NCBI GenBank assembly: GCA_018262095.1
Contig: JAGTRW010000038.1
Span: 1 to 48,141 of the forward strand
Reading direction: 5' to 3'
Origin: Pseudomonadota bacterium
GTDB taxonomy: Bacteria; Pseudomonadota; Gammaproteobacteria; Burkholderiales; Rhodocyclaceae
Length of the DNA: 48,141 nt
The notes under the pieces are model-generated. The model was given only the letters and a program-made list of their open reading frames with translations, did not search any database and was not told where the DNA came from. Numbering within the stretch: the first letter of the stretch is position 1; the number at the start of each line of letters is the position of its first letter. Both the position numbers and the translations under genes were made by a program. Shown here one piece after another: positions 1 to 48,141 of this stretch.

Positions 1-91
1 TCTTCTTCAGAACCAATCTCCCGGCCCTAAAAAACGCACAACCCCTTGTTTCTAAAACCTTTTCCGCCCTAACCCAGCAGCGAAGGGGCGA

Positions 92-119
92 ATTATACAG
101 GCACCAATAGGCACGTCAA
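92..119 (-). promoter_or_regulatory. Strong rRNA-type sigma-70 promoter reading out of the window
   Basis: On the minus strand TTGACG (119-114) and a perfect TATAAT (97-92) are separated by 16 bp. A GC-rich discriminator and the stretch TTCGCTGCTGG follow, which resembles the start of betaproteobacterial rRNA leaders. AT-rich, UP-element-like sequence lies upstream (about 120-150). No CDS follows before position 1. I infer that it drives an rRNA operon lying left of the window, downstream of tyrS on the same strand. A GC-rich discriminator is typical of ppGpp-controlled rRNA promoters. The 16S gene itself is not in view. Confidence 0.72.
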
Positions 120-184
120 TGCTTTTTCGAACCAGTCTCCGAACTATTTTCAGCGCCTATCGTCAACGCGCTGTTTTTAAACGA

Positions 185-1384
185 CTACCTGACTTTTACC
201 CGCGCGAATTTCCGCTTCCCGACTTGCACGACAAAATCGCTCGCGGCCGGAAACTCGAGGTTTTTGTCCTCGATCTTGGCACCATCGACCCTCACCCCCC
301 CTTGCCCAACCATGCGCAGCGCTTCCGAAGTACTGGCCGTCAGTCCTGACTGCTTGAGCACCTGGGCGATACTCAGCCCGCCGTTTATGGCATCCAGCAA
401 CACTTCGGGGATGTCATCAGGTATTGCCCCCTGACTGAATCGCGCCTCAAAATCAGCAAGCGCATCATCGGCCGCATTTTTGCCATGGAAGCGCGCGACC
501 ATCTCTTGCGCCAACAGCACTTTGACGTCGCGCGGGTTTCGCCCACCGGCGATGCCCTGCTTGAGTTCGGCGACCGCTTCCGTGCTGCGAAAAGAAAGGA
601 GGTCGTAGTAGCGCCACATCAATTCGTCGGAAACCGACATCAGCTTGCCGAATATTTCGCGCGGCGGCTCGTTGATCCCGACGTAATTGCCGAGCGACTT
701 CGACATCTTGTTAACGCCATCCAAGCCTTCGAGCAAAGGCATCATCAGGACGCACTGAGGTGCCTGACCATAGTGCTTCTGAAGCTCTCGGCCAACCAGC
801 AGGTTGAACTTCTGATCCGTACCACCCAGCTCGACATCTGCCTTCATTGCCACGGAATCATAGCCCTGGCAGAGCGGATAGAGGAATTCGTGGATCGCAA
901 TCGGTTGATTGCTGCGATAGCGCTTGGCAAAGTCATCGCGCTCGAGCATCCGAGCGACGGTGTGCAACGCAGCCAATTTGATCATTCCGGCAGCACCTAG
1001 CGGCTCGAACCAAGTCGAGTTGAAGCAAATCTCGGTCTTCTCAGGATCCAGGATTTTGAATACCTGCTCCTGATAGGTCTGAGCGTTGGCAAGAATCTGC
1101 TCACGCGAGAGCGGCGGACGCGTGGTGTTCTTTCCAGTGGGATCGCCGATCATTCCCGTAAAGTCGCCGATCAGGAACATCACATGGTGACCCAGATCCT
1201 GGAAATGCTTGAGTTTGTTGATCAGAACCGTATGGCCCAGATGCAGATCGGGCGCCGTCGGATCAAAACCGGCCTTGATTCGCAACGGCCGTCCGCTTTT
1301 CAAACGCTCGACCAGCTCAGATTCAATCAGCAACTCATCAGCCCCGCGTTTAATCAGAGCAAGACTGTCTTCAACGCCTAGCAT
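185..1384 (-). CDS. tyrS: Tyrosyl-tRNA synthetase
   Basis: This cytoplasmic class I synthetase charges tRNA-Tyr with tyrosine. The 399-residue protein matches the usual length of the TyrZ-like (type 2) subgroup. The HIGH-type motif HLGH lies at residues 48-51, the tyrosine-binding GGTDQ at 187-191 and the KMSKS loop at 226-230. An S4 RNA-binding domain fills the last ~65 residues. The ATG at 1384 is preceded by a GAGG ribosome binding site. The gene is divergent from the M23 peptidase, and the rRNA-type promoter starts about 65 bp after its stop. Nothing in the sequence suggests loss of function. Confidence 0.97.
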
Positions 1385-1403
1385 GCAATACCTCTATCGA
1401 TTA

Positions 1404-1434
1404 CCCCCAAGAGTTCTTGCGGGGCTATTTTTTT
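1404..1434 (+). terminator. Hairpin with T-tract between tyrS and the M23 gene
   Basis: On the plus strand CCCCCAAGA pairs with TCTTGCGGGG (one bulged C), followed by seven Ts at 1428-1434. This looks like an intrinsic terminator on the plus strand, yet it lies upstream of the M23 peptidase and inside the tyrS leader read the other way. It could block plus-strand transcription antisense to tyrS, or form a structure in the tyrS 5' leader. Its role is not clear. Confidence 0.35.
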
Positions 1435-1469
1435 GTTAGACTGCCGAGTGATTTTTTTGACGGCAGCCC

Positions 1470-2798
1470 ATGAACAAACAGAAGAGCAGGATTCTAGCGC
1501 ATTCCCATCCGGCAATCGAACGATTGCGTCGCCACCGCTGGATCGCTGCCGGTCTTGGCGGCACCACCCTGCTCGGCATGGTCGCAGCGTTCGCACTGGC
1601 ACCGCCAGGCGATGAAGGCGCCGTTCAGCTACAAACCGTCCTCGAGCAACTGAGCACCCCCACCACCACGCTGGCGATTACCGATAGCCCGACGTTCCTG
1701 CACGAAGAAGCGATTCAGCGTTCAGATACCGTTTCCAGCCTCACCGCCCGACTCGGCATCACCGACCAAGACGCACAGGACTTCATGCGCAGCGACTCGA
1801 AAACCCAATCGATCGCTCGTCAGTTGCGCCCCGGCAAGATCGTTACGGCGACGACGGGAATGAGCGGCGAACTGATCACGCTCTATTTCCCACTCAACGG
1901 AAAAGACTCGATGCTCGTTGTCGAAAGACACGGCGCGAGCTTTGTCTCCAACGAACAAGTCTTGCGGCTCGAAACGCAAACGGTCATCAAGTCCGGCGAA
2001 ATCCGCAGCTCACTGTTCGGCGCAACTGACGCCGCCGGAATTCCCGACGCGATCGCCATCCAACTCGCCGAAATTTTCGGCGCCGATACAGACTTTAACC
2101 GCGACTTGCGTAAAGGCGACCGCTTTTCTCTCGTCTACGAGACGCTCACTTACCGCGGCCAGCCCGTTCGCACGGGCCGTATCCTCAGCGCCGAACTCAT
2201 CAACGATCAAAAGCTGTTGAGCGCATACTGGTTCCTGACTCAGGACGGCAAAGGCGGATACTACACGGCTGACGGAAACCCCCTGCGCAAGGCGTTTCTC
2301 CGCTCACCACTGGAGTTTTCGCGTGTCACCTCGGGCTTTGCTAGCGCTCGCCTCCACCCGGTCTTGCAAACCTGGCGTGCGCACAAAGGAATCGACTATG
2401 GCGCACCGACGGGTACCCGCGTACGCTCGGTGGCCGACGGCACGGTCGTCAGCGCCGGCCGGCAGGGCGGCTACGGCAACCTGATCGTCATCAGGCACCA
2501 AGGCACGTATTCGACCGCCTACGGCCACCTGAGCGGCTTCGCCGCGGGCATCCATCAAGGCTCTCACGTCAGCCAAGGCGAGACCATCGCTTATGTCGGA
2601 CAAACCGGCTTGGCCACAGGCCCGCACCTGCACTACGAATTCCGCGTCAACAACCAGCAGATCAACCCGCAAACCCTTGCGCTGCCGACCTCGATCCCGC
2701 TTGAAGCGTCTCAACTAAGTCGCTTCAAGGTCGCGACGGGCCCGCTACGAGCGCAGCTCGAACTTGCAAAACAGGTCAAACTGGCGACGGTCGAATAA
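1470..2798 (+). CDS. Membrane-anchored M23 family metallopeptidase
   Basis: Predicted zinc endopeptidase acting on peptidoglycan cross-links in the periplasm. Residues 24-45 form one hydrophobic segment after a basic N-terminus, so the protein is held in the inner membrane with the rest outside. Residues 85-250 resemble the OapA/LysM-like and linker region of MepM/YebA-type peptidases. The M23 domain covers about 290-405. Zinc ligands are visible as H305 and D309 in HKGIDY and as the HLH motif at 386-388 in GPHLHYEF. The 442-residue length is normal for this group. Its neighbours erpA and tyrS are housekeeping, but a bactofilin lies nearby on the other strand, a pairing seen elsewhere for M23 enzymes that shape the cell wall. 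The exact substrate cannot be told from sequence. Confidence 0.92.
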   Translation: MNKQKSRILAHSHPAIERLRRHRWIAAGLGGTTLLGMVAAFALAPPGDEGAVQLQTVLEQLSTPTTTLAITDSPTFLHEEAIQRSDTVSSLTARLGITDQDAQDFMRSDSKTQSIARQLRPGKIVTATTGMSGELITLYFPLNGKDSMLVVERHGASFVSNEQVLRLETQTVIKSGEIRSSLFGATDAAGIPDAIAIQLAEIFGADTDFNRDLRKGDRFSLVYETLTYRGQPVRTGRILSAELINDQKLLSAYWFLTQDGKGGYYTADGNPLRKAFLRSPLEFSRVTSGFASARLHPVLQTWRAHKGIDYGAPTGTRVRSVADGTVVSAGRQGGYGNLIVIRHQGTYSTAYGHLSGFAAGIHQGSHVSQGETIAYVGQTGLATGPHLHYEFRVNNQQINPQTLALPTSIPLEASQLSRFKVATGPLRAQLELAKQVKLATVE

Positions 2799-2821
2799 GC
2801 GCCCTGACGAATAGATACCAC

Positions 2822-2857
2822 GCATAAAAAAGGCGACCCGGGTCGCCTTTTTTATGC
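2822..2857. terminator. Bidirectional terminator, perfect 36-bp palindrome
   Basis: GGCGACCC/GGGTCGCC (2832-2847) is flanked by six As and six Ts, and the symmetry continues to a full 36-bp perfect palindrome. It lies between the convergent M23 gene and erpA and should stop transcription from both sides. Confidence 0.93.
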
Positions 2858-2869
2858 AGAACAGCGACG

Positions 2870-3220
2870 TCACGCAGAGAACGATGACCCGCAACCGCAG
2901 GTTGAAGACGCGTTGGGATTCTTGATCACGAATTGAGACCCCTCAAGCCCTTCCGTATAGTCAATCTCGGCGCCAACCAGATACTGATAACTCATTGGAT
3001 CAACCAGCAGCGTCACCCCGTTCTTCTGCAGAGAGGTATCGTCTTCGTTGGCCACCTCATCAAAGGTAAAGCCATACTGGAAGCCTGAGCACCCGCCTCC
3101 CGTCACGAAAACACGGAGTTTGAGATCAGGATTTCCTTCTTCCTCGATAAGGTCTTTTACCTTGCTCGCTGCGCTATCCGTAAAGATAAACGGCAACGGC
3201 ATCTCGGTCGCTGTATTCAT
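2870..3220 (-). CDS. erpA: Iron-sulfur cluster insertion protein ErpA
   Basis: A-type carrier that passes 4Fe-4S clusters to apo-enzymes such as those of isoprenoid synthesis and respiration. The 116-residue protein has the three conserved cysteines of the HesB/IscA/ErpA fold: C44 in GGGCSGFQY, and C108 and C110 in the C-terminal CGCG. The start has a clear AAGGA site. It is the last gene of the leftward DUF6776-bactofilin-erpA group and ends just before a bidirectional terminator. IscA is the only close alternative; the FDEV and GLEGSQF regions and the context favour ErpA. Confidence 0.94.
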
Positions 3221-3267
3221 AACTGTTCCTTCAAAATTTTCAAACTAATACGGTCTCAGAAACCGGC

Positions 3268-3681
3268 TCAGCTGTTGGACGCCAGCTTAAGCTCTACCGT
3301 CTTGGCGCCAACGCCGGCACTGACCTGATGCACCAGACGTCCCTGAATCACGGCGCCCTGCTGTATCTCGATCTGATGATACTCAACGTCCCCTGTGACA
3401 CGCGCAGCAGGCAAGAGTTCCAATGATTCGCCAGCGAAGACGGGGCCAATCACGGTTCCGTTGATCACCACATGACCGACCGAAATCGCCCCTTCGACAC
3501 TCGCCTTTTCGCTGATCACCAGGGTGCCTTCCTGCCCATTTTCACTGCTAATATTGCCGCGGACCTCGCCATCAACACGCAGGCCGCCGGAGAAAACCAC
3601 ATTTCCTTCGACCCGGGTACCTGCGCCGATCAGGCTATCAATACTATTCTGGGGAGCTTTCCCATTCTTGATACCGAACAT
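3268..3681 (-). CDS. Bactofilin (polymer-forming cytoskeletal protein)
   Basis: Bactofilins form nucleotide-independent filaments on the inner membrane and position cell-wall enzymes. The 137-residue protein shows the DUF583 beta-helix pattern of repeated short strands with valine and glycine (for example around residues 22-45, GTRVEGNVVF and LRVDGEVRGN), between short disordered ends. The start follows a GGAG site. It sits 12 bp after DUF6776 and 47 bp before erpA on the same strand. A role in shape or envelope organisation is inferred from the family. The nearby M23 peptidase on the opposite strand is a plausible partner but not a proven one. Confidence 0.92.
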   Translation of the reverse strand: MFGIKNGKAPQNSIDSLIGAGTRVEGNVVFSGGLRVDGEVRGNISSENGQEGTLVISEKASVEGAISVGHVVINGTVIGPVFAGESLELLPAARVTGDVEYHQIEIQQGAVIQGRLVHQVSAGVGAKTVELKLASNS

Positions 3682-3693
3682 TCGTTTCTCCGT

Positions 3694-4458
3694 CTAAAGG
3701 TTCACGGTCTGCCTTGCCCGCACCGCACCATCTTGCAGCAGGCGCGCTTCGACCTCCTTAACCACAACACCCGGGGCTACCGAAAAGATGCCTTCAAGCC
3801 GGTGAAAGTGCTTGATCTCGAAACGAAAACGCTGGGGATTCGGCTCAGTACTCGAGGGCAAGGTGATGATAGCATCTTTGCCGCCCTGCTGAACCTTGAG
3901 CAGCAGCTGAAGCGCCCCCTTGAGTTCCTTCCCCTGACGGCCCCCGTTGTTGACCACCAGCATTCGATAACGATATTCGCCGACAGCGCTGCCCAGATCA
4001 ATCCGCAGATGGTCTATCCTGACCCCAAGCTCGTCGCCAGAGTCGGACGCCGGCATCAGCCCTTCAAAGAACGCCAAATCCTCCTTGAGCGCCGCATTCT
4101 CCAGTTCAAGCGCCTTGGCCTGACGTGACAACTGCTTCTGTGTCGTACGCTCAATCTGCAGGCTGCTTTCACCGGAACCCGCGAGGCTGCGCAACTTGGT
4201 CAACTCGCCGTCAAGCTCCATGACATGATTCCTCAGCGACTGAATCTCACGAACCGACTCGTTGCTATGAAACCCGGCAATACGCATTCCAGCATCGTAA
4301 ATCCACGCAGCAAGCGCCAAGGACACCGACAAAATCGCGATCATCGCCAAGGCTCGCCAATACCACGCCACGTGCGTTCTGATCGCCAATTTCGGCGCAC
4401 TGATCCCGAAACGCTGGCGAAGGCGTCTCAGTTTTACGGAAGCCGCGGAAGTTGCCAT
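3694..4458 (-). CDS. DUF6776 family membrane protein with coiled coil
   Basis: Function unknown. The 254-residue protein has a basic cytoplasmic N-terminus, one transmembrane segment (about 32-54) and a long heptad-rich coiled coil (about 66-130). A soluble C-terminal domain (about 145-254) contains the pattern EYRYRMLVVN. This layout matches the DUF6776 family found in Betaproteobacteria next to bactofilin and erpA. Its start overlaps the end of the argC remnant by 25 bp, so its translation may be coupled to that mini-gene. An envelope scaffold working with the bactofilin is a guess from adjacency only. Confidence 0.8.
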   Translation of the reverse strand: MATSAASVKLRRLRQRFGISAPKLAIRTHVAWYWRALAMIAILSVSLALAAWIYDAGMRIAGFHSNESVREIQSLRNHVMELDGELTKLRSLAGSGESSLQIERTTQKQLSRQAKALELENAALKEDLAFFEGLMPASDSGDELGVRIDHLRIDLGSAVGEYRYRMLVVNNGGRQGKELKGALQLLLKVQQGGKDAIITLPSSTEPNPQRFRFEIKHFHRLEGIFSVAPGVVVKEVEARLLQDGAVRARQTVNL

Positions 4459-4598
4459 AGCCCAAAAGTTTCCGCAAAGCCGAACACCCTACTCATGCCT
4501 TGTGCCGCCTGTCCGCCGGCGCCCTTGGCCAAGCCCAACAGGCCCAGCAGTTCGGCGTCAGCACACCTTACGCCACCAACGAATTCGAGCTTGACCAT
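4434..4598 (-). pseudogene. argC: argC remnant: 54-codon in-frame internal deletion
   Basis: This 54-codon reading frame starts at an ATG with a good GAGGAG site and ends in TAA. Residues 1-24 follow the ArgC N-terminus (MVKLEFVGG, then ELLGLLGLA; typical ArgC has [22 protein letters not shown]). Residues 25-54 follow the ArgC C-terminus (KGAGGQAAQGM, then FGFAETFGL, ending in LP). About 285 residues between them, including the catalytic cysteine, are absent, so it cannot be N-acetyl-gamma-glutamyl-phosphate reductase. Promoter, ribosome site and overlap with DUF6776 are kept, so it may persist as a leader that couples translation of the operon. Full-length ArgC has about 340 residues and in related bacteria stands at this spot. 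An intact argC must lie elsewhere if arginine synthesis works; argB is intact at 21.3 kb. Confidence 0.75.
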
Positions 4599-4622
4599 CA
4601 ACCACTCCTCAACAGGTGCGCA

Positions 4623-4651
4623 ATAATAGCCCGCGCGCCTCTAAAAGACAA
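4623..4651 (-). promoter_or_regulatory. Sigma-70 promoter of the argC-remnant/DUF6776/bactofilin/erpA operon
   Basis: On the minus strand TTGTCT (4651-4646) and TATTAT (4628-4623) are 17 bp apart, giving a start near 4616, about 18 nt before the argC-remnant ATG. The -35 box overlaps the T-tract of the rpsI terminator. The match to consensus is moderate but spacing and position are right. Confidence 0.55.
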
Positions 4652-4674
4652 AAGCCGCCCAAGAGGCGGCTTTT
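4650..4674 (-). terminator. Intrinsic terminator after rplM-rpsI
   Basis: AAAAGCCGCC (4650-4659) and GGCGGCTTTT (4665-4674) form a 10-bp stem with a 5-nt loop. On the minus strand the stem is followed by TTTTGTCTTTT. It lies 26 bp beyond the rpsI stop. Confidence 0.9.
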
Positions 4675-4700
4675 GATGCGCGGCAGAAACCCGCAGCGCG

Positions 4701-5093
4701 TTAGCGCTTGGAGAACTGCTTGCGGCGACGTGCCTTATGCAGACCGACCTTCTTACGTTCAACTTCACGCGCATCACGCGTCACAAAACCGGCTTTCGAA
4801 AGCGCTGGCTTGAGAGCGACGTCGTATTCGATCAAGGCCCTGGTAATACCGTGCCGAACCGCACCGGCCTGGCCGGACTCACCACCGCCCGCGACATTGA
4901 CCAGGATGTCGAAGCTGGCGGTTTGCTCGACCAGTTCGAGCGGCTGACGGACAATCATGCGCCCCGTCACACGGGAGAAGAACTCGTCAACCGGCTTGCC
5001 GTTGACCACGATGTTGCCCGTACCGCGCTTCATGAAAACACGTGCCACAGCGCTCTTGCGACGGCCTGTGCCGTAGTAGAAATTTTCAGCCAT
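4701..5093 (-). CDS. rpsI: 30S ribosomal protein S9
   Basis: Small-subunit protein whose C-terminal tail reaches the P-site tRNA. The 130-residue protein shows the family signature in the N-terminus ([15 protein letters not shown]) and the basic end [11 protein letters not shown] with the conserved final lysine-arginine. It follows rplM after 9 bp in the universal rplM-rpsI pair and is followed by an intrinsic terminator. Length and start are normal. Confidence 0.98.
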
Positions 5094-5102
5094 TTCGACC
5101 CC

Positions 5103-5531
5103 TTAAAGTTCCAGAACCTTCGGCTGCTGGGCAGCGTGCGGGTGGGTATCACCCGCGTAGCACTTCATCTTTTTCAGCATGGCGTAACCGAGCGGCCCCT
5201 TGGGAAGCATGCCCTTGACGGCTTTTTCCAGGACGCGACCAGGAAAACGCTGCTGCATCTTGGTAAAGTTCGTTTCGTAGATACCGCCGGGGTAACCCGT
5301 GTGACGGTAGTACACCTTGTCTTCGGCCTTGTTGCCTGTAACACGCAGCTTCTCGACATTGGTCACGACGATGTAATCGCCGGTATCCACATGCGGAGTA
5401 AATTCTGGCTTGTGCTTGCCACGCAAGCGTCGGGCGATTTCGGTGGCGAGGCGGCCGAGCACCTTGTCGGTGGCATCAACCACAAGCCACTCGCGCTTCA
5501 CTTCATGCGATTTGGCGGAGAAAGTCTTCAT
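5103..5531 (-). CDS. rplM: 50S ribosomal protein L13
   Basis: Early-assembly protein of the large subunit. The ATG at 5531 gives the standard 142-residue product starting [15 protein letters not shown], with the family segments [10 protein letters not shown] and [13 protein letters not shown]. The frame is open a further 63 codons upstream, but that extension is not conserved and would span the promoter, so it is not used. AAGGAC stands upstream of the chosen start. It is cotranscribed with rpsI. Confidence 0.97.
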
Positions 5532-5572
5532 TAAAACGCCGTCCTTGTATGCCTGATAACGGAAAGCCGAGC

Positions 5573-5602
5573 ATCTTATTTCAAATTGACGAACCGTGTC
5601 AA
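5573..5602 (-). promoter_or_regulatory. Sigma-70 promoter of rplM-rpsI
   Basis: On the minus strand a perfect TTGACA (5602-5597) and TAAGAT (5578-5573) are 18 bp apart. The predicted start is near 5566, about 35 nt before the rplM ATG. It lies just downstream of the small-RNA terminator. Confidence 0.7.
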
Positions 5603-5622
5603 TCGATGTTTTGACTTCGGAC

Positions 5623-5650
5623 AAAAAAAACGCGACTCGCAGGAGCCGCG
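5623..5650 (-). terminator. Intrinsic terminator of the predicted small RNA
   Basis: On the minus strand CGCGGCTC (5650-5643), loop CTGC and GAGTCGCG (5638-5631) form an 8-bp stem with one G-U pair, followed by eight Ts (5630-5623). It lies upstream of the rplM promoter, so it cannot end a ribosomal-protein transcript; it must end something initiated between it and 6011. Confidence 0.82.
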
Positions 5651-5731
5651 CTAAATCCACACCAAAGGAGGAGGGTGGAGGAGACAAATCCAAAACACAA
5701 TGATCAGCGACCAAAGCCAAGCAACTGATTC
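5623..5731 (-). ncRNA. Predicted small RNA with CCUCCUCC loop
   Basis: A free-standing transcription unit is predicted on the minus strand between the osmC-like gene and rplM. It has its own -35/-10 (5766-5738), a body of about 110 nt and a strong intrinsic terminator (5650-5623). Within the body TCCAC/GTGGA (5679-5656) closes a 14-nt loop carrying CCTCCTCC (on the plus strand GGAGGAGG, 5667-5674). A second CTCCTCC lies at 5683-5677. A weak 5' stem pairs ATCAG with CTGAT. No ribosome site or ORF was seen. C-rich anti-Shine-Dalgarno loops followed by an intrinsic terminator are the layout of the CCUCCUCCC-motif small RNAs (cuckoo-type) of alpha- and betaproteobacteria, as I recall the family. 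Membership is inferred and expression is untested. Confidence 0.6.
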
Positions 5732-5737
5732 GAACGA

Positions 5738-5766
5738 ATTATCGCTTATCTCAACACAAAAATCAA
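5738..5766 (-). promoter_or_regulatory. Promoter of the predicted small RNA
   Basis: On the minus strand TTGATT (5766-5761) and GATAAT (5743-5738) are 17 bp apart in a T-rich stretch. The start would fall near 5731, about 108 nt before the end of the terminator. Confidence 0.5.
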
Positions 5767-6011
5767 ACAAAATTGGCGCGGCGCACCATAACACAACCCA
5801 ATTTCATCATCCCAACACAGAAACAAAAACAAATCATTAATCAATCACTTAAAACAAAACAAAGAAAACAATTGCACGATAGTAAAGTCCCGTCACCCCC
5901 AGAAGAGACTCCACCAGCGCCAGAGTTGCTGCGACGCACCACGCCTGCAGCCTCAAGCCACGGCGTAGCAGCGGCTAGAATATACAGCTTTTGAGGAAAG
6001 TCGAGGCCCCC
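5767..6011. other. Gene-free A-rich spacer upstream of the osmC-like gene
   Basis: This 245-bp stretch completes the gene-free region between rplM and the osmC-like gene. Positions about 5790-5880 are very A-rich on the plus strand, unlike the surrounding GC-rich DNA. TAGAAT at 5976-5981 could be a -10 for the following gene, but no good -35 is present. I see no ORF with a ribosome site. Confidence 0.4.
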
Positions 6012-6431
6012 ATGGAGTGCAAGGTGAAATGGTCAGGAGACGGCATGTCGTTTCTGGCTGAAACGGGAAGCAATCACATTGTCGCAATGGATGGCGCACC
6101 CGAAGCCGGGGGACGAAACCTGGCGCCGCGACCGATGGAAATGCTGCTCGCGGGCACCGGCGGATGCACCGCATTTGACGTCGTGATGATCTTAAAAAAG
6201 GGACGGCACGCCATCACCGGATGCGAAGTCAGCCTAGAGGCCGAGCGCGCCGATAGCGAGCCGAAAGTATTCACCCGAATTCACTTGCACTTCAAAGTGA
6301 CCGGAAAACAGCTGAAGCCGGACGCCGTCGCACGAGCGATCGAGCTTTCCAAAGACAAGTATTGCTCGGCGTCAATCATGCTTGGTAAAACGGCGTCAAT
6401 AACCCACGACTTCGAAATCATCGAAGGCTAA
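6012..6431 (+). CDS. OsmC family protein
   Basis: OsmC/Ohr-fold protein; family members reduce organic peroxides through paired cysteines. The ATG at 6012 gives 139 residues (MECKVKWSG...); a TTG 21 bp upstream in frame is less likely because the GAGGAAAG and TCGAGG sites lie between it and the ATG. The segment [18 protein letters not shown], with a cysteine, and the later [13 protein letters not shown] cysteine are the two family cysteines. This is the short YhfA-like branch, whose substrate is not firmly known. Its 3' end overlaps that of coq7 by 4 bp, tail to tail. Confidence 0.9.
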
Positions 6432-7048
6432 AGATAGTAGGCCGTGCGGGTCATTACCCCGGCAGCCACACGCATGGCCATCTTTATGCCCGAGGGAAGT
6501 TCGCGCGCGCCGAGGCGCACCGCCGTTGCGGCGTGCGACGCCTCATCAAGCTTCATTTGCTCGACGATCAATCGAGACCTGAGGTCTTGCGCCGGCAATT
6601 CGCACAAATGGCGATCAAGATGAGCCTCAACCTGCCGTTCAGTCTCGGCCAGAAAGCCCAGACTCCATGCATCGCCAAATTTTCCCGCAACAACGCCCAT
6701 CGACAGCGCCCCCAAGTACCAAAGGGGATTCAACGCACTCTTGCGCCCCCCCAGCTCCTGGATACGCCGTTCGGTCCAAGCCAAGTGTTCGGTTTCCTCG
6801 TCGGCAGCCCTTTTCAAGGCCTGCCGCACGCCTGCATCACGACAGCTTAACGCCTGCCCCTGATAAAGCGCCTGCGCGCAGACTTCACCCACATGATTGA
6901 TGCGCGTCAGCGCTGCCGCATGCCCCTTGTCCTGGACAGACAGCACGGCCTCCGGGCACTCCCGCCCGGGCACGTCACGAGTAAGCGGCGCGGCTACGAA
7001 GAGCGTGCGTAGCGCCTTATCGAGTTCGATAATGAACGGATTAAGCAT
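6428..7048 (-). CDS. coq7: Coq7-type demethoxyubiquinone hydroxylase
   Basis: Di-iron monooxygenase that hydroxylates 2-octaprenyl-3-methyl-6-methoxy-1,4-benzoquinol in aerobic ubiquinone synthesis, acting at the inner membrane face. The 206-residue protein carries the ferritin-like carboxylate ligands: E55 in [17 protein letters not shown], the EETEH segment at 84-88, ETERQVEAH at 135-143 and DEASH at 168-172. The hydrophobic stretch at 107-124 is the usual membrane-contact region. Betaproteobacteria use Coq7 instead of the flavin enzyme UbiF, so this fits the lineage. It is convergent with the osmC-like gene. Confidence 0.95.
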
Positions 7049-7083
7049 CGCGAAATGGCACAGAGAAAATCGGACACATGAAT

Positions 7084-7626
7084 TCAGGAGGCCGTATCCG
7101 GGAGGCGACCACCGCTACGCAGGACTCGGCGAGCATCGTCGGCACTGCGAATGTCAGGCGCGCCGACAACGCAGAAATAGTTGCTGTAAAGGTCCACGTG
7201 ATGGGTGTTGGTACTGCCCTGAAGCCGGACCCACTGGTTACTCCGCGCCTTCGACCACGTCTTGTCCGACCGCCCGAACGCGTAAAGCCGGCGCTCGGCC
7301 GTTGCACAGCGCAAGCCCTCGTAACTTATATTCTTTGCACCGGAAGCGCTAATCACCAGCAAGGTATAACGTATCACGCCGTCGGGGCCGACCGATAGCG
7401 AATTGCCGTCGATCAGGTATTTCGTATCGGTGTGGTAACCGACGCGAAACGCAATCAGATTCTCGGTCTCGGGAAAGGCTGGCAGCTGGACTTCAATTTC
7501 CGCCCACGGCTTTTCCTCAAACTCGGCATCGAAGCCCTCGGCCAAAAAAGGCATCGAGAACAAAGGCATCGAGAACAAAGGCAACGCGAGCGCCAGAAAC
7601 CACCTTACCACCTTGAAAGAACGCAT
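7084..7626 (-). CDS. CNP1-like family secreted protein
   Basis: Function unknown. The ATG at 7626 gives 180 residues and a signal peptide ([18 protein letters not shown]...). The frame is open 32 codons further upstream, but that would place an unrelated basic stretch before the signal and overlap rppH. The mature part matches the CNP1-like family (named after a cryptic neisserial protein) in the [15 protein letters not shown] segment, the [11 protein letters not shown] segment and two cysteines near the end (RCATAERR and YFCVVG). It is predicted to be periplasmic. A 15-bp tandem duplication within the signal region repeats FSMPL. The gene follows rppH on the same strand after 43 bp. Confidence 0.82.
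7550..7579. repeat. 15-bp perfect tandem duplication in the CNP1-like signal peptide
   Basis: GGCATCGAGAACAAA occurs twice back to back (7550-7564, 7565-7579) and GGC starts again at 7580. Being 15 bp it keeps the frame and doubles the residues FSMPL in the signal region. Copy number may vary between strains. Confidence 0.9.
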
Positions 7627-7669
7627 TAAAACGACACTCCACTTGAACCAACAGGCAACATAACCAAGG

Positions 7670-8218
7670 CTACTCCTTGCGCTCGAGCTCGCCTCCGACG
7701 AACGCCTCTGGCTCGCGCGCACCTTCGCGACGCGGGCGACGGTGATCGGCGTCGAGAAAGCGCGCCAGCTCGTTTAACGCCAGTTCATAGACGTGCCGCT
7801 TGAACTCGATGACGGCATCGAGCGAAACCCAGTAATGGTTCCAGCGCCAGGCATCAAATTCGGGATGATTACAGGCGCGCAGCGACACATCGCTGTCACG
7901 CCCAACCAGACGCAGCAAAAACCAAATCTGTTTTTGCCCTCTGTAACTACCACGCCACTCGCGTTTTACCCAGTGTATCGGCACATCGTAACGCAACCAG
8001 TCCTTGGTTCTGCCAAGAATGCTGACATGTTCAGGGCGTAAGCCAACCTCTTCGAACAGTTCCCGGTACATCGCCTGCTCAGGGGTTTCGCCCCGCTTGA
8101 TGCCACCCTGTGGAAACTGCCATGAATGTTCACGGATTCGCTTACCCCAAAACACCTCATTCTTCGCGTTACATAAAATGATGCCGACGTTCGGGCGATA
8201 GCCTTCACGGTCGAGCAT
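7670..8218 (-). CDS. rppH: RNA pyrophosphohydrolase
   Basis: Nudix hydrolase that removes pyrophosphate from the 5' end of mRNAs and so starts RNase E-dependent decay. The ATG at 8218 gives 182 residues beginning [15 protein letters not shown], the standard start; a TTG 15 bp upstream is less likely. The Nudix box runs from GG at 38-39 through [18 protein letters not shown] to residue 60. HSWQFPQGG and the tryptophan-rich [13 protein letters not shown] segment are typical of RppH. The C-terminal ~25 residues are charged and probably disordered. It is divergent from proS, a common betaproteobacterial arrangement. Confidence 0.95.
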
Positions 8219-8388
8219 TTCGTATACCTGCAAATTTTATTGGTTGAGCGCATTCTTCCACACTTCCAATGGCTTGGAAAGCTCGTCATAGCGAGGCACA
8301 GTCAATCGCCGCCCCAAACACGATTGACGTCGCCTTCCTCTGGTCACTCTTGTAGAATTCAACATTTACTTCAAGAAATGCGATTCCC

Positions 8389-10110
8389 ATGCGTACCTCG
8401 CGATTTTTCATCTCCACACTCAAGGAAGCCCCCTCGGACGCCGAGATCGTCAGCCACAAATTGATGTTGCGCGCCGGCCTCGTCAAACGTCTGGCTGGCG
8501 GCATTTACACCTGGATGCCGGTGGGGCTACGCGTGCTACGCAAGGTTGAGTCGATCGTCCGCCAGGAAATGGATCGCGCCGGCGCCATCGAATTGTCGAT
8601 GCCGGCGGTCCAGCCCGCCGAGTTGTGGCAGGAATCCGGACGCTGGGAAAAATACGGCCCCGAGTTGCTGCGCCTCAAGGATCGCCATCAACGCGATTTC
8701 GTCATCGGGCCGACGCACGAGGAAGTCATCACCGACGTCGTGCGCAAGGAGGTCAAAAGCTACCGTCAATTGCCGCTACACTTTTACCAGGTGCAGATGA
8801 AATTTCGCGATGAAATTCGTCCGCGTTTCGGCGTCATGCGCGGACGTGAATTCCTGATGAAGGATGGCTACTCTTTCCACACCAGCTTTGAGGATCTGCA
8901 ACGCGAATACCGCAACATGTTCGAGACCTACACGCGGATTTTCACCCGTCTCGGCCTCAAATTCCGCGCTGTTGCCGCAGACACCGGTTCGATCGGTGGC
9001 ACCGGGTCGCACGAATTCCACGTGCTGGCCGACTCGGGAGAAGACGCCCTCGCCTATTGCCCTGATTCGGGCTACGCCGCCAATGTCGAACTGGCCGAAG
9101 CGCTGGCACCCGTCGCCCCTCGCGCCGCCGCCACCGCCGTCATGGAGAAGGTCTCCACGCCGGGCAAAACCAAGTGCGAAGAGGTCGCCGCGTTGCTCGG
9201 CCTCCCGCTGACTCAAATGGTCAAGGCCATTGCCATCATTCGCGATCTACCGGAAGACAATCCGGCCCGTTTTGCGCTGATTCTGTTGCGCGGCGACCAC
9301 GACCTCAACGAAGTCAAGACACAAAAGGTGGTCGGCGAATTCCGCTTCGCGCGCGACGAGGAGATCGTCGCCGCGCTCGGTTGCAAACCCGGCTATATCG
9401 GCCCGGTCGGCCGAGACGTCCTCGTTTTCGCGGACCGCACCGTCGCCGCGATGAGCGATTTCGTCTGCGGCGCCAACGAAGCGGGCTTCCACCTGCGCGG
9501 CGTCAATTTCGGCCGCGACTTGCGGGAGTTGGACAATATCGCCGACCTGCGCAACGTCGTCGCCGGCGATCCCTCGCCCGACGGCAAGGGCCAACTTGAA
9601 CTGTGCCGCGGCGTCGAGGTCGGTCACATCTTCCAATTGCGAACCAAGTACGCCGAGGCGCTCAAGTGCAACTTCCTCGACGAAAGCGGCCAAAGCCAGG
9701 TGATGGAAATGGGCTGCTATGGCATCGGCGTTTCGCGAATTGTCGGCGCCGCCATCGAGCAGAACCATGACGATCGCGGGATTATTTTCCCGACCGCCAT
9801 CGCGCCGTTCGAAGTCTGTATCGTCCCCATGGGCTACGCCAAGAGTGAAGCAGTGAAGGCGGCTGCGGACGCAGTCTATGCCGAGCTCAAGGTTGCCGGC
9901 ATCGACGTCCTGCTCGACGATCGCAGCGAACGCCCTGGCGTGATGTTCGCCGAAATGGAACTGATCGGCATCCCTCATCGCATCGTGGTCGGCGAGCGCG
10001 GGCTCGCTGAAGGAAAACTCGAATACAAGGGCCGCACCGACAGCGAGGCGACCATGGTGCCGCTCGCCGAGATCGGCGCCTTCATGAAAGCCAGGTTGTG
10101 CAGCGAATAG
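8389..10110 (+). CDS. proS: Prolyl-tRNA synthetase (bacterial type)
   Basis: Class II synthetase that charges tRNA-Pro in the cytoplasm. The 573-residue length is that of the bacterial enzyme with the editing insertion. Motif 1 and 2 regions are recognisable ([19 protein letters not shown], then [10 protein letters not shown] and [17 protein letters not shown]). The YbaK-like editing domain lies about residues 225-385, and motif 3 near 445 ([17 protein letters not shown]). An anticodon-binding domain ends the protein. The stop overlaps the following transglycosylase by 13 bp, so the two are likely coupled. Confidence 0.97.
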
Positions 10111-10700
10111 CACTGCTGCTGGCGCTGCTGATTCCCTTGGCGGCGCTGGGCGGCGCTCAGAAATACGAACCCTTGTCAGCCAGCGTGCAGGCAGCGCTAT
10201 CGCAAACCATTGCTGATCAAGCGCCGCCCGGAAGCTCGTTTCTCGACTCGATGGACGCGGTCGACTGGATGACCGAGATGTCGCACCGACTGGAAACGCG
10301 CATCATCGTCCGCGAAAGTCGCTTCGAGTTTCTGCGCGCCGTCCATTACGAGGCGACTCGCGCCGGACTCGATCCACAGCTCGTCCTAGGCTTGATCCAG
10401 GTTGAGAGCGGCTTCAAGAAATACGCGGTCTCGTCGGCCGGCGCACGCGGCTTCATGCAGGTCATGCCGTTCTGGATCAAGGTCATCGGCCGCAACGACG
10501 ACAACCTCTTCCACCTGCGCACCAATCTGCGCTACGGGTGCACCATCCTGCGCCACTACCTTGACCTTGAGCAGGGCGACCTCTACCGCGCGCTGGGCCG
10601 CTACAACGGCAGTCTCGGTCAAGCCGACTACCCGAATCTCGTTCGCGGCGCCTGGCATAAGCAGTGGAGCTACACCAGCAGTCGAATGGCCAGGCGCTAG
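10098..10700 (+). CDS. Lytic transglycosylase (SLT domain)
   Basis: Predicted periplasmic murein lytic transglycosylase that cleaves between MurNAc and GlcNAc. The GTG at 10098 lies inside the end of proS after an AGCCAGG site and gives 200 residues with a clear signal peptide ([20 protein letters not shown]). The SLT motif is [20 protein letters not shown] with catalytic glutamate E103, followed by the typical [13 protein letters not shown] and [11 protein letters not shown] segments. It is the size of small soluble or EmtA/MltC-like enzymes; the exact class is uncertain. It ends 3 bp before the convergent ffh gene with no visible terminator. Confidence 0.9.
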
Positions 10701-10703
10701 CGC

Positions 10704-12059
10704 TTAGCGCATCCCGGGCAGCATCCCTTTCATGCCGCGCATCAGCTTGGCCATGCCGCCCTTGGAGAACTGCTTCATCATTTTCTGCGTCTGTTCGAAC
10801 TGCTTGAGCAGACGATTGACTTCCTGCACCTGAACGCCGGCGCCCATGGCGATACGGCGCTTGCGCGAGGCTTTGAGCAGATCGGGTTTACTGCGCTCGA
10901 CAGGCGTCATCGAATTGATGATGCCCTCGATTCGACCGATCGTCTTTTCTTCACCGCCAGCCTGCATCTGGCTTGCCGCCTGAGCGAACTGGGCCGGCAA
11001 CTTGTCCATCATTGACGACAGCCCGCCCATCTTGCGCATCTGGCCAATCTGTTCCTTGAAGTCGTTAAGATCGAACCCCTTGCCCGACTTGAGTTTCTTG
11101 GCGAACTCGACGGCCTGCTGCTCATCGATCCCCTTCTTGGCGTCCTCGATCAGCGACAGAACGTCGCCCATGCCCAGGATGCGCGACGCCATCCGTTCAG
11201 GGTGGAAAGCTTCAAGCCCCGACAGCTTTTCGCCGACACCAGCGTACTTGATCAGGCGACCGGTGACATGGCGCACCGAGAGCGCGGCGCCGCCACGCGC
11301 ATCGCCGTCGAGCTTGGTGAGCACGATACCGGTCAGCGGCAAAGCCTCGCTAAAGGCCTTGGCGGTATTGATCGCGTCCTGACCGAGCATGGCATCGACG
11401 ACGAACAGCGTTTCGATCGGTTCGATTGCCGCGTGCAGTTCGGCAATCTCCTTCATCATCGCCTGGTCGATCGACAAGCGGCCGGCGGTATCGACGAGCA
11501 GCACGTCGTGGTAGTGCCGTTTTGCCCAGTCGACGGCATGGCGAGCGATATCGACCGGCTGGTCGGAAGGCGACGACGGGAAGAAATCGACCCCGGCCTG
11601 CTCGGCCACAGTTTTCAATTGTTCGATGGCCGCCGGACGATAGACGTCGCAAGACACCACCAGAACCTTCTTCTTCTGCGTTTCGCGCAGCAGTTTGGCC
11701 AGCTTGCCGACGGTGGTCGTCTTGCCCGCCCCCTGCAATCCGGCCATCAGGATGATCGCCGGCGGCTGGGTGGCCAGATTGAGGCCGCTATGCGCTTCGC
11801 CCATGAGCCGCGTGAGCTCGCGATGAACGACGCCGATCAGCGCCTGCCCCGGACTCAATGACCCGATAACTTCCTCGCCGACCGCTTTCTCCTTGACCGC
11901 GGCGATCAACGCCTTGACGGCAGGCAGGGCGACATCGGCCTCGAGCAGGGCCAGGCGAACCTCGCGCAGGGCACTGGCGATGTTGTCCTCGGTAAGGCGC
12001 GCCTCACCGCGCAGGGTCTTCATGACGCGGGCAAGGCGTTGGGTCAGGTTGTCGAGCAT
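10704..12059 (-). CDS. ffh: Signal recognition particle protein Ffh
   Basis: GTPase of the signal recognition particle; with 4.5S RNA it brings nascent inner membrane proteins to FtsY. The 451-residue protein has an N-domain (1-90) and a G-domain with P-loop GLQGAGKTTT (about 108-117), DTAGR and TKLDGDARGG. The C-terminal M-domain is methionine-rich, ending MRGMKGMLPGMR. It is divergent from the CcsA-like gene 30 bp away, as in many Betaproteobacteria. Confidence 0.97.
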   Translation of the reverse strand: MLDNLTQRLARVMKTLRGEARLTEDNIASALREVRLALLEADVALPAVKALIAAVKEKAVGEEVIGSLSPGQALIGVVHRELTRLMGEAHSGLNLATQPPAIILMAGLQGAGKTTTVGKLAKLLRETQKKKVLVVSCDVYRPAAIEQLKTVAEQAGVDFFPSSPSDQPVDIARHAVDWAKRHYHDVLLVDTAGRLSIDQAMMKEIAELHAAIEPIETLFVVDAMLGQDAINTAKAFSEALPLTGIVLTKLDGDARGGAALSVRHVTGRLIKYAGVGEKLSGLEAFHPERMASRILGMGDVLSLIEDAKKGIDEQQAVEFAKKLKSGKGFDLNDFKEQIGQMRKMGGLSSMMDKLPAQFAQAASQMQAGGEEKTIGRIEGIINSMTPVERSKPDLLKASRKRRIAMGAGVQVQEVNRLLKQFEQTQKMMKQFSKGGMAKLMRGMKGMLPGMR

Positions 12060-12089
12060 TTGGCTTCCAGCTTGGTATAAACTTGCGAA

Positions 12090-12929
12090 ATGTCGGACAT
12101 TCTACTGCACCTTCTGCCTCCCATCGCTTCGTGCCTGCTTTATGCCGCGCTAGGCTATTATTTCTGGCATACGCGCTGGCGAATAACCGACAAGCCGCTC
12201 GACCCACTGCCAATGCAACCGTGGGAGCGCGCAGCAATCTTTCTGGCCCTGGCGCTGCAGGGTGTCAGCGTCTATGACGGGCTGTTCGGCAGCGGCAGCA
12301 TGCGCTTCTCTTTCAGTTACGCGCTGTCGCTGATGCTCTGGCTGGCGGTGCTCATTTACTGGCTGGAGAGTTTTCGTTCGCGGATGGATGGTCTGCAACC
12401 GATGGTCTTGCCGCTCGCTGCGCTGTGCACGCTGCTTCCGGTGGCGTTTCCCCAGGTTCACCTGATCGCGCACGCTGACGCAGGGGGCTTCAAGCTGCAT
12501 TTCCTGACCGCCATGCTGGCCTATAGCCTATTCACGCTGTCGGCGTTGCACGCAGTCTTCATGGGTTTTGTCGAACGCAAACTGCACCAGCGGGAACTGA
12601 ATAAGCAACTGGCCAGCCTGCCGCCGATCCTGACGATGGAAACGCTGCTCTTTCGCATGATCATCATTGCTTTTTCACTGCTGACGGTGGCGCTGGGAAG
12701 CGGACTGATGTTTTCCGAAGCTATTTTCGGCAAGGCCGTACCCATTGACCACAAGACCTTGTTCGCCTTTGCCTCGTGGGGAATCTTCGCGGCGCTGCTG
12801 ATCGGACGTCACGTCTATGGCTGGCGGGGTCGCATCGCACTGCGCTGGACCTTGACCGGTTTTCTGTTGCTGTTACTGGCCTATATCGGCAGCCGCTTTG
12901 TCTCGGAGGTCCTGCTCGGCCGCATCTGA
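12090..12929 (+). CDS. CcsA/YpjD-type cytochrome c assembly family membrane protein
   Basis: Integral membrane protein of the CcsA/HemX/YpjD family, about eight hydrophobic segments across 279 residues. Residues typical of the family are a histidine in the middle region (near KLHFLTAMLAYSLF) and the DHKTLFAFASWGIFAALLIGRH segment with two histidines, which in CcsA bind haem. YpjD homologues next to ffh are common, but their role in cytochrome c maturation is not established. The ATG has no ribosome site. TGGTATAAA, an extended -10 form (12073-12081), ends only 8 bp before it, so the mRNA may be nearly leaderless. Confidence 0.85.
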   Translation: MSDILLHLLPPIASCLLYAALGYYFWHTRWRITDKPLDPLPMQPWERAAIFLALALQGVSVYDGLFGSGSMRFSFSYALSLMLWLAVLIYWLESFRSRMDGLQPMVLPLAALCTLLPVAFPQVHLIAHADAGGFKLHFLTAMLAYSLFTLSALHAVFMGFVERKLHQRELNKQLASLPPILTMETLLFRMIIIAFSLLTVALGSGLMFSEAIFGKAVPIDHKTLFAFASWGIFAALLIGRHVYGWRGRIALRWTLTGFLLLLLAYIGSRFVSEVLLGRI

Positions 12930-12981
12930 CCACTGCGAACCGCGGTATCGGCGCGCGTCAAAAGCCAGAATCCATCGCTTC

Positions 12982-13010
12982 TTTACAAAGGTGAAGACTC
13001 AATGCATTAT
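12982..13010 (+). promoter_or_regulatory. Sigma-70 promoter of pilB
   Basis: TTTACA (12982-12987) and CATTAT (13005-13010) are 17 bp apart, about 70 bp before the pilB ATG. Just downstream TTTGCA-N5-TGCAAA (13015-13031) is a perfect inverted repeat near the expected start, a possible operator. No sigma-54 promoter was seen here. Confidence 0.42.
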
Positions 13011-13081
13011 TCAATTTGCATACATTGCAAAGTCCTTTCAGTCACCTTTCCTTGACGCCAGAAAACGTCCTTTAGCTCACT

Positions 13082-14800
13082 ATGGCAGCCAATCCGCAGC
13101 AATCCCTACTTAGCGGCCTCGCTCGCGCGCTGGTCCAGGCCGGACAGATCAAGGAGGCAGACGCCGAGACCTTGCTGATCCAGGCCGCCTCGACAAAGAC
13201 CTCGTTCATCGAGCAACTGGTTAACGCCAGAAAGGCAAACTCGGCCGATATCGCACGCTTTGCCGCCGAAACTTTCGGTTACCCCTTGCTCGACCTCAGC
13301 GCCTTTGACGAGGCGCATATCCAGAAAAACGCGATCGACCGCAAGCTGATCGCCTCACACCGCGTCGTCCCGCTGCACAAACGCGGCAACCGTCTGTCGG
13401 TGGCCATCGCCGACCCGACCAACCTGCGCGCGCTCGACGAGATCAGATTCCAGACCGGCATGGCGGTCGACCCGGTGATCGTCGACGAGAGCCTGCTCGC
13501 CCCGCTGGTTGCCCGCCTTTCGGAATCAGCCGAAGAGACGCTCAAAAACCTCTCGAGCGAGGAACTCAATCTCGAGTTCAGCGACGACGAGAGTGTGGAA
13601 AAAGCCGACGAGGCATCGGCCGCACTTGAAGTTGACGATGCGCCGGTGGTCAGGTTCATCCAGAAAATGCTGCTTGACGCGATCAACGACGGCGCCTCTG
13701 ACATTCACTTCGAACCCTACGAGAAGAGCTACCGTATCCGTTTCCGCACCGACGGCATCTTGCGCGAAATCGCCTCGCCGCCGCTGGTCATCAAGGAAAA
13801 AATCGCCTCGCGAATCAAGGTCATTTCGCGCCTCAATATCGCCGAAAAACGCGTTCCCCAGGATGGGCGAATGCGCCTCGTGCTGTCCAAGAGCCGCTCG
13901 ATCGACTTTCGGGTCAGCACGCTGCCGACCATGTACGGTGAAAAAATCGTTCTGCGCATCCTCGACCCGAGCAGCGCGACGCTGGGCATCGACGCGCTCG
14001 GCTACGACCCCGAGCAGAAGGCGCTGCTACTCGACGCGATCAGCCGCCCGTACGGCATGGTGCTGGTCACCGGCCCGACCGGTTCGGGAAAGACGGTTTC
14101 GCTCTACACCTGCCTCTCGATCCTCAACAAACCGGGCGTCAACATTTCGACGGCAGAGGATCCCGCGGAAATTCCGCTGCCAGGAATCAATCAGGTCAAC
14201 ATCGAAGACCGCCAGGGACTGACCTTCCCGGTCGCGCTCAAGGCTTTCCTGCGCCAGGATCCGGACATCATCATGGTCGGTGAAATCCGCGACCTGGAAA
14301 CCGCGGAAATCTCGATCAAGGCCGCGCAGACAGGGCATATGGTGTTGTCGACGCTGCACACCAACGACGCGCCATCGACGCTGACGCGCCTGATGAACAT
14401 GGGCATCCCGACCTTCAACATCGCCTCAAGCATCCTGCTGATTACCGCCCAGCGCCTCGTTCGCCGCCTGTGCACGTGCAAGAAGCCGCTTGACATCCCC
14501 ACCGAGACGCTGCTGAATGCCGGATTTACTGAGTCAGACCTTGACGGCAGCTGGGTTCTTTACGGCCCCGGAGAATGCGACCGCTGCAAAGGCACCGGCT
14601 ACAAGGGACGAGTTGGTCTTTATCAGGTCATGCCGGTCACTGACACCATTCAACGCCTGATCATGGCCAACGGAACGGAGCGCGACATCGCCGTGCAGGC
14701 GCAAAAGGAAGGCGTCAACGACTTGCGCCGTTCCGGCCTGCTCAAGGTCAAACAAGGGCTCACCTCGCTCGACGAGGTCCTGGGCAGCACCAACGTTTAA
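13082..14800 (+). CDS. pilB: Type IV pilus assembly ATPase PilB
   Basis: Hexameric extension ATPase that drives pilus polymerisation at the inner membrane. The 572-residue protein has the N-terminal GspE_N/MshEN-type region (about 30-150) and then the T2SSE ATPase domain, with Walker A GPTGSGKT at residues 331-338. The Asp and Walker B boxes follow (DPDIIMVGEIRD), then AAQTGHMVLSTLHTND. Two cysteine pairs (CTCKK and CDRCKGTGY, about 462-505) form the zinc site found in PilB/GspE and absent from PilT. The gene heads a pilB-pilC-pilD run. Confidence 0.96.
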   Translation: MAANPQQSLLSGLARALVQAGQIKEADAETLLIQAASTKTSFIEQLVNARKANSADIARFAAETFGYPLLDLSAFDEAHIQKNAIDRKLIASHRVVPLHKRGNRLSVAIADPTNLRALDEIRFQTGMAVDPVIVDESLLAPLVARLSESAEETLKNLSSEELNLEFSDDESVEKADEASAALEVDDAPVVRFIQKMLLDAINDGASDIHFEPYEKSYRIRFRTDGILREIASPPLVIKEKIASRIKVISRLNIAEKRVPQDGRMRLVLSKSRSIDFRVSTLPTMYGEKIVLRILDPSSATLGIDALGYDPEQKALLLDAISRPYGMVLVTGPTGSGKTVSLYTCLSILNKPGVNISTAEDPAEIPLPGINQVNIEDRQGLTFPVALKAFLRQDPDIIMVGEIRDLETAEISIKAAQTGHMVLSTLHTNDAPSTLTRLMNMGIPTFNIASSILLITAQRLVRRLCTCKKPLDIPTETLLNAGFTESDLDGSWVLYGPGECDRCKGTGYKGRVGLYQVMPVTDTIQRLIMANGTERDIAVQAQKEGVNDLRRSGLLKVKQGLTSLDEVLGSTNV

Positions 14801-14819
14801 GGAACGCGGAGGCGACAGC

Positions 14820-16052
14820 ATGGCGACGGCAACGAAACCGACAAAGCGTGCCCAGGAAGTCAAAGAATTCACGTTTCTTTGGACCGGAAAGAACAAGGCC
14901 GGAAAGATCGTTCGCGGCGAACAGCGCGCAAGCAGCGAAACGGTGGTCAATGCCACGTTGCGGCGCCAGGGAATTCTGGTCTCCAAGGTCACCAAACAAA
15001 GTTTTCGCAGTGGCGGCAAGGTCACCGAAAAAGACGTCGCGCTATTTACCCGACAACTGGCGACCATGATGAAAGCGGGGGTCCCGCTGCTGCAGACTTT
15101 CGACATCGTCGGCCGCGGCCACGACAACCCGGCGGTCGGCAAGCTGCTGCTCGACATCAAGTCCGATGTCGAGACGGGTAGTTCGCTATCGCAGGCGTTC
15201 AGAAAATTCCCGCTCTACTTCGACCAACTCTACTGCAACCTGATCGCCGCAGGCGAACAGGCGGGAATTCTTGAAACCCTGCTCGAGCGACTGGCGACGT
15301 ACAAGGAGAAGATGATCGCCATCAAGTCGAAGATCAAATCGGCCTTGTTTTACCCGATCGCCATCATCGTCGTGGCCTTCATCATCACCGCGATCATCAT
15401 GATTTTCGTGATTCCGGCGTTCAAGCAGGTGTTTACGAGCTTTGGTGCCGACCTGCCGGCGCCGACCTTGTTCGTCATGGCGATTTCCGACTTTTTCGTG
15501 GCCTACTGGTACATTGTTTTCGGCGCGATGGGCGGCGGAATTTATGCTTTCTTTTACGCCTGGAAACGCTCGGAAGCGATGCAGATGGCGATGGACCGCC
15601 TGTTTCTGCGCATCCCTCTTTTTGGCCCGCTGATTCGAAAATCGGTGATCGCGCGCTGGACGCGTACGCTGGCGACGATGTTCGCTGCCGGTGTGCCGCT
15701 GGTCGAATCGCTCGACTCGGTCGGCGGCGCTGCCGGAAACTATGTTTACAAGAAAGGGACTCGGCAGATTCAAAGCGAGGTCAGCACCGGAACCAGCCTG
15801 ACGTCGGCGATGCAAAACAGCGAGCTCTTCCCCAACATGGTCAATCAAATGGTCGCCATCGGCGAAGAATCCGGCGCGCTCGATTCGATGCTCGGCAAGG
15901 TCGCCGATTTTTTTGAAGCCGAAGTCGATGACTCGGTCGAAGCGCTTTCCAGCCTGATGGAACCGATCATCATGGTCGTTCTGGGCACCCTGATCGGCGG
16001 CATGGTGATCGCCATGTACCTGCCGATCTTCAAACTCGGCGCGGTGGTCTGA
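14820..16052 (+). CDS. pilC: Type IV pilus inner membrane platform protein PilC
   Basis: Polytopic protein that couples the PilB/PilT ATPases to the pilus. The 410-residue protein carries two T2SSF domains (about 75-200 and 280-405). The first has FTRQLATMMKAGVPLLQTFDIV and the second a matching WTRTLATMFAAGVPLVESLDSV. The usual three membrane segments are at about 175-200, 225-250 and 380-405. An AGCGGAGGCG-like site stands before the ATG. It is 19 bp after pilB and overlaps pilD by 1 bp. Confidence 0.96.
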   Translation: MATATKPTKRAQEVKEFTFLWTGKNKAGKIVRGEQRASSETVVNATLRRQGILVSKVTKQSFRSGGKVTEKDVALFTRQLATMMKAGVPLLQTFDIVGRGHDNPAVGKLLLDIKSDVETGSSLSQAFRKFPLYFDQLYCNLIAAGEQAGILETLLERLATYKEKMIAIKSKIKSALFYPIAIIVVAFIITAIIMIFVIPAFKQVFTSFGADLPAPTLFVMAISDFFVAYWYIVFGAMGGGIYAFFYAWKRSEAMQMAMDRLFLRIPLFGPLIRKSVIARWTRTLATMFAAGVPLVESLDSVGGAAGNYVYKKGTRQIQSEVSTGTSLTSAMQNSELFPNMVNQMVAIGEESGALDSMLGKVADFFEAEVDDSVEALSSLMEPIIMVVLGTLIGGMVIAMYLPIFKLGAVV

Positions 16053-16915
16053 TGATGCAGGACTGGCAGGTTTTATTTTTGGACCCCATCGTTTTTGGCA
16101 TTTTTTGCGCTGTTCTCGGCTTGCTGGTCGGCAGTTTCCTCAACGTCGTCGTCCATCGCCTGCCAAAAATGATGGACAACGACTGGCGAGCTCAGTGCGC
16201 TGAATTGCATGGCCAGGATGCACCTGCCGCCGAGGCCCTCTCACTGTCCTCGCCGCGTTCGCGCTGCCCTGAATGTGGCCATGCAATCACGGCGCTGGAA
16301 AACATCCCGGTCGTCAGTTGGCTGGCCTTGCGCGGCAAGTGCTCAGCCTGCCGCGCGCCGATCTCGCCGCGCTATCCCATCGTTGAAGCGCTGACCAGCC
16401 TGCTTTCCGCGCTGACCGCCGCCCACTTCGGTTTCGGCTGGGCTGCGGCGGGCGCCCTGCTGTTGATCTGGGGACTGGTCGCACTGACCTTCATCGATTA
16501 CGACACGCAATTGCTGCCCGACTCGATCACCCTGCCGTTACTTTGGCTCGGCCTGCTGTTCAACCTGTTTGGCACCTACACCGATCTGCAATCGGCAGTG
16601 ATCGGCGCGATGGCCGGCTATCTTTCGCTGTGGTCAGTCTATTGGGGATTCAAACTGATCACCGGCAAGGAAGGCATGGGCTACGGCGATTTCAAGTTGC
16701 TCGCCGCACTCGGCGCCTGGCTGGGCTGGCAAATTCTGCCACTGACCATCTTGCTCTCGTCGCTGGTTGGCGCACTGCTTGGCATCGCGCTGATCGTCCT
16801 GGCCAAACGCGGTCGCAATGTACCGATTCCCTTCGGCCCGTATCTGGCGACCGCCGGTTTGATTGCTTTTTTTTGGGGCAGGGAACTGACCCAGACTTAC
16901 CTACGCCTGATCTAA
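16052..16915 (+). CDS. pilD: Prepilin peptidase / N-methyltransferase PilD
   Basis: Bifunctional aspartyl protease of the inner membrane that cleaves type IV prepilin and type II pseudopilin leaders and methylates the new N-terminus. In 287 residues there are about eight membrane segments and a cytoplasmic zinc-binding loop with C72, C75, C97 and C100. The catalytic aspartates are D149/D151 in TFIDYDTQLLPD and D213 in the GYGD motif. Either of two adjacent ATGs may be used; the first overlaps the pilC stop. In many relatives coaE, zapD and yacG follow pilD; here they do not. Confidence 0.96.
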   Translation: MMQDWQVLFLDPIVFGIFCAVLGLLVGSFLNVVVHRLPKMMDNDWRAQCAELHGQDAPAAEALSLSSPRSRCPECGHAITALENIPVVSWLALRGKCSACRAPISPRYPIVEALTSLLSALTAAHFGFGWAAAGALLLIWGLVALTFIDYDTQLLPDSITLPLLWLGLLFNLFGTYTDLQSAVIGAMAGYLSLWSVYWGFKLITGKEGMGYGDFKLLAALGAWLGWQILPLTILLSSLVGALLGIALIVLAKRGRNVPIPFGPYLATAGLIAFFWGRELTQTYLRLI

Positions 16916-16985
16916 TCGCTTGAAAACAGGGCTTTTGCCCTCATTTCGCGATAGGTGGCGCCAGCGAAACCCGTCGCCATTCGAG

Positions 16986-16991
16986 TATAAT
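16986..16991 (+). promoter_or_regulatory. Possible -10 element of the fmdB-DUF502-aspS group
   Basis: A perfect TATAAT lies 31 bp before the FmdB ATG in the only non-coding gap (16916-17022) upstream of this group. No convincing -35 is placed 16-18 bp upstream. A short hairpin AGGGC/GCCCT (16928-16941) precedes it without a T-tract and may be a weak end for pilD transcripts. Confidence 0.42.
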
Positions 16992-17022
16992 CTTTGTCTT
17001 TGTTGCTCATAGAAGGTTAGCC

Positions 17023-17298
17023 ATGCCGATCTACGCCTATCGCTGCACTTCCTGCGGCTTTGAAAAAGATCATCTGCAGAAGCTCAGCGACCCCGTGCTC
17101 ACCACTTGCCCCGAGTGCGGCGCAGCGTCATACGCCAAGCAAGTCACCGCCGCCGGTTTTCAACTCAAGGGAACGGGCTGGTACGCCACCGATTTCAAGG
17201 GCGGATCAACGTCCACCCCGGCGCCCAAGTCGAAGCCGAGCGAAAACGCGGCGCCCTGCCAAGGCTGTGCCGGAGCAGAAGTGTGCGCGGGCAGTTGA
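17023..17298 (+). CDS. FmdB family zinc ribbon protein
   Basis: Small protein of 91 residues with an N-terminal zinc ribbon: two CxxC pairs (CTSC at 8-11 and CPEC about 29-32) in the CxxC/FmdB_1 pattern that begins MPIYAYRC. After the ribbon comes the usual FQLKGTGWYATDFK motif and a low-complexity lysine/proline tail ending in another CxGC/CAG cysteine group. The family is often named putative regulatory protein, but no role is proven. GAAGG precedes the ATG. It overlaps the DUF502 gene by 16 bp and lies upstream of aspS, a conserved proteobacterial order. Confidence 0.9.
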   Translation: MPIYAYRCTSCGFEKDHLQKLSDPVLTTCPECGAASYAKQVTAAGFQLKGTGWYATDFKGGSTSTPAPKSKPSENAAPCQGCAGAEVCAGS

Positions 17299-17918
17299 TC
17301 AAACGTTACTTCGTTACCGGGCTGCTGATCTGGGTTCCCCTGGCGATCACCGCCTGGGTGCTGTCTTTGATTGCCGGAATCGCCGATCAGTCGCTGCGCC
17401 TGCTGCCCGAGTCGATGCACCCGCACAGCATCCTGGGCTTCGACCTTCCGGGCACCGGCGTATTGCTGACGTTGCTGATCATCATGACCACCGGCGTACT
17501 CGCCGCCAATTTCATCGGTCAGCGACTCGTCGGCTGGTGGGAAAAGCTGCTGGCCCGAATTCCGGTCGTCAATTCGATCTACAACAGCGTCAAGCAGGTT
17601 TCCGACACGCTTTTCTCGTCGTCAGGCAACGCTTTCCGCAAAGCGCTACTGGTCCAGTACCCGCGCGCCGGCTCGTGGACCATTGCCTTTCTGACCGGGA
17701 CGCCGGGCGGCGACGTCGCCAACCATCTCGCCGGCGACTACGTCAGCATCTACGTCCCGACGACCCCGAATCCGACCTCTGGTTTTTTTCTGATGATGCC
17801 CAGAAGCGAGGTCATCGAGCTCGACATGAATGTCGACGAAGCGCTCAAGTACATCATCTCGATGGGCGTTGTCGCCCCTCCTGCGCGATCAAACCCTTCC
17901 CACAATCAACAATCGTAA
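17283..17918 (+). CDS. DUF502 family membrane protein
   Basis: Inner membrane protein of unknown function, 211 residues from the GTG at 17283, which has GGAG 7 bp upstream and overlaps the fmdB end. A TTG at 17295 that overlaps the fmdB stop is an alternative and would begin nearer to the family start ([14 protein letters not shown]). There are two membrane segments (about 8-30 and 55-80) and then a soluble domain with the DUF502 pattern [19 protein letters not shown] and [16 protein letters not shown]. It sits just before aspS, as in many Betaproteobacteria. Confidence 0.88.
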
Positions 17919-17931
17919 ACCCGGAACCAGC

Positions 17932-19734
17932 ATGCGAACTCATTATTGCGGACAAGTCAATTCACAAACCATCGGCCAGGAGGTCACGCTCTGTGGCTGG
18001 GCGCATCGTCGGCGCGACCACGGCGGCGTCATTTTCATCGACCTGCGCGACCGCGAAGGTCTGGCCCAGATCGTCTGCGATCCGGATCGGCCAGAGATGT
18101 TCGCCATCGCCGAATCGGTGCGCAACGAGTTCTGCCTGAAGGTCACCGGCAAGGTACGCGCCCGCCCGGCCGGAACGGTCAATCCCAACATGCCGAGCGG
18201 CGAGATCGAGATCCTGTGCTACGCCATCGACGTGCTCAACCCTTCGGTGACGCCGCCGTTCCAGCTCGACGACGACAATCTCTCCGAAAACGTCCGCCTG
18301 CTGCACCGGGTGATCGACCTGCGCCGCCCGCAGATGCAGAAAAACATGCAGCTGCGCTACAAGACGGCACGCGCCTTCCGCCGCTTCCTCGACGACGCCG
18401 GCTTCATCGACATCGAGACGCCGATGCTGACCAAGAGCACCCCTGAAGGGGCCCGCGATTACCTGGTCCCGTCGCGCGTCAACCCCGGCCACTTCTTCGC
18501 CTTGCCGCAGTCACCGCAGCTCTTCAAGCAATTGCTGATGATCGCCGGCTTTGACCGTTATTATCAGATCACCAAGTGCTTCCGCGACGAAGACCTGCGC
18601 GCCGATCGCCAGCCGGAGTTTACCCAGGTCGATATCGAGACCTCGTTCCTCAACGAGACCCAGATCACCGGGATCATGGAGGAACTGATCCGCACCGTGT
18701 TCAAGGAAGCGATCGACGTCGATCTACCCAACCCCTTCCCGCGCATGACCTACGCCGAAGCGATGTTCCGCTACGGCTCGGACAAGCCCGACCTGCGCGT
18801 CACGCTCGAACTCACCGAGATCACCGACCTGGTCAAGGACGTCTCGTTCAAGGTCTTCGCCAGCGTCGCCAACAGCGAAAACGGCCGCGTCGCCGGCCTG
18901 CGCATTCCGGGCGGCGCCACCCTGACGCGCGGCGAAATCGACGCCTATACGACTTTCGTCGCGATCTACGGCGCCAAGGGTCTGGCCTATATCAAGGTCA
19001 ATGACGCCTCCCAGCTCAACGAAACCGGCCTGCAATCGCCGATCGTCAAGAATCTGCATGCTGCCGCACTCAAGGGAATCGTCGAACGCACCGGCGCGCA
19101 ATCCGGCGACCTGATCTTCTTCTGCGCCGACAAGGCCAAGATCGTCAACGATGCGCTCGGCGCATTGCGCGTCAAGATCGGCCACGAAAAGGGCTTCGTC
19201 AACGGCAAGGCCTGGGAACCGATGTGGGTCGTCGACTTCCCGATGTTCGAGTACGACGAGGAAGCCAAGCGCTGGAACGCTTGCCACCATCCCTTCACCA
19301 GCCCGAAGGACGAGCATTTCGCGCTGCTCGCCAGCGATCCGGGCAAGTGTCTGGCCAAGGCCTACGACCTGGCGATGAACGGCTGGGAACTGGGCGGTGG
19401 CTCGGTGCGTATCCACCGCGCCGACGTTCAGAAGCAGGTGTTCGCGGCGCTCGGAATCGGCGACGAAGAAGCCAAGCTCAAGTTCGGTTTCCTGCTCGAC
19501 GCGCTCAACTACGGCGCGCCTCCGCACGGCGGCGTGGCCTTCGGCCTGGATCGCATCGTCACCATGATGACCGGTGCCGAGTCGATTCGTGACGTCATCG
19601 CTTTCCCGAAAACACAGCGCGCTCAATGCCTGCTCACCGACGCGCCCAGCGAAGTCGACGAAAAGCAGTTGCGCGAACTGCACATCCGCCTGCGCCAGAA
19701 AGTCGAAACGCAGGTCGAGGCCAGCAAGGACTGA
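17932..19734 (+). CDS. aspS: Aspartyl-tRNA(Asp/Asn) synthetase, probably non-discriminating
   Basis: Class II synthetase of 600 residues. The start at 17932 gives the family start [10 protein letters not shown]; the frame is open upstream but that part overlaps DUF502. The N-terminal anticodon-binding OB fold (1-105) is followed by the catalytic core with [16 protein letters not shown] (motif 2), the GAD insertion (about 290-420) and motif 3 [11 protein letters not shown]30 (RRRDHGG) and G81 (RPAGTVNPN) are the residues that mark non-discriminating enzymes such as that of Pseudomonas aeruginosa. I therefore infer that it also makes Asp-tRNA-Asn for GatCAB transamidation. Confidence 0.96.
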
Positions 19735-19739
19735 TCCTG

Positions 19740-20141
19740 ATGTCGCGCCTGGCCGCAGCCCTCAGGCTGGCGCTCTTTCTGGCGCTGGCCTGGGGCTGCG
19801 GACTCGGCGTAGAGGCGCGCGAGCCGTCGCCCGGCGACGCCGTCGTTGCCGTCGCGCTCGCCGACCTGCCGGCAGAAGCGCGCCAGACGCTGACGTTGAT
19901 CGAGCGTGGCGGACCTTTCCCCTTCCCGCACAAGGACGGCAGCAGCTTCGGCAATTTTGAGAAGCGCCTGCCGATCCAGGCGCGCGGCTACTACCGCGAA
20001 TACACCGTGCCGACGCCCGGCAGCGCCGACCGCGGCGCGCGACGGATCATCGCTGGCGGCGGCAATAATGTCGCGACTTCCGGCGAGTACTACTATACGG
20101 GCGACCACTACCGCACCTTCCGCCGGATACGCCAGCCATGA
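19740..20141 (+). CDS. Secreted barnase-type ribonuclease
   Basis: Predicted guanyl-specific RNase of the N1/T1/barnase family. The ATG at 19740, 5 bp after the aspS stop, gives 133 residues with a signal peptide (ALRLALFLALAWGCGLGVEA). Catalytic residues of barnase can be placed: glutamate E87 in YYREYTV, arginine R101/R102 in GARRIIAGG and histidine H123 in TGDHYRTF. DLPAEARQTLTLI matches the N-terminal helix region. It is followed, with a 4-bp ATGA overlap, by a barstar-like inhibitor. Its target could be extracellular RNA or competing cells; the sequence does not say. Confidence 0.88.
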   Translation: MSRLAAALRLALFLALAWGCGLGVEAREPSPGDAVVAVALADLPAEARQTLTLIERGGPFPFPHKDGSSFGNFEKRLPIQARGYYREYTVPTPGSADRGARRIIAGGGNNVATSGEYYYTGDHYRTFRRIRQP

Positions 20142-20569
20142 CCCCGACCGAAAAGAAACCTGAAAACGCTGGCATCTTCCGACTGGCGCGCCAGGATCTT
20201 CCTGCGCTGCGGCAAGCCGCAGACGAACTCGGGCAGGCCTTTTTCAGCGTCGACCTGACGAGCGCCAAAAATGTCCCGGGCTTCGTCAAGGCTTTCAAGC
20301 GCGACCTCGATTTTCCCGACTGGTTTGGCGGCAATCTCGACGCGCTGCACGACTGCCTCACCGATTTCTCCTGGCGCCCGGCGCCCGGCTATATCATCAC
20401 GCTCACAGGTAGCGAAGCGCTAAGCGCCAACCCGACCAGCTTCGCGATTCTCAACGAGGTTCTCGCCAGCGCCGTCGACTCGTGGCAAGCGAGAAACATT
20501 CCGTTTCGCGTCTTTTACCTGCAGGACGCCGCGGCCATGCGGCGAAATTCGCCCCCCGGCAGTCAATGA
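20138..20569 (+). CDS. Barstar-like ribonuclease inhibitor
   Basis: Barstar fold protein (143 residues) without a signal peptide, expected to bind and block the RNase encoded just before it while still in the cytoplasm. The conserved barnase-contact helix is present as WFGGNLDALHDCLTD. By alignment with barstar, D68 and D72 correspond to its D35 and D39, while the contact tryptophan W38 is replaced by H71. The N-terminal ~15 residues and C-terminal ~10 are extra. It overlaps the RNase stop and the nudB start by 4 bp each (ATGA), so the three should be translated as a unit. Confidence 0.9.
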   Translation: MTPTEKKPENAGIFRLARQDLPALRQAADELGQAFFSVDLTSAKNVPGFVKAFKRDLDFPDWFGGNLDALHDCLTDFSWRPAPGYIITLTGSEALSANPTSFAILNEVLASAVDSWQARNIPFRVFYLQDAAAMRRNSPPGSQ

Positions 20570-21027
20570 CCGGCGACAAGCGCCCCGTTTCCGTACTGGT
20601 CGTCATCCACACGCCGGAGCTGGAGATCCTGCTGCTCGAACGTGCGCTGCATGCCGGTTATTGGCAATCGGTAACCGGCAGCCAAGAGAACGACGAAAGT
20701 CTGATCGCCACGGCGGCGCGCGAGGTCGAAGAGGAAACCGGAATTGCGGCCAGTCAACGCGAGTTCTGCGACTGGCAGCAAGCCAACACCTTCGAGATTT
20801 TTCCCGAATGGCGCCACCGCTACGCACCCGGCGTCACGCACAACACCGAACACGTTTTTTCACTGCAAATCGCCGCACCGCAGCCGGTCGTCCTGGCGCC
20901 CGACGAACATTTGAACTATCGCTGGCTGCCGTGGCGCGAAGCCGCTGCCAAATGTTTCTCGTGGACTAACCGCGACGCCATCCTCATGCTGCCGCAGAGG
21001 ATTGCTCGTCAATTCGTCGCTCGCTGA
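20566..21027 (+). CDS. nudB: Dihydroneopterin triphosphate diphosphatase (NudB)
   Basis: Nudix hydrolase that removes pyrophosphate from dihydroneopterin triphosphate in folate synthesis. The ATG at 20566 overlaps the barstar stop and gives 153 residues (MTGDKRPVSVLVVIH). The Nudix box runs GSQENDESLIATAAREVEEETGI (about residues 37-59), led by the NudB-type YWQSVTGS. The segment FEIFPEWRHRYAPGVTHNTEHVF is also typical. It is the last gene of the aspS group and overlaps the antisense CWC gene by 44 bp at its 3' end. Confidence 0.93.
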   Translation: MTGDKRPVSVLVVIHTPELEILLLERALHAGYWQSVTGSQENDESLIATAAREVEEETGIAASQREFCDWQQANTFEIFPEWRHRYAPGVTHNTEHVFSLQIAAPQPVVLAPDEHLNYRWLPWREAAAKCFSWTNRDAILMLPQRIARQFVAR

Positions 21028-21193
21028 TTCGTTTATCGAGGCACGCCGGGCAGTAACAACGTCCGCCTTCTTCAGCGACGAGCAATCCAGTCGGCTTTTC
21101 CATGCACCAACAGGTCTGAAAACCGGCCACGGCGCCGCACAAAAAAGGCGCGCCGCAGTCGGCACAAACGCTGTTTCCCTGTTCAATCGTCAT
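20984..21193 (-). CDS. Cysteine-rich CWC family protein
   Basis: A 69-residue protein with eight cysteines in the CWC pattern: CADCGAPFLCG, then CWC, then CYCPACL, a likely two-site zinc-binding fold of unknown function. The ATG has a strong GAGGAG site. The last 44 bp overlap the end of nudB on the other strand. It stands alone between nudB and argB. Small size and clear cysteine spacing make it a real gene. Confidence 0.83.
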   Translation of the reverse strand: MTIEQGNSVCADCGAPFLCGAVAGFQTCWCMEKPTGLLVAEEGGRCYCPACLDKRISERRIDEQSSAAA

Positions 21194-21268
21194 CAGTTCT
21201 CCTCTCGATTCTTGCCCGCCGCCCTCGTCATGGTCGCCCGCCTTTTTATTTGCCGCAACGCCGGGTAA

Positions 21269-22186
<918 letters not shown>

Positions 22187-22189
22187 ACG

Positions 22190-22858
22190 GTGGCGCGCCA
22201 GCCGGCAGGGCGTGGTGAAGGCGCTGCCCGCACCTGGCTTTTCGACCTCGACAACACGCTGCACGACGCCAGCCCGCACATCTTCCCGCGCATCAGCCGC
22301 GCGATGATGGCTTACATGTGCGAGCACCTCGAGGTCGACGAGGCAGAGGCCACCCGTCTGCGAAAAATGTACTGGCAACGCTACGGTGCCACCCTGCTCG
22401 GCTTGATGCGCCACCACGGCACCGACCCCCACCACTTCCTGCACCACACGCACCAGTTCCCCGACCTGGCGAAAATCGTGATCGCCGAACGCGGCCTCAA
22501 GGCCATGCTGCGCCGGCTGCCGGGGCGCAAGATCATCTTTTCCAACGCCCCGCTCAATTACGCCGAGGCGGTGCTGGCGATTACCGGAATCCGCCGTTGT
22601 TTTGACGCGGTCTACGCCGTCGAGCGACTGCGCTTTCAGCCGAAGCCGGCGATCGGCGGATTTCATCGCCTGCTGCACGACGAAGGACTCGACCCGCACG
22701 CCTGCATCATGGTTGAAGATACGCTGCCGAATCTAGAAACAGCCAAACGCCTCGGCATGAAAACCGTGTGGGTGAGCGCCTGCACACGCCAGCCGCCTTA
22801 TGTCGACGTCAGGCTGGCTTCGGTTCTCGACTTGCCGGGGCGGCTTGGCCGGCTATAA
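22190..22858 (+). CDS. HAD-family pyrimidine 5'-nucleotidase
   Basis: Haloacid dehalogenase-like phosphatase of the SDT1/PHM8 pyrimidine 5'-nucleotidase branch, 222 residues. Motif I is FDLDNTLHDA with nucleophile D19 and D21, motif II IIFSNAPLNYAE and motif III/IV KPAIGGFHRLL with MVEDTLPNLETAKRLG. The GTG start lies 3 bp after the argB stop without a strong ribosome site, so it may depend on argB translation. The argB-HAD-slmA order is common in Betaproteobacteria. The true substrate is not known from sequence. Confidence 0.9.
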   Translation: MARQPAGRGEGAARTWLFDLDNTLHDASPHIFPRISRAMMAYMCEHLEVDEAEATRLRKMYWQRYGATLLGLMRHHGTDPHHFLHHTHQFPDLAKIVIAERGLKAMLRRLPGRKIIFSNAPLNYAEAVLAITGIRRCFDAVYAVERLRFQPKPAIGGFHRLLHDEGLDPHACIMVEDTLPNLETAKRLGMKTVWVSACTRQPPYVDVRLASVLDLPGRLGRL

Positions 22859-22859
22859 T
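22832..22859 (+). promoter_or_regulatory. Sigma-70 promoter of slmA inside the HAD gene end
   Basis: TTGCCG (22832-22837) and a perfect TATAAT (22854-22859) are 16 bp apart. The -10 box contains the TAA stop of the HAD gene. The predicted start is near 22866, 26 nt before the slmA ATG. Confidence 0.6.
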
Positions 22860-22891
22860 CGATCCAGCCTAACAAGCAGAGGGGCAAGGAC

Positions 22892-23488
22892 ATGGCGAAG
22901 CCGGGCGAAAGGAAACTGCAAATCCTGCAAGCGCTGGCCGGGATGCTCGAAGACCCGAAAGTTGAAAAGATCACCACCGCCGCCTTGGCCGCCCGTCTCG
23001 ACTGCTCGGAGGCGGCGCTTTACCGCCATTTCGCGAGCAAGGCGCAGATGTTCGAAGGCCTCATCGAGTTCATCGAAACGAGCGTATTCGGCGTCATCAA
23101 CCAGATTTCTGCCGAACCGGCGCAAGGCCTGCAGCAGGTCGAACACATCCTCGCGCTGCTGCTCGGCTTCGCCCAGCGCAATCGCGGCATGACCCGGGTG
23201 CTGACCGGCGACGCGCTGGTCAACGAAAACGAACGATTGCAGACGCGCATCAACCTGGTGCACGACAAGATCGAGGCAGCGCTCAAGCAGGCACTACGCG
23301 TCGCCGCAGCGCAGCAACAGATCGCCGCCACCGCCGACTTCGGCGCGCTGGCCAACGTGCTGCTCTGCTACGTCGTCGGCCGCTGGCAACAGTACGCCAA
23401 GAGCGGCTTTACGCGTGAGCCGACGGCGCAGTGGACACAGCAATGGCCGATGCTCTGCGTCGCCTGTCTGAGCCAGCAAACAGACTGA
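22892..23488 (+). CDS. slmA: Nucleoid occlusion factor SlmA (TetR family)
   Basis: DNA-binding protein that blocks FtsZ ring assembly over the chromosome when bound to SlmA sites. The 198-residue protein has the N-terminal HTH (about 28-60) with the SlmA-specific segment CSEAALYRHFASKAQMFEGL followed by IEFIE. The all-alpha C-terminal domain is of normal length. GGGGCAAGGAC precedes the ATG. The promoter overlaps the end of the HAD gene. An ordinary TetR repressor is the alternative, but the helix sequence and the place beside argB-HAD support SlmA. Confidence 0.92.
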   Translation: MAKPGERKLQILQALAGMLEDPKVEKITTAALAARLDCSEAALYRHFASKAQMFEGLIEFIETSVFGVINQISAEPAQGLQQVEHILALLLGFAQRNRGMTRVLTGDALVNENERLQTRINLVHDKIEAALKQALRVAAAQQQIAATADFGALANVLLCYVVGRWQQYAKSGFTREPTAQWTQQWPMLCVACLSQQTD

Positions 23489-23585
23489 ACAAGCTGGTCC
23501 GCGGCACTGCCGACGCGGACAATCGTGTAAAATCCGCAGCTTAATAAAAATTTGCGGCTAATTCTGCCCACCACCGGCCCACCTC

Positions 23586-24692
23586 ATGCGTACCGCACCA
23601 CCGCGACTGGCTTTTATCGACGCCCTCAAGGCGATCGCTTCGCAACTCATCGTCCTTCACCATCTGGCGTTCTACGGCCCGATGTCCGACGTCGCCAATG
23701 AATTGGCACCGGCGCTTTTTTCCTGGCTCAGCCAGGACGCTCGCATCGCGGTCCAGGTCTTTCTGGTGATCGGCGGCTTTCTTGCCGCCAAAGCACTGGC
23801 GCCGGCCGGCCAACTGATCAGCAGCGCCCCGCTGGCGCTGCTCAAGAAGCGCTATCTCAAGCTGGTCATCCCCTACCTGGCGGCGGTATTGCTCAGCATT
23901 GTGTGCGCGGCGATCGCGCGCGGCCTGATCGATCACGATTCGATTCCCAATCCACCGACCGCCAGGCAGATGCTGGCGCATATCGCACTGTTGCAAAACA
24001 TTCTCGACTTCGATTCGCTGTCGGCAGGCGTCTGGTATATCGCCATCGACTTCCAGTTATTCACCCTGCTGCTCGCCACGCTCTGGCTCGCGCGCACGAC
24101 CGGAGGCGTCGCCACGCAGCGCCTCGGCGTTCTCTTGGTCAGCGTACTGGCACTCGCTTCGCTGCTCTACTTCAACCGGGATTCGAACTGGGACAACTGG
24201 GCGCTCTACTTCTTTGGCGCCTACGCGCTGGGTACGCTGACCTACTGGATCAGCGACGCCGAACAGCCACACGGACTGCTGTTGATGGCGGTCGTCGTCG
24301 TTGCCGTACTGCTCGTCGACTTTCGCTCGCGCATCGCGGTCGCGCTGCTCACCGCGCTGGCACTGGGTATTGCTCGGCGCAACGGATTCATGGAAAGCTG
24401 GCCGAAGGGAAAGATCCTGGCCTATCTCGGAAAAATTTCCTATTCGGTATTTCTGGCGCATTTTCCGGTCGTTCTGGTGGTCAATGCCGTATTCACCAGA
24501 ATCGCGCCACAAAGTCCGGCCATCAATGCCTTGGGGATTGCTTTCGCCTGGGCTGCCAGCGTCGCTGTCGGCGCCGTGTTCTTTCGCCTCGTCGAGAACC
24601 GCGCCAGTTACTGGCAGGGCCTGACCATCGACCCGGCACTGCGCGCCCTCGGACGCGGCGCCCTGGTTTTCAGAACCCGGTTTCTGGGATAA
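23586..24692 (+). CDS. Acyltransferase family 3 membrane protein
   Basis: Integral membrane acyltransferase of the Acyl_transf_3/OafA-NodX type, 368 residues with about ten hydrophobic segments. The N-terminus has the family pattern FIDALKAIASQLIVLHHL with the conserved histidine pair, followed by the GGFLAAKAL segment and YISYSVFLAHFPV-like residues near the end. Such proteins put acetyl or other acyl groups on cell-surface sugars. The substrate is unknown. It stands alone after slmA, and a hairpin terminator follows before the convergent fliE. Confidence 0.86.
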   Translation: MRTAPPRLAFIDALKAIASQLIVLHHLAFYGPMSDVANELAPALFSWLSQDARIAVQVFLVIGGFLAAKALAPAGQLISSAPLALLKKRYLKLVIPYLAAVLLSIVCAAIARGLIDHDSIPNPPTARQMLAHIALLQNILDFDSLSAGVWYIAIDFQLFTLLLATLWLARTTGGVATQRLGVLLVSVLALASLLYFNRDSNWDNWALYFFGAYALGTLTYWISDAEQPHGLLLMAVVVVAVLLVDFRSRIAVALLTALALGIARRNGFMESWPKGKILAYLGKISYSVFLAHFPVVLVVNAVFTRIAPQSPAINALGIAFAWAASVAVGAVFFRLVENRASYWQGLTIDPALRALGRGALVFRTRFLG

Positions 24693-24737
24693 CTCAAGGC
24701 ACCGGCTGAGGAAGCCGCACCATCTTGCTGAAACGAC

Positions 24738-24759
24738 AACGGCGCCTCGCAGCGCCGTT
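24738..24759. terminator. Hairpin between the acyltransferase gene and fliE
   Basis: AACGGCGC (24738-24745) and GCGCCGTT (24752-24759) form a perfect 8-bp stem with a 6-nt loop between two convergent genes. The T-tracts are short (ATTTCC on plus, GTCGTTT on minus), so it is probably a moderate bidirectional terminator. Confidence 0.62.
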
Positions 24760-24782
24760 ATTTCCTGCACCAACAAAATACG

Positions 24783-25106
24783 CTAGACCGTCATGTTCAT
24801 CACGTCGTGGTACGCAGTCACGAGCTTGTTGCGCACCTGCACCATTTCCTGAAACGAGACATTGGCCTTCTGCAAGGAAATCATCACCTCGTGCAGATTG
24901 GCACTGCTGTCGCCGGCGGCAAAATTTGCCGCCATACCCTCTGCCTGCTGCTGCGTCTGATTGACCTGAGCAATCGAATTTTGCAGCACCGCAGCGAAAT
25001 CGGTTCCGCCCGCGGCCGCACCCGGCGTCTCTGACACGCGCCCACTGGCCTGCGCCGCCGTCGCCTGCAAAACGCTTAACATCTGATCAATACCGAGGGT
25101 ATCCAT
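24783..25106 (-). CDS. fliE: Flagellar hook-basal body protein FliE
   Basis: Links the MS ring to the rod and is needed for opening the flagellar export gate. The ATG at 25106, with GGAGAAGG upstream, gives 107 residues (MDTLGIDQML); a TTG four codons upstream is less likely. The conserved C-terminal half is clear (ANLHEVMISLQKANVSFQ and VQVRNKLVTAYHDVMNM). It is separated from fliF and lies downstream of flrBC on the opposite strand. A near-perfect sigma-54 promoter stands before it. Confidence 0.95.
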   Translation of the reverse strand: MDTLGIDQMLSVLQATAAQASGRVSETPGAAAGGTDFAAVLQNSIAQVNQTQQQAEGMAANFAAGDSSANLHEVMISLQKANVSFQEMVQVRNKLVTAYHDVMNMTV

Positions 25107-25139
25107 TGCCTTCTCCAAACAGTCTCCGCATCGGACAAC

Positions 25140-25154
25140 GCAATAAACGCGCCA
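25140..25154 (-). promoter_or_regulatory. Sigma-54 promoter of fliE
   Basis: On the minus strand TGGCGCGTTTATTGC matches the consensus TGGCACGNNNNTTGC at all fixed positions but one, with GG and GC at the required spacing. The start would be near 25128, 22 nt before the fliE ATG. The sigma-54 activator gene flrC lies immediately upstream. Confidence 0.85.
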
Positions 25155-25184
25155 GAAACTCGATCAGACTGAAAAACATTGAGC

Positions 25185-26540
25185 TCATTCGTTAAACAAA
25201 CCGGCCTCCCGGTATTGTTTGAGCTTGTGCCGCAAAGTTCGTTCAGACATTCCCAAACGTTCGCCCGCGAGCTTGCGCGAACCGGCAACCGCGCTCAAGG
25301 TATCCAAAATATGCTCGCGCTCCATGTCGCGCATATTATCGGTCTTTTGCGCCTCGGGCGGCGTCATCGCTGAGGTCGTTGCGCTCGGCGCGACGGCAGC
25401 GACTGATGGCGTCACCAGAGAAAGGTGCAAGGCATCGACTTCGACGACGTCGCCGGGGGCAAAAATCACCGCGCGCTGCATGACGTTTTCCAACTCGCGA
25501 ACGTTTCCGGGCCAGCTGTGCCGGCGCAGCGCCACCTCGGCAGACGGCGCCAGTCGCAGGCCGGTACGGCGCGAACGACCACCGTGCTCGGCCAGAAAAT
25601 GCCGCGCCAGCGGGATGATATCGTCGGGGCGCTGACGCAGCGCGGGGATCAGCAGCGGAAAGACGTTGAGCCGGTAATACACGTCCTCGCGCAAGGCCCC
25701 CCTGGCCACTGCCTCGGCCATGTCGCGGTTGGACGTCGCGATGATCCTGATGTCGAGCGCCACCGGCTTCTTGCCACCGACCCGCTCGACTTCGCGCTCC
25801 TGGAGAACGCGCAGCAGCTTGGCTTGCAGCCCGAGCGGCATCTCGGTGACCTCGTCGAGCAGCAGCGTGCCGTTCTGCGCCTGCTCGAACTTGCCGGCCT
25901 GCGCCTGCTGTGCGCCGGTGAACGCGCCCTTCTCGTAGCCGAACAGCGTCGCCTCAAGCAGGCTGTCCGGAATCGCCGCGCAGTTGATCGCGACAAACGG
26001 TCCGGATCGACGCGCCGAGTGATTGTGGATGAAGCGCGCGACGACTTCCTTGCCGACGCCGCTTTCACCGGACAGCAGCACGGTGGTATCGGTCTGCGCG
26101 ACGCGCGCGGCGAGCGCGAAGAGATTGCGGCTGACCGGATCGTTGGCGACCACCCGCTCGTCGTCCATCGCTTCCGGCAGCCGGTAGCGCGCCACGTGCT
26201 CGAGCAGCGCCTTCGGCTCGAAGGGCTTGAGCAGGAAGTCGCAGGCGCCGCAACGCATGGCTTCGACCGCGCGGTCGACGTCGGCGTACGCCGTCATCAA
26301 CACCACCGGCAGATGCGGAAAGCGGCTGCGAATCTCCTTGAGCAGCGCGATACCATCCATCGGCATCATGCGCACGTCGCTGACCACCAGCGCCACGCCC
26401 TGTGCCTCAAGCAGCGCCAGCGCCGCCTCGCCGCCCGACGCCGACACGGCCGTCTGGCCGGCAAGCTCGAGCGTATCGCAAACCGCTTCGCGCAAATTGG
26501 GGTCGTCTTCGACAACCAGTATCGGTAATCCCTGAGCCAT
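25185..26540 (-). CDS. flrC: Sigma-54 dependent flagellar response regulator FlrC/FleR
   Basis: Activator of mid-class flagellar genes. The ATG at 26540 gives 451 residues. The receiver domain (6-120) has phospho-acceptor D55 and K105. The AAA+ domain (about 130-370) has Walker A GESGVGKE at 158-165 and the sigma-54 contact loop GAFTGA at 205-210. A Fis-type helix-turn-helix closes the protein (ERLGMSERTLRHKLKQYRE). It is fed by the sensor FlrB encoded upstream and is followed by fliE with its sigma-54 promoter. FlrC and FleR are names for the same type; I use flrC. Confidence 0.93.
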   Translation of the reverse strand: MAQGLPILVVEDDPNLREAVCDTLELAGQTAVSASGGEAALALLEAQGVALVVSDVRMMPMDGIALLKEIRSRFPHLPVVLMTAYADVDRAVEAMRCGACDFLLKPFEPKALLEHVARYRLPEAMDDERVVANDPVSRNLFALAARVAQTDTTVLLSGESGVGKEVVARFIHNHSARRSGPFVAINCAAIPDSLLEATLFGYEKGAFTGAQQAQAGKFEQAQNGTLLLDEVTEMPLGLQAKLLRVLQEREVERVGGKKPVALDIRIIATSNRDMAEAVARGALREDVYYRLNVFPLLIPALRQRPDDIIPLARHFLAEHGGRSRRTGLRLAPSAEVALRRHSWPGNVRELENVMQRAVIFAPGDVVEVDALHLSLVTPSVAAVAPSATTSAMTPPEAQKTDNMRDMEREHILDTLSAVAGSRKLAGERLGMSERTLRHKLKQYREAGLFNE

Positions 26541-26560
26541 TTTTTTCGAGTTCCCGAGAA

Positions 26561-26685
26561 CAATTGAACCACGAAGAGCACAGAGATCACGGAGAAAACC
26601 GGCATGCCATGAGTGATGGCAACTCACTCGACAGCAGATCCGAGAAAGACCTCTCGCTCGTTGCCGCTCTCCGTGGCCTGCGTGC
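26561..26685. repeat. Extragenic palindromic repeat element between flrB and flrC
   Basis: About 125 bp of non-coding DNA begin right after the flrB stop. One end reads GAACCACGAAGAGCACAGAG then ATCACGGAG; the other end, on the opposite strand, reads GCACGCAGGCCACGGAG, so the ends are imperfect inverted repeats. A central hairpin GAGTGA/TCACTC (26611-26629) lies inside. Runs of the type ACCACGAAG-N-CACAGAG-N-CACGGAG are, as I recall, dispersed in many environmental proteobacterial genomes. It may be a MITE-like or REP-like unit. No ORF is present. Confidence 0.6.
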
Positions 26686-27870
26686 TTATTCCTTTTTATC
26701 CCCCGCCACGCCGCAGGGCAAGTGCAGGATGAATTCCGACCCCTGGCCGGGAACCGAACTGACCTCGATGCTGCCACCGTGGGCGCGCGCAACACCGAGC
26801 GCGATCGCCAAGCCGAGCCCGGTGCCCTGGCCCCGGGTCGTGAAAAATGGCTCGAAGATCCTGGCCTGCGCGTCCGGCGCGATGCCGCCGCCGGTATCGC
26901 GCACGCCAACCCGCAACTCGCGCCCAACGATGGCCGCATCCAGGCAGACCTCTGCGCCAGCGCGCCCTTCGCAGGCCTGCAGCGCGTTTTCCAGCAGATT
27001 GAGCAGCGCACCGCCAAGCGCCTTGCGACTTCCGATGATTATAGAACCACCGACCTCGCAGGCGACGCGAAAATTGACTCCTTTTTCGCGGCACAGCGGC
27101 GCGATCGTCTGTCCCACTTCAGTGATCAGCGACGCCGCCGGGATCACGTCGCGACCGATGCTCTCGCCACGCGCAAAAAGCAGGACGTCCTGAATCAGCC
27201 GTTCAAGACGCTTCAATTGTTCGGTCGCCTTGCCGGCAAAGCGCGTTCGCGCGGCGTCGGAAAGCTCGGGCTGAGCCAGGTTGGCGCTATAGAGCAAGGC
27301 GGTGGCCAGCGGCGTGCGTAGCTGGTGCGCCAGCGACGCTGCCATCTCGCCCATCGCCGCCAGACGCTGGTGGCGCTCGACGTCGGCCTTGAGTTGATGG
27401 GCGACGGTGATGTCGTGAATCAACAGCAATCGCCCGCCCGCCGAATCGAGCGGACTCTCGGCGATCGCCACCCGGCGCGCGTCGAGTTGCCACTCGTCCG
27501 GCGCATCGCTGGCAACGAGCCGGCTGCGCACCAGCGCCTGCCAATCGCTGCCGATGATCGCCTGGCCCAGCATCTGGCGCGCGACGGGGTTGGCTTCGCT
27601 GATCTGCGCGGCGCTATCGAGCACCACGACACCGGCCGGCAGCGCGTTAAGCAACAGCGAAAGACGTTCGGACAACGCTTCCTTTTCCTGGTACTGCCGA
27701 CGCAGTTCGCCATTGGCCACGGCCAGTTCGGCGGTCAACGATTCGACACGAGCCTGCAAGCCTTCGTACGCCTGAGTGAGCTCGAGCGACACCTGGTTGA
27801 AAACGTCGAAAGCGCGCTGCAATTCCTGCGCTTTCATTTCCGGAGCCGGTATTTGTGCCGCTTGCGTCAT
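26686..27870 (-). CDS. flrB: Flagellar sensor histidine kinase FlrB/FleS
   Basis: Cytoplasmic sensor kinase, 394 residues from the ATG at 27870 (a TTG seven codons upstream is the alternative). An N-terminal coiled coil (about 10-70) leads into a PAS domain (about 70-160). The HisKA box MGEMAASLAHQLRTPLA has the phospho-acceptor H182. The HATPase core has N (NLLENALQ), G1 (DTGGGI) and G2 (GTGLGLAI). No membrane segment is present, as in FlrB/FleS that sense assembly state. It pairs with flrC downstream, separated by a repeat element. Confidence 0.92.
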   Translation of the reverse strand: MTQAAQIPAPEMKAQELQRAFDVFNQVSLELTQAYEGLQARVESLTAELAVANGELRRQYQEKEALSERLSLLLNALPAGVVVLDSAAQISEANPVARQMLGQAIIGSDWQALVRSRLVASDAPDEWQLDARRVAIAESPLDSAGGRLLLIHDITVAHQLKADVERHQRLAAMGEMAASLAHQLRTPLATALLYSANLAQPELSDAARTRFAGKATEQLKRLERLIQDVLLFARGESIGRDVIPAASLITEVGQTIAPLCREKGVNFRVACEVGGSIIIGSRKALGGALLNLLENALQACEGRAGAEVCLDAAIVGRELRVGVRDTGGGIAPDAQARIFEPFFTTRGQGTGLGLAIALGVARAHGGSIEVSSVPGQGSEFILHLPCGVAGDKKE

Positions 27871-27874
27871 TCGA

Positions 27875-27890
27875 TGGGAAACCCAGTGCA
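27875..27890 (+). promoter_or_regulatory. Possible sigma-54 promoter of fliF
   Basis: TGGGAAACCCAGTGCA keeps the essential GG and GC with 10 bp between them and matches 8 of the 12 fixed consensus bases. The start would be near 27901, about 86 nt before the fliF ATG. It is weaker than those of fliE and fliK; position supports it. Confidence 0.42.
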
Positions 27891-27944
27891 ATTAACAGCT
27901 ACAATAGTAAAATATTTTCGAGCACTTTTCGCTTTTTGCTTGAT

Positions 27945-27970
27945 TAATCGCAGAGTTAACACGCAGAGCT
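27945..27970. repeat. Short fragment of a dispersed CGCAGAG repeat
   Basis: CGCAGAG occurs twice (27949-27955 and 27962-27968) in the run AATCGCAGAGTTAACACGCA, which continues with GAGCTAAG. It recalls the same class of dispersed extragenic repeats as the flrB-flrC element, here as a fragment in the fliF leader. Confidence 0.42.
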
Positions 27971-27986
27971 AAGACCTATCGCAAGT

Positions 27987-29711
27987 ATGGCGGCAACCGG
28001 AATCGACACCACAGCACCAGTAGGCCCAGACAATCTGACTGATCGCCTGCGCAATGCACTGGCTCGCTTGAACAACCAGCAAAAAATTATATTGATGGTG
28101 GCGATTGCCGCCGTCATCGCCATCCTCGTCGCCAGCAACAGTTGGCTCAAGCAGTCCGACTACCGGATTCTTTTTTCAAACATCTCTGAGCGCGACGGCG
28201 GCGCCATCATCGCGGCACTCGAACAGCTCAATATCCCCTACCGCTTCAGCGAAAGCGGCGGCGCCATTCTGATCCCCAGCGCCAAGGTCAATGAAACCCG
28301 ACTGCGCCTTGCCACGCAAGGCTTGCCCAAGGGCGGCGGGGTCGGTTTCGAGCTGATGGAGAACCAAAAGTTCGGCATCAGCCAGTTCGCCGAGCAGGTC
28401 AATTATCAACGCGGGCTGGAAGGCGAGCTGTCGCGCACCATCCAGTCGATCAGGGCGGTTCAGGCGGCACGCGTGCATCTGGCGATCCCCAAGCCAACCG
28501 TTTTCGTCCGCGAAGAATTGAAACCCTCGGCGTCGGTCCTGATCAACCTTTACCCTGGACGCTTACTCGACCCGTCGCAGATCGCCGGCATCCAGAATCT
28601 GGTCGCCGCCAGCGTGCCGAACCTGGCCGTCTCGGGCGTCACGCTGATCGACCAGAGCGGCGCCATGCTCTCGCAACTCAAGAGCAAACTGATGGAGGCC
28701 GGCCTCGACCCGACGCAGATCAAGTACGTTCAGGAAATCGAAGCGAGCGTCATCAAACGGATCAACGACATCCTGCTGCCGATCGTTGGCCAGGACAACG
28801 TCCGCGTCCAGATTGCCGCCGATGTCGATTTCTCGCAAAACGAGCAGACCGCGGAAACGCACCGCCCGAATGTCACCCCGCCCGACATCAGCATCCGCAG
28901 CCAGCAGACGACCGAATCGGCGAGCGCGACGCCGTCGGCGCAGGGAATTCCGGGGGCGCTGACCAATCAACCGCCGGTTCCTGCCACCGCCCCGCTGACG
29001 CAACCGGCAGTGCCCGGCGCCGGTCCGGCGGCGGCCCCCGGCCAGCCGCCGCTGCCCGGCCAACTTAACGCCGCAGGCGTGCAGGCGCCGATCGCCAGCG
29101 TCGCGCAGCCGATCAGTACGCGCAAGGACTCGACGGTCAATTACGAGGTCGACAAGACGATCCGTCACACCAAGCAATCGATCGGCACGATCAAGCGCCT
29201 GTCGGCAGCGGTCGTGGTCAACCACCGCAAGGACGCCAAAGGGCTGGCCAAACCGCTTTCGGACACCGAACTCAAGCAGATCAACGAGCTCGTCAAGGAA
29301 GCGATGGGCTTCAGCAAGGAACGCGGTGATACCGTCTCGGTCGCCAACGCGCCATTCACTGCGATCGACAAGACCGGACTGGAAGTCCCGCTCTGGAAGG
29401 ATCCCGAGAATATCGCGCTGATCAAGGAACTCTTGAAATATGCAGGTATCGCAGCGATCATCGCCTTCCTGTTGTTCAAGGTCATTATCCCGCTCACCAA
29501 GGCCATGCTTCCCCCGCCACCCGTCGTAGAAAGCCCTGCGCTGGGCGGCGGCGTCGACATCGTCGCCGGCGACGAGGGGGAGCAGCAGGACCTACCGCCG
29601 TCGGCGGCCGAAGAGTTGGCACGCAAGCTCGACGAGGCACGCGACCTCGCCCAGAAGGATCCGAAGGTCGTCTCCAACATCATCAAGGACTGGATGGGCG
29701 CAAATGGCTGA
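27987..29711 (+). CDS. fliF: Flagellar MS-ring protein FliF
   Basis: Forms the MS ring in the inner membrane, the base of the flagellum. The 574-residue protein has a first membrane segment at about 34-50, the YscJ/FliF ring-building domains (about 55-300), a proline/alanine-rich loop (about 310-365) and a second membrane segment near 484-503. The C-terminal cytoplasmic tail ends in the FliG-binding motif (ARDLAQKDPKVVSNIIKDWM-like residues). It begins the rightward fliFGHIJKLMNOPQR run and overlaps fliG by 8 bp. Confidence 0.97.
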   Translation: MAATGIDTTAPVGPDNLTDRLRNALARLNNQQKIILMVAIAAVIAILVASNSWLKQSDYRILFSNISERDGGAIIAALEQLNIPYRFSESGGAILIPSAKVNETRLRLATQGLPKGGGVGFELMENQKFGISQFAEQVNYQRGLEGELSRTIQSIRAVQAARVHLAIPKPTVFVREELKPSASVLINLYPGRLLDPSQIAGIQNLVAASVPNLAVSGVTLIDQSGAMLSQLKSKLMEAGLDPTQIKYVQEIEASVIKRINDILLPIVGQDNVRVQIAADVDFSQNEQTAETHRPNVTPPDISIRSQQTTESASATPSAQGIPGALTNQPPVPATAPLTQPAVPGAGPAAAPGQPPLPGQLNAAGVQAPIASVAQPISTRKDSTVNYEVDKTIRHTKQSIGTIKRLSAAVVVNHRKDAKGLAKPLSDTELKQINELVKEAMGFSKERGDTVSVANAPFTAIDKTGLEVPLWKDPENIALIKELLKYAGIAAIIAFLLFKVIIPLTKAMLPPPPVVESPALGGGVDIVAGDEGEQQDLPPSAAEELARKLDEARDLAQKDPKVVSNIIKDWMGANG

Positions 29712-30699
29712 AGACGGCGTAGAAAAGAGCGCCATTTTGCTCATTGCGCTCGGTGAAGACTTTGCCTCCGAAGTGCTCAAGCACCTCGGCCCGAAAGAGG
29801 TACAGAAGCTCGGCCATGCCATGGCCGCGCTCAAAACGGTACCGCGTACCCGGGTCGAAGCGGTGCTCGCCGAATTTCACCAAACGGCGCGCGACTCAGC
29901 CGCCGTCCACGTCGATACCGACGCCTACGTGCGCGCGGTGCTGACCAAGGCGCTCGGCGACGACAAGGCGGCCAACCTGATTTCGCGCATCCTGCAGGGC
30001 GGCGACACCAACGGCATCGAAGGCCTCAAGTGGATGGACGCGCCGACGGTCGCCGACCTGATCCGCAACGAGCATCCGCAGATCATCGCCACCATTCTCG
30101 TCCATCTCGCCAACGACCACGCCAGCGACATCCTCAACCACTTTACCGAACGGCTGCGCAACGACGTCATCCTGCGCATCGCGACGCTCGAGGGGATCCA
30201 GCCCGAGGCCTTGCGCGAACTCAACGACGTCATGCTGCGCCTGCTCTCGGGCTCGGCCAACCTCAAGAAGTCGGCGATGGGCGGCGTGCGCGCGGTCGCC
30301 GAGATCCTCAACTTCATGGGCACCGCCAATGAAACGACGGTCGTCGATTCGATCCGCGAATACGACCCGGACCTGGCGCAGAAGATTCTCGACGAAATGT
30401 TCGTCTTCGAGAACCTGCTCGACCTCGACGATCGCGGCATCCAGCTGCTGCTGCGCGAGATCCAGTCCGACTCGCTGATCCTGGCGATGAAGGGCGCTTC
30501 CGAGCCCCTGCGCGAAAAAATCTTCAAGAATATGTCGCAGCGCGCGGCTGAAATGTTGCGCGAGGACCTCGAGTCGCGCGGCCCGGTACGCCTCTCGGAA
30601 GTCGAAGGCGAGCAGAAGGAAATCCTCAAGATCGTCCGCCGTCTGGCCGACGAGGGCCAGATCGTGCTTGGCGGCGCGGGTGGCGAGGAAATGGTCTGA
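29704..30699 (+). CDS. fliG: Flagellar motor switch protein FliG
   Basis: C-ring protein that contacts the stator and produces torque. The 331 residues contain the three FliG domains: the N-terminal part binding FliF, the middle part with the EHPQIIATILVHL motif (EHPQ about 125-128), and the C-terminal torque helix region with the charged residues DDRGIQLLLREIQSDSL. Length and order are normal. The start overlaps the end of fliF. Confidence 0.97.
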   Translation: MAEDGVEKSAILLIALGEDFASEVLKHLGPKEVQKLGHAMAALKTVPRTRVEAVLAEFHQTARDSAAVHVDTDAYVRAVLTKALGDDKAANLISRILQGGDTNGIEGLKWMDAPTVADLIRNEHPQIIATILVHLANDHASDILNHFTERLRNDVILRIATLEGIQPEALRELNDVMLRLLSGSANLKKSAMGGVRAVAEILNFMGTANETTVVDSIREYDPDLAQKILDEMFVFENLLDLDDRGIQLLLREIQSDSLILAMKGASEPLREKIFKNMSQRAAEMLREDLESRGPVRLSEVEGEQKEILKIVRRLADEGQIVLGGAGGEEMV

Positions 30700-30712
30700 G
30701 CGCGTTGCAGTC

Positions 30713-31411
30713 ATGAGCGGCTTTGCTCCCGACAAGCTCACCGCCTACCAGCGCTGGGAAGTGGCAGCCTTCGATGAGGCCGAACAGGCCGCCGAACGTG
30801 CCGCCGAAGCTGCGGCTGCGGCCGCGCAGGCGCTCGCCGAGAGTCAGGTTGCCGCGATCGAACCGGCCGAGCCGGAGCCGCCGGTGGTGCTGCCGACGGC
30901 GGCCGACATCGAACGCATGCACGTTGAAGCCCACGAGCAGGGTTACGCTGCGGGCTATGCGGAAGGGATCGCCAGCGCACGGGCCAGCGCGGCGCAAATC
31001 GATGCGCTGATGACCAGCCTGCAGCAATCGCTCGATGAACTCGATCAACACGTTGCCGAACAATTGCTGGCGACCGCCGTTGAAATCGCCAGCCAGATGC
31101 TGCGCCAAAGCCTGCGCGTCAAACCCGAGCTGCTGCTGCCGGTGGTCAGGGAAGCGATCGCCACGCTGTACCCGCACACCGGCCACCCGGCGCTCTTCGC
31201 ACATCCTGACGACGCCGCGCTGATCCGCACTCAGCTTGGCGAACAACTCGCGCACAACAACTGGCGAATCATCGACGACGCCACGCTGAGCGCCGGGGGC
31301 TGCCGCGTTGAAGTCGGCACCAGCGAAATCGACGCCACCCTGGAAACCCGCTGGCGACGCGTGATCGACGCCATCGGCATCAGCCCGGAGTGGCTGAGCG
31401 AGATGCCGTGA
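30713..31411 (+). CDS. fliH: Flagellar assembly protein FliH
   Basis: Negative regulator and partner of the export ATPase FliI. The ATG at 30713, 13 bp after fliG, gives 232 residues. Residues 15-50 are an alanine/glutamate-rich helix ([10 protein letters not shown] type). The segment [16 protein letters not shown] (about 75-90) contains the GxxxG-type repeats of FliH. The C-terminal domain (about 100-230) resembles the peripheral-stalk fold. The open frame upstream overlaps fliG and is not used. Confidence 0.9.
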
Positions 31412-31424
31412 GCCGTTGGCAGCG

Positions 31425-32843
31425 ATGAACGACGCCGTGGACAACCCTCGCCTGGCCGGCTGGTGCAGCTTTCTCGATCACTGCCGCGAAGCTGCGAGCC
31501 AGGCTTCGCCGTTGCTGCCGAGCGGCCACCTGACGCGCATCAACGGACTGGTGATGGAAGCCTCGGGGCTTAAGTTGCCACTCGGCAGCTCGTGCCGGAT
31601 TCTCCCCCCCGGCGGTTCGCCGATCGAAGCCGAGGTCGTCGGATTCAATGGCGAACGGCTGTTCCTGATGCCGACCGAGGACGTCTACGGTCCGTCGCCC
31701 GGTGCCAAGGTCGTCGCCTTGGACACCCCGACCGCGCTGCCTAAACTCGGCCAGCCGCCGGCCGCCCGGCGGCGCGCCATCGATCGCGCCAAGCTGCTGC
31801 CGGTTGGCCAGACACTGCTTGGGCGGATTGTCGACGCCGCCGGCCGCCCCCTCGACCGCCATGGGCCGATCGCTGCCGACAGTCTGCGTCCGCTGCAAAG
31901 CCGTCCGATCAACCCGATGTCGCGCGCACCGATCGAGCAATCGCTGGACGTTGGCATACGCGCCATCAATGCGCTGCTGACCGTCGGTCGCGGCCAGCGC
32001 ATGGGACTTTTTGCCGGGTCGGGGGTCGGCAAGAGCGTGCTGCTCGGCATGATGGCGCGCTATACCTCGGCCGAGGTCATTGTCGTCGGGCTGATCGGCG
32101 AACGCGGCCGCGAAGTCAAGGAGTTCATCGAGCAGATTCTCGGCGACGAAGGACTGCGCCGCTCGGTGGTCGTCGCCGCGCCCGCCGACGTCAGCCCGCT
32201 GATGCGGCTACAGGGCGCCGCCTACGCCACGTCGATCGCCGAGTATTTTCGCGACCAGGGCCGCCACGTGTTGCTGATCATGGATTCGCTGACCCGCTAT
32301 GCCATGGCGCAGCGCGAAATCGCGCTCGCCATCGGCGAGCCGCCGGTCACCCGCGGCTACCCGCCATCGGTTTTCGCGCGTCTGCCACAGCTCGTCGAAC
32401 GCACCGGCAACGGCGCCGACGGCGGCGGCTCAATCACCGCCTTCTATACGGTACTCGCCGAAGGCGACGACCAGCAGGATCCGATCGCCGATTCGGCGCG
32501 CGCCATCCTCGATGGTCACATTGTTCTTTCGCGCACGCTTGCCGACGCCGGGCACTATCCGGCCATCGACATTGAACAATCGATTTCGCGCGCCATGGTC
32601 AATCTGATCGAGCCGGAACACCTCGAGCAAATCCGCAAGTTCAAACAACTCTATTCGCGCTTTCAACGCTCGCGCGACCTGATCAGCGTCGGCGCCTACG
32701 CCGCCGGTTCAGACCCGCAGCTCGACCAAGCGATCAAGATCTACCCAGCGTTTGAAAAATTCTTGCAGCAGAACTTGAATGAACAAGCCGATTTCTCCTC
32801 CAGTGTCGATCAGCTCTACGCGCTGTTCGGCACCCCGCGTTGA
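31425..32843 (+). CDS. fliI: Flagellum-specific export ATPase FliI
   Basis: Hexameric ATPase of the flagellar type III export apparatus, related to F1-beta. The ATG at 31425 gives 472 residues. Walker A is [11 protein letters not shown] (about 197-207) and Walker B lies in [18 protein letters not shown]. The sequence also has the conserved [11 protein letters not shown] and [15 protein letters not shown] segments. Order and length are normal for FliI. Confidence 0.96.
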
Positions 32844-32859
32844 GTTGTAGAGGTCGACG

Positions 32860-33306
32860 ATGAGCAAGCCCTTTGCCCTGCAAACCATACACGAGCTGAT
32901 GCAAACTCGTGCTGACGACGCCACGCAGTTGCTGGCGCGATTGATAGCCAGCGAGCGCAGCGCCAAAGACAAGCTCGAGATGTTGCGAAAATACCGTGAC
33001 GACTACGCCGCAAAGTTCCGCCAGGCAGCGCAAAACGGCCTATCGCCGGGCGAATGGCGCAACTATCAGGAGTTCCTCAACCGTCTTGACGAGGCCATCG
33101 ATGCGCAGAGCCAGGCGGTCGCCCAGCAGGTCCAGCGAACAGCTTCCGGCCAGGCCCATTGGCAGCAGCAACGAATGAAACTCAAGGCCTTCGATACGCT
33201 TTCGGAACGCCACTACGCCAGCGAGAATGCGCAGGAACTCAAACGCGAACAGAAAAACCAGGACGAGTTCGCCGCACGCAGCAAGGACGACAAGGGATCC
33301 AGCTGA
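32860..33306 (+). CDS. fliJ: Flagellar export chaperone FliJ
   Basis: Coiled-coil protein that fits in the FliI hexamer like the gamma stalk of F1. The 148 residues are almost wholly helical and rich in Q, A, R and E, with the typical middle segment YRDDYAAKFRQAAQNGLSP and WRNYQEFLNRLDEAI. It lies 16 bp after fliI. Sequence conservation in this family is low, but position and composition make the call secure. Confidence 0.9.
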   Translation: MSKPFALQTIHELMQTRADDATQLLARLIASERSAKDKLEMLRKYRDDYAAKFRQAAQNGLSPGEWRNYQEFLNRLDEAIDAQSQAVAQQVQRTASGQAHWQQQRMKLKAFDTLSERHYASENAQELKREQKNQDEFAARSKDDKGSS

Positions 33307-33352
33307 TTGACGAGCAGGCGGGTCGGACCGGCCAAACCTTCTGTTTCGCAGG

Positions 33353-33368
33353 TGGCACAAATATTGCT
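33353..33368 (+). promoter_or_regulatory. Sigma-54 promoter of fliK
   Basis: TGGCACAAATATTGCT matches TGGCACGNNNNTTGCW at every fixed base except one (A for G at position 7). The start would be near 33379, 25 nt before the fliK ATG. It splits the fli run, letting fliK and following genes be transcribed separately under FlrC/RpoN. Confidence 0.88.
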
Positions 33369-33403
33369 GACATCCTGGCCACAGTCGCCTTCCAGGAAAG
33401 CCC

Positions 33404-34552
33404 ATGTCAATCACCGTTGTTTCGACACCGCCCACGCCAACGCAGCCTAGCGCGGCTGACGGCGGCAGCGACGCCACCGCCGCTAGTCAGGACTTCGCCA
33501 ATCTGCTGCACGGGCAACTGACCGCCAAGGCTGCGCAGCCCATCGTGGCCACCGAAGTAGCGGGCGACTTGCCGATCACCGACGCCGTTCCGGCCGATGC
33601 AGTTGCGGCCGACGCTACTCTGGCCGATGCCGCTTCGCTGCTGGCGGCACTCGGGCTCGCCACAACGCCGACCGACGCCAAACCCGCCGATGCAAAACCC
33701 GCCGACACGGCGCCGGCCGATACGACGCCAAGCGACGCCGCACCGGCCGATGCCGCCGCTTCCGTACTGGCCGCGCTCGGCCTGGCCTCGACGCCGGCGA
33801 TCGCCCCAGCACCTGCGCAGACCGAATCCGAGCAGCCGGCCGCTGAGTCCTTGACCAGTATCTCAGGCACTGCGAGCAAGAGTCTTAAGGCCGACGGCCA
33901 AACCGAATCGCTTAAAACCGAGCCAGCGCCGCTGACCTCAACCGCGCTTGACGACGACAAGGCGGCAAAATTTGCCGCGACGCTGGCCACCGCCGAACAA
34001 ACTGTTGGCGCCAAGACCGATTCGCCGGACCTTACGGCGAACAACATTTCGGCGCAACCCAACGTGCCGGGCAATGCCGCCACTCACCCGACCGCGCACA
34101 ATTCGTCGCTCCCCGTCCACACGCCAGTGCGTGATCAAAACTGGGCGGCTGATTTTGGCCAGAAAATCGTCTGGCTCGCCAGCAATGATAAGCAAAGCGC
34201 GCAATTGACCCTCAACCCGCCGCAAATGGGGCCGATAGAGGTATCGTTGAACGTCGACAAGGGTAACGCCAGCGTCTCCTTCGCTTCGGCCAACGCCGAG
34301 GTTCGCGACGCCCTCGAAACGGCGCTGCCCAAACTGCGCGAAATGTTTGCCAGCGCCGGCATCGAGCTGGGGCAAACCAACGTCGGCGCCCAATCGTTCA
34401 GCCAGCAACAGGCCGGGAACGGCGAGCGAAACCAGAGTTCATCGCGATGGATGAGCGATAACGCTATACTTGCCACAGAGTCGACTGGGGCGCTACAGAC
34501 TGCGGCCTTTGCTACGCGGCAGGGCAATGGAATGGTCGATATTTTCGCCTGA
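33404..34552 (+). CDS. fliK: Flagellar hook-length control protein FliK
   Basis: Secreted molecular ruler that ends hook growth and switches the export gate to filament proteins. The 382 residues have a disordered N-terminal part very rich in A, D, P and T and a C-terminal Flg_hook domain (about 245-350) with WAADFGQKIVWLA and AQLTLNPPQMGPIEVSL. A duplicated module is seen: ASLLAALGLATTP (about 77-89) and ASVLAALGLASTP (about 119-131), each followed by PADA-type units. Length variation in this part would change hook length. A near-consensus sigma-54 promoter stands upstream. Confidence 0.92.
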   Translation: MSITVVSTPPTPTQPSAADGGSDATAASQDFANLLHGQLTAKAAQPIVATEVAGDLPITDAVPADAVAADATLADAASLLAALGLATTPTDAKPADAKPADTAPADTTPSDAAPADAAASVLAALGLASTPAIAPAPAQTESEQPAAESLTSISGTASKSLKADGQTESLKTEPAPLTSTALDDDKAAKFAATLATAEQTVGAKTDSPDLTANNISAQPNVPGNAATHPTAHNSSLPVHTPVRDQNWAADFGQKIVWLASNDKQSAQLTLNPPQMGPIEVSLNVDKGNASVSFASANAEVRDALETALPKLREMFASAGIELGQTNVGAQSFSQQQAGNGERNQSSSRWMSDNAILATESTGALQTAAFATRQGNGMVDIFA

Positions 34553-34641
34553 GGGTCTAGGTCTAGTGCAGCAACGCCACGGCGGCCTGGCCGACAGTCA
34601 ACGCCGAACGATTAGAGACAATTGAAAGAGGGGTTTCGCCG

Positions 34642-35184
34642 ATGGCCAAGGATGCCAAGCCTGAAGCAGAGGGCGCCGTTGCTGCACCGAAGAAAAGCAA
34701 GAAGCTGCTGATCATCATCGTCGCGGCCTTGGTGCTGGTTCTTGCGCTGGGCGGCGGCGGTTTCATGGTGTGGAAGAAGATGCATCCGGCTGACGAAGAA
34801 GAAGACGTCGAAGTCGCTGCGGCCAAGCCCAAAACAGAGAAGAAGAAGGGTGCCAAGGAGACGGGACCGATCTATGTCGCCCTCGACCAGTTCACCGTCA
34901 ATCTCGTCCCGGACAACGGCGATCAGTTTTTGCAAATCATGATTTCGGTCGAAGTCGAGGACTTGCTCGTCGGTGACCGACTCAAGAACTACACGCCCAA
35001 GCTGCGCAACAACGTGATGCTCCTGCTGTCGGGAAAAAAAGCCGCCGAACTGATCACCAAGGCCGGCAAGGAAGCCCTGGCCAACGAGATCCGTGACCTG
35101 ATCAATGAGATTCTTGACCCGGGCGCCAAGCCGGGCTACGGGCCGGTCAAGGAAGTACTATTTACGTCCTTCATCATTCAATAA
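34642..35184 (+). CDS. fliL: Flagellar basal body-associated protein FliL
   Basis: Single-pass membrane protein that forms a ring around the stator. The 180 residues have a lysine-rich cytoplasmic start, a membrane segment (about 22-44, LLIIIVAALVLVLALGGGGF), a charged linker and the periplasmic FliL domain (about 72-180). That domain has YVALDQFTVNLVPDNGDQFLQ and the ending VLFTSFIIQ. GAAAGAGGGG precedes the ATG. The 89 bp before it hold no convincing promoter. Confidence 0.94.
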   Translation: MAKDAKPEAEGAVAAPKKSKKLLIIIVAALVLVLALGGGGFMVWKKMHPADEEEDVEVAAAKPKTEKKKGAKETGPIYVALDQFTVNLVPDNGDQFLQIMISVEVEDLLVGDRLKNYTPKLRNNVMLLLSGKKAAELITKAGKEALANEIRDLINEILDPGAKPGYGPVKEVLFTSFIIQ

Positions 35185-35190
35185 GCGGCA

Positions 35191-36195
35191 ATGGCCACTG
35201 ACTTTCTTTCCCAGGACGAGGTTGACGCCCTACTCAAGGGCGTCTCCGGCGAGACTGATGAACCTGAAGCTGCCGAAGAAGGCGCGGGCGGGGTTCATAA
35301 CTACAACCTGGGAACGCAGGAACGCATCGTCCGTGGACGCATGCCGACGCTCGAACTCATCAACGAGCGCTTTGCGCGCTACCTGCGCATCGGTCTGTTC
35401 AACTACATGCATCGGACCACCGACATCTCGGTCGGCCCGATCCGGGTGCAGAAGTACAGCGAATTCATCCGCAATCTGGTGGTGCCGACCAATCTGAACC
35501 TGGTCGCCGCCAAGCCGCTGCGCGGCACCTCATTATTCGTTCTCGACCCCAATCTGGTTTTCCTGGTCGTCGACAACATGTTCGGCGGTGACGGACGCTT
35601 CCACACCCGCGTCGAAGGCCGCGATTTCACGCCGACCGAACAACGCATCATCCAGGGGCTGCTCAACGTCATCTTCACCGAATACTCGCGCTCGTGGAAA
35701 CCGGTTTATGAGCTGTCGTTCGACTACATCCGCTCCGAGATGAATTCGCAGTTTGCCAATATTGCGACGCCGTCCGAGATCGTCGTCTCAACGACCTTTT
35801 CGCTCGAATTCGGCGGCACCGCCGCGGACATGCACATCTGCTTCCCGTACTCGATGCTTGAGCCGATTCGCGACCTGCTCTACAGTACGATGCAAAGCGA
35901 CCAGCTGTCATCCGATCAGCGCTGGATCGTGATGCTGCGCAAACAGCTCAAGGACGCCGAAGTCGAAATCGCCGCCAATCTGGCGACCACGACGGTCACC
36001 CTCGGGCAGATCCTCAAGCTCAAGACCGGTGACATCCTGCCGATCACCATCCCCGACTCGCTCGTCGCCCGCGTCGACGACATTCCGCTGATGGAGTGCC
36101 GCTACGGCCAACAAGGCGGGCAATTCGCCCTCAAGATCGAACGATTCATAACGCCTGAGAGCGACGACAACGCTCTGAAAGGACACCATGGCTGA
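35191..36195 (+). CDS. fliM: Flagellar motor switch protein FliM
   Basis: Middle part of the C ring; binds CheY-P. The 334 residues begin with the CheY-binding peptide (DFLSQDEVDALLKGV, residues 3-17). They continue with the CheC-like middle domain, which has the GGDGRFHTRVEGRDFTPTE segment, and end with a SpoA domain (about 255-325). It follows fliL after 6 bp and overlaps fliN by 8 bp. Confidence 0.96.
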   Translation: MATDFLSQDEVDALLKGVSGETDEPEAAEEGAGGVHNYNLGTQERIVRGRMPTLELINERFARYLRIGLFNYMHRTTDISVGPIRVQKYSEFIRNLVVPTNLNLVAAKPLRGTSLFVLDPNLVFLVVDNMFGGDGRFHTRVEGRDFTPTEQRIIQGLLNVIFTEYSRSWKPVYELSFDYIRSEMNSQFANIATPSEIVVSTTFSLEFGGTAADMHICFPYSMLEPIRDLLYSTMQSDQLSSDQRWIVMLRKQLKDAEVEIAANLATTTVTLGQILKLKTGDILPITIPDSLVARVDDIPLMECRYGQQGGQFALKIERFITPESDDNALKGHHG

Positions 36196-36607
36196 CGACA
36201 CAGAGAATAGCGCGGCGGAACCCAGCGCCGAAGACGATTGGGCCGCGGCAATGGCCGAGCAGGCGATTTCCGAGCAGGCCCCGGAAGCCAAAGCGGCACA
36301 GATCTTCCCGGCTTTCGACGAGACCGACGGCAAGGCCTCGATGATGAACGAACTCGACATGATTCTGGACATCCCGGTTCAGATGGCGGTCGAGCTCGGC
36401 CGAACAAAAATCACCATCAAGAACCTGCTGCAGCTGGCCCATGGCTCGGTGGTCGAACTCGACGCGATGGCCGGCGAACCGATGGGCGTCTTCGTCAATG
36501 GCACGCTGATCGCACAGGGTGAGGTGGTGGTGGTCAATGACAAGTTCGGCATCCGCCTGACCGACATCATCACCCCGTCCGAGCGCATGCGCAAAGTCGG
36601 ACGCTAG
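36188..36607 (+). CDS. fliN: Flagellar motor switch protein FliN
   Basis: Base of the C ring. The 139 residues have an acidic, disordered N-terminal ~50 and a C-terminal SpoA domain with MILDIPVQMAVELGRTKI and LLQLAHGSVVELD, ending GIRLTDIITPSERMRKVG. It overlaps fliM by 8 bp. Normal length and order. Confidence 0.96.
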   Translation: MADDTENSAAEPSAEDDWAAAMAEQAISEQAPEAKAAQIFPAFDETDGKASMMNELDMILDIPVQMAVELGRTKITIKNLLQLAHGSVVELDAMAGEPMGVFVNGTLIAQGEVVVVNDKFGIRLTDIITPSERMRKVGR

Positions 36608-36616
36608 CATCAAGGT

Positions 36617-36644
36617 TTGAGCTTGCGCGCGCATGCTTTAAGAT
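36617..36644 (+). promoter_or_regulatory. Possible sigma-70 promoter before fliO
   Basis: TTGAGC (36617-36622) and TAAGAT (36639-36644) are 16 bp apart in the 67-bp gap between fliN and fliO, the second widest gap inside the fliK-fliR run. The start would be near 36652. Confidence 0.33.
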
Positions 36645-36674
36645 AGCGGCCACAATGCCCACTGGCCGACTGAC

Positions 36675-37118
36675 TTGATTCGAAACCTACCCCCTCCTTG
36701 GCTCACCCGCAGCGCTCACCTGCTGACGCTTGCGCTGCTGTCTTCTCAGGCACCGGCACAAACCGTCGGCGAAGCGCCGGGGGTATCGGGCGCGGCCATC
36801 GTACAGATGCTGCTGGGGCTGACGCTGATCATCGGCATTTTGTTCTTCGGCGCGTATTTTTTGCGCAAGCTCAATGGCGGGCGAAGCTTCGGCAACAGCG
36901 GGCCGCTGCGCATTGTCGGCGGTTTGATGATCAGTGCACGCGAGCGAATCGTTCTCGTCGAAGTCGGCGACAGTTGGCTGGTCGTCGGCATCGTTCCCGG
37001 GCAAATCAAGACGCTGCACACGCTGGCCAAGGGCGAACTTCCTGCCTCGCCGGGAAGCGACAGGCCGTTCAGCCAGTGGCTCAAGCACCTGAGCGAGCGC
37101 AAAAATGAAAACCTCTAG
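36675..37118 (+). CDS. fliO: Flagellar biosynthetic protein FliO
   Basis: Accessory membrane protein for assembly of the FliP ring. The 147 residues have a cleavable or anchoring N-terminal segment (about 12-28), one strong membrane segment (about 40-62, [20 protein letters not shown]) and the cytoplasmic FliO domain ([21 protein letters not shown]). The only start in this frame is TTG at 36675, with no good ribosome site, so translation may be weak. It overlaps fliP by 14 bp. Confidence 0.87.
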
Positions 37119-37860
37119 CCTGCGCCGGATCGCGCCAGCCGCGCTGCTGCTGCTCGCACCGCTGGCGGCGTGGGCGCAGGCCAGCGGGCTGCCGGCGCTG
37201 ACCAGCACGCCGGGCGCCGGCGGCAGCCAGACCTACACGCTGTCAATCCAGACGCTGCTGACGCTGACGGCGCTGACCTTCATCCCCGCGGCGCTGCTGA
37301 TGATGACCAGTTTTACGCGCATCATCATCGTGCTCTCGTTGCTGCGCAGCGCGCTCGGCACCCAGAACTCGCCGCCCAATCAGGTCATCGTCGGCCTGGC
37401 GCTGTTCTTGAGCTTTTTCATCATGTCGCCGGTCCTCGACCGGGTCTATGTCGACGCCTACCAGCCGCTGTCCGAGAACCGCATCAGCTTCGTCCAGGCC
37501 GTCGAGCGCGGCGCCGTACCGCTGCGCGCTTTCATGCTCAAGCAGACACGCGAAGCCGACATCGGCCTCTTTGCCAGGCTCGCCAAGCTCCCGACGCTCG
37601 AGTCGGCGGACGACATCCCGATGCGCGTGCTGGTTCCAGCCTTCGTCACCAGCGAGCTCAAGACCGCTTTCCAGATCGGCTTCATCATCTTCATTCCCTT
37701 TCTGATCATCGACATGGTCGTCGCCAGCGTGCTGATGTCGATGGGCATGATGATGATGTCGCCGGTGATGGTCTCCCTGCCGTTCAAGCTGATGCTTTTC
37801 GTGCTGGTCGATGGTTGGCATCTGCTGCTCGGTTCGCTGGTCATGAGCTTCGCCACATGA
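37105..37860 (+). CDS. fliP: Flagellar export gate protein FliP
   Basis: Core of the flagellar export gate (FliP5-FliQ4-FliR1). The 251 residues have a signal peptide (to about residue 24), then four membrane segments. Family motifs include [47 protein letters not shown] and [20 protein letters not shown]. The stop overlaps the fliQ start (ATGA). Confidence 0.97.
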
Positions 37861-38126
37861 CGCCCGAACTGGTCATGAACATCGGCCGTCAGGCCATCGA
37901 GATGACCTTGATCCTGGCCGGCCCACTGCTGCTGGCGGCGCTGGTCATCGGCCTGATCATCAGCATCTTCCAGGCCGCGACGCAGATCAACGAACAGACG
38001 CTGTCGTTCATCCCCAAGCTGGTCGGCATGTTCCTGGTGCTGATCCTGGCCGGCCCGTGGATGCTGCAGATGATGGTCGACTACATCCGCCGGCTGTTCG
38101 AGAGCATTCCGCAACTGATCGGCTAA
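37857..38126 (+). CDS. fliQ: Flagellar export gate protein FliQ
   Basis: Two-helix membrane protein of the export gate. The ATG at 37857 overlaps the fliP stop by 4 bp and gives 89 residues, the family size, with segments about 15-38 and 50-72 ([19 protein letters not shown] and [19 protein letters not shown]). A longer open frame upstream runs inside fliP and is not the gene. Confidence 0.96.
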
Positions 38127-38133
38127 GCGGCCC

Positions 38134-38916
38134 ATGATCAGCCTGAGTTCCGCCGAAATCAACGCCTGGATCGTCGCTTTTTTTTTCCCGCTGGCGCGCA
38201 TCCTGGCACTGCTCACGGCCGCGCCGCCATTCAACAATGCCGGTCTGAATGCTCAGGTGCGGCTGGTCCTCGGGCTGGCCATCACGTTCGCCATCGCGCC
38301 GGCGCTGCCGACCATCGCGGCGATCGATCCGGCCTCGGGCCAGGGCCTGCTGATTCTCGCCCAACAGCTGCTGATCGGCCTGAGCATGGGCTTCGCGATG
38401 CGCCTGGTGTTTACCGCCGTCGACCTCGCCGGCACCATGATCAGCAACCAGATGGGACTGGGCTTTGCCACCGCCTACGACCCGCAGAGCGCGGCCCAGA
38501 CAGCGGTCATCTCGCAATTCCTGGGAATGCTGGCGCTGCTGATTTTTCTGGCGATCAACGGCCATCTGATGGTCATCGCGACGCTCGGCGAGAGCTTCGT
38601 GCTGTTGCCGATAACGGCGGGCGCGATCGCCAGCGCAAGTTGGCTCAATATTGCCAATGCCGGAGGCATGATTTTTTCTTCGGGGGTCCTGCTGTCCCTG
38701 CCGGTCGTCGTCGCGCTGCTGATCGCCAATATCGCGCTCGGCGTCCTCGGACGCGTCGCGCCGCAACTTAATCTGATGGCGATCGGTTTTCCGATCACCA
38801 TCGTGCTCGGATTTTCCGCGCTGATCGTCAGCCTGTCGTATCTCGCGTCACCGCTGCAAGCGCTGTTCGAGTTCGGCCTGCAGTCGATGCTCGGCTACTT
38901 CGTCGTCGTCAGCTAG
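38134..38916 (+). CDS. fliR: Flagellar export gate protein FliR
   Basis: Single-copy gate protein that completes the FliP-FliQ helix. The 260 residues have about six membrane segments and the family motifs FFFPLARILALLTAAPPF at the start and ALNLMAIGFPITIVLG-like residues near 210-225. It ends the rightward fli run and converges with the leftward flg run. Its last 69 bp overlap the abnormal extension of flgL, and its stop overlaps that of the orphan small gene. Confidence 0.96.
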   Translation: MISLSSAEINAWIVAFFFPLARILALLTAAPPFNNAGLNAQVRLVLGLAITFAIAPALPTIAAIDPASGQGLLILAQQLLIGLSMGFAMRLVFTAVDLAGTMISNQMGLGFATAYDPQSAAQTAVISQFLGMLALLIFLAINGHLMVIATLGESFVLLPITAGAIASASWLNIANAGGMIFSSGVLLSLPVVVALLIANIALGVLGRVAPQLNLMAIGFPITIVLGFSALIVSLSYLASPLQALFEFGLQSMLGYFVVVS

Positions 38917-40812
38917 CGCGGCTGAACCTGCGCGGTCCGGACCAGTTGAACGGTTCCCTCGGAGACGCGATGCGTCAGCGGCGTGCTCGACTCGATGCCT
39001 TCCGAGTAATCGAGAATGCGATAGCCGGCATAACCCTTTTCGCGCTGAAGCTGCAAAGCGCGCCGCTTGATGATCTGGATCGCCTCGCCGTCGCCGCCGA
39101 TACGAAAGCTCTTGGCGCGCAGCGCGAGGTAATAGGTGTCGTCTGCAAGCGGCTTTTCCTCGATGCTCCAATTGGGCGCCAGCGGGTCGTAGATCACGTA
39201 AAGCAGCGCGGCGGCGGCACCGGCGACCGCGATCTGCTCGACCGAATAGGCAATCGTCGGACCAATTTTGCGCCGCTTCCAGATTGACCTGCTGCCGGGT
39301 GTAATCCGAATAGGTTTTGTTGTAATCGAGTCCCTGAATATCGGAAATGGTCGCCTTGTATTGAATCACCAAGTCGCTCGACGTACTGTCCAAGGCCACG
39401 AGTTCGCGCTCGTTGGCGCCGACCGTCGACAGCACGTCGCTGACCTGGCTCATCGCCTGATCGAGGTTGCTCAACTGCCCGGCCAGATCGTTGGCCAGTT
39501 GCGTGCTGCTGTAGGTCGTGCCGACCGGCGAACGCAAGATCCCGATCAGATTCTGCACCGTCTGGAAAACGCTCTGACTGGTGCTCGGCGTCACCGTGAA
39601 GCTGTCGCCAACTTTCGGCGTCCCGGTCACCACCACCTGCGAACCGAAATCGACCCCGCCGGCAGTCTTCAAGGAAATCGCCTGCCCAGTGGTAAAGGCC
39701 TGCGCAGCGGTCGCGCCCCCGACCGGGTCGTAAATCGAGTACTCCATCTTGCCCGTCGTGGCGTTGGCCGAAAAGCGAATCTCGACCGGCTTGCCGGCTA
39801 GCGCGTTGTTGACCGCCGCCGACCATTTTTGCGTATCGAGCACCGAGCCCATGTCGATGACGCCGGTTCCCTGGTTGATGCCGGGCTTTATCGCAAAACT
39901 GTCGCCGGCGACCGGTGTTCCGCTAAGCGTGATCTGCGCGCCGTAATTGACCCCATTGACCGACAAGGCAATCGCTGCCCCGGACGTGTAGGGGGTCGAT
40001 CCGGTGGTATTTCCGGCCGAGTCGATAATCTCGTAGTTGGCCGGGTCGATAAAATGAACTGACAGCGGCAAAGCGGCGACGGGCGGGACCGTGTTGGCCA
40101 ACGCGGCATCCCATTGCGTCCGATTCAAGGACCAGCTGCTTTGCGTCACGGTGCCCGTATTGCCGGTGCTCGCGGTGACCCCGACATCATTGCCGCCGGT
40201 CGTCGCGACAAAAGTGCCGTTGCCGTTCTTGCCATTCATGAACACGTCGCTGCCGGCAACGCTGACCGCCATCTGCCGCGACGAGGAAACCTGCACCGTG
40301 CGCTGACCAGCGTCGCCGGAATAGGCGATCGACGACTCGGTCGCCGGCGATTTTGCCGCCAGGCCGTCCGCCGCGAAGGGTCGCGTCCCACCCTGATAAC
40401 CCGAGAACAGGTAATCGCCAGTCCCGTTGTCCGTATTGGCGATTCCCAGGATTTCAGCGAGGTTCGACTCCAGGTCTTTGGCGACCGACTCGCGGTCAGC
40501 CGCGGTATAGGTCGGATTGCCGGCCTTGACGATGTTGTCGCGAACGGTCTGCATCGCCGCGGTCAGCGAGGTCAGCTGGGCATCAACCAGACTGAGCTGG
40601 CTTTTGGCGCTGCTCTGATTGGTCTGATACTGCTCCTCGACCGCCAACGACTGGCTCACCGCCAACACCTGCGCGGCGCCGACCGGATCGTCGGCGGCCG
40701 TCAGGATCTTGGTGTCGCTCGAGATCTGGTTCTGCAGCTTGTCCAGCCTGGCCTGGTTGCGCATCATCCCCTGAATGCCGGTATCGTAAATCTGGTTGGT
40801 ACTGATCCGCAT
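38848..40812 (-). CDS. flgL: Flagellar hook-filament junction protein FlgL with abnormal C-terminus
   Basis: Hook-associated protein 3, secreted and placed between FlgK and flagellin. The ATG at 40812 gives 654 residues; residues 1-515 are FlgL. They comprise the N-terminal D0/D1 helices (MRISTNQIYDTGIQGMM, LTAADDPVGAA), a large D2/D3 insertion with a duplicated module (about 249-310 and 343-409), and C-terminal D1 up to QQVNLEAAQ. The usual ending, about 15-20 residues with GLSLF, is missing. Residues 516-654 are out-of-frame, arginine-rich reading through the orphan gene and the end of fliR. Polymerisation may be impaired. Normal FlgL has about 300-530 residues. Confidence 0.85.
   Translation of the reverse strand: MRISTNQIYDTGIQGMMRNQARLDKLQNQISSDTKILTAADDPVGAAQVLAVSQSLAVEEQYQTNQSSAKSQLSLVDAQLTSLTAAMQTVRDNIVKAGNPTYTAADRESVAKDLESNLAEILGIANTDNGTGDYLFSGYQGGTRPFAADGLAAKSPATESSIAYSGDAGQRTVQVSSSRQMAVSVAGSDVFMNGKNGNGTFVATTGGNDVGVTASTGNTGTVTQSSWSLNRTQWDAALANTVPPVAALPLSVHFIDPANYEIIDSAGNTTGSTPYTSGAAIALSVNGVNYGAQITLSGTPVAGDSFAIKPGINQGTGVIDMGSVLDTQKWSAAVNNALAGKPVEIRFSANATTGKMEYSIYDPVGGATAAQAFTTGQAISLKTAGGVDFGSQVVVTGTPKVGDSFTVTPSTSQSVFQTVQNLIGILRSPVGTTYSSTQLANDLAGQLSNLDQAMSQVSDVLSTVGANERELVALDSTSSDLVIQYKATISDIQGLDYNKTYSDYTRQQVNLEAAQNWSDDCLFGRADRGRRCRRRAALRDLRPAGAQLEHRGKAACRRHLLPRAARQELSYRRRRRGDPDHQAARFAASARKGLCRLSHSRLLGRHRVEHAADASRLRGNRSTGPDRAGSAALADDDEVAEHRLQAELEQRLQR
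38913..39197 (-). pseudogene. Conserved-looking small protein gene that has lost its start
   Basis: Not recognised. The frame reads MIYDPLAPNWSIEEKPLADD from a GTG at 39197 and gives 94 residues, with a globular look (AIQIIKRRALQLQREKGYAG, RILDYSEGIESSTPLTHRVS). Upstream, the same frame continues back to about 39267 through a hydrophobic segment (VEQIAVAGAAAALLYV), which looks like the real N-terminal anchor. No ATG, GTG or TTG precedes that segment, because the frame there runs into flgL sequence. I infer a small membrane-anchored protein whose first residues were removed when flgL lost its end. Translation from the GTG remains possible. Confidence 0.55.
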
Positions 40813-40822
40813 GATCTTTCCT

Positions 40823-42793
40823 TTAGTTGATCGCCAACAGGGCATCGAACAACTTCGACGCAATCTCGATGACCTTGGCCGACGCCTGGTAGGCCTCCTG
40901 GAAGATGATCAGGTTGGCGGCCTCCTCGTCGGTATTCACACCGGAAACCGCATTGCGTGCCGCCGTCGCCTGATCGAGCAGCGCCTGCTGCGCGTCGCCG
41001 GTGGTCGAGATTTCGCGTGTCTTGTTGCCGATATTGCTGACCAGCGCGGCGTAGGCCGTCTGATAACTCGCCGTCTGGCCGGCCATCGTGTTTTGCGTCT
41101 GCAGCTTGCCAAGCAGCGCCGCATTGCGCGCGTCGGTGGTACCCGACGAATTTTTCGCAATCGAAAAGGTGTCGCCGGTGTTGGGACTGCCGTTGATTGC
41201 GAAGTTATTGCCGGCGATAGTGATCGTCTTGCCGCTCGTATAGACGACGCTGCCCGCCGCAATAGTCGTTCCGTCGCTGGCGACAGTCGCCGGCCAAGTC
41301 ATGGTGTTGGCCGCGCTGTTATAGGTCAAGGTCAGCGGCGTTCCGGCCGCCAACGCCTTGTAACCGGGGGACACGCTGCCGGCCGAGATCGTCGCTTTGC
41401 CGGTGTTGGTCCCAGTCGCTTCGGTGCGCATCGGCGCGGCGGCGGCAATCAGGCGGTTGTCAGCAACCACCGCGCTATTGAGCGCCAGGCCACTGACCGC
41501 ATTGCGCGTCGGCTCGATCAGGTAGGTGGTGCCGGCAGCGACGCCGGAAAAATTTGCCGGGTCCAGCGTAAAACCCTGCGGATCGGCCGCCAACTGGGTA
41601 TTGAGCGCCGCGATGTCGGTTCCACTCCACTGCGCCTTGTCGCTCAAGCGCGTCAGCGTGAGCGCGCTGCCGTTGTAATCGAGGCGGTAGTCGCTGCCGG
41701 TCAAATCAGTATAGAAATTGCCGTTGTACGCTGGCGCGGTGTAGCTTACCGAAACGGCCGGACTGCCGGTCTTGTTGCTTGAGCTGGCGAGCACCGTCGG
41801 CTTGGTCAGCGTGAAATAATCGGCACCGGCATTGCCCTGCAGATCCTGACCCAGCTGGTGTTGGGAATTGAAGGTCAGCGCCAGCGATGCGGCCTCTCGG
41901 CCGAGCTCGTTGGCCGCGCTGTCGAGCGACTCGCTGCGAAAAGCCAGCAAACCGCCCAGACTGCCACCGGTCACCAACGACTCAGGCAGCTCCTGGCTGC
42001 TGCTGGCCACTTGGAGACCGACGACAATCCGCGTCGGGTCGTCGACCGACGGCAACGCGGTCATCGTCGACACCAAGGTGCCGACGACCAATTGCTGGCC
42101 GGTACCGACAAACACGTTGAAGCTGCCGTCGGTATTGGTCGTCGTCGACACCTCGATCAGCTTGTTGAGTTCGCTCACCAGTCGGTCACGCTGATCGAGC
42201 AGATCGTTGGCCGGCTGCTTGGTCGACGACTGCGCGACGATGATGTCGGCGTTGATCTCGCCGATCTGTTTCGAATAGCTGTTGATGCTCGAGACCGTCG
42301 ACGTGATCGAGCCATTGACGCCGTCGTACAGCTGCTTGAGCTGATCACCGAGCGCCTGATAGCGCGAGACCAGCGACTGTGCCGAAGAATTCATCGTTTG
42401 GCGAGACGAGGTCAGCGACGGATTCGACGCGACCGAATTGACCCCGGAAAAAAAACTCGCCAGCGCCGTCGAGATGCCGGAATTCGCGTCTGACAGTGAG
42501 TTGTCGATTTTCGAAACCTGAGCGTAGTAGCTTTCGAGCTGGCTGACCTTGGTCTGCGTCGAATTGACCTCGGCGCTCAGGAACCTGTCGTAGTAGCGCT
42601 CGATCGATGCCACATTCACCCCCTGGCCGACATAGCCGGCGCCGGTCAACGTGGCGGTATTGCTCTCCTGCACGTTGCGCTGTCGGCTATAGCCCTGGGT
42701 GCTGGCGTTGGCGGTATTGTGCGCGGTCGTCGCCAGATTGAGCTGCGCGACCTGGATGCCCGTCACCGCCGTATTGATGAATCCTGTGCTCAT
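40823..42793 (-). CDS. flgK: Flagellar hook-filament junction protein FlgK
   Basis: Hook-associated protein 1. The 656 residues show the N-terminal rod/hook motif (MSTGFINTAVTGIQVAQLNL, then NASTQGYSRQR) and the C-terminal D0 helix ending with SGVNTDEEAANLIIFQEAYQ and KLFDALLAIN. The central part is long and carries a GSPNTGDTFSI module (about 525-545) like those in FlgL. Both ends are intact, in contrast to flgL, which follows after 10 bp. Confidence 0.95.
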   Translation of the reverse strand: MSTGFINTAVTGIQVAQLNLATTAHNTANASTQGYSRQRNVQESNTATLTGAGYVGQGVNVASIERYYDRFLSAEVNSTQTKVSQLESYYAQVSKIDNSLSDANSGISTALASFFSGVNSVASNPSLTSSRQTMNSSAQSLVSRYQALGDQLKQLYDGVNGSITSTVSSINSYSKQIGEINADIIVAQSSTKQPANDLLDQRDRLVSELNKLIEVSTTTNTDGSFNVFVGTGQQLVVGTLVSTMTALPSVDDPTRIVVGLQVASSSQELPESLVTGGSLGGLLAFRSESLDSAANELGREAASLALTFNSQHQLGQDLQGNAGADYFTLTKPTVLASSSNKTGSPAVSVSYTAPAYNGNFYTDLTGSDYRLDYNGSALTLTRLSDKAQWSGTDIAALNTQLAADPQGFTLDPANFSGVAAGTTYLIEPTRNAVSGLALNSAVVADNRLIAAAAPMRTEATGTNTGKATISAGSVSPGYKALAAGTPLTLTYNSAANTMTWPATVASDGTTIAAGSVVYTSGKTITIAGNNFAINGSPNTGDTFSIAKNSSGTTDARNAALLGKLQTQNTMAGQTASYQTAYAALVSNIGNKTREISTTGDAQQALLDQATAARNAVSGVNTDEEAANLIIFQEAYQASAKVIEIASKLFDALLAIN

Positions 42794-42853
42794 GACGTAA
42801 ACGCTCCTTGTGGGTGGTCAACGGCAAACTTGCCGGAATATTGAGCTCTGCTT

Positions 42854-43819
42854 CTAACCGGCAAGCGCCTGACGCAAGGTCGGTCCATTGATGATTCGGG
42901 TGAGCTTGTCGGCATACAAGGGATCGGTGGCATAACCCGACTGTTGCAGCGAACCGGCAAATTTCGTTCCGTCCTGCTGGCCAAGGACCGCCGAGAAGCG
43001 GGCGTTGGTCTTGAGCAGCTTCGCGTAGTCGCGAAAAGCCTCGGCATAAGAGCCATAAACGCGGAATTTTTCGCGCGAGGTCTGCGCGACACCATCGACG
43101 TATTCGGTCGTCGGCAGTTCAACCGATGGCCCCTGCCAGCTGCGCCCGGCTTTGACGCCGAACAGGTTGTAGGTCGGCGAGCCATCGGCGGCGCGCATCT
43201 CGCTCTTGCCCCAGGCACTCTCAAGCGCCGAATGCGCAACCAGAAACTGCGGCGGCACGCCGATGGCGTTCGACGCCTCGACCGCATGCGGCCAAATGCG
43301 ATTGACGAACTCGCTGGCGCTGCCCGAGGCACCGACCGCTACGGCCGCCCCATCGCTGCGCAGCGACAGGCTGCGAATCCGTTCGGCACCGCCCGCCACA
43401 GTCGAAGTCGACGACGAAGCTGAATTCGCGGCAGAATTTGCCGCCTGTTGCGCAATCAGGCTCTTTTGCAGCGCCTCGAGCGAAGCGGCCGGGTCAAGCG
43501 ACGCGCCCGAAACCACGCCGCGCCCGAGTTGTTGCTCGATGAGCTTGGCAAAACCAAGCTTTCCCGTCGTCGACAGGTTCTGCGCCAGTTGCTGGTCCAT
43601 GATCGCGGTGTAGAAACGCGTCTGCTCGCTGTCCATCAGGCCGTCCTGCGGCGTCGCGTCGCGCATGCTCTTGAGCATCGTCTGCAGCATCAAGGCTTCA
43701 AACTGCTGCGCCGCCTGTTTCAAACCGGCCTGCGGGTCCTGCTTGAGTTTGAGACGCAGATCCGCGGTCGTCTTCGCGTCGAGGACAAAACGGTTGGCGT
43801 TGAGGTCTTCAGCTTTCAT
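42854..43819 (-). CDS. flgJ: Flagellar rod assembly protein / muramidase FlgJ
   Basis: Caps the rod and digests peptidoglycan for it to pass. The ATG at 43819 gives 321 residues. The N-terminal rod-binding domain (about 35-105) has QFEALMLQTMLKSMRDA. A serine/alanine linker (about 125-150) follows, then a glucosaminidase domain (about 170-320) with AHSALESAWGKSEM and YNLFGVKAG. A longer open frame upstream enters the flgI spacer and is not used. The gap to flgI (43820-43931) is 112 bp and very GC-rich; I see no clear promoter in it. Confidence 0.94.
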   Translation of the reverse strand: MKAEDLNANRFVLDAKTTADLRLKLKQDPQAGLKQAAQQFEALMLQTMLKSMRDATPQDGLMDSEQTRFYTAIMDQQLAQNLSTTGKLGFAKLIEQQLGRGVVSGASLDPAASLEALQKSLIAQQAANSAANSASSSTSTVAGGAERIRSLSLRSDGAAVAVGASGSASEFVNRIWPHAVEASNAIGVPPQFLVAHSALESAWGKSEMRAADGSPTYNLFGVKAGRSWQGPSVELPTTEYVDGVAQTSREKFRVYGSYAEAFRDYAKLLKTNARFSAVLGQQDGTKFAGSLQQSGYATDPLYADKLTRIINGPTLRQALAG

Positions 43820-43931
43820 GGGCTGAATACTAGCAATTATCGCGCCTGGCGAACCACCGGGGTGAGCGCGCAGACTCCTGCACTGTTGGCGGGGCAACGC
43901 CGCGGCGCCGCCGGGCTCGTGCAAGAGCCAG

Positions 43932-45059
43932 CTAGATCACTTCGAGGTCGGCGCGCAACGCGCCGGCGGCCTTCATCGATTGCAGGATCGAGATCAGGTC
44001 CTGAGGATTGGCGCCGAGGGCATTGATCGCCTTGACCACATCGGAAAGATTCGCGCCCGCCTTCAAAGGCATCAACGCGCCGCCGCCCTGCTTGATTTCG
44101 ATGTCGGTCTGGGAGGTTGTGACCGTCTGGCCGCCGGACAACGCGTTGGGCTGACTGACCTGCTGGTCGGTATTGACCACCACCGAAAGCGCGCCATGGG
44201 CGACCGCACACGACTCGATGGTGACCGTCTGATTCATCACCACCGACCCGGTGCGCGGATTGACGATGACCTTGGCCATCGACTTCATCGGACGCACTTC
44301 GAGATTCTCGATCCGCCCCATGAACGCGACGCGCGAATTGGCGTCCTCCGGCGCATGGACTTCGATCACCCGTCCGTCGACCGCCTGCGCCGTTCCCGCC
44401 CCCATCTCACGGTTGATCACTTCGACCACCCGTTGCGTCGTGCCAAAGTCGGTATTGACCATCTCGTAATGAACGAAAGGCCCCTGCCCCAAGGACGTCG
44501 GCACCTCGCGCTCGACCGTCGCGCCGCCGACGATGCGACCGGCCAGCAGGTGATTGATCACCGCTTTGGCTCCCGGCGCCGCCGCACCGGCGCCACCGAC
44601 CATCAGATTGCCCTGCGCCTGCGCGTAAATCTGCCCGTCGGCGCCCTTGAGCGGCGTCATCACCAGCGTGCCGCCACGCAAACTCTTGGCGTTGCCCATC
44701 GACGACACGGTAACGTCGATCTGCTGACCGATTCTCGAAAACGCCGGCAGGCTGGTGGTCACCATCACTGCGGCGACGTTCTTCAGTTGCAGCGATTGCG
44801 CGGTCGGCAGCGTGGTACCCAGTTGCGCCAGCATGTTGATGATGCTCTGCGTGGTAAATGGCGTCTGCGTCGTCTGGTCACCCGAACCGTCGAGACCGAC
44901 GACCAGCCCGTAACCGACCAGTTGATTGTTGCGCACGCCTTGCACCGAAGCCAAGTCCTTGATGCGCTCGGCCCAGGCGGCGCCGCTCGCCAGCGGCAAG
45001 AGTGCACAGGCAAGAATTGCCAGGCGGTGCAGGAATTTGCCGGTTGGCGTACGAATCAC
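43932..45059 (-). CDS. flgI: Flagellar P-ring protein FlgI
   Basis: Forms the periplasmic P ring around the rod. The 375 residues have a signal peptide (to about residue 30, ending GAAWA) followed by the family start ERIKDLASVQGVRNNQLVGYGLVVGLDGSGD. The end is typical (LSDVVKAINALGANPQDLISILQSMKAAGAL). Length is normal. It follows flgH after 9 bp. Confidence 0.97.
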   Translation of the reverse strand: MIRTPTGKFLHRLAILACALLPLASGAAWAERIKDLASVQGVRNNQLVGYGLVVGLDGSGDQTTQTPFTTQSIINMLAQLGTTLPTAQSLQLKNVAAVMVTTSLPAFSRIGQQIDVTVSSMGNAKSLRGGTLVMTPLKGADGQIYAQAQGNLMVGGAGAAAPGAKAVINHLLAGRIVGGATVEREVPTSLGQGPFVHYEMVNTDFGTTQRVVEVINREMGAGTAQAVDGRVIEVHAPEDANSRVAFMGRIENLEVRPMKSMAKVIVNPRTGSVVMNQTVTIESCAVAHGALSVVVNTDQQVSQPNALSGGQTVTTSQTDIEIKQGGGALMPLKAGANLSDVVKAINALGANPQDLISILQSMKAAGALRADLEVI

Positions 45060-45068
45060 GACAGACTC

Positions 45069-45731
45069 CTAGAAGGGCAGGAAGGAAAGGAAGAAGCGCG
45101 ATAGCCAGCCCATGACCTGCGCCTCGCTGATCACACCGCTTTCCTTGTACTCGATGCGCGCGTCGGCGACGTTACCCGAGCCGATGGTATTGGCGGCGTT
45201 GATGAAATACGGATTGACGATCCCCGAAAGCCGGATATATTCGGTCCCGGCGCCGATCGACACCTGTTTTTCGCCCGAAACCAGAAGATTGCCGTTGGGC
45301 AGGACCTCGATCACGGTCACCGTGATCGTTCCGGTAAAGACGTTGTTGGCGGCGGCGTCGCCCTTGCCGGCCAGGCTGTTCGAGCTGCTCGCATCAAGTG
45401 CCAGGCCCTGCAGCGACTTGCCCGGCAAGCCGCTGACCGTCGGCACTGAAGCACTGATGGCGGTGGTCTTGCTGGCATTGGTGTTCGACTTGGTCGACGC
45501 GGTGGTCGTTTCGGCGATGGCGATGGTCATCGTGTCACCGACGTAGCGCGCACGCCGGTCTTCGAACAGCGTCCGCGACACCCCGGCCTGATAGATGCTG
45601 CCGGTGGCGGCCAGGTTTTCGGTGCGCGCCGCCGGACGCGCAGTCATCGGCTGGTGCACATTGGTCGGCGGCACCGTCGTACAGGCGCCGAGCAGGCCGC
45701 CGGCCAGAATCATGGCGAGCCAGTTTTTCAT
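45069..45731 (-). CDS. flgH: Flagellar L-ring lipoprotein FlgH
   Basis: Outer membrane L-ring lipoprotein. The ATG at 45731, with AAGGA 6 bp upstream, gives 220 residues; a GTG just before it is less likely. The lipobox LLGAC places the acylated cysteine near residue 17. Family segments include SRTLFEDRRARYVGDTMTIAI and LVSGEKQVSIGAGTEYIRLSGIV, ending WLSRFFLSFLPF. Confidence 0.96.
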   Translation of the reverse strand: MKNWLAMILAGGLLGACTTVPPTNVHQPMTARPAARTENLAATGSIYQAGVSRTLFEDRRARYVGDTMTIAIAETTTASTKSNTNASKTTAISASVPTVSGLPGKSLQGLALDASSSNSLAGKGDAAANNVFTGTITVTVIEVLPNGNLLVSGEKQVSIGAGTEYIRLSGIVNPYFINAANTIGSGNVADARIEYKESGVISEAQVMGWLSRFFLSFLPF

Positions 45732-45741
45732 CACCGTTCCT

Positions 45742-46527
45742 TTACAGTTGCGTTAGTTTCGCGAGCATCGCATCGGAGGTCGACACCACCTTTGAATTGA
45801 GCTCGTAGGCGCGCTGGGTCTGGATCATATTCACCATTTCCTCGGCCACGTTGACGTTCGACGCTTCGACATTTTTCTGCACCAGCACGCCCGCGCCGTT
45901 GGTTCCCGGCGTCGTCGGCGTCGGCGTTCCGCTCGACGCGGTTTCGAGAAAGAGGTTCTCGCCGACCCGCTGCAAGCCGCCGTTGTTGACAAAGGTCGCG
46001 AGCTGCAGCGTACCGACCGTCGTCGTCGCCGTCGATCCGGGCTGCGTGATCGAGACCACCCCGTCCGAGCCAATAGTCACCGTCAGCGCATTGGTCGGAA
46101 TGGTAATGCTCGGCTGCACCGGGTAACCGCTGGCGCTCACCACCTGCCCCTGATTGTCCTTCTGCAGCGAACCGTCGCGCGTATAAGCCGTCGTTCCGTC
46201 GGGCAGCAGCACCTGCAGGAAGCCGGCACCGTTGATCGCGACGTCAAGATCGTTGCCGGTCGCCTGCAGTGCGCCCTGGGTGAAAATCGTCGCCGTGGCG
46301 ATCGGCTGCACGCCGGTACCTAACTGCAGACCGGTCGGTATCTGCGTCGTCTGCGTCGACTGGGCGCCCGGCTGACGCATCGTTTGATAGAGCAGGTCCT
46401 GAAACACCGGGCGTGATTGCTTGAAGCCGTTGGTGCTGGTATTGGCCAGGTTGTTGGCAATCACATCCAGGCTCAGCTGCTGGGCGTCGAGGCCGGTCCG
46501 GGCAATCGCGAGGGAACGAACGATCAT
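45742..46527 (-). CDS. flgG: Flagellar distal rod protein FlgG
   Basis: Distal rod subunit. The 261 residues match the family length. The N-terminal helix has the rod/hook motif [17 protein letters not shown], the middle has the FlgG/F/E domain ([22 protein letters not shown]), and the C-terminal helix has [22 protein letters not shown]. It lies between flgF and flgH on the minus strand. Confidence 0.97.
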
Positions 46528-46542
46528 CTTGTCATTATCCTG

Positions 46543-47286
46543 TTAGGCGGTCAGCGAAAGAATCTGGCTGGCCTTGCTGGCGTTGGCATCGGCGGACTGC
46601 AGCATCTTGATCTGCATCTCGAACTGGCGCGCCAGGCTGATCATGCTGACCATCGAATCGACCGGGTTGACGTTGCTGCCTTCGAGCGCCTGCGGGGCGA
46701 CTTTGACGGTTTCATCGAGATCGGCCGGCAAGCCGCTCGCTCTTCGAAAAAGCCCGTCGTCGCCGCGTACCAGTTCGTTTTCCGGCGGGTTAACCAGCTT
46801 GATCCGCGCCACCACGCTGGCGTTGTTGGGGTTGCCATAGAGCGGAACGGTCGAGATGGTCCCGTCGCTGCCGATGGTGATGCTGTTGTCGGGCGGAATG
46901 GCGATCGGCCCGCCGTCGCCCACCACGTTGAGGCCTGCGGCGGTCTGCAGCTGACCGTTGGCGTTGACCTGCAGGTTGCCGGCACGGGTATAGGCCTCGC
47001 GCCCGTCGGGAGCTTCCACCGCGATCCAGCCGGCGCCCTGAACGGCGACGTCGAGATCGCGGCCAGTCGCCATCAACGCCCCCTGATCAAAAACATTGGC
47101 GACCGACGCATCGACCACGAAAGCCCGCGTCGCCGCACCCTCGCCCTGGATCGGGACTGCGCGGAAACGATGCTCCATGGCGCGGTAACCGACCGTCGAG
47201 GCATTGGCCAGATTGTGCGCGACGCCCGCCTGCTGCAGGAAGGCGTGCTTGGCGCCGGTCATCGCGGTGTAGATCAGTCGATCCAT
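46543..47286 (-). CDS. flgF: Flagellar proximal rod protein FlgF
   Basis: Proximal rod subunit. The 247 residues begin MDRLIYTAMTGAKHAFLQQA and carry HNLANASTVGYR, the GALMATGRDLDVAVQGAGW segment and the end EGSNVNPVDSMVSMISLARQFE. The length and order (flgE-flgF-flgG) are those of a standard rod cluster. Confidence 0.96.
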   Translation of the reverse strand: MDRLIYTAMTGAKHAFLQQAGVAHNLANASTVGYRAMEHRFRAVPIQGEGAATRAFVVDASVANVFDQGALMATGRDLDVAVQGAGWIAVEAPDGREAYTRAGNLQVNANGQLQTAAGLNVVGDGGPIAIPPDNSITIGSDGTISTVPLYGNPNNASVVARIKLVNPPENELVRGDDGLFRRASGLPADLDETVKVAPQALEGSNVNPVDSMVSMISLARQFEMQIKMLQSADANASKASQILSLTA

Positions 47287-47317
47287 GGCGCAGGGGCTTT
47301 CTCGTTAGGCTCAGCGT

Positions 47318-48141
47318 TTAACGCAGGTTGACCAGGGTGTTCATGATCTGATCCTGAGTCTTGATCGTTTGCGCGCTGGCCTGATACGCGCGCTGCTCGG
47401 TGATCATATTGACCAGTTCGGCGGTCAGATCGACGTTGGACTCCTCGACCGTCGACGACTTGAGAACGCCCAGCGTTCCGCTATTGGGGGTACCGACCAG
47501 CGCCGTTCCCGAGGCGTCGGTTTCGGCCCACTGATTGCCGCCCAGCGAGGTCAGACCGTTCGGGTTGGTGAAGTTGGCCAGCGCCACCTGCCCCAGGTTG
47601 CGCGTCTTGCCGTTGCTGTAATTGCCGCTGACGATGCCGTCCTCATTGACGCTGACGCCGGTCAAGCGCCCCGAGGTGTAACCGTCCTGCGTCAGGCTGT
47701 TGGTGCCGAAGGCGCTGCCGAACTGGGTGCTCTCCGAAAAATCGATGTTGAAGGTCAGCATCGGACTCGAAATATTCGTCTTGCCCTGATCCGACATCAC
47801 CTTGTCGAGGTTGATTGCCAGCGGCGAACCGCCGCTTGGCGCATCGATCATCGTCCCTGACTGGTCAAACTTGACGATCTGCGGGACGCCGCCATTGACA
47901 TTAGCGGTGGCAGTGCCATCAACCGACGTGTAGATCAGCCACTCCGAGTTGGGATTGGCGTTGGTTCGCGCTACACCCGCTGCAGTCGCTGCAGCGGCGG
48001 CAGTCGCGCCGGTATTATAGGTCGTCACCGCGGTGGTGTAGGCCGGTACAGCGGTCGTGGTGTAAGTGTTGGCAGCGGTCGCATAGGCGGCAGCGGCAGC
48101 GGCGTTGTAGGGCCGAGTGGTCGCCTTGGTCACTGCGTCAT
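47318..48141 (-). CDS. flgE: Flagellar hook protein FlgE, C-terminal part (cut by window edge)
   Basis: Hook subunit; the frame is still open at 48141, so the 5' part lies outside the window. The visible 274 residues end with the hook/rod C-terminal motif ESNVDLTAELVNMITEQRAYQ and TQDQIMNTLVNL. Upstream are FlgE domain segments (INLDKVMSDQG, FTNPNGLTSLGGNQWAETDASG). The first ~55 visible residues are a low-complexity run of A, T and Y (for example AAAAAAYATAANTYTTTAV), which is not usual for FlgE and probably forms part of an outer D2/D3 insertion. Confidence 0.92.
   Translation of the reverse strand, partial: DAVTKATTRPYNAAAAAAYATAANTYTTTAVPAYTTAVTTYNTGATAAAAATAAGVARTNANPNSEWLIYTSVDGTATANVNGGVPQIVKFDQSGTMIDAPSGGSPLAINLDKVMSDQGKTNISSPMLTFNIDFSESTQFGSAFGTNSLTQDGYTSGRLTGVSVNEDGIVSGNYSNGKTRNLGQVALANFTNPNGLTSLGGNQWAETDASGTALVGTPNSGTLGVLKSSTVEESNVDLTAELVNMITEQRAYQASAQTIKTQDQIMNTLVNLR

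Follow-up and report, generated by a model that had tools for sequence, protein, structure and literature searches.

A 54-codon argC remnant overlapping a DUF6776 gene in a Rhodocyclaceae genome that carries argC_other

According to a review on translationally coupled gene pairs, more than 80% of overlapping pairs share less than 30 bp (PMC12548453). A second paper reports that short upstream nonsense open reading frames can boost translation (PMC13255528). In the light of these papers, a leader frame that supplies a downstream gene with ribosomes would be ordinary in kind. The enzyme gene relevant to the locus described here is argC (TIGR01850), which encodes N-acetyl-gamma-glutamyl-phosphate reductase. 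A second type, argC_other (TIGR01851), performs the same enzymatic step according to the name of its model, but represents a different family branch and lies at a different locus from native argC. Among the literature matches listed, nothing concerns the displacement of argC or a shortened argC in this group.

The window, i.e., the whole stretch of DNA analysed, comprises 48,141 nucleotides. On its reverse strand, a frame of 54 codons and a TAA stop (mini-argC, 4434..4598, −) fuses the N-terminal end of argC to its C-terminal end, as judged by translation, alignment, and profile match. The upstream neighbour (4701..5093, −) is a gene that we take to be rpsI (ribosomal protein S9), a name used in the preliminary description rather than obtained by family search. 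Its 3' side carries a terminator-like hairpin in the sequence (4650..4674, −), located just upstream of a promoter-like TTGTCT-17-TATTAT (4623..4651, −), which is a consensus match, not proof of function, and aligns with the equivalent place in intact relatives. The Shine-Dalgarno sequence GAGGAG of mini-argC (4605..4610, −) has a duplex energy of −8.9 kcal/mol, compared with −12.2 in four intact relatives. At its other end, mini-argC overlaps by 25 bp the start of a gene for a DUF6776 protein (3694..4458, −), whose own Shine-Dalgarno sequence is weak (−3.5). A bactofilin gene (3268..3681, −) and an Fe-S_biosyn gene (2870..3220, −; erpA in the preliminary description) follow, both recognised by family search. 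All the parts listed in that description, namely the overlap, Shine-Dalgarno sequence, start, stop, and a promoter-like site, are indeed present. The layout of a coupling leader, with a start and a Shine-Dalgarno sequence upstream and a stop near the next start, is found in the window. As in the coupled pairs covered by the review (PMC12548453), the upstream frame overlaps the next start; unlike in those pairs, it is a degraded remnant, and the coupling is putative.

Sequence comparison confirms mini-argC as a genuine fragment of a TIGR01850-type argC at its native site. It shares with argC both gene ends, the place, and the overlap with DUF6776. In a profile search, its C-terminal part matches positions 314–345 of the 345 positions of the TIGR01850 model (E 2.5e-4), and it shares 21 of 30 residues with ArgC from G012, the nearest relative. 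The N-terminal part gives no match to the argC models in that search. It is identical to G012 ArgC at 10 of 21 residues, a value reached by 1 of 20000 shuffles, and in the alignment it stands directly behind terminator, promoter-like, and Shine-Dalgarno sequences common to seven intact relatives. Chance resemblance to argC is rejected. The preliminary description had proposed that an in-frame internal loss of about 285 residues cut argC to a 54-codon mini-gene. This holds: aligned with ArgC, the 54 residues show both ends at the native locus in an open frame, and comparison with the closest relatives, where an intact gene of 1029 bp occupies this position, gives a net loss of 864 bp, or 288 codons. 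The whole of mini-argC scores 20.4 bits against TIGR01850, below the curated cut-off of 233.6, and has no Pfam match at E ≤ 10. The NAD-binding and dimerisation domains, both found by Pfam search in the intact ArgC of L011, are absent. At the deletion junction, the distance between 4-bp pairs (CTGG in G012, CTTG in G001) is 870 bp, at odds with the net loss of 864 bp.

A search of the same genome for ArgC dimerisation domains finds one gene, on contig C18. It is full-length (312 aa) and scores 425 bits against the argC_other model TIGR01851 (cut-off 230) and 176 bits against TIGR01850 (cut-off 234). Thus, at the level of genes, a second gene for the step is present where the first was lost, its enzyme activity being predicted. 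The genus follows the same pattern, with 12 of its 28 genomes carrying argC_other, 13 native argC, 3 neither, and none both. Among 395 genomes of the family, searched at E ≤ 1e-80 with the two lists matched by eye, 85 have argC_other, 273 native argC, 38 neither, and 1 both. About 59 joint occurrences would be expected if the types were independent, a figure that serves as no test statistic because the genomes are related. The sole genome with both types, G256 (L057), is 74% complete and carries argC_other on a separate contig; its double presence may reflect contamination or a true intermediate. At least one of the genomes with neither type is an artefact, since its locus (L112, G227) breaks off at a contig end and still includes the terminal part of a native argC. 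In G021, the argC_other match (L080) holds one in-frame TAA. The suggestion that the deletion followed the replacement of argC elsewhere is well supported by the gene on C18 and by the fact that the two types exclude each other almost completely. The simplest account is that argC_other displaced native argC, which was then lost repeatedly; argC_other may have been acquired by horizontal transfer.

Seven close relatives (G012, G011, G007, G001, G010, G006, and G026) retain a full argC between rpsI and DUF6776, its end overlapping the DUF6776 start. The arrangement of the window, in which the argC stop follows the DUF6776 ATG by 22 bases, occurs in 20 of 25 intact loci. The 22 named loci retrieved through DUF6776 matches include Propionivibrio, Accumulibacter, and Undibacterium, several being the same records as the numbered genomes. 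Both argC ends stand at full spacing in 14 of them, 7 have a short spacer, and one is cut by a contig end. Both argC_other and DUF6776 occur in 49 genomes, of which 29 loci were read and the other 20 left out. All but one of those read (28/29) have a short spacer of 121–356 nt from the rpsI stop to DUF6776 without a full argC, with DUF6776 taken to begin at residue 3 in G151, G252, and G331; the exception, with intact argC, is G256. DUF6776 has no match in six further genomes of the genus that carry argC_other. In a DUF6776 tree of 30 rows, the labels "lost" and "intact" change seven times, and at least five changes are forced by well-supported branches: argC was lost several times independently in the family. 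The sister of the window in this tree is G012, with argC intact (fork support 95/88), so the loss in the lineage of the window is young. In G014 and G005, about 20 codons from the end of argC persist together with a start. This one family clearly illustrates, in nature, the repeated displacement of one argC type by another, and it preserves remnants of different stages.

Mini-argC is probably a decaying remnant of the native argC after its displacement by argC_other. As regards the order of events, the use of the promoter, and any translation, we infer the following. The native gene would have been freed from constraint once argC_other, at another locus, supplied the enzyme step. The middle of argC would then have been lost in a deletion of about 864 bp that happened to stay in frame (a chance of 1 in 3), and the ends would have drifted. 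The promoter-like site may have been retained for DUF6776, bactofilin, and erpA, and the last eight codons of mini-argC as the first codons of DUF6776 in another frame. Possibly the mini-frame is still translated and hands ribosomes to DUF6776.

Selection on mini-argC is strongly relaxed. In the part that does not overlap DUF6776, 26 of 129 bases separate the window from a minimal ancestor. Of these differences, 21 are nonsynonymous and 5 synonymous, and they alter 18 residues, against 16–17 under random change; this ancestor adopts the base of the window wherever any relative has it, so silent changes are undercounted. The raw pN/pS of the window branch is 0.49–0.84 in 15 of 15 three-way comparisons with pairs of relatives, and the plain dN/dS between the window and a relative is 0.22–0.41 in the four of six cases that allow its calculation. 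For the same 43 codons, pairs of intact genes give a dN/dS of 0.02–0.08 in nine of nine cases (G006 was excluded from the ancestors, dN/dS, and three-way counts). From a majority ancestor there are 47 differences with 20 residue changes, fewer than the 26–27 expected under full neutrality (range 22–31). The whole branch is thus not strictly neutral, which may be explained by time before the loss, as the branch spans this period too. Purifying selection is strongly relaxed, though over the whole branch short of strict neutrality.

The preliminary description had argued that retention of all these parts would be rare in a random pseudogene. This argument is weakened because the stop and the overlap lie in codons of DUF6776 and the promoter-like site recurs in six other loss loci; the relaxed selection also counts against it. 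A stop at +22 in the argC frame is found in 17 of the 28 loss spacers, some without any recognisable argC, and would be preserved by DUF6776's own codons. The promoter-like site exceeds plain shuffles (0.03 or less) in seven of the 28 loss loci (the window, G002, G014, G005, G027, G079, and G166) and not in the other 21, including G004 of the same genus. What still needs explaining, and speaks against mere decay, is the open frame with its start and Shine-Dalgarno sequence. With the 26 substitutions of the minimal ancestor, the chance of meeting no stop is 0.47–0.56, and with the 47 of the majority ancestor it is 0.29–0.37. Frameshifting gaps number 5 per 89 substitutions across five pairs of other loss spacers, two of which (G331–G351 and G002–G027) align poorly, giving a chance of no frameshift of about 0.23 or 0.07, respectively. 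The joint chance of an open frame is then about 0.12 or 0.02, a rough range for a frame that had been singled out for being open.

This low chance (0.02–0.12) is one reason to consider a translated leader, a real rival reading though the less probable one. It says that the shortened frame was kept after displacement to pass ribosomes to a DUF6776 gene with a weak site of its own, the peptide being irrelevant and the open frame essential. In the 25 intact loci, the median Shine-Dalgarno energy is weak for DUF6776 (−4.3 kcal/mol) and strong for argC (−9.2). The argC starts were set at a fixed offset, which makes the argC values of at least G006 and G008 approximate, and the homologous DUF6776 position holds no ATG in G363, G099, G249, G277, and G146. 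A weak DUF6776 site behind a strongly initiated argC fits the coupling of an overlapping pair, and the window keeps this combination (−8.9 for mini-argC, −3.5 for DUF6776). An independent in-frame mini-argC of 46 codons, with a GTG start, a −12.7 site, and the same overlap with DUF6776, occurs in G166, which belongs to another genus; this second case again argues against simple decay. Further in line with a leader, G002 and G027, which lack a remnant frame, carry strong DUF6776 sites (−11.1 and −11.6), and short nonsense frames upstream of a gene can raise translation (PMC13255528).

Several observations weigh against a leader. Both argC ends are recognisable in one frame in just two of the 28 loss loci, the window and G166, and DUF6776 in G166 is itself preceded by a fair site (−9.1). 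The short form of the window between rpsI and DUF6776, which the preliminary description suggested looking for in relatives, is found in none of the loci read, the G166 frame being of independent origin. At loci such as G058, G079, and G310, a strongly started frame and a strong DUF6776 site are both missing. Loss of argC is not accompanied by a significant strengthening of the DUF6776 site relative to intact loci (p 0.11, with loci that are not independent). In the predicted leader, the DUF6776 start is not unusually closed (0.55 unpaired versus 0.32–0.46 in five others), and the boosting frames of PMC13255528 contain a strong internal ribosome site, a feature missing from the window. A decaying pseudogene is likelier than a working leader. 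It is rather unlikely that the displaced first gene of an operon became a mini translated leader, its promoter, start site, and overlap kept and its enzyme body gone, independently in the lineage of the window (54 codons) and in G166 (46 codons), sustaining the ribosome supply of DUF6776 and bactofilin. If true, the leader reading would show how an overlapped downstream gene persists once the gene feeding it ribosomes is gone, and the contrast between G002 and G027, with their strong DUF6776 sites, and the window and G166, with their mini-frames, makes it testable.

A functional small protein with a role of its own is very improbable and was rejected: the frame is open and has a start and a Shine-Dalgarno sequence, but amino-acid change is strongly relaxed, Pfam gives no match, and the ArgC model is matched by the C end only. 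Least probable of all, and likewise rejected, is the collapse of an intact argC during assembly; the genome is a draft assembly in 82 contigs, but such a collapse is unlikely because the retained ends are heavily substituted relative to the minimal ancestor, argC_other is present in the genome, and argC is likewise missing from this position at 27 other argC_other loci.

Two side observations concern other genomes. In four loci of the same genus (L113, L116, L117, and L118; G023, G003, G019, and G021), an erpA match lies a few hundred bases after rpsI, with no argC, DUF6776, or bactofilin match. In L099 and L102 (G151 and G252), DUF6776 is preceded by a short frame that begins with MNR, looks like the end of argC, and is similar in both species; the DUF6776 start of these two genomes is apparently farther upstream than usual.
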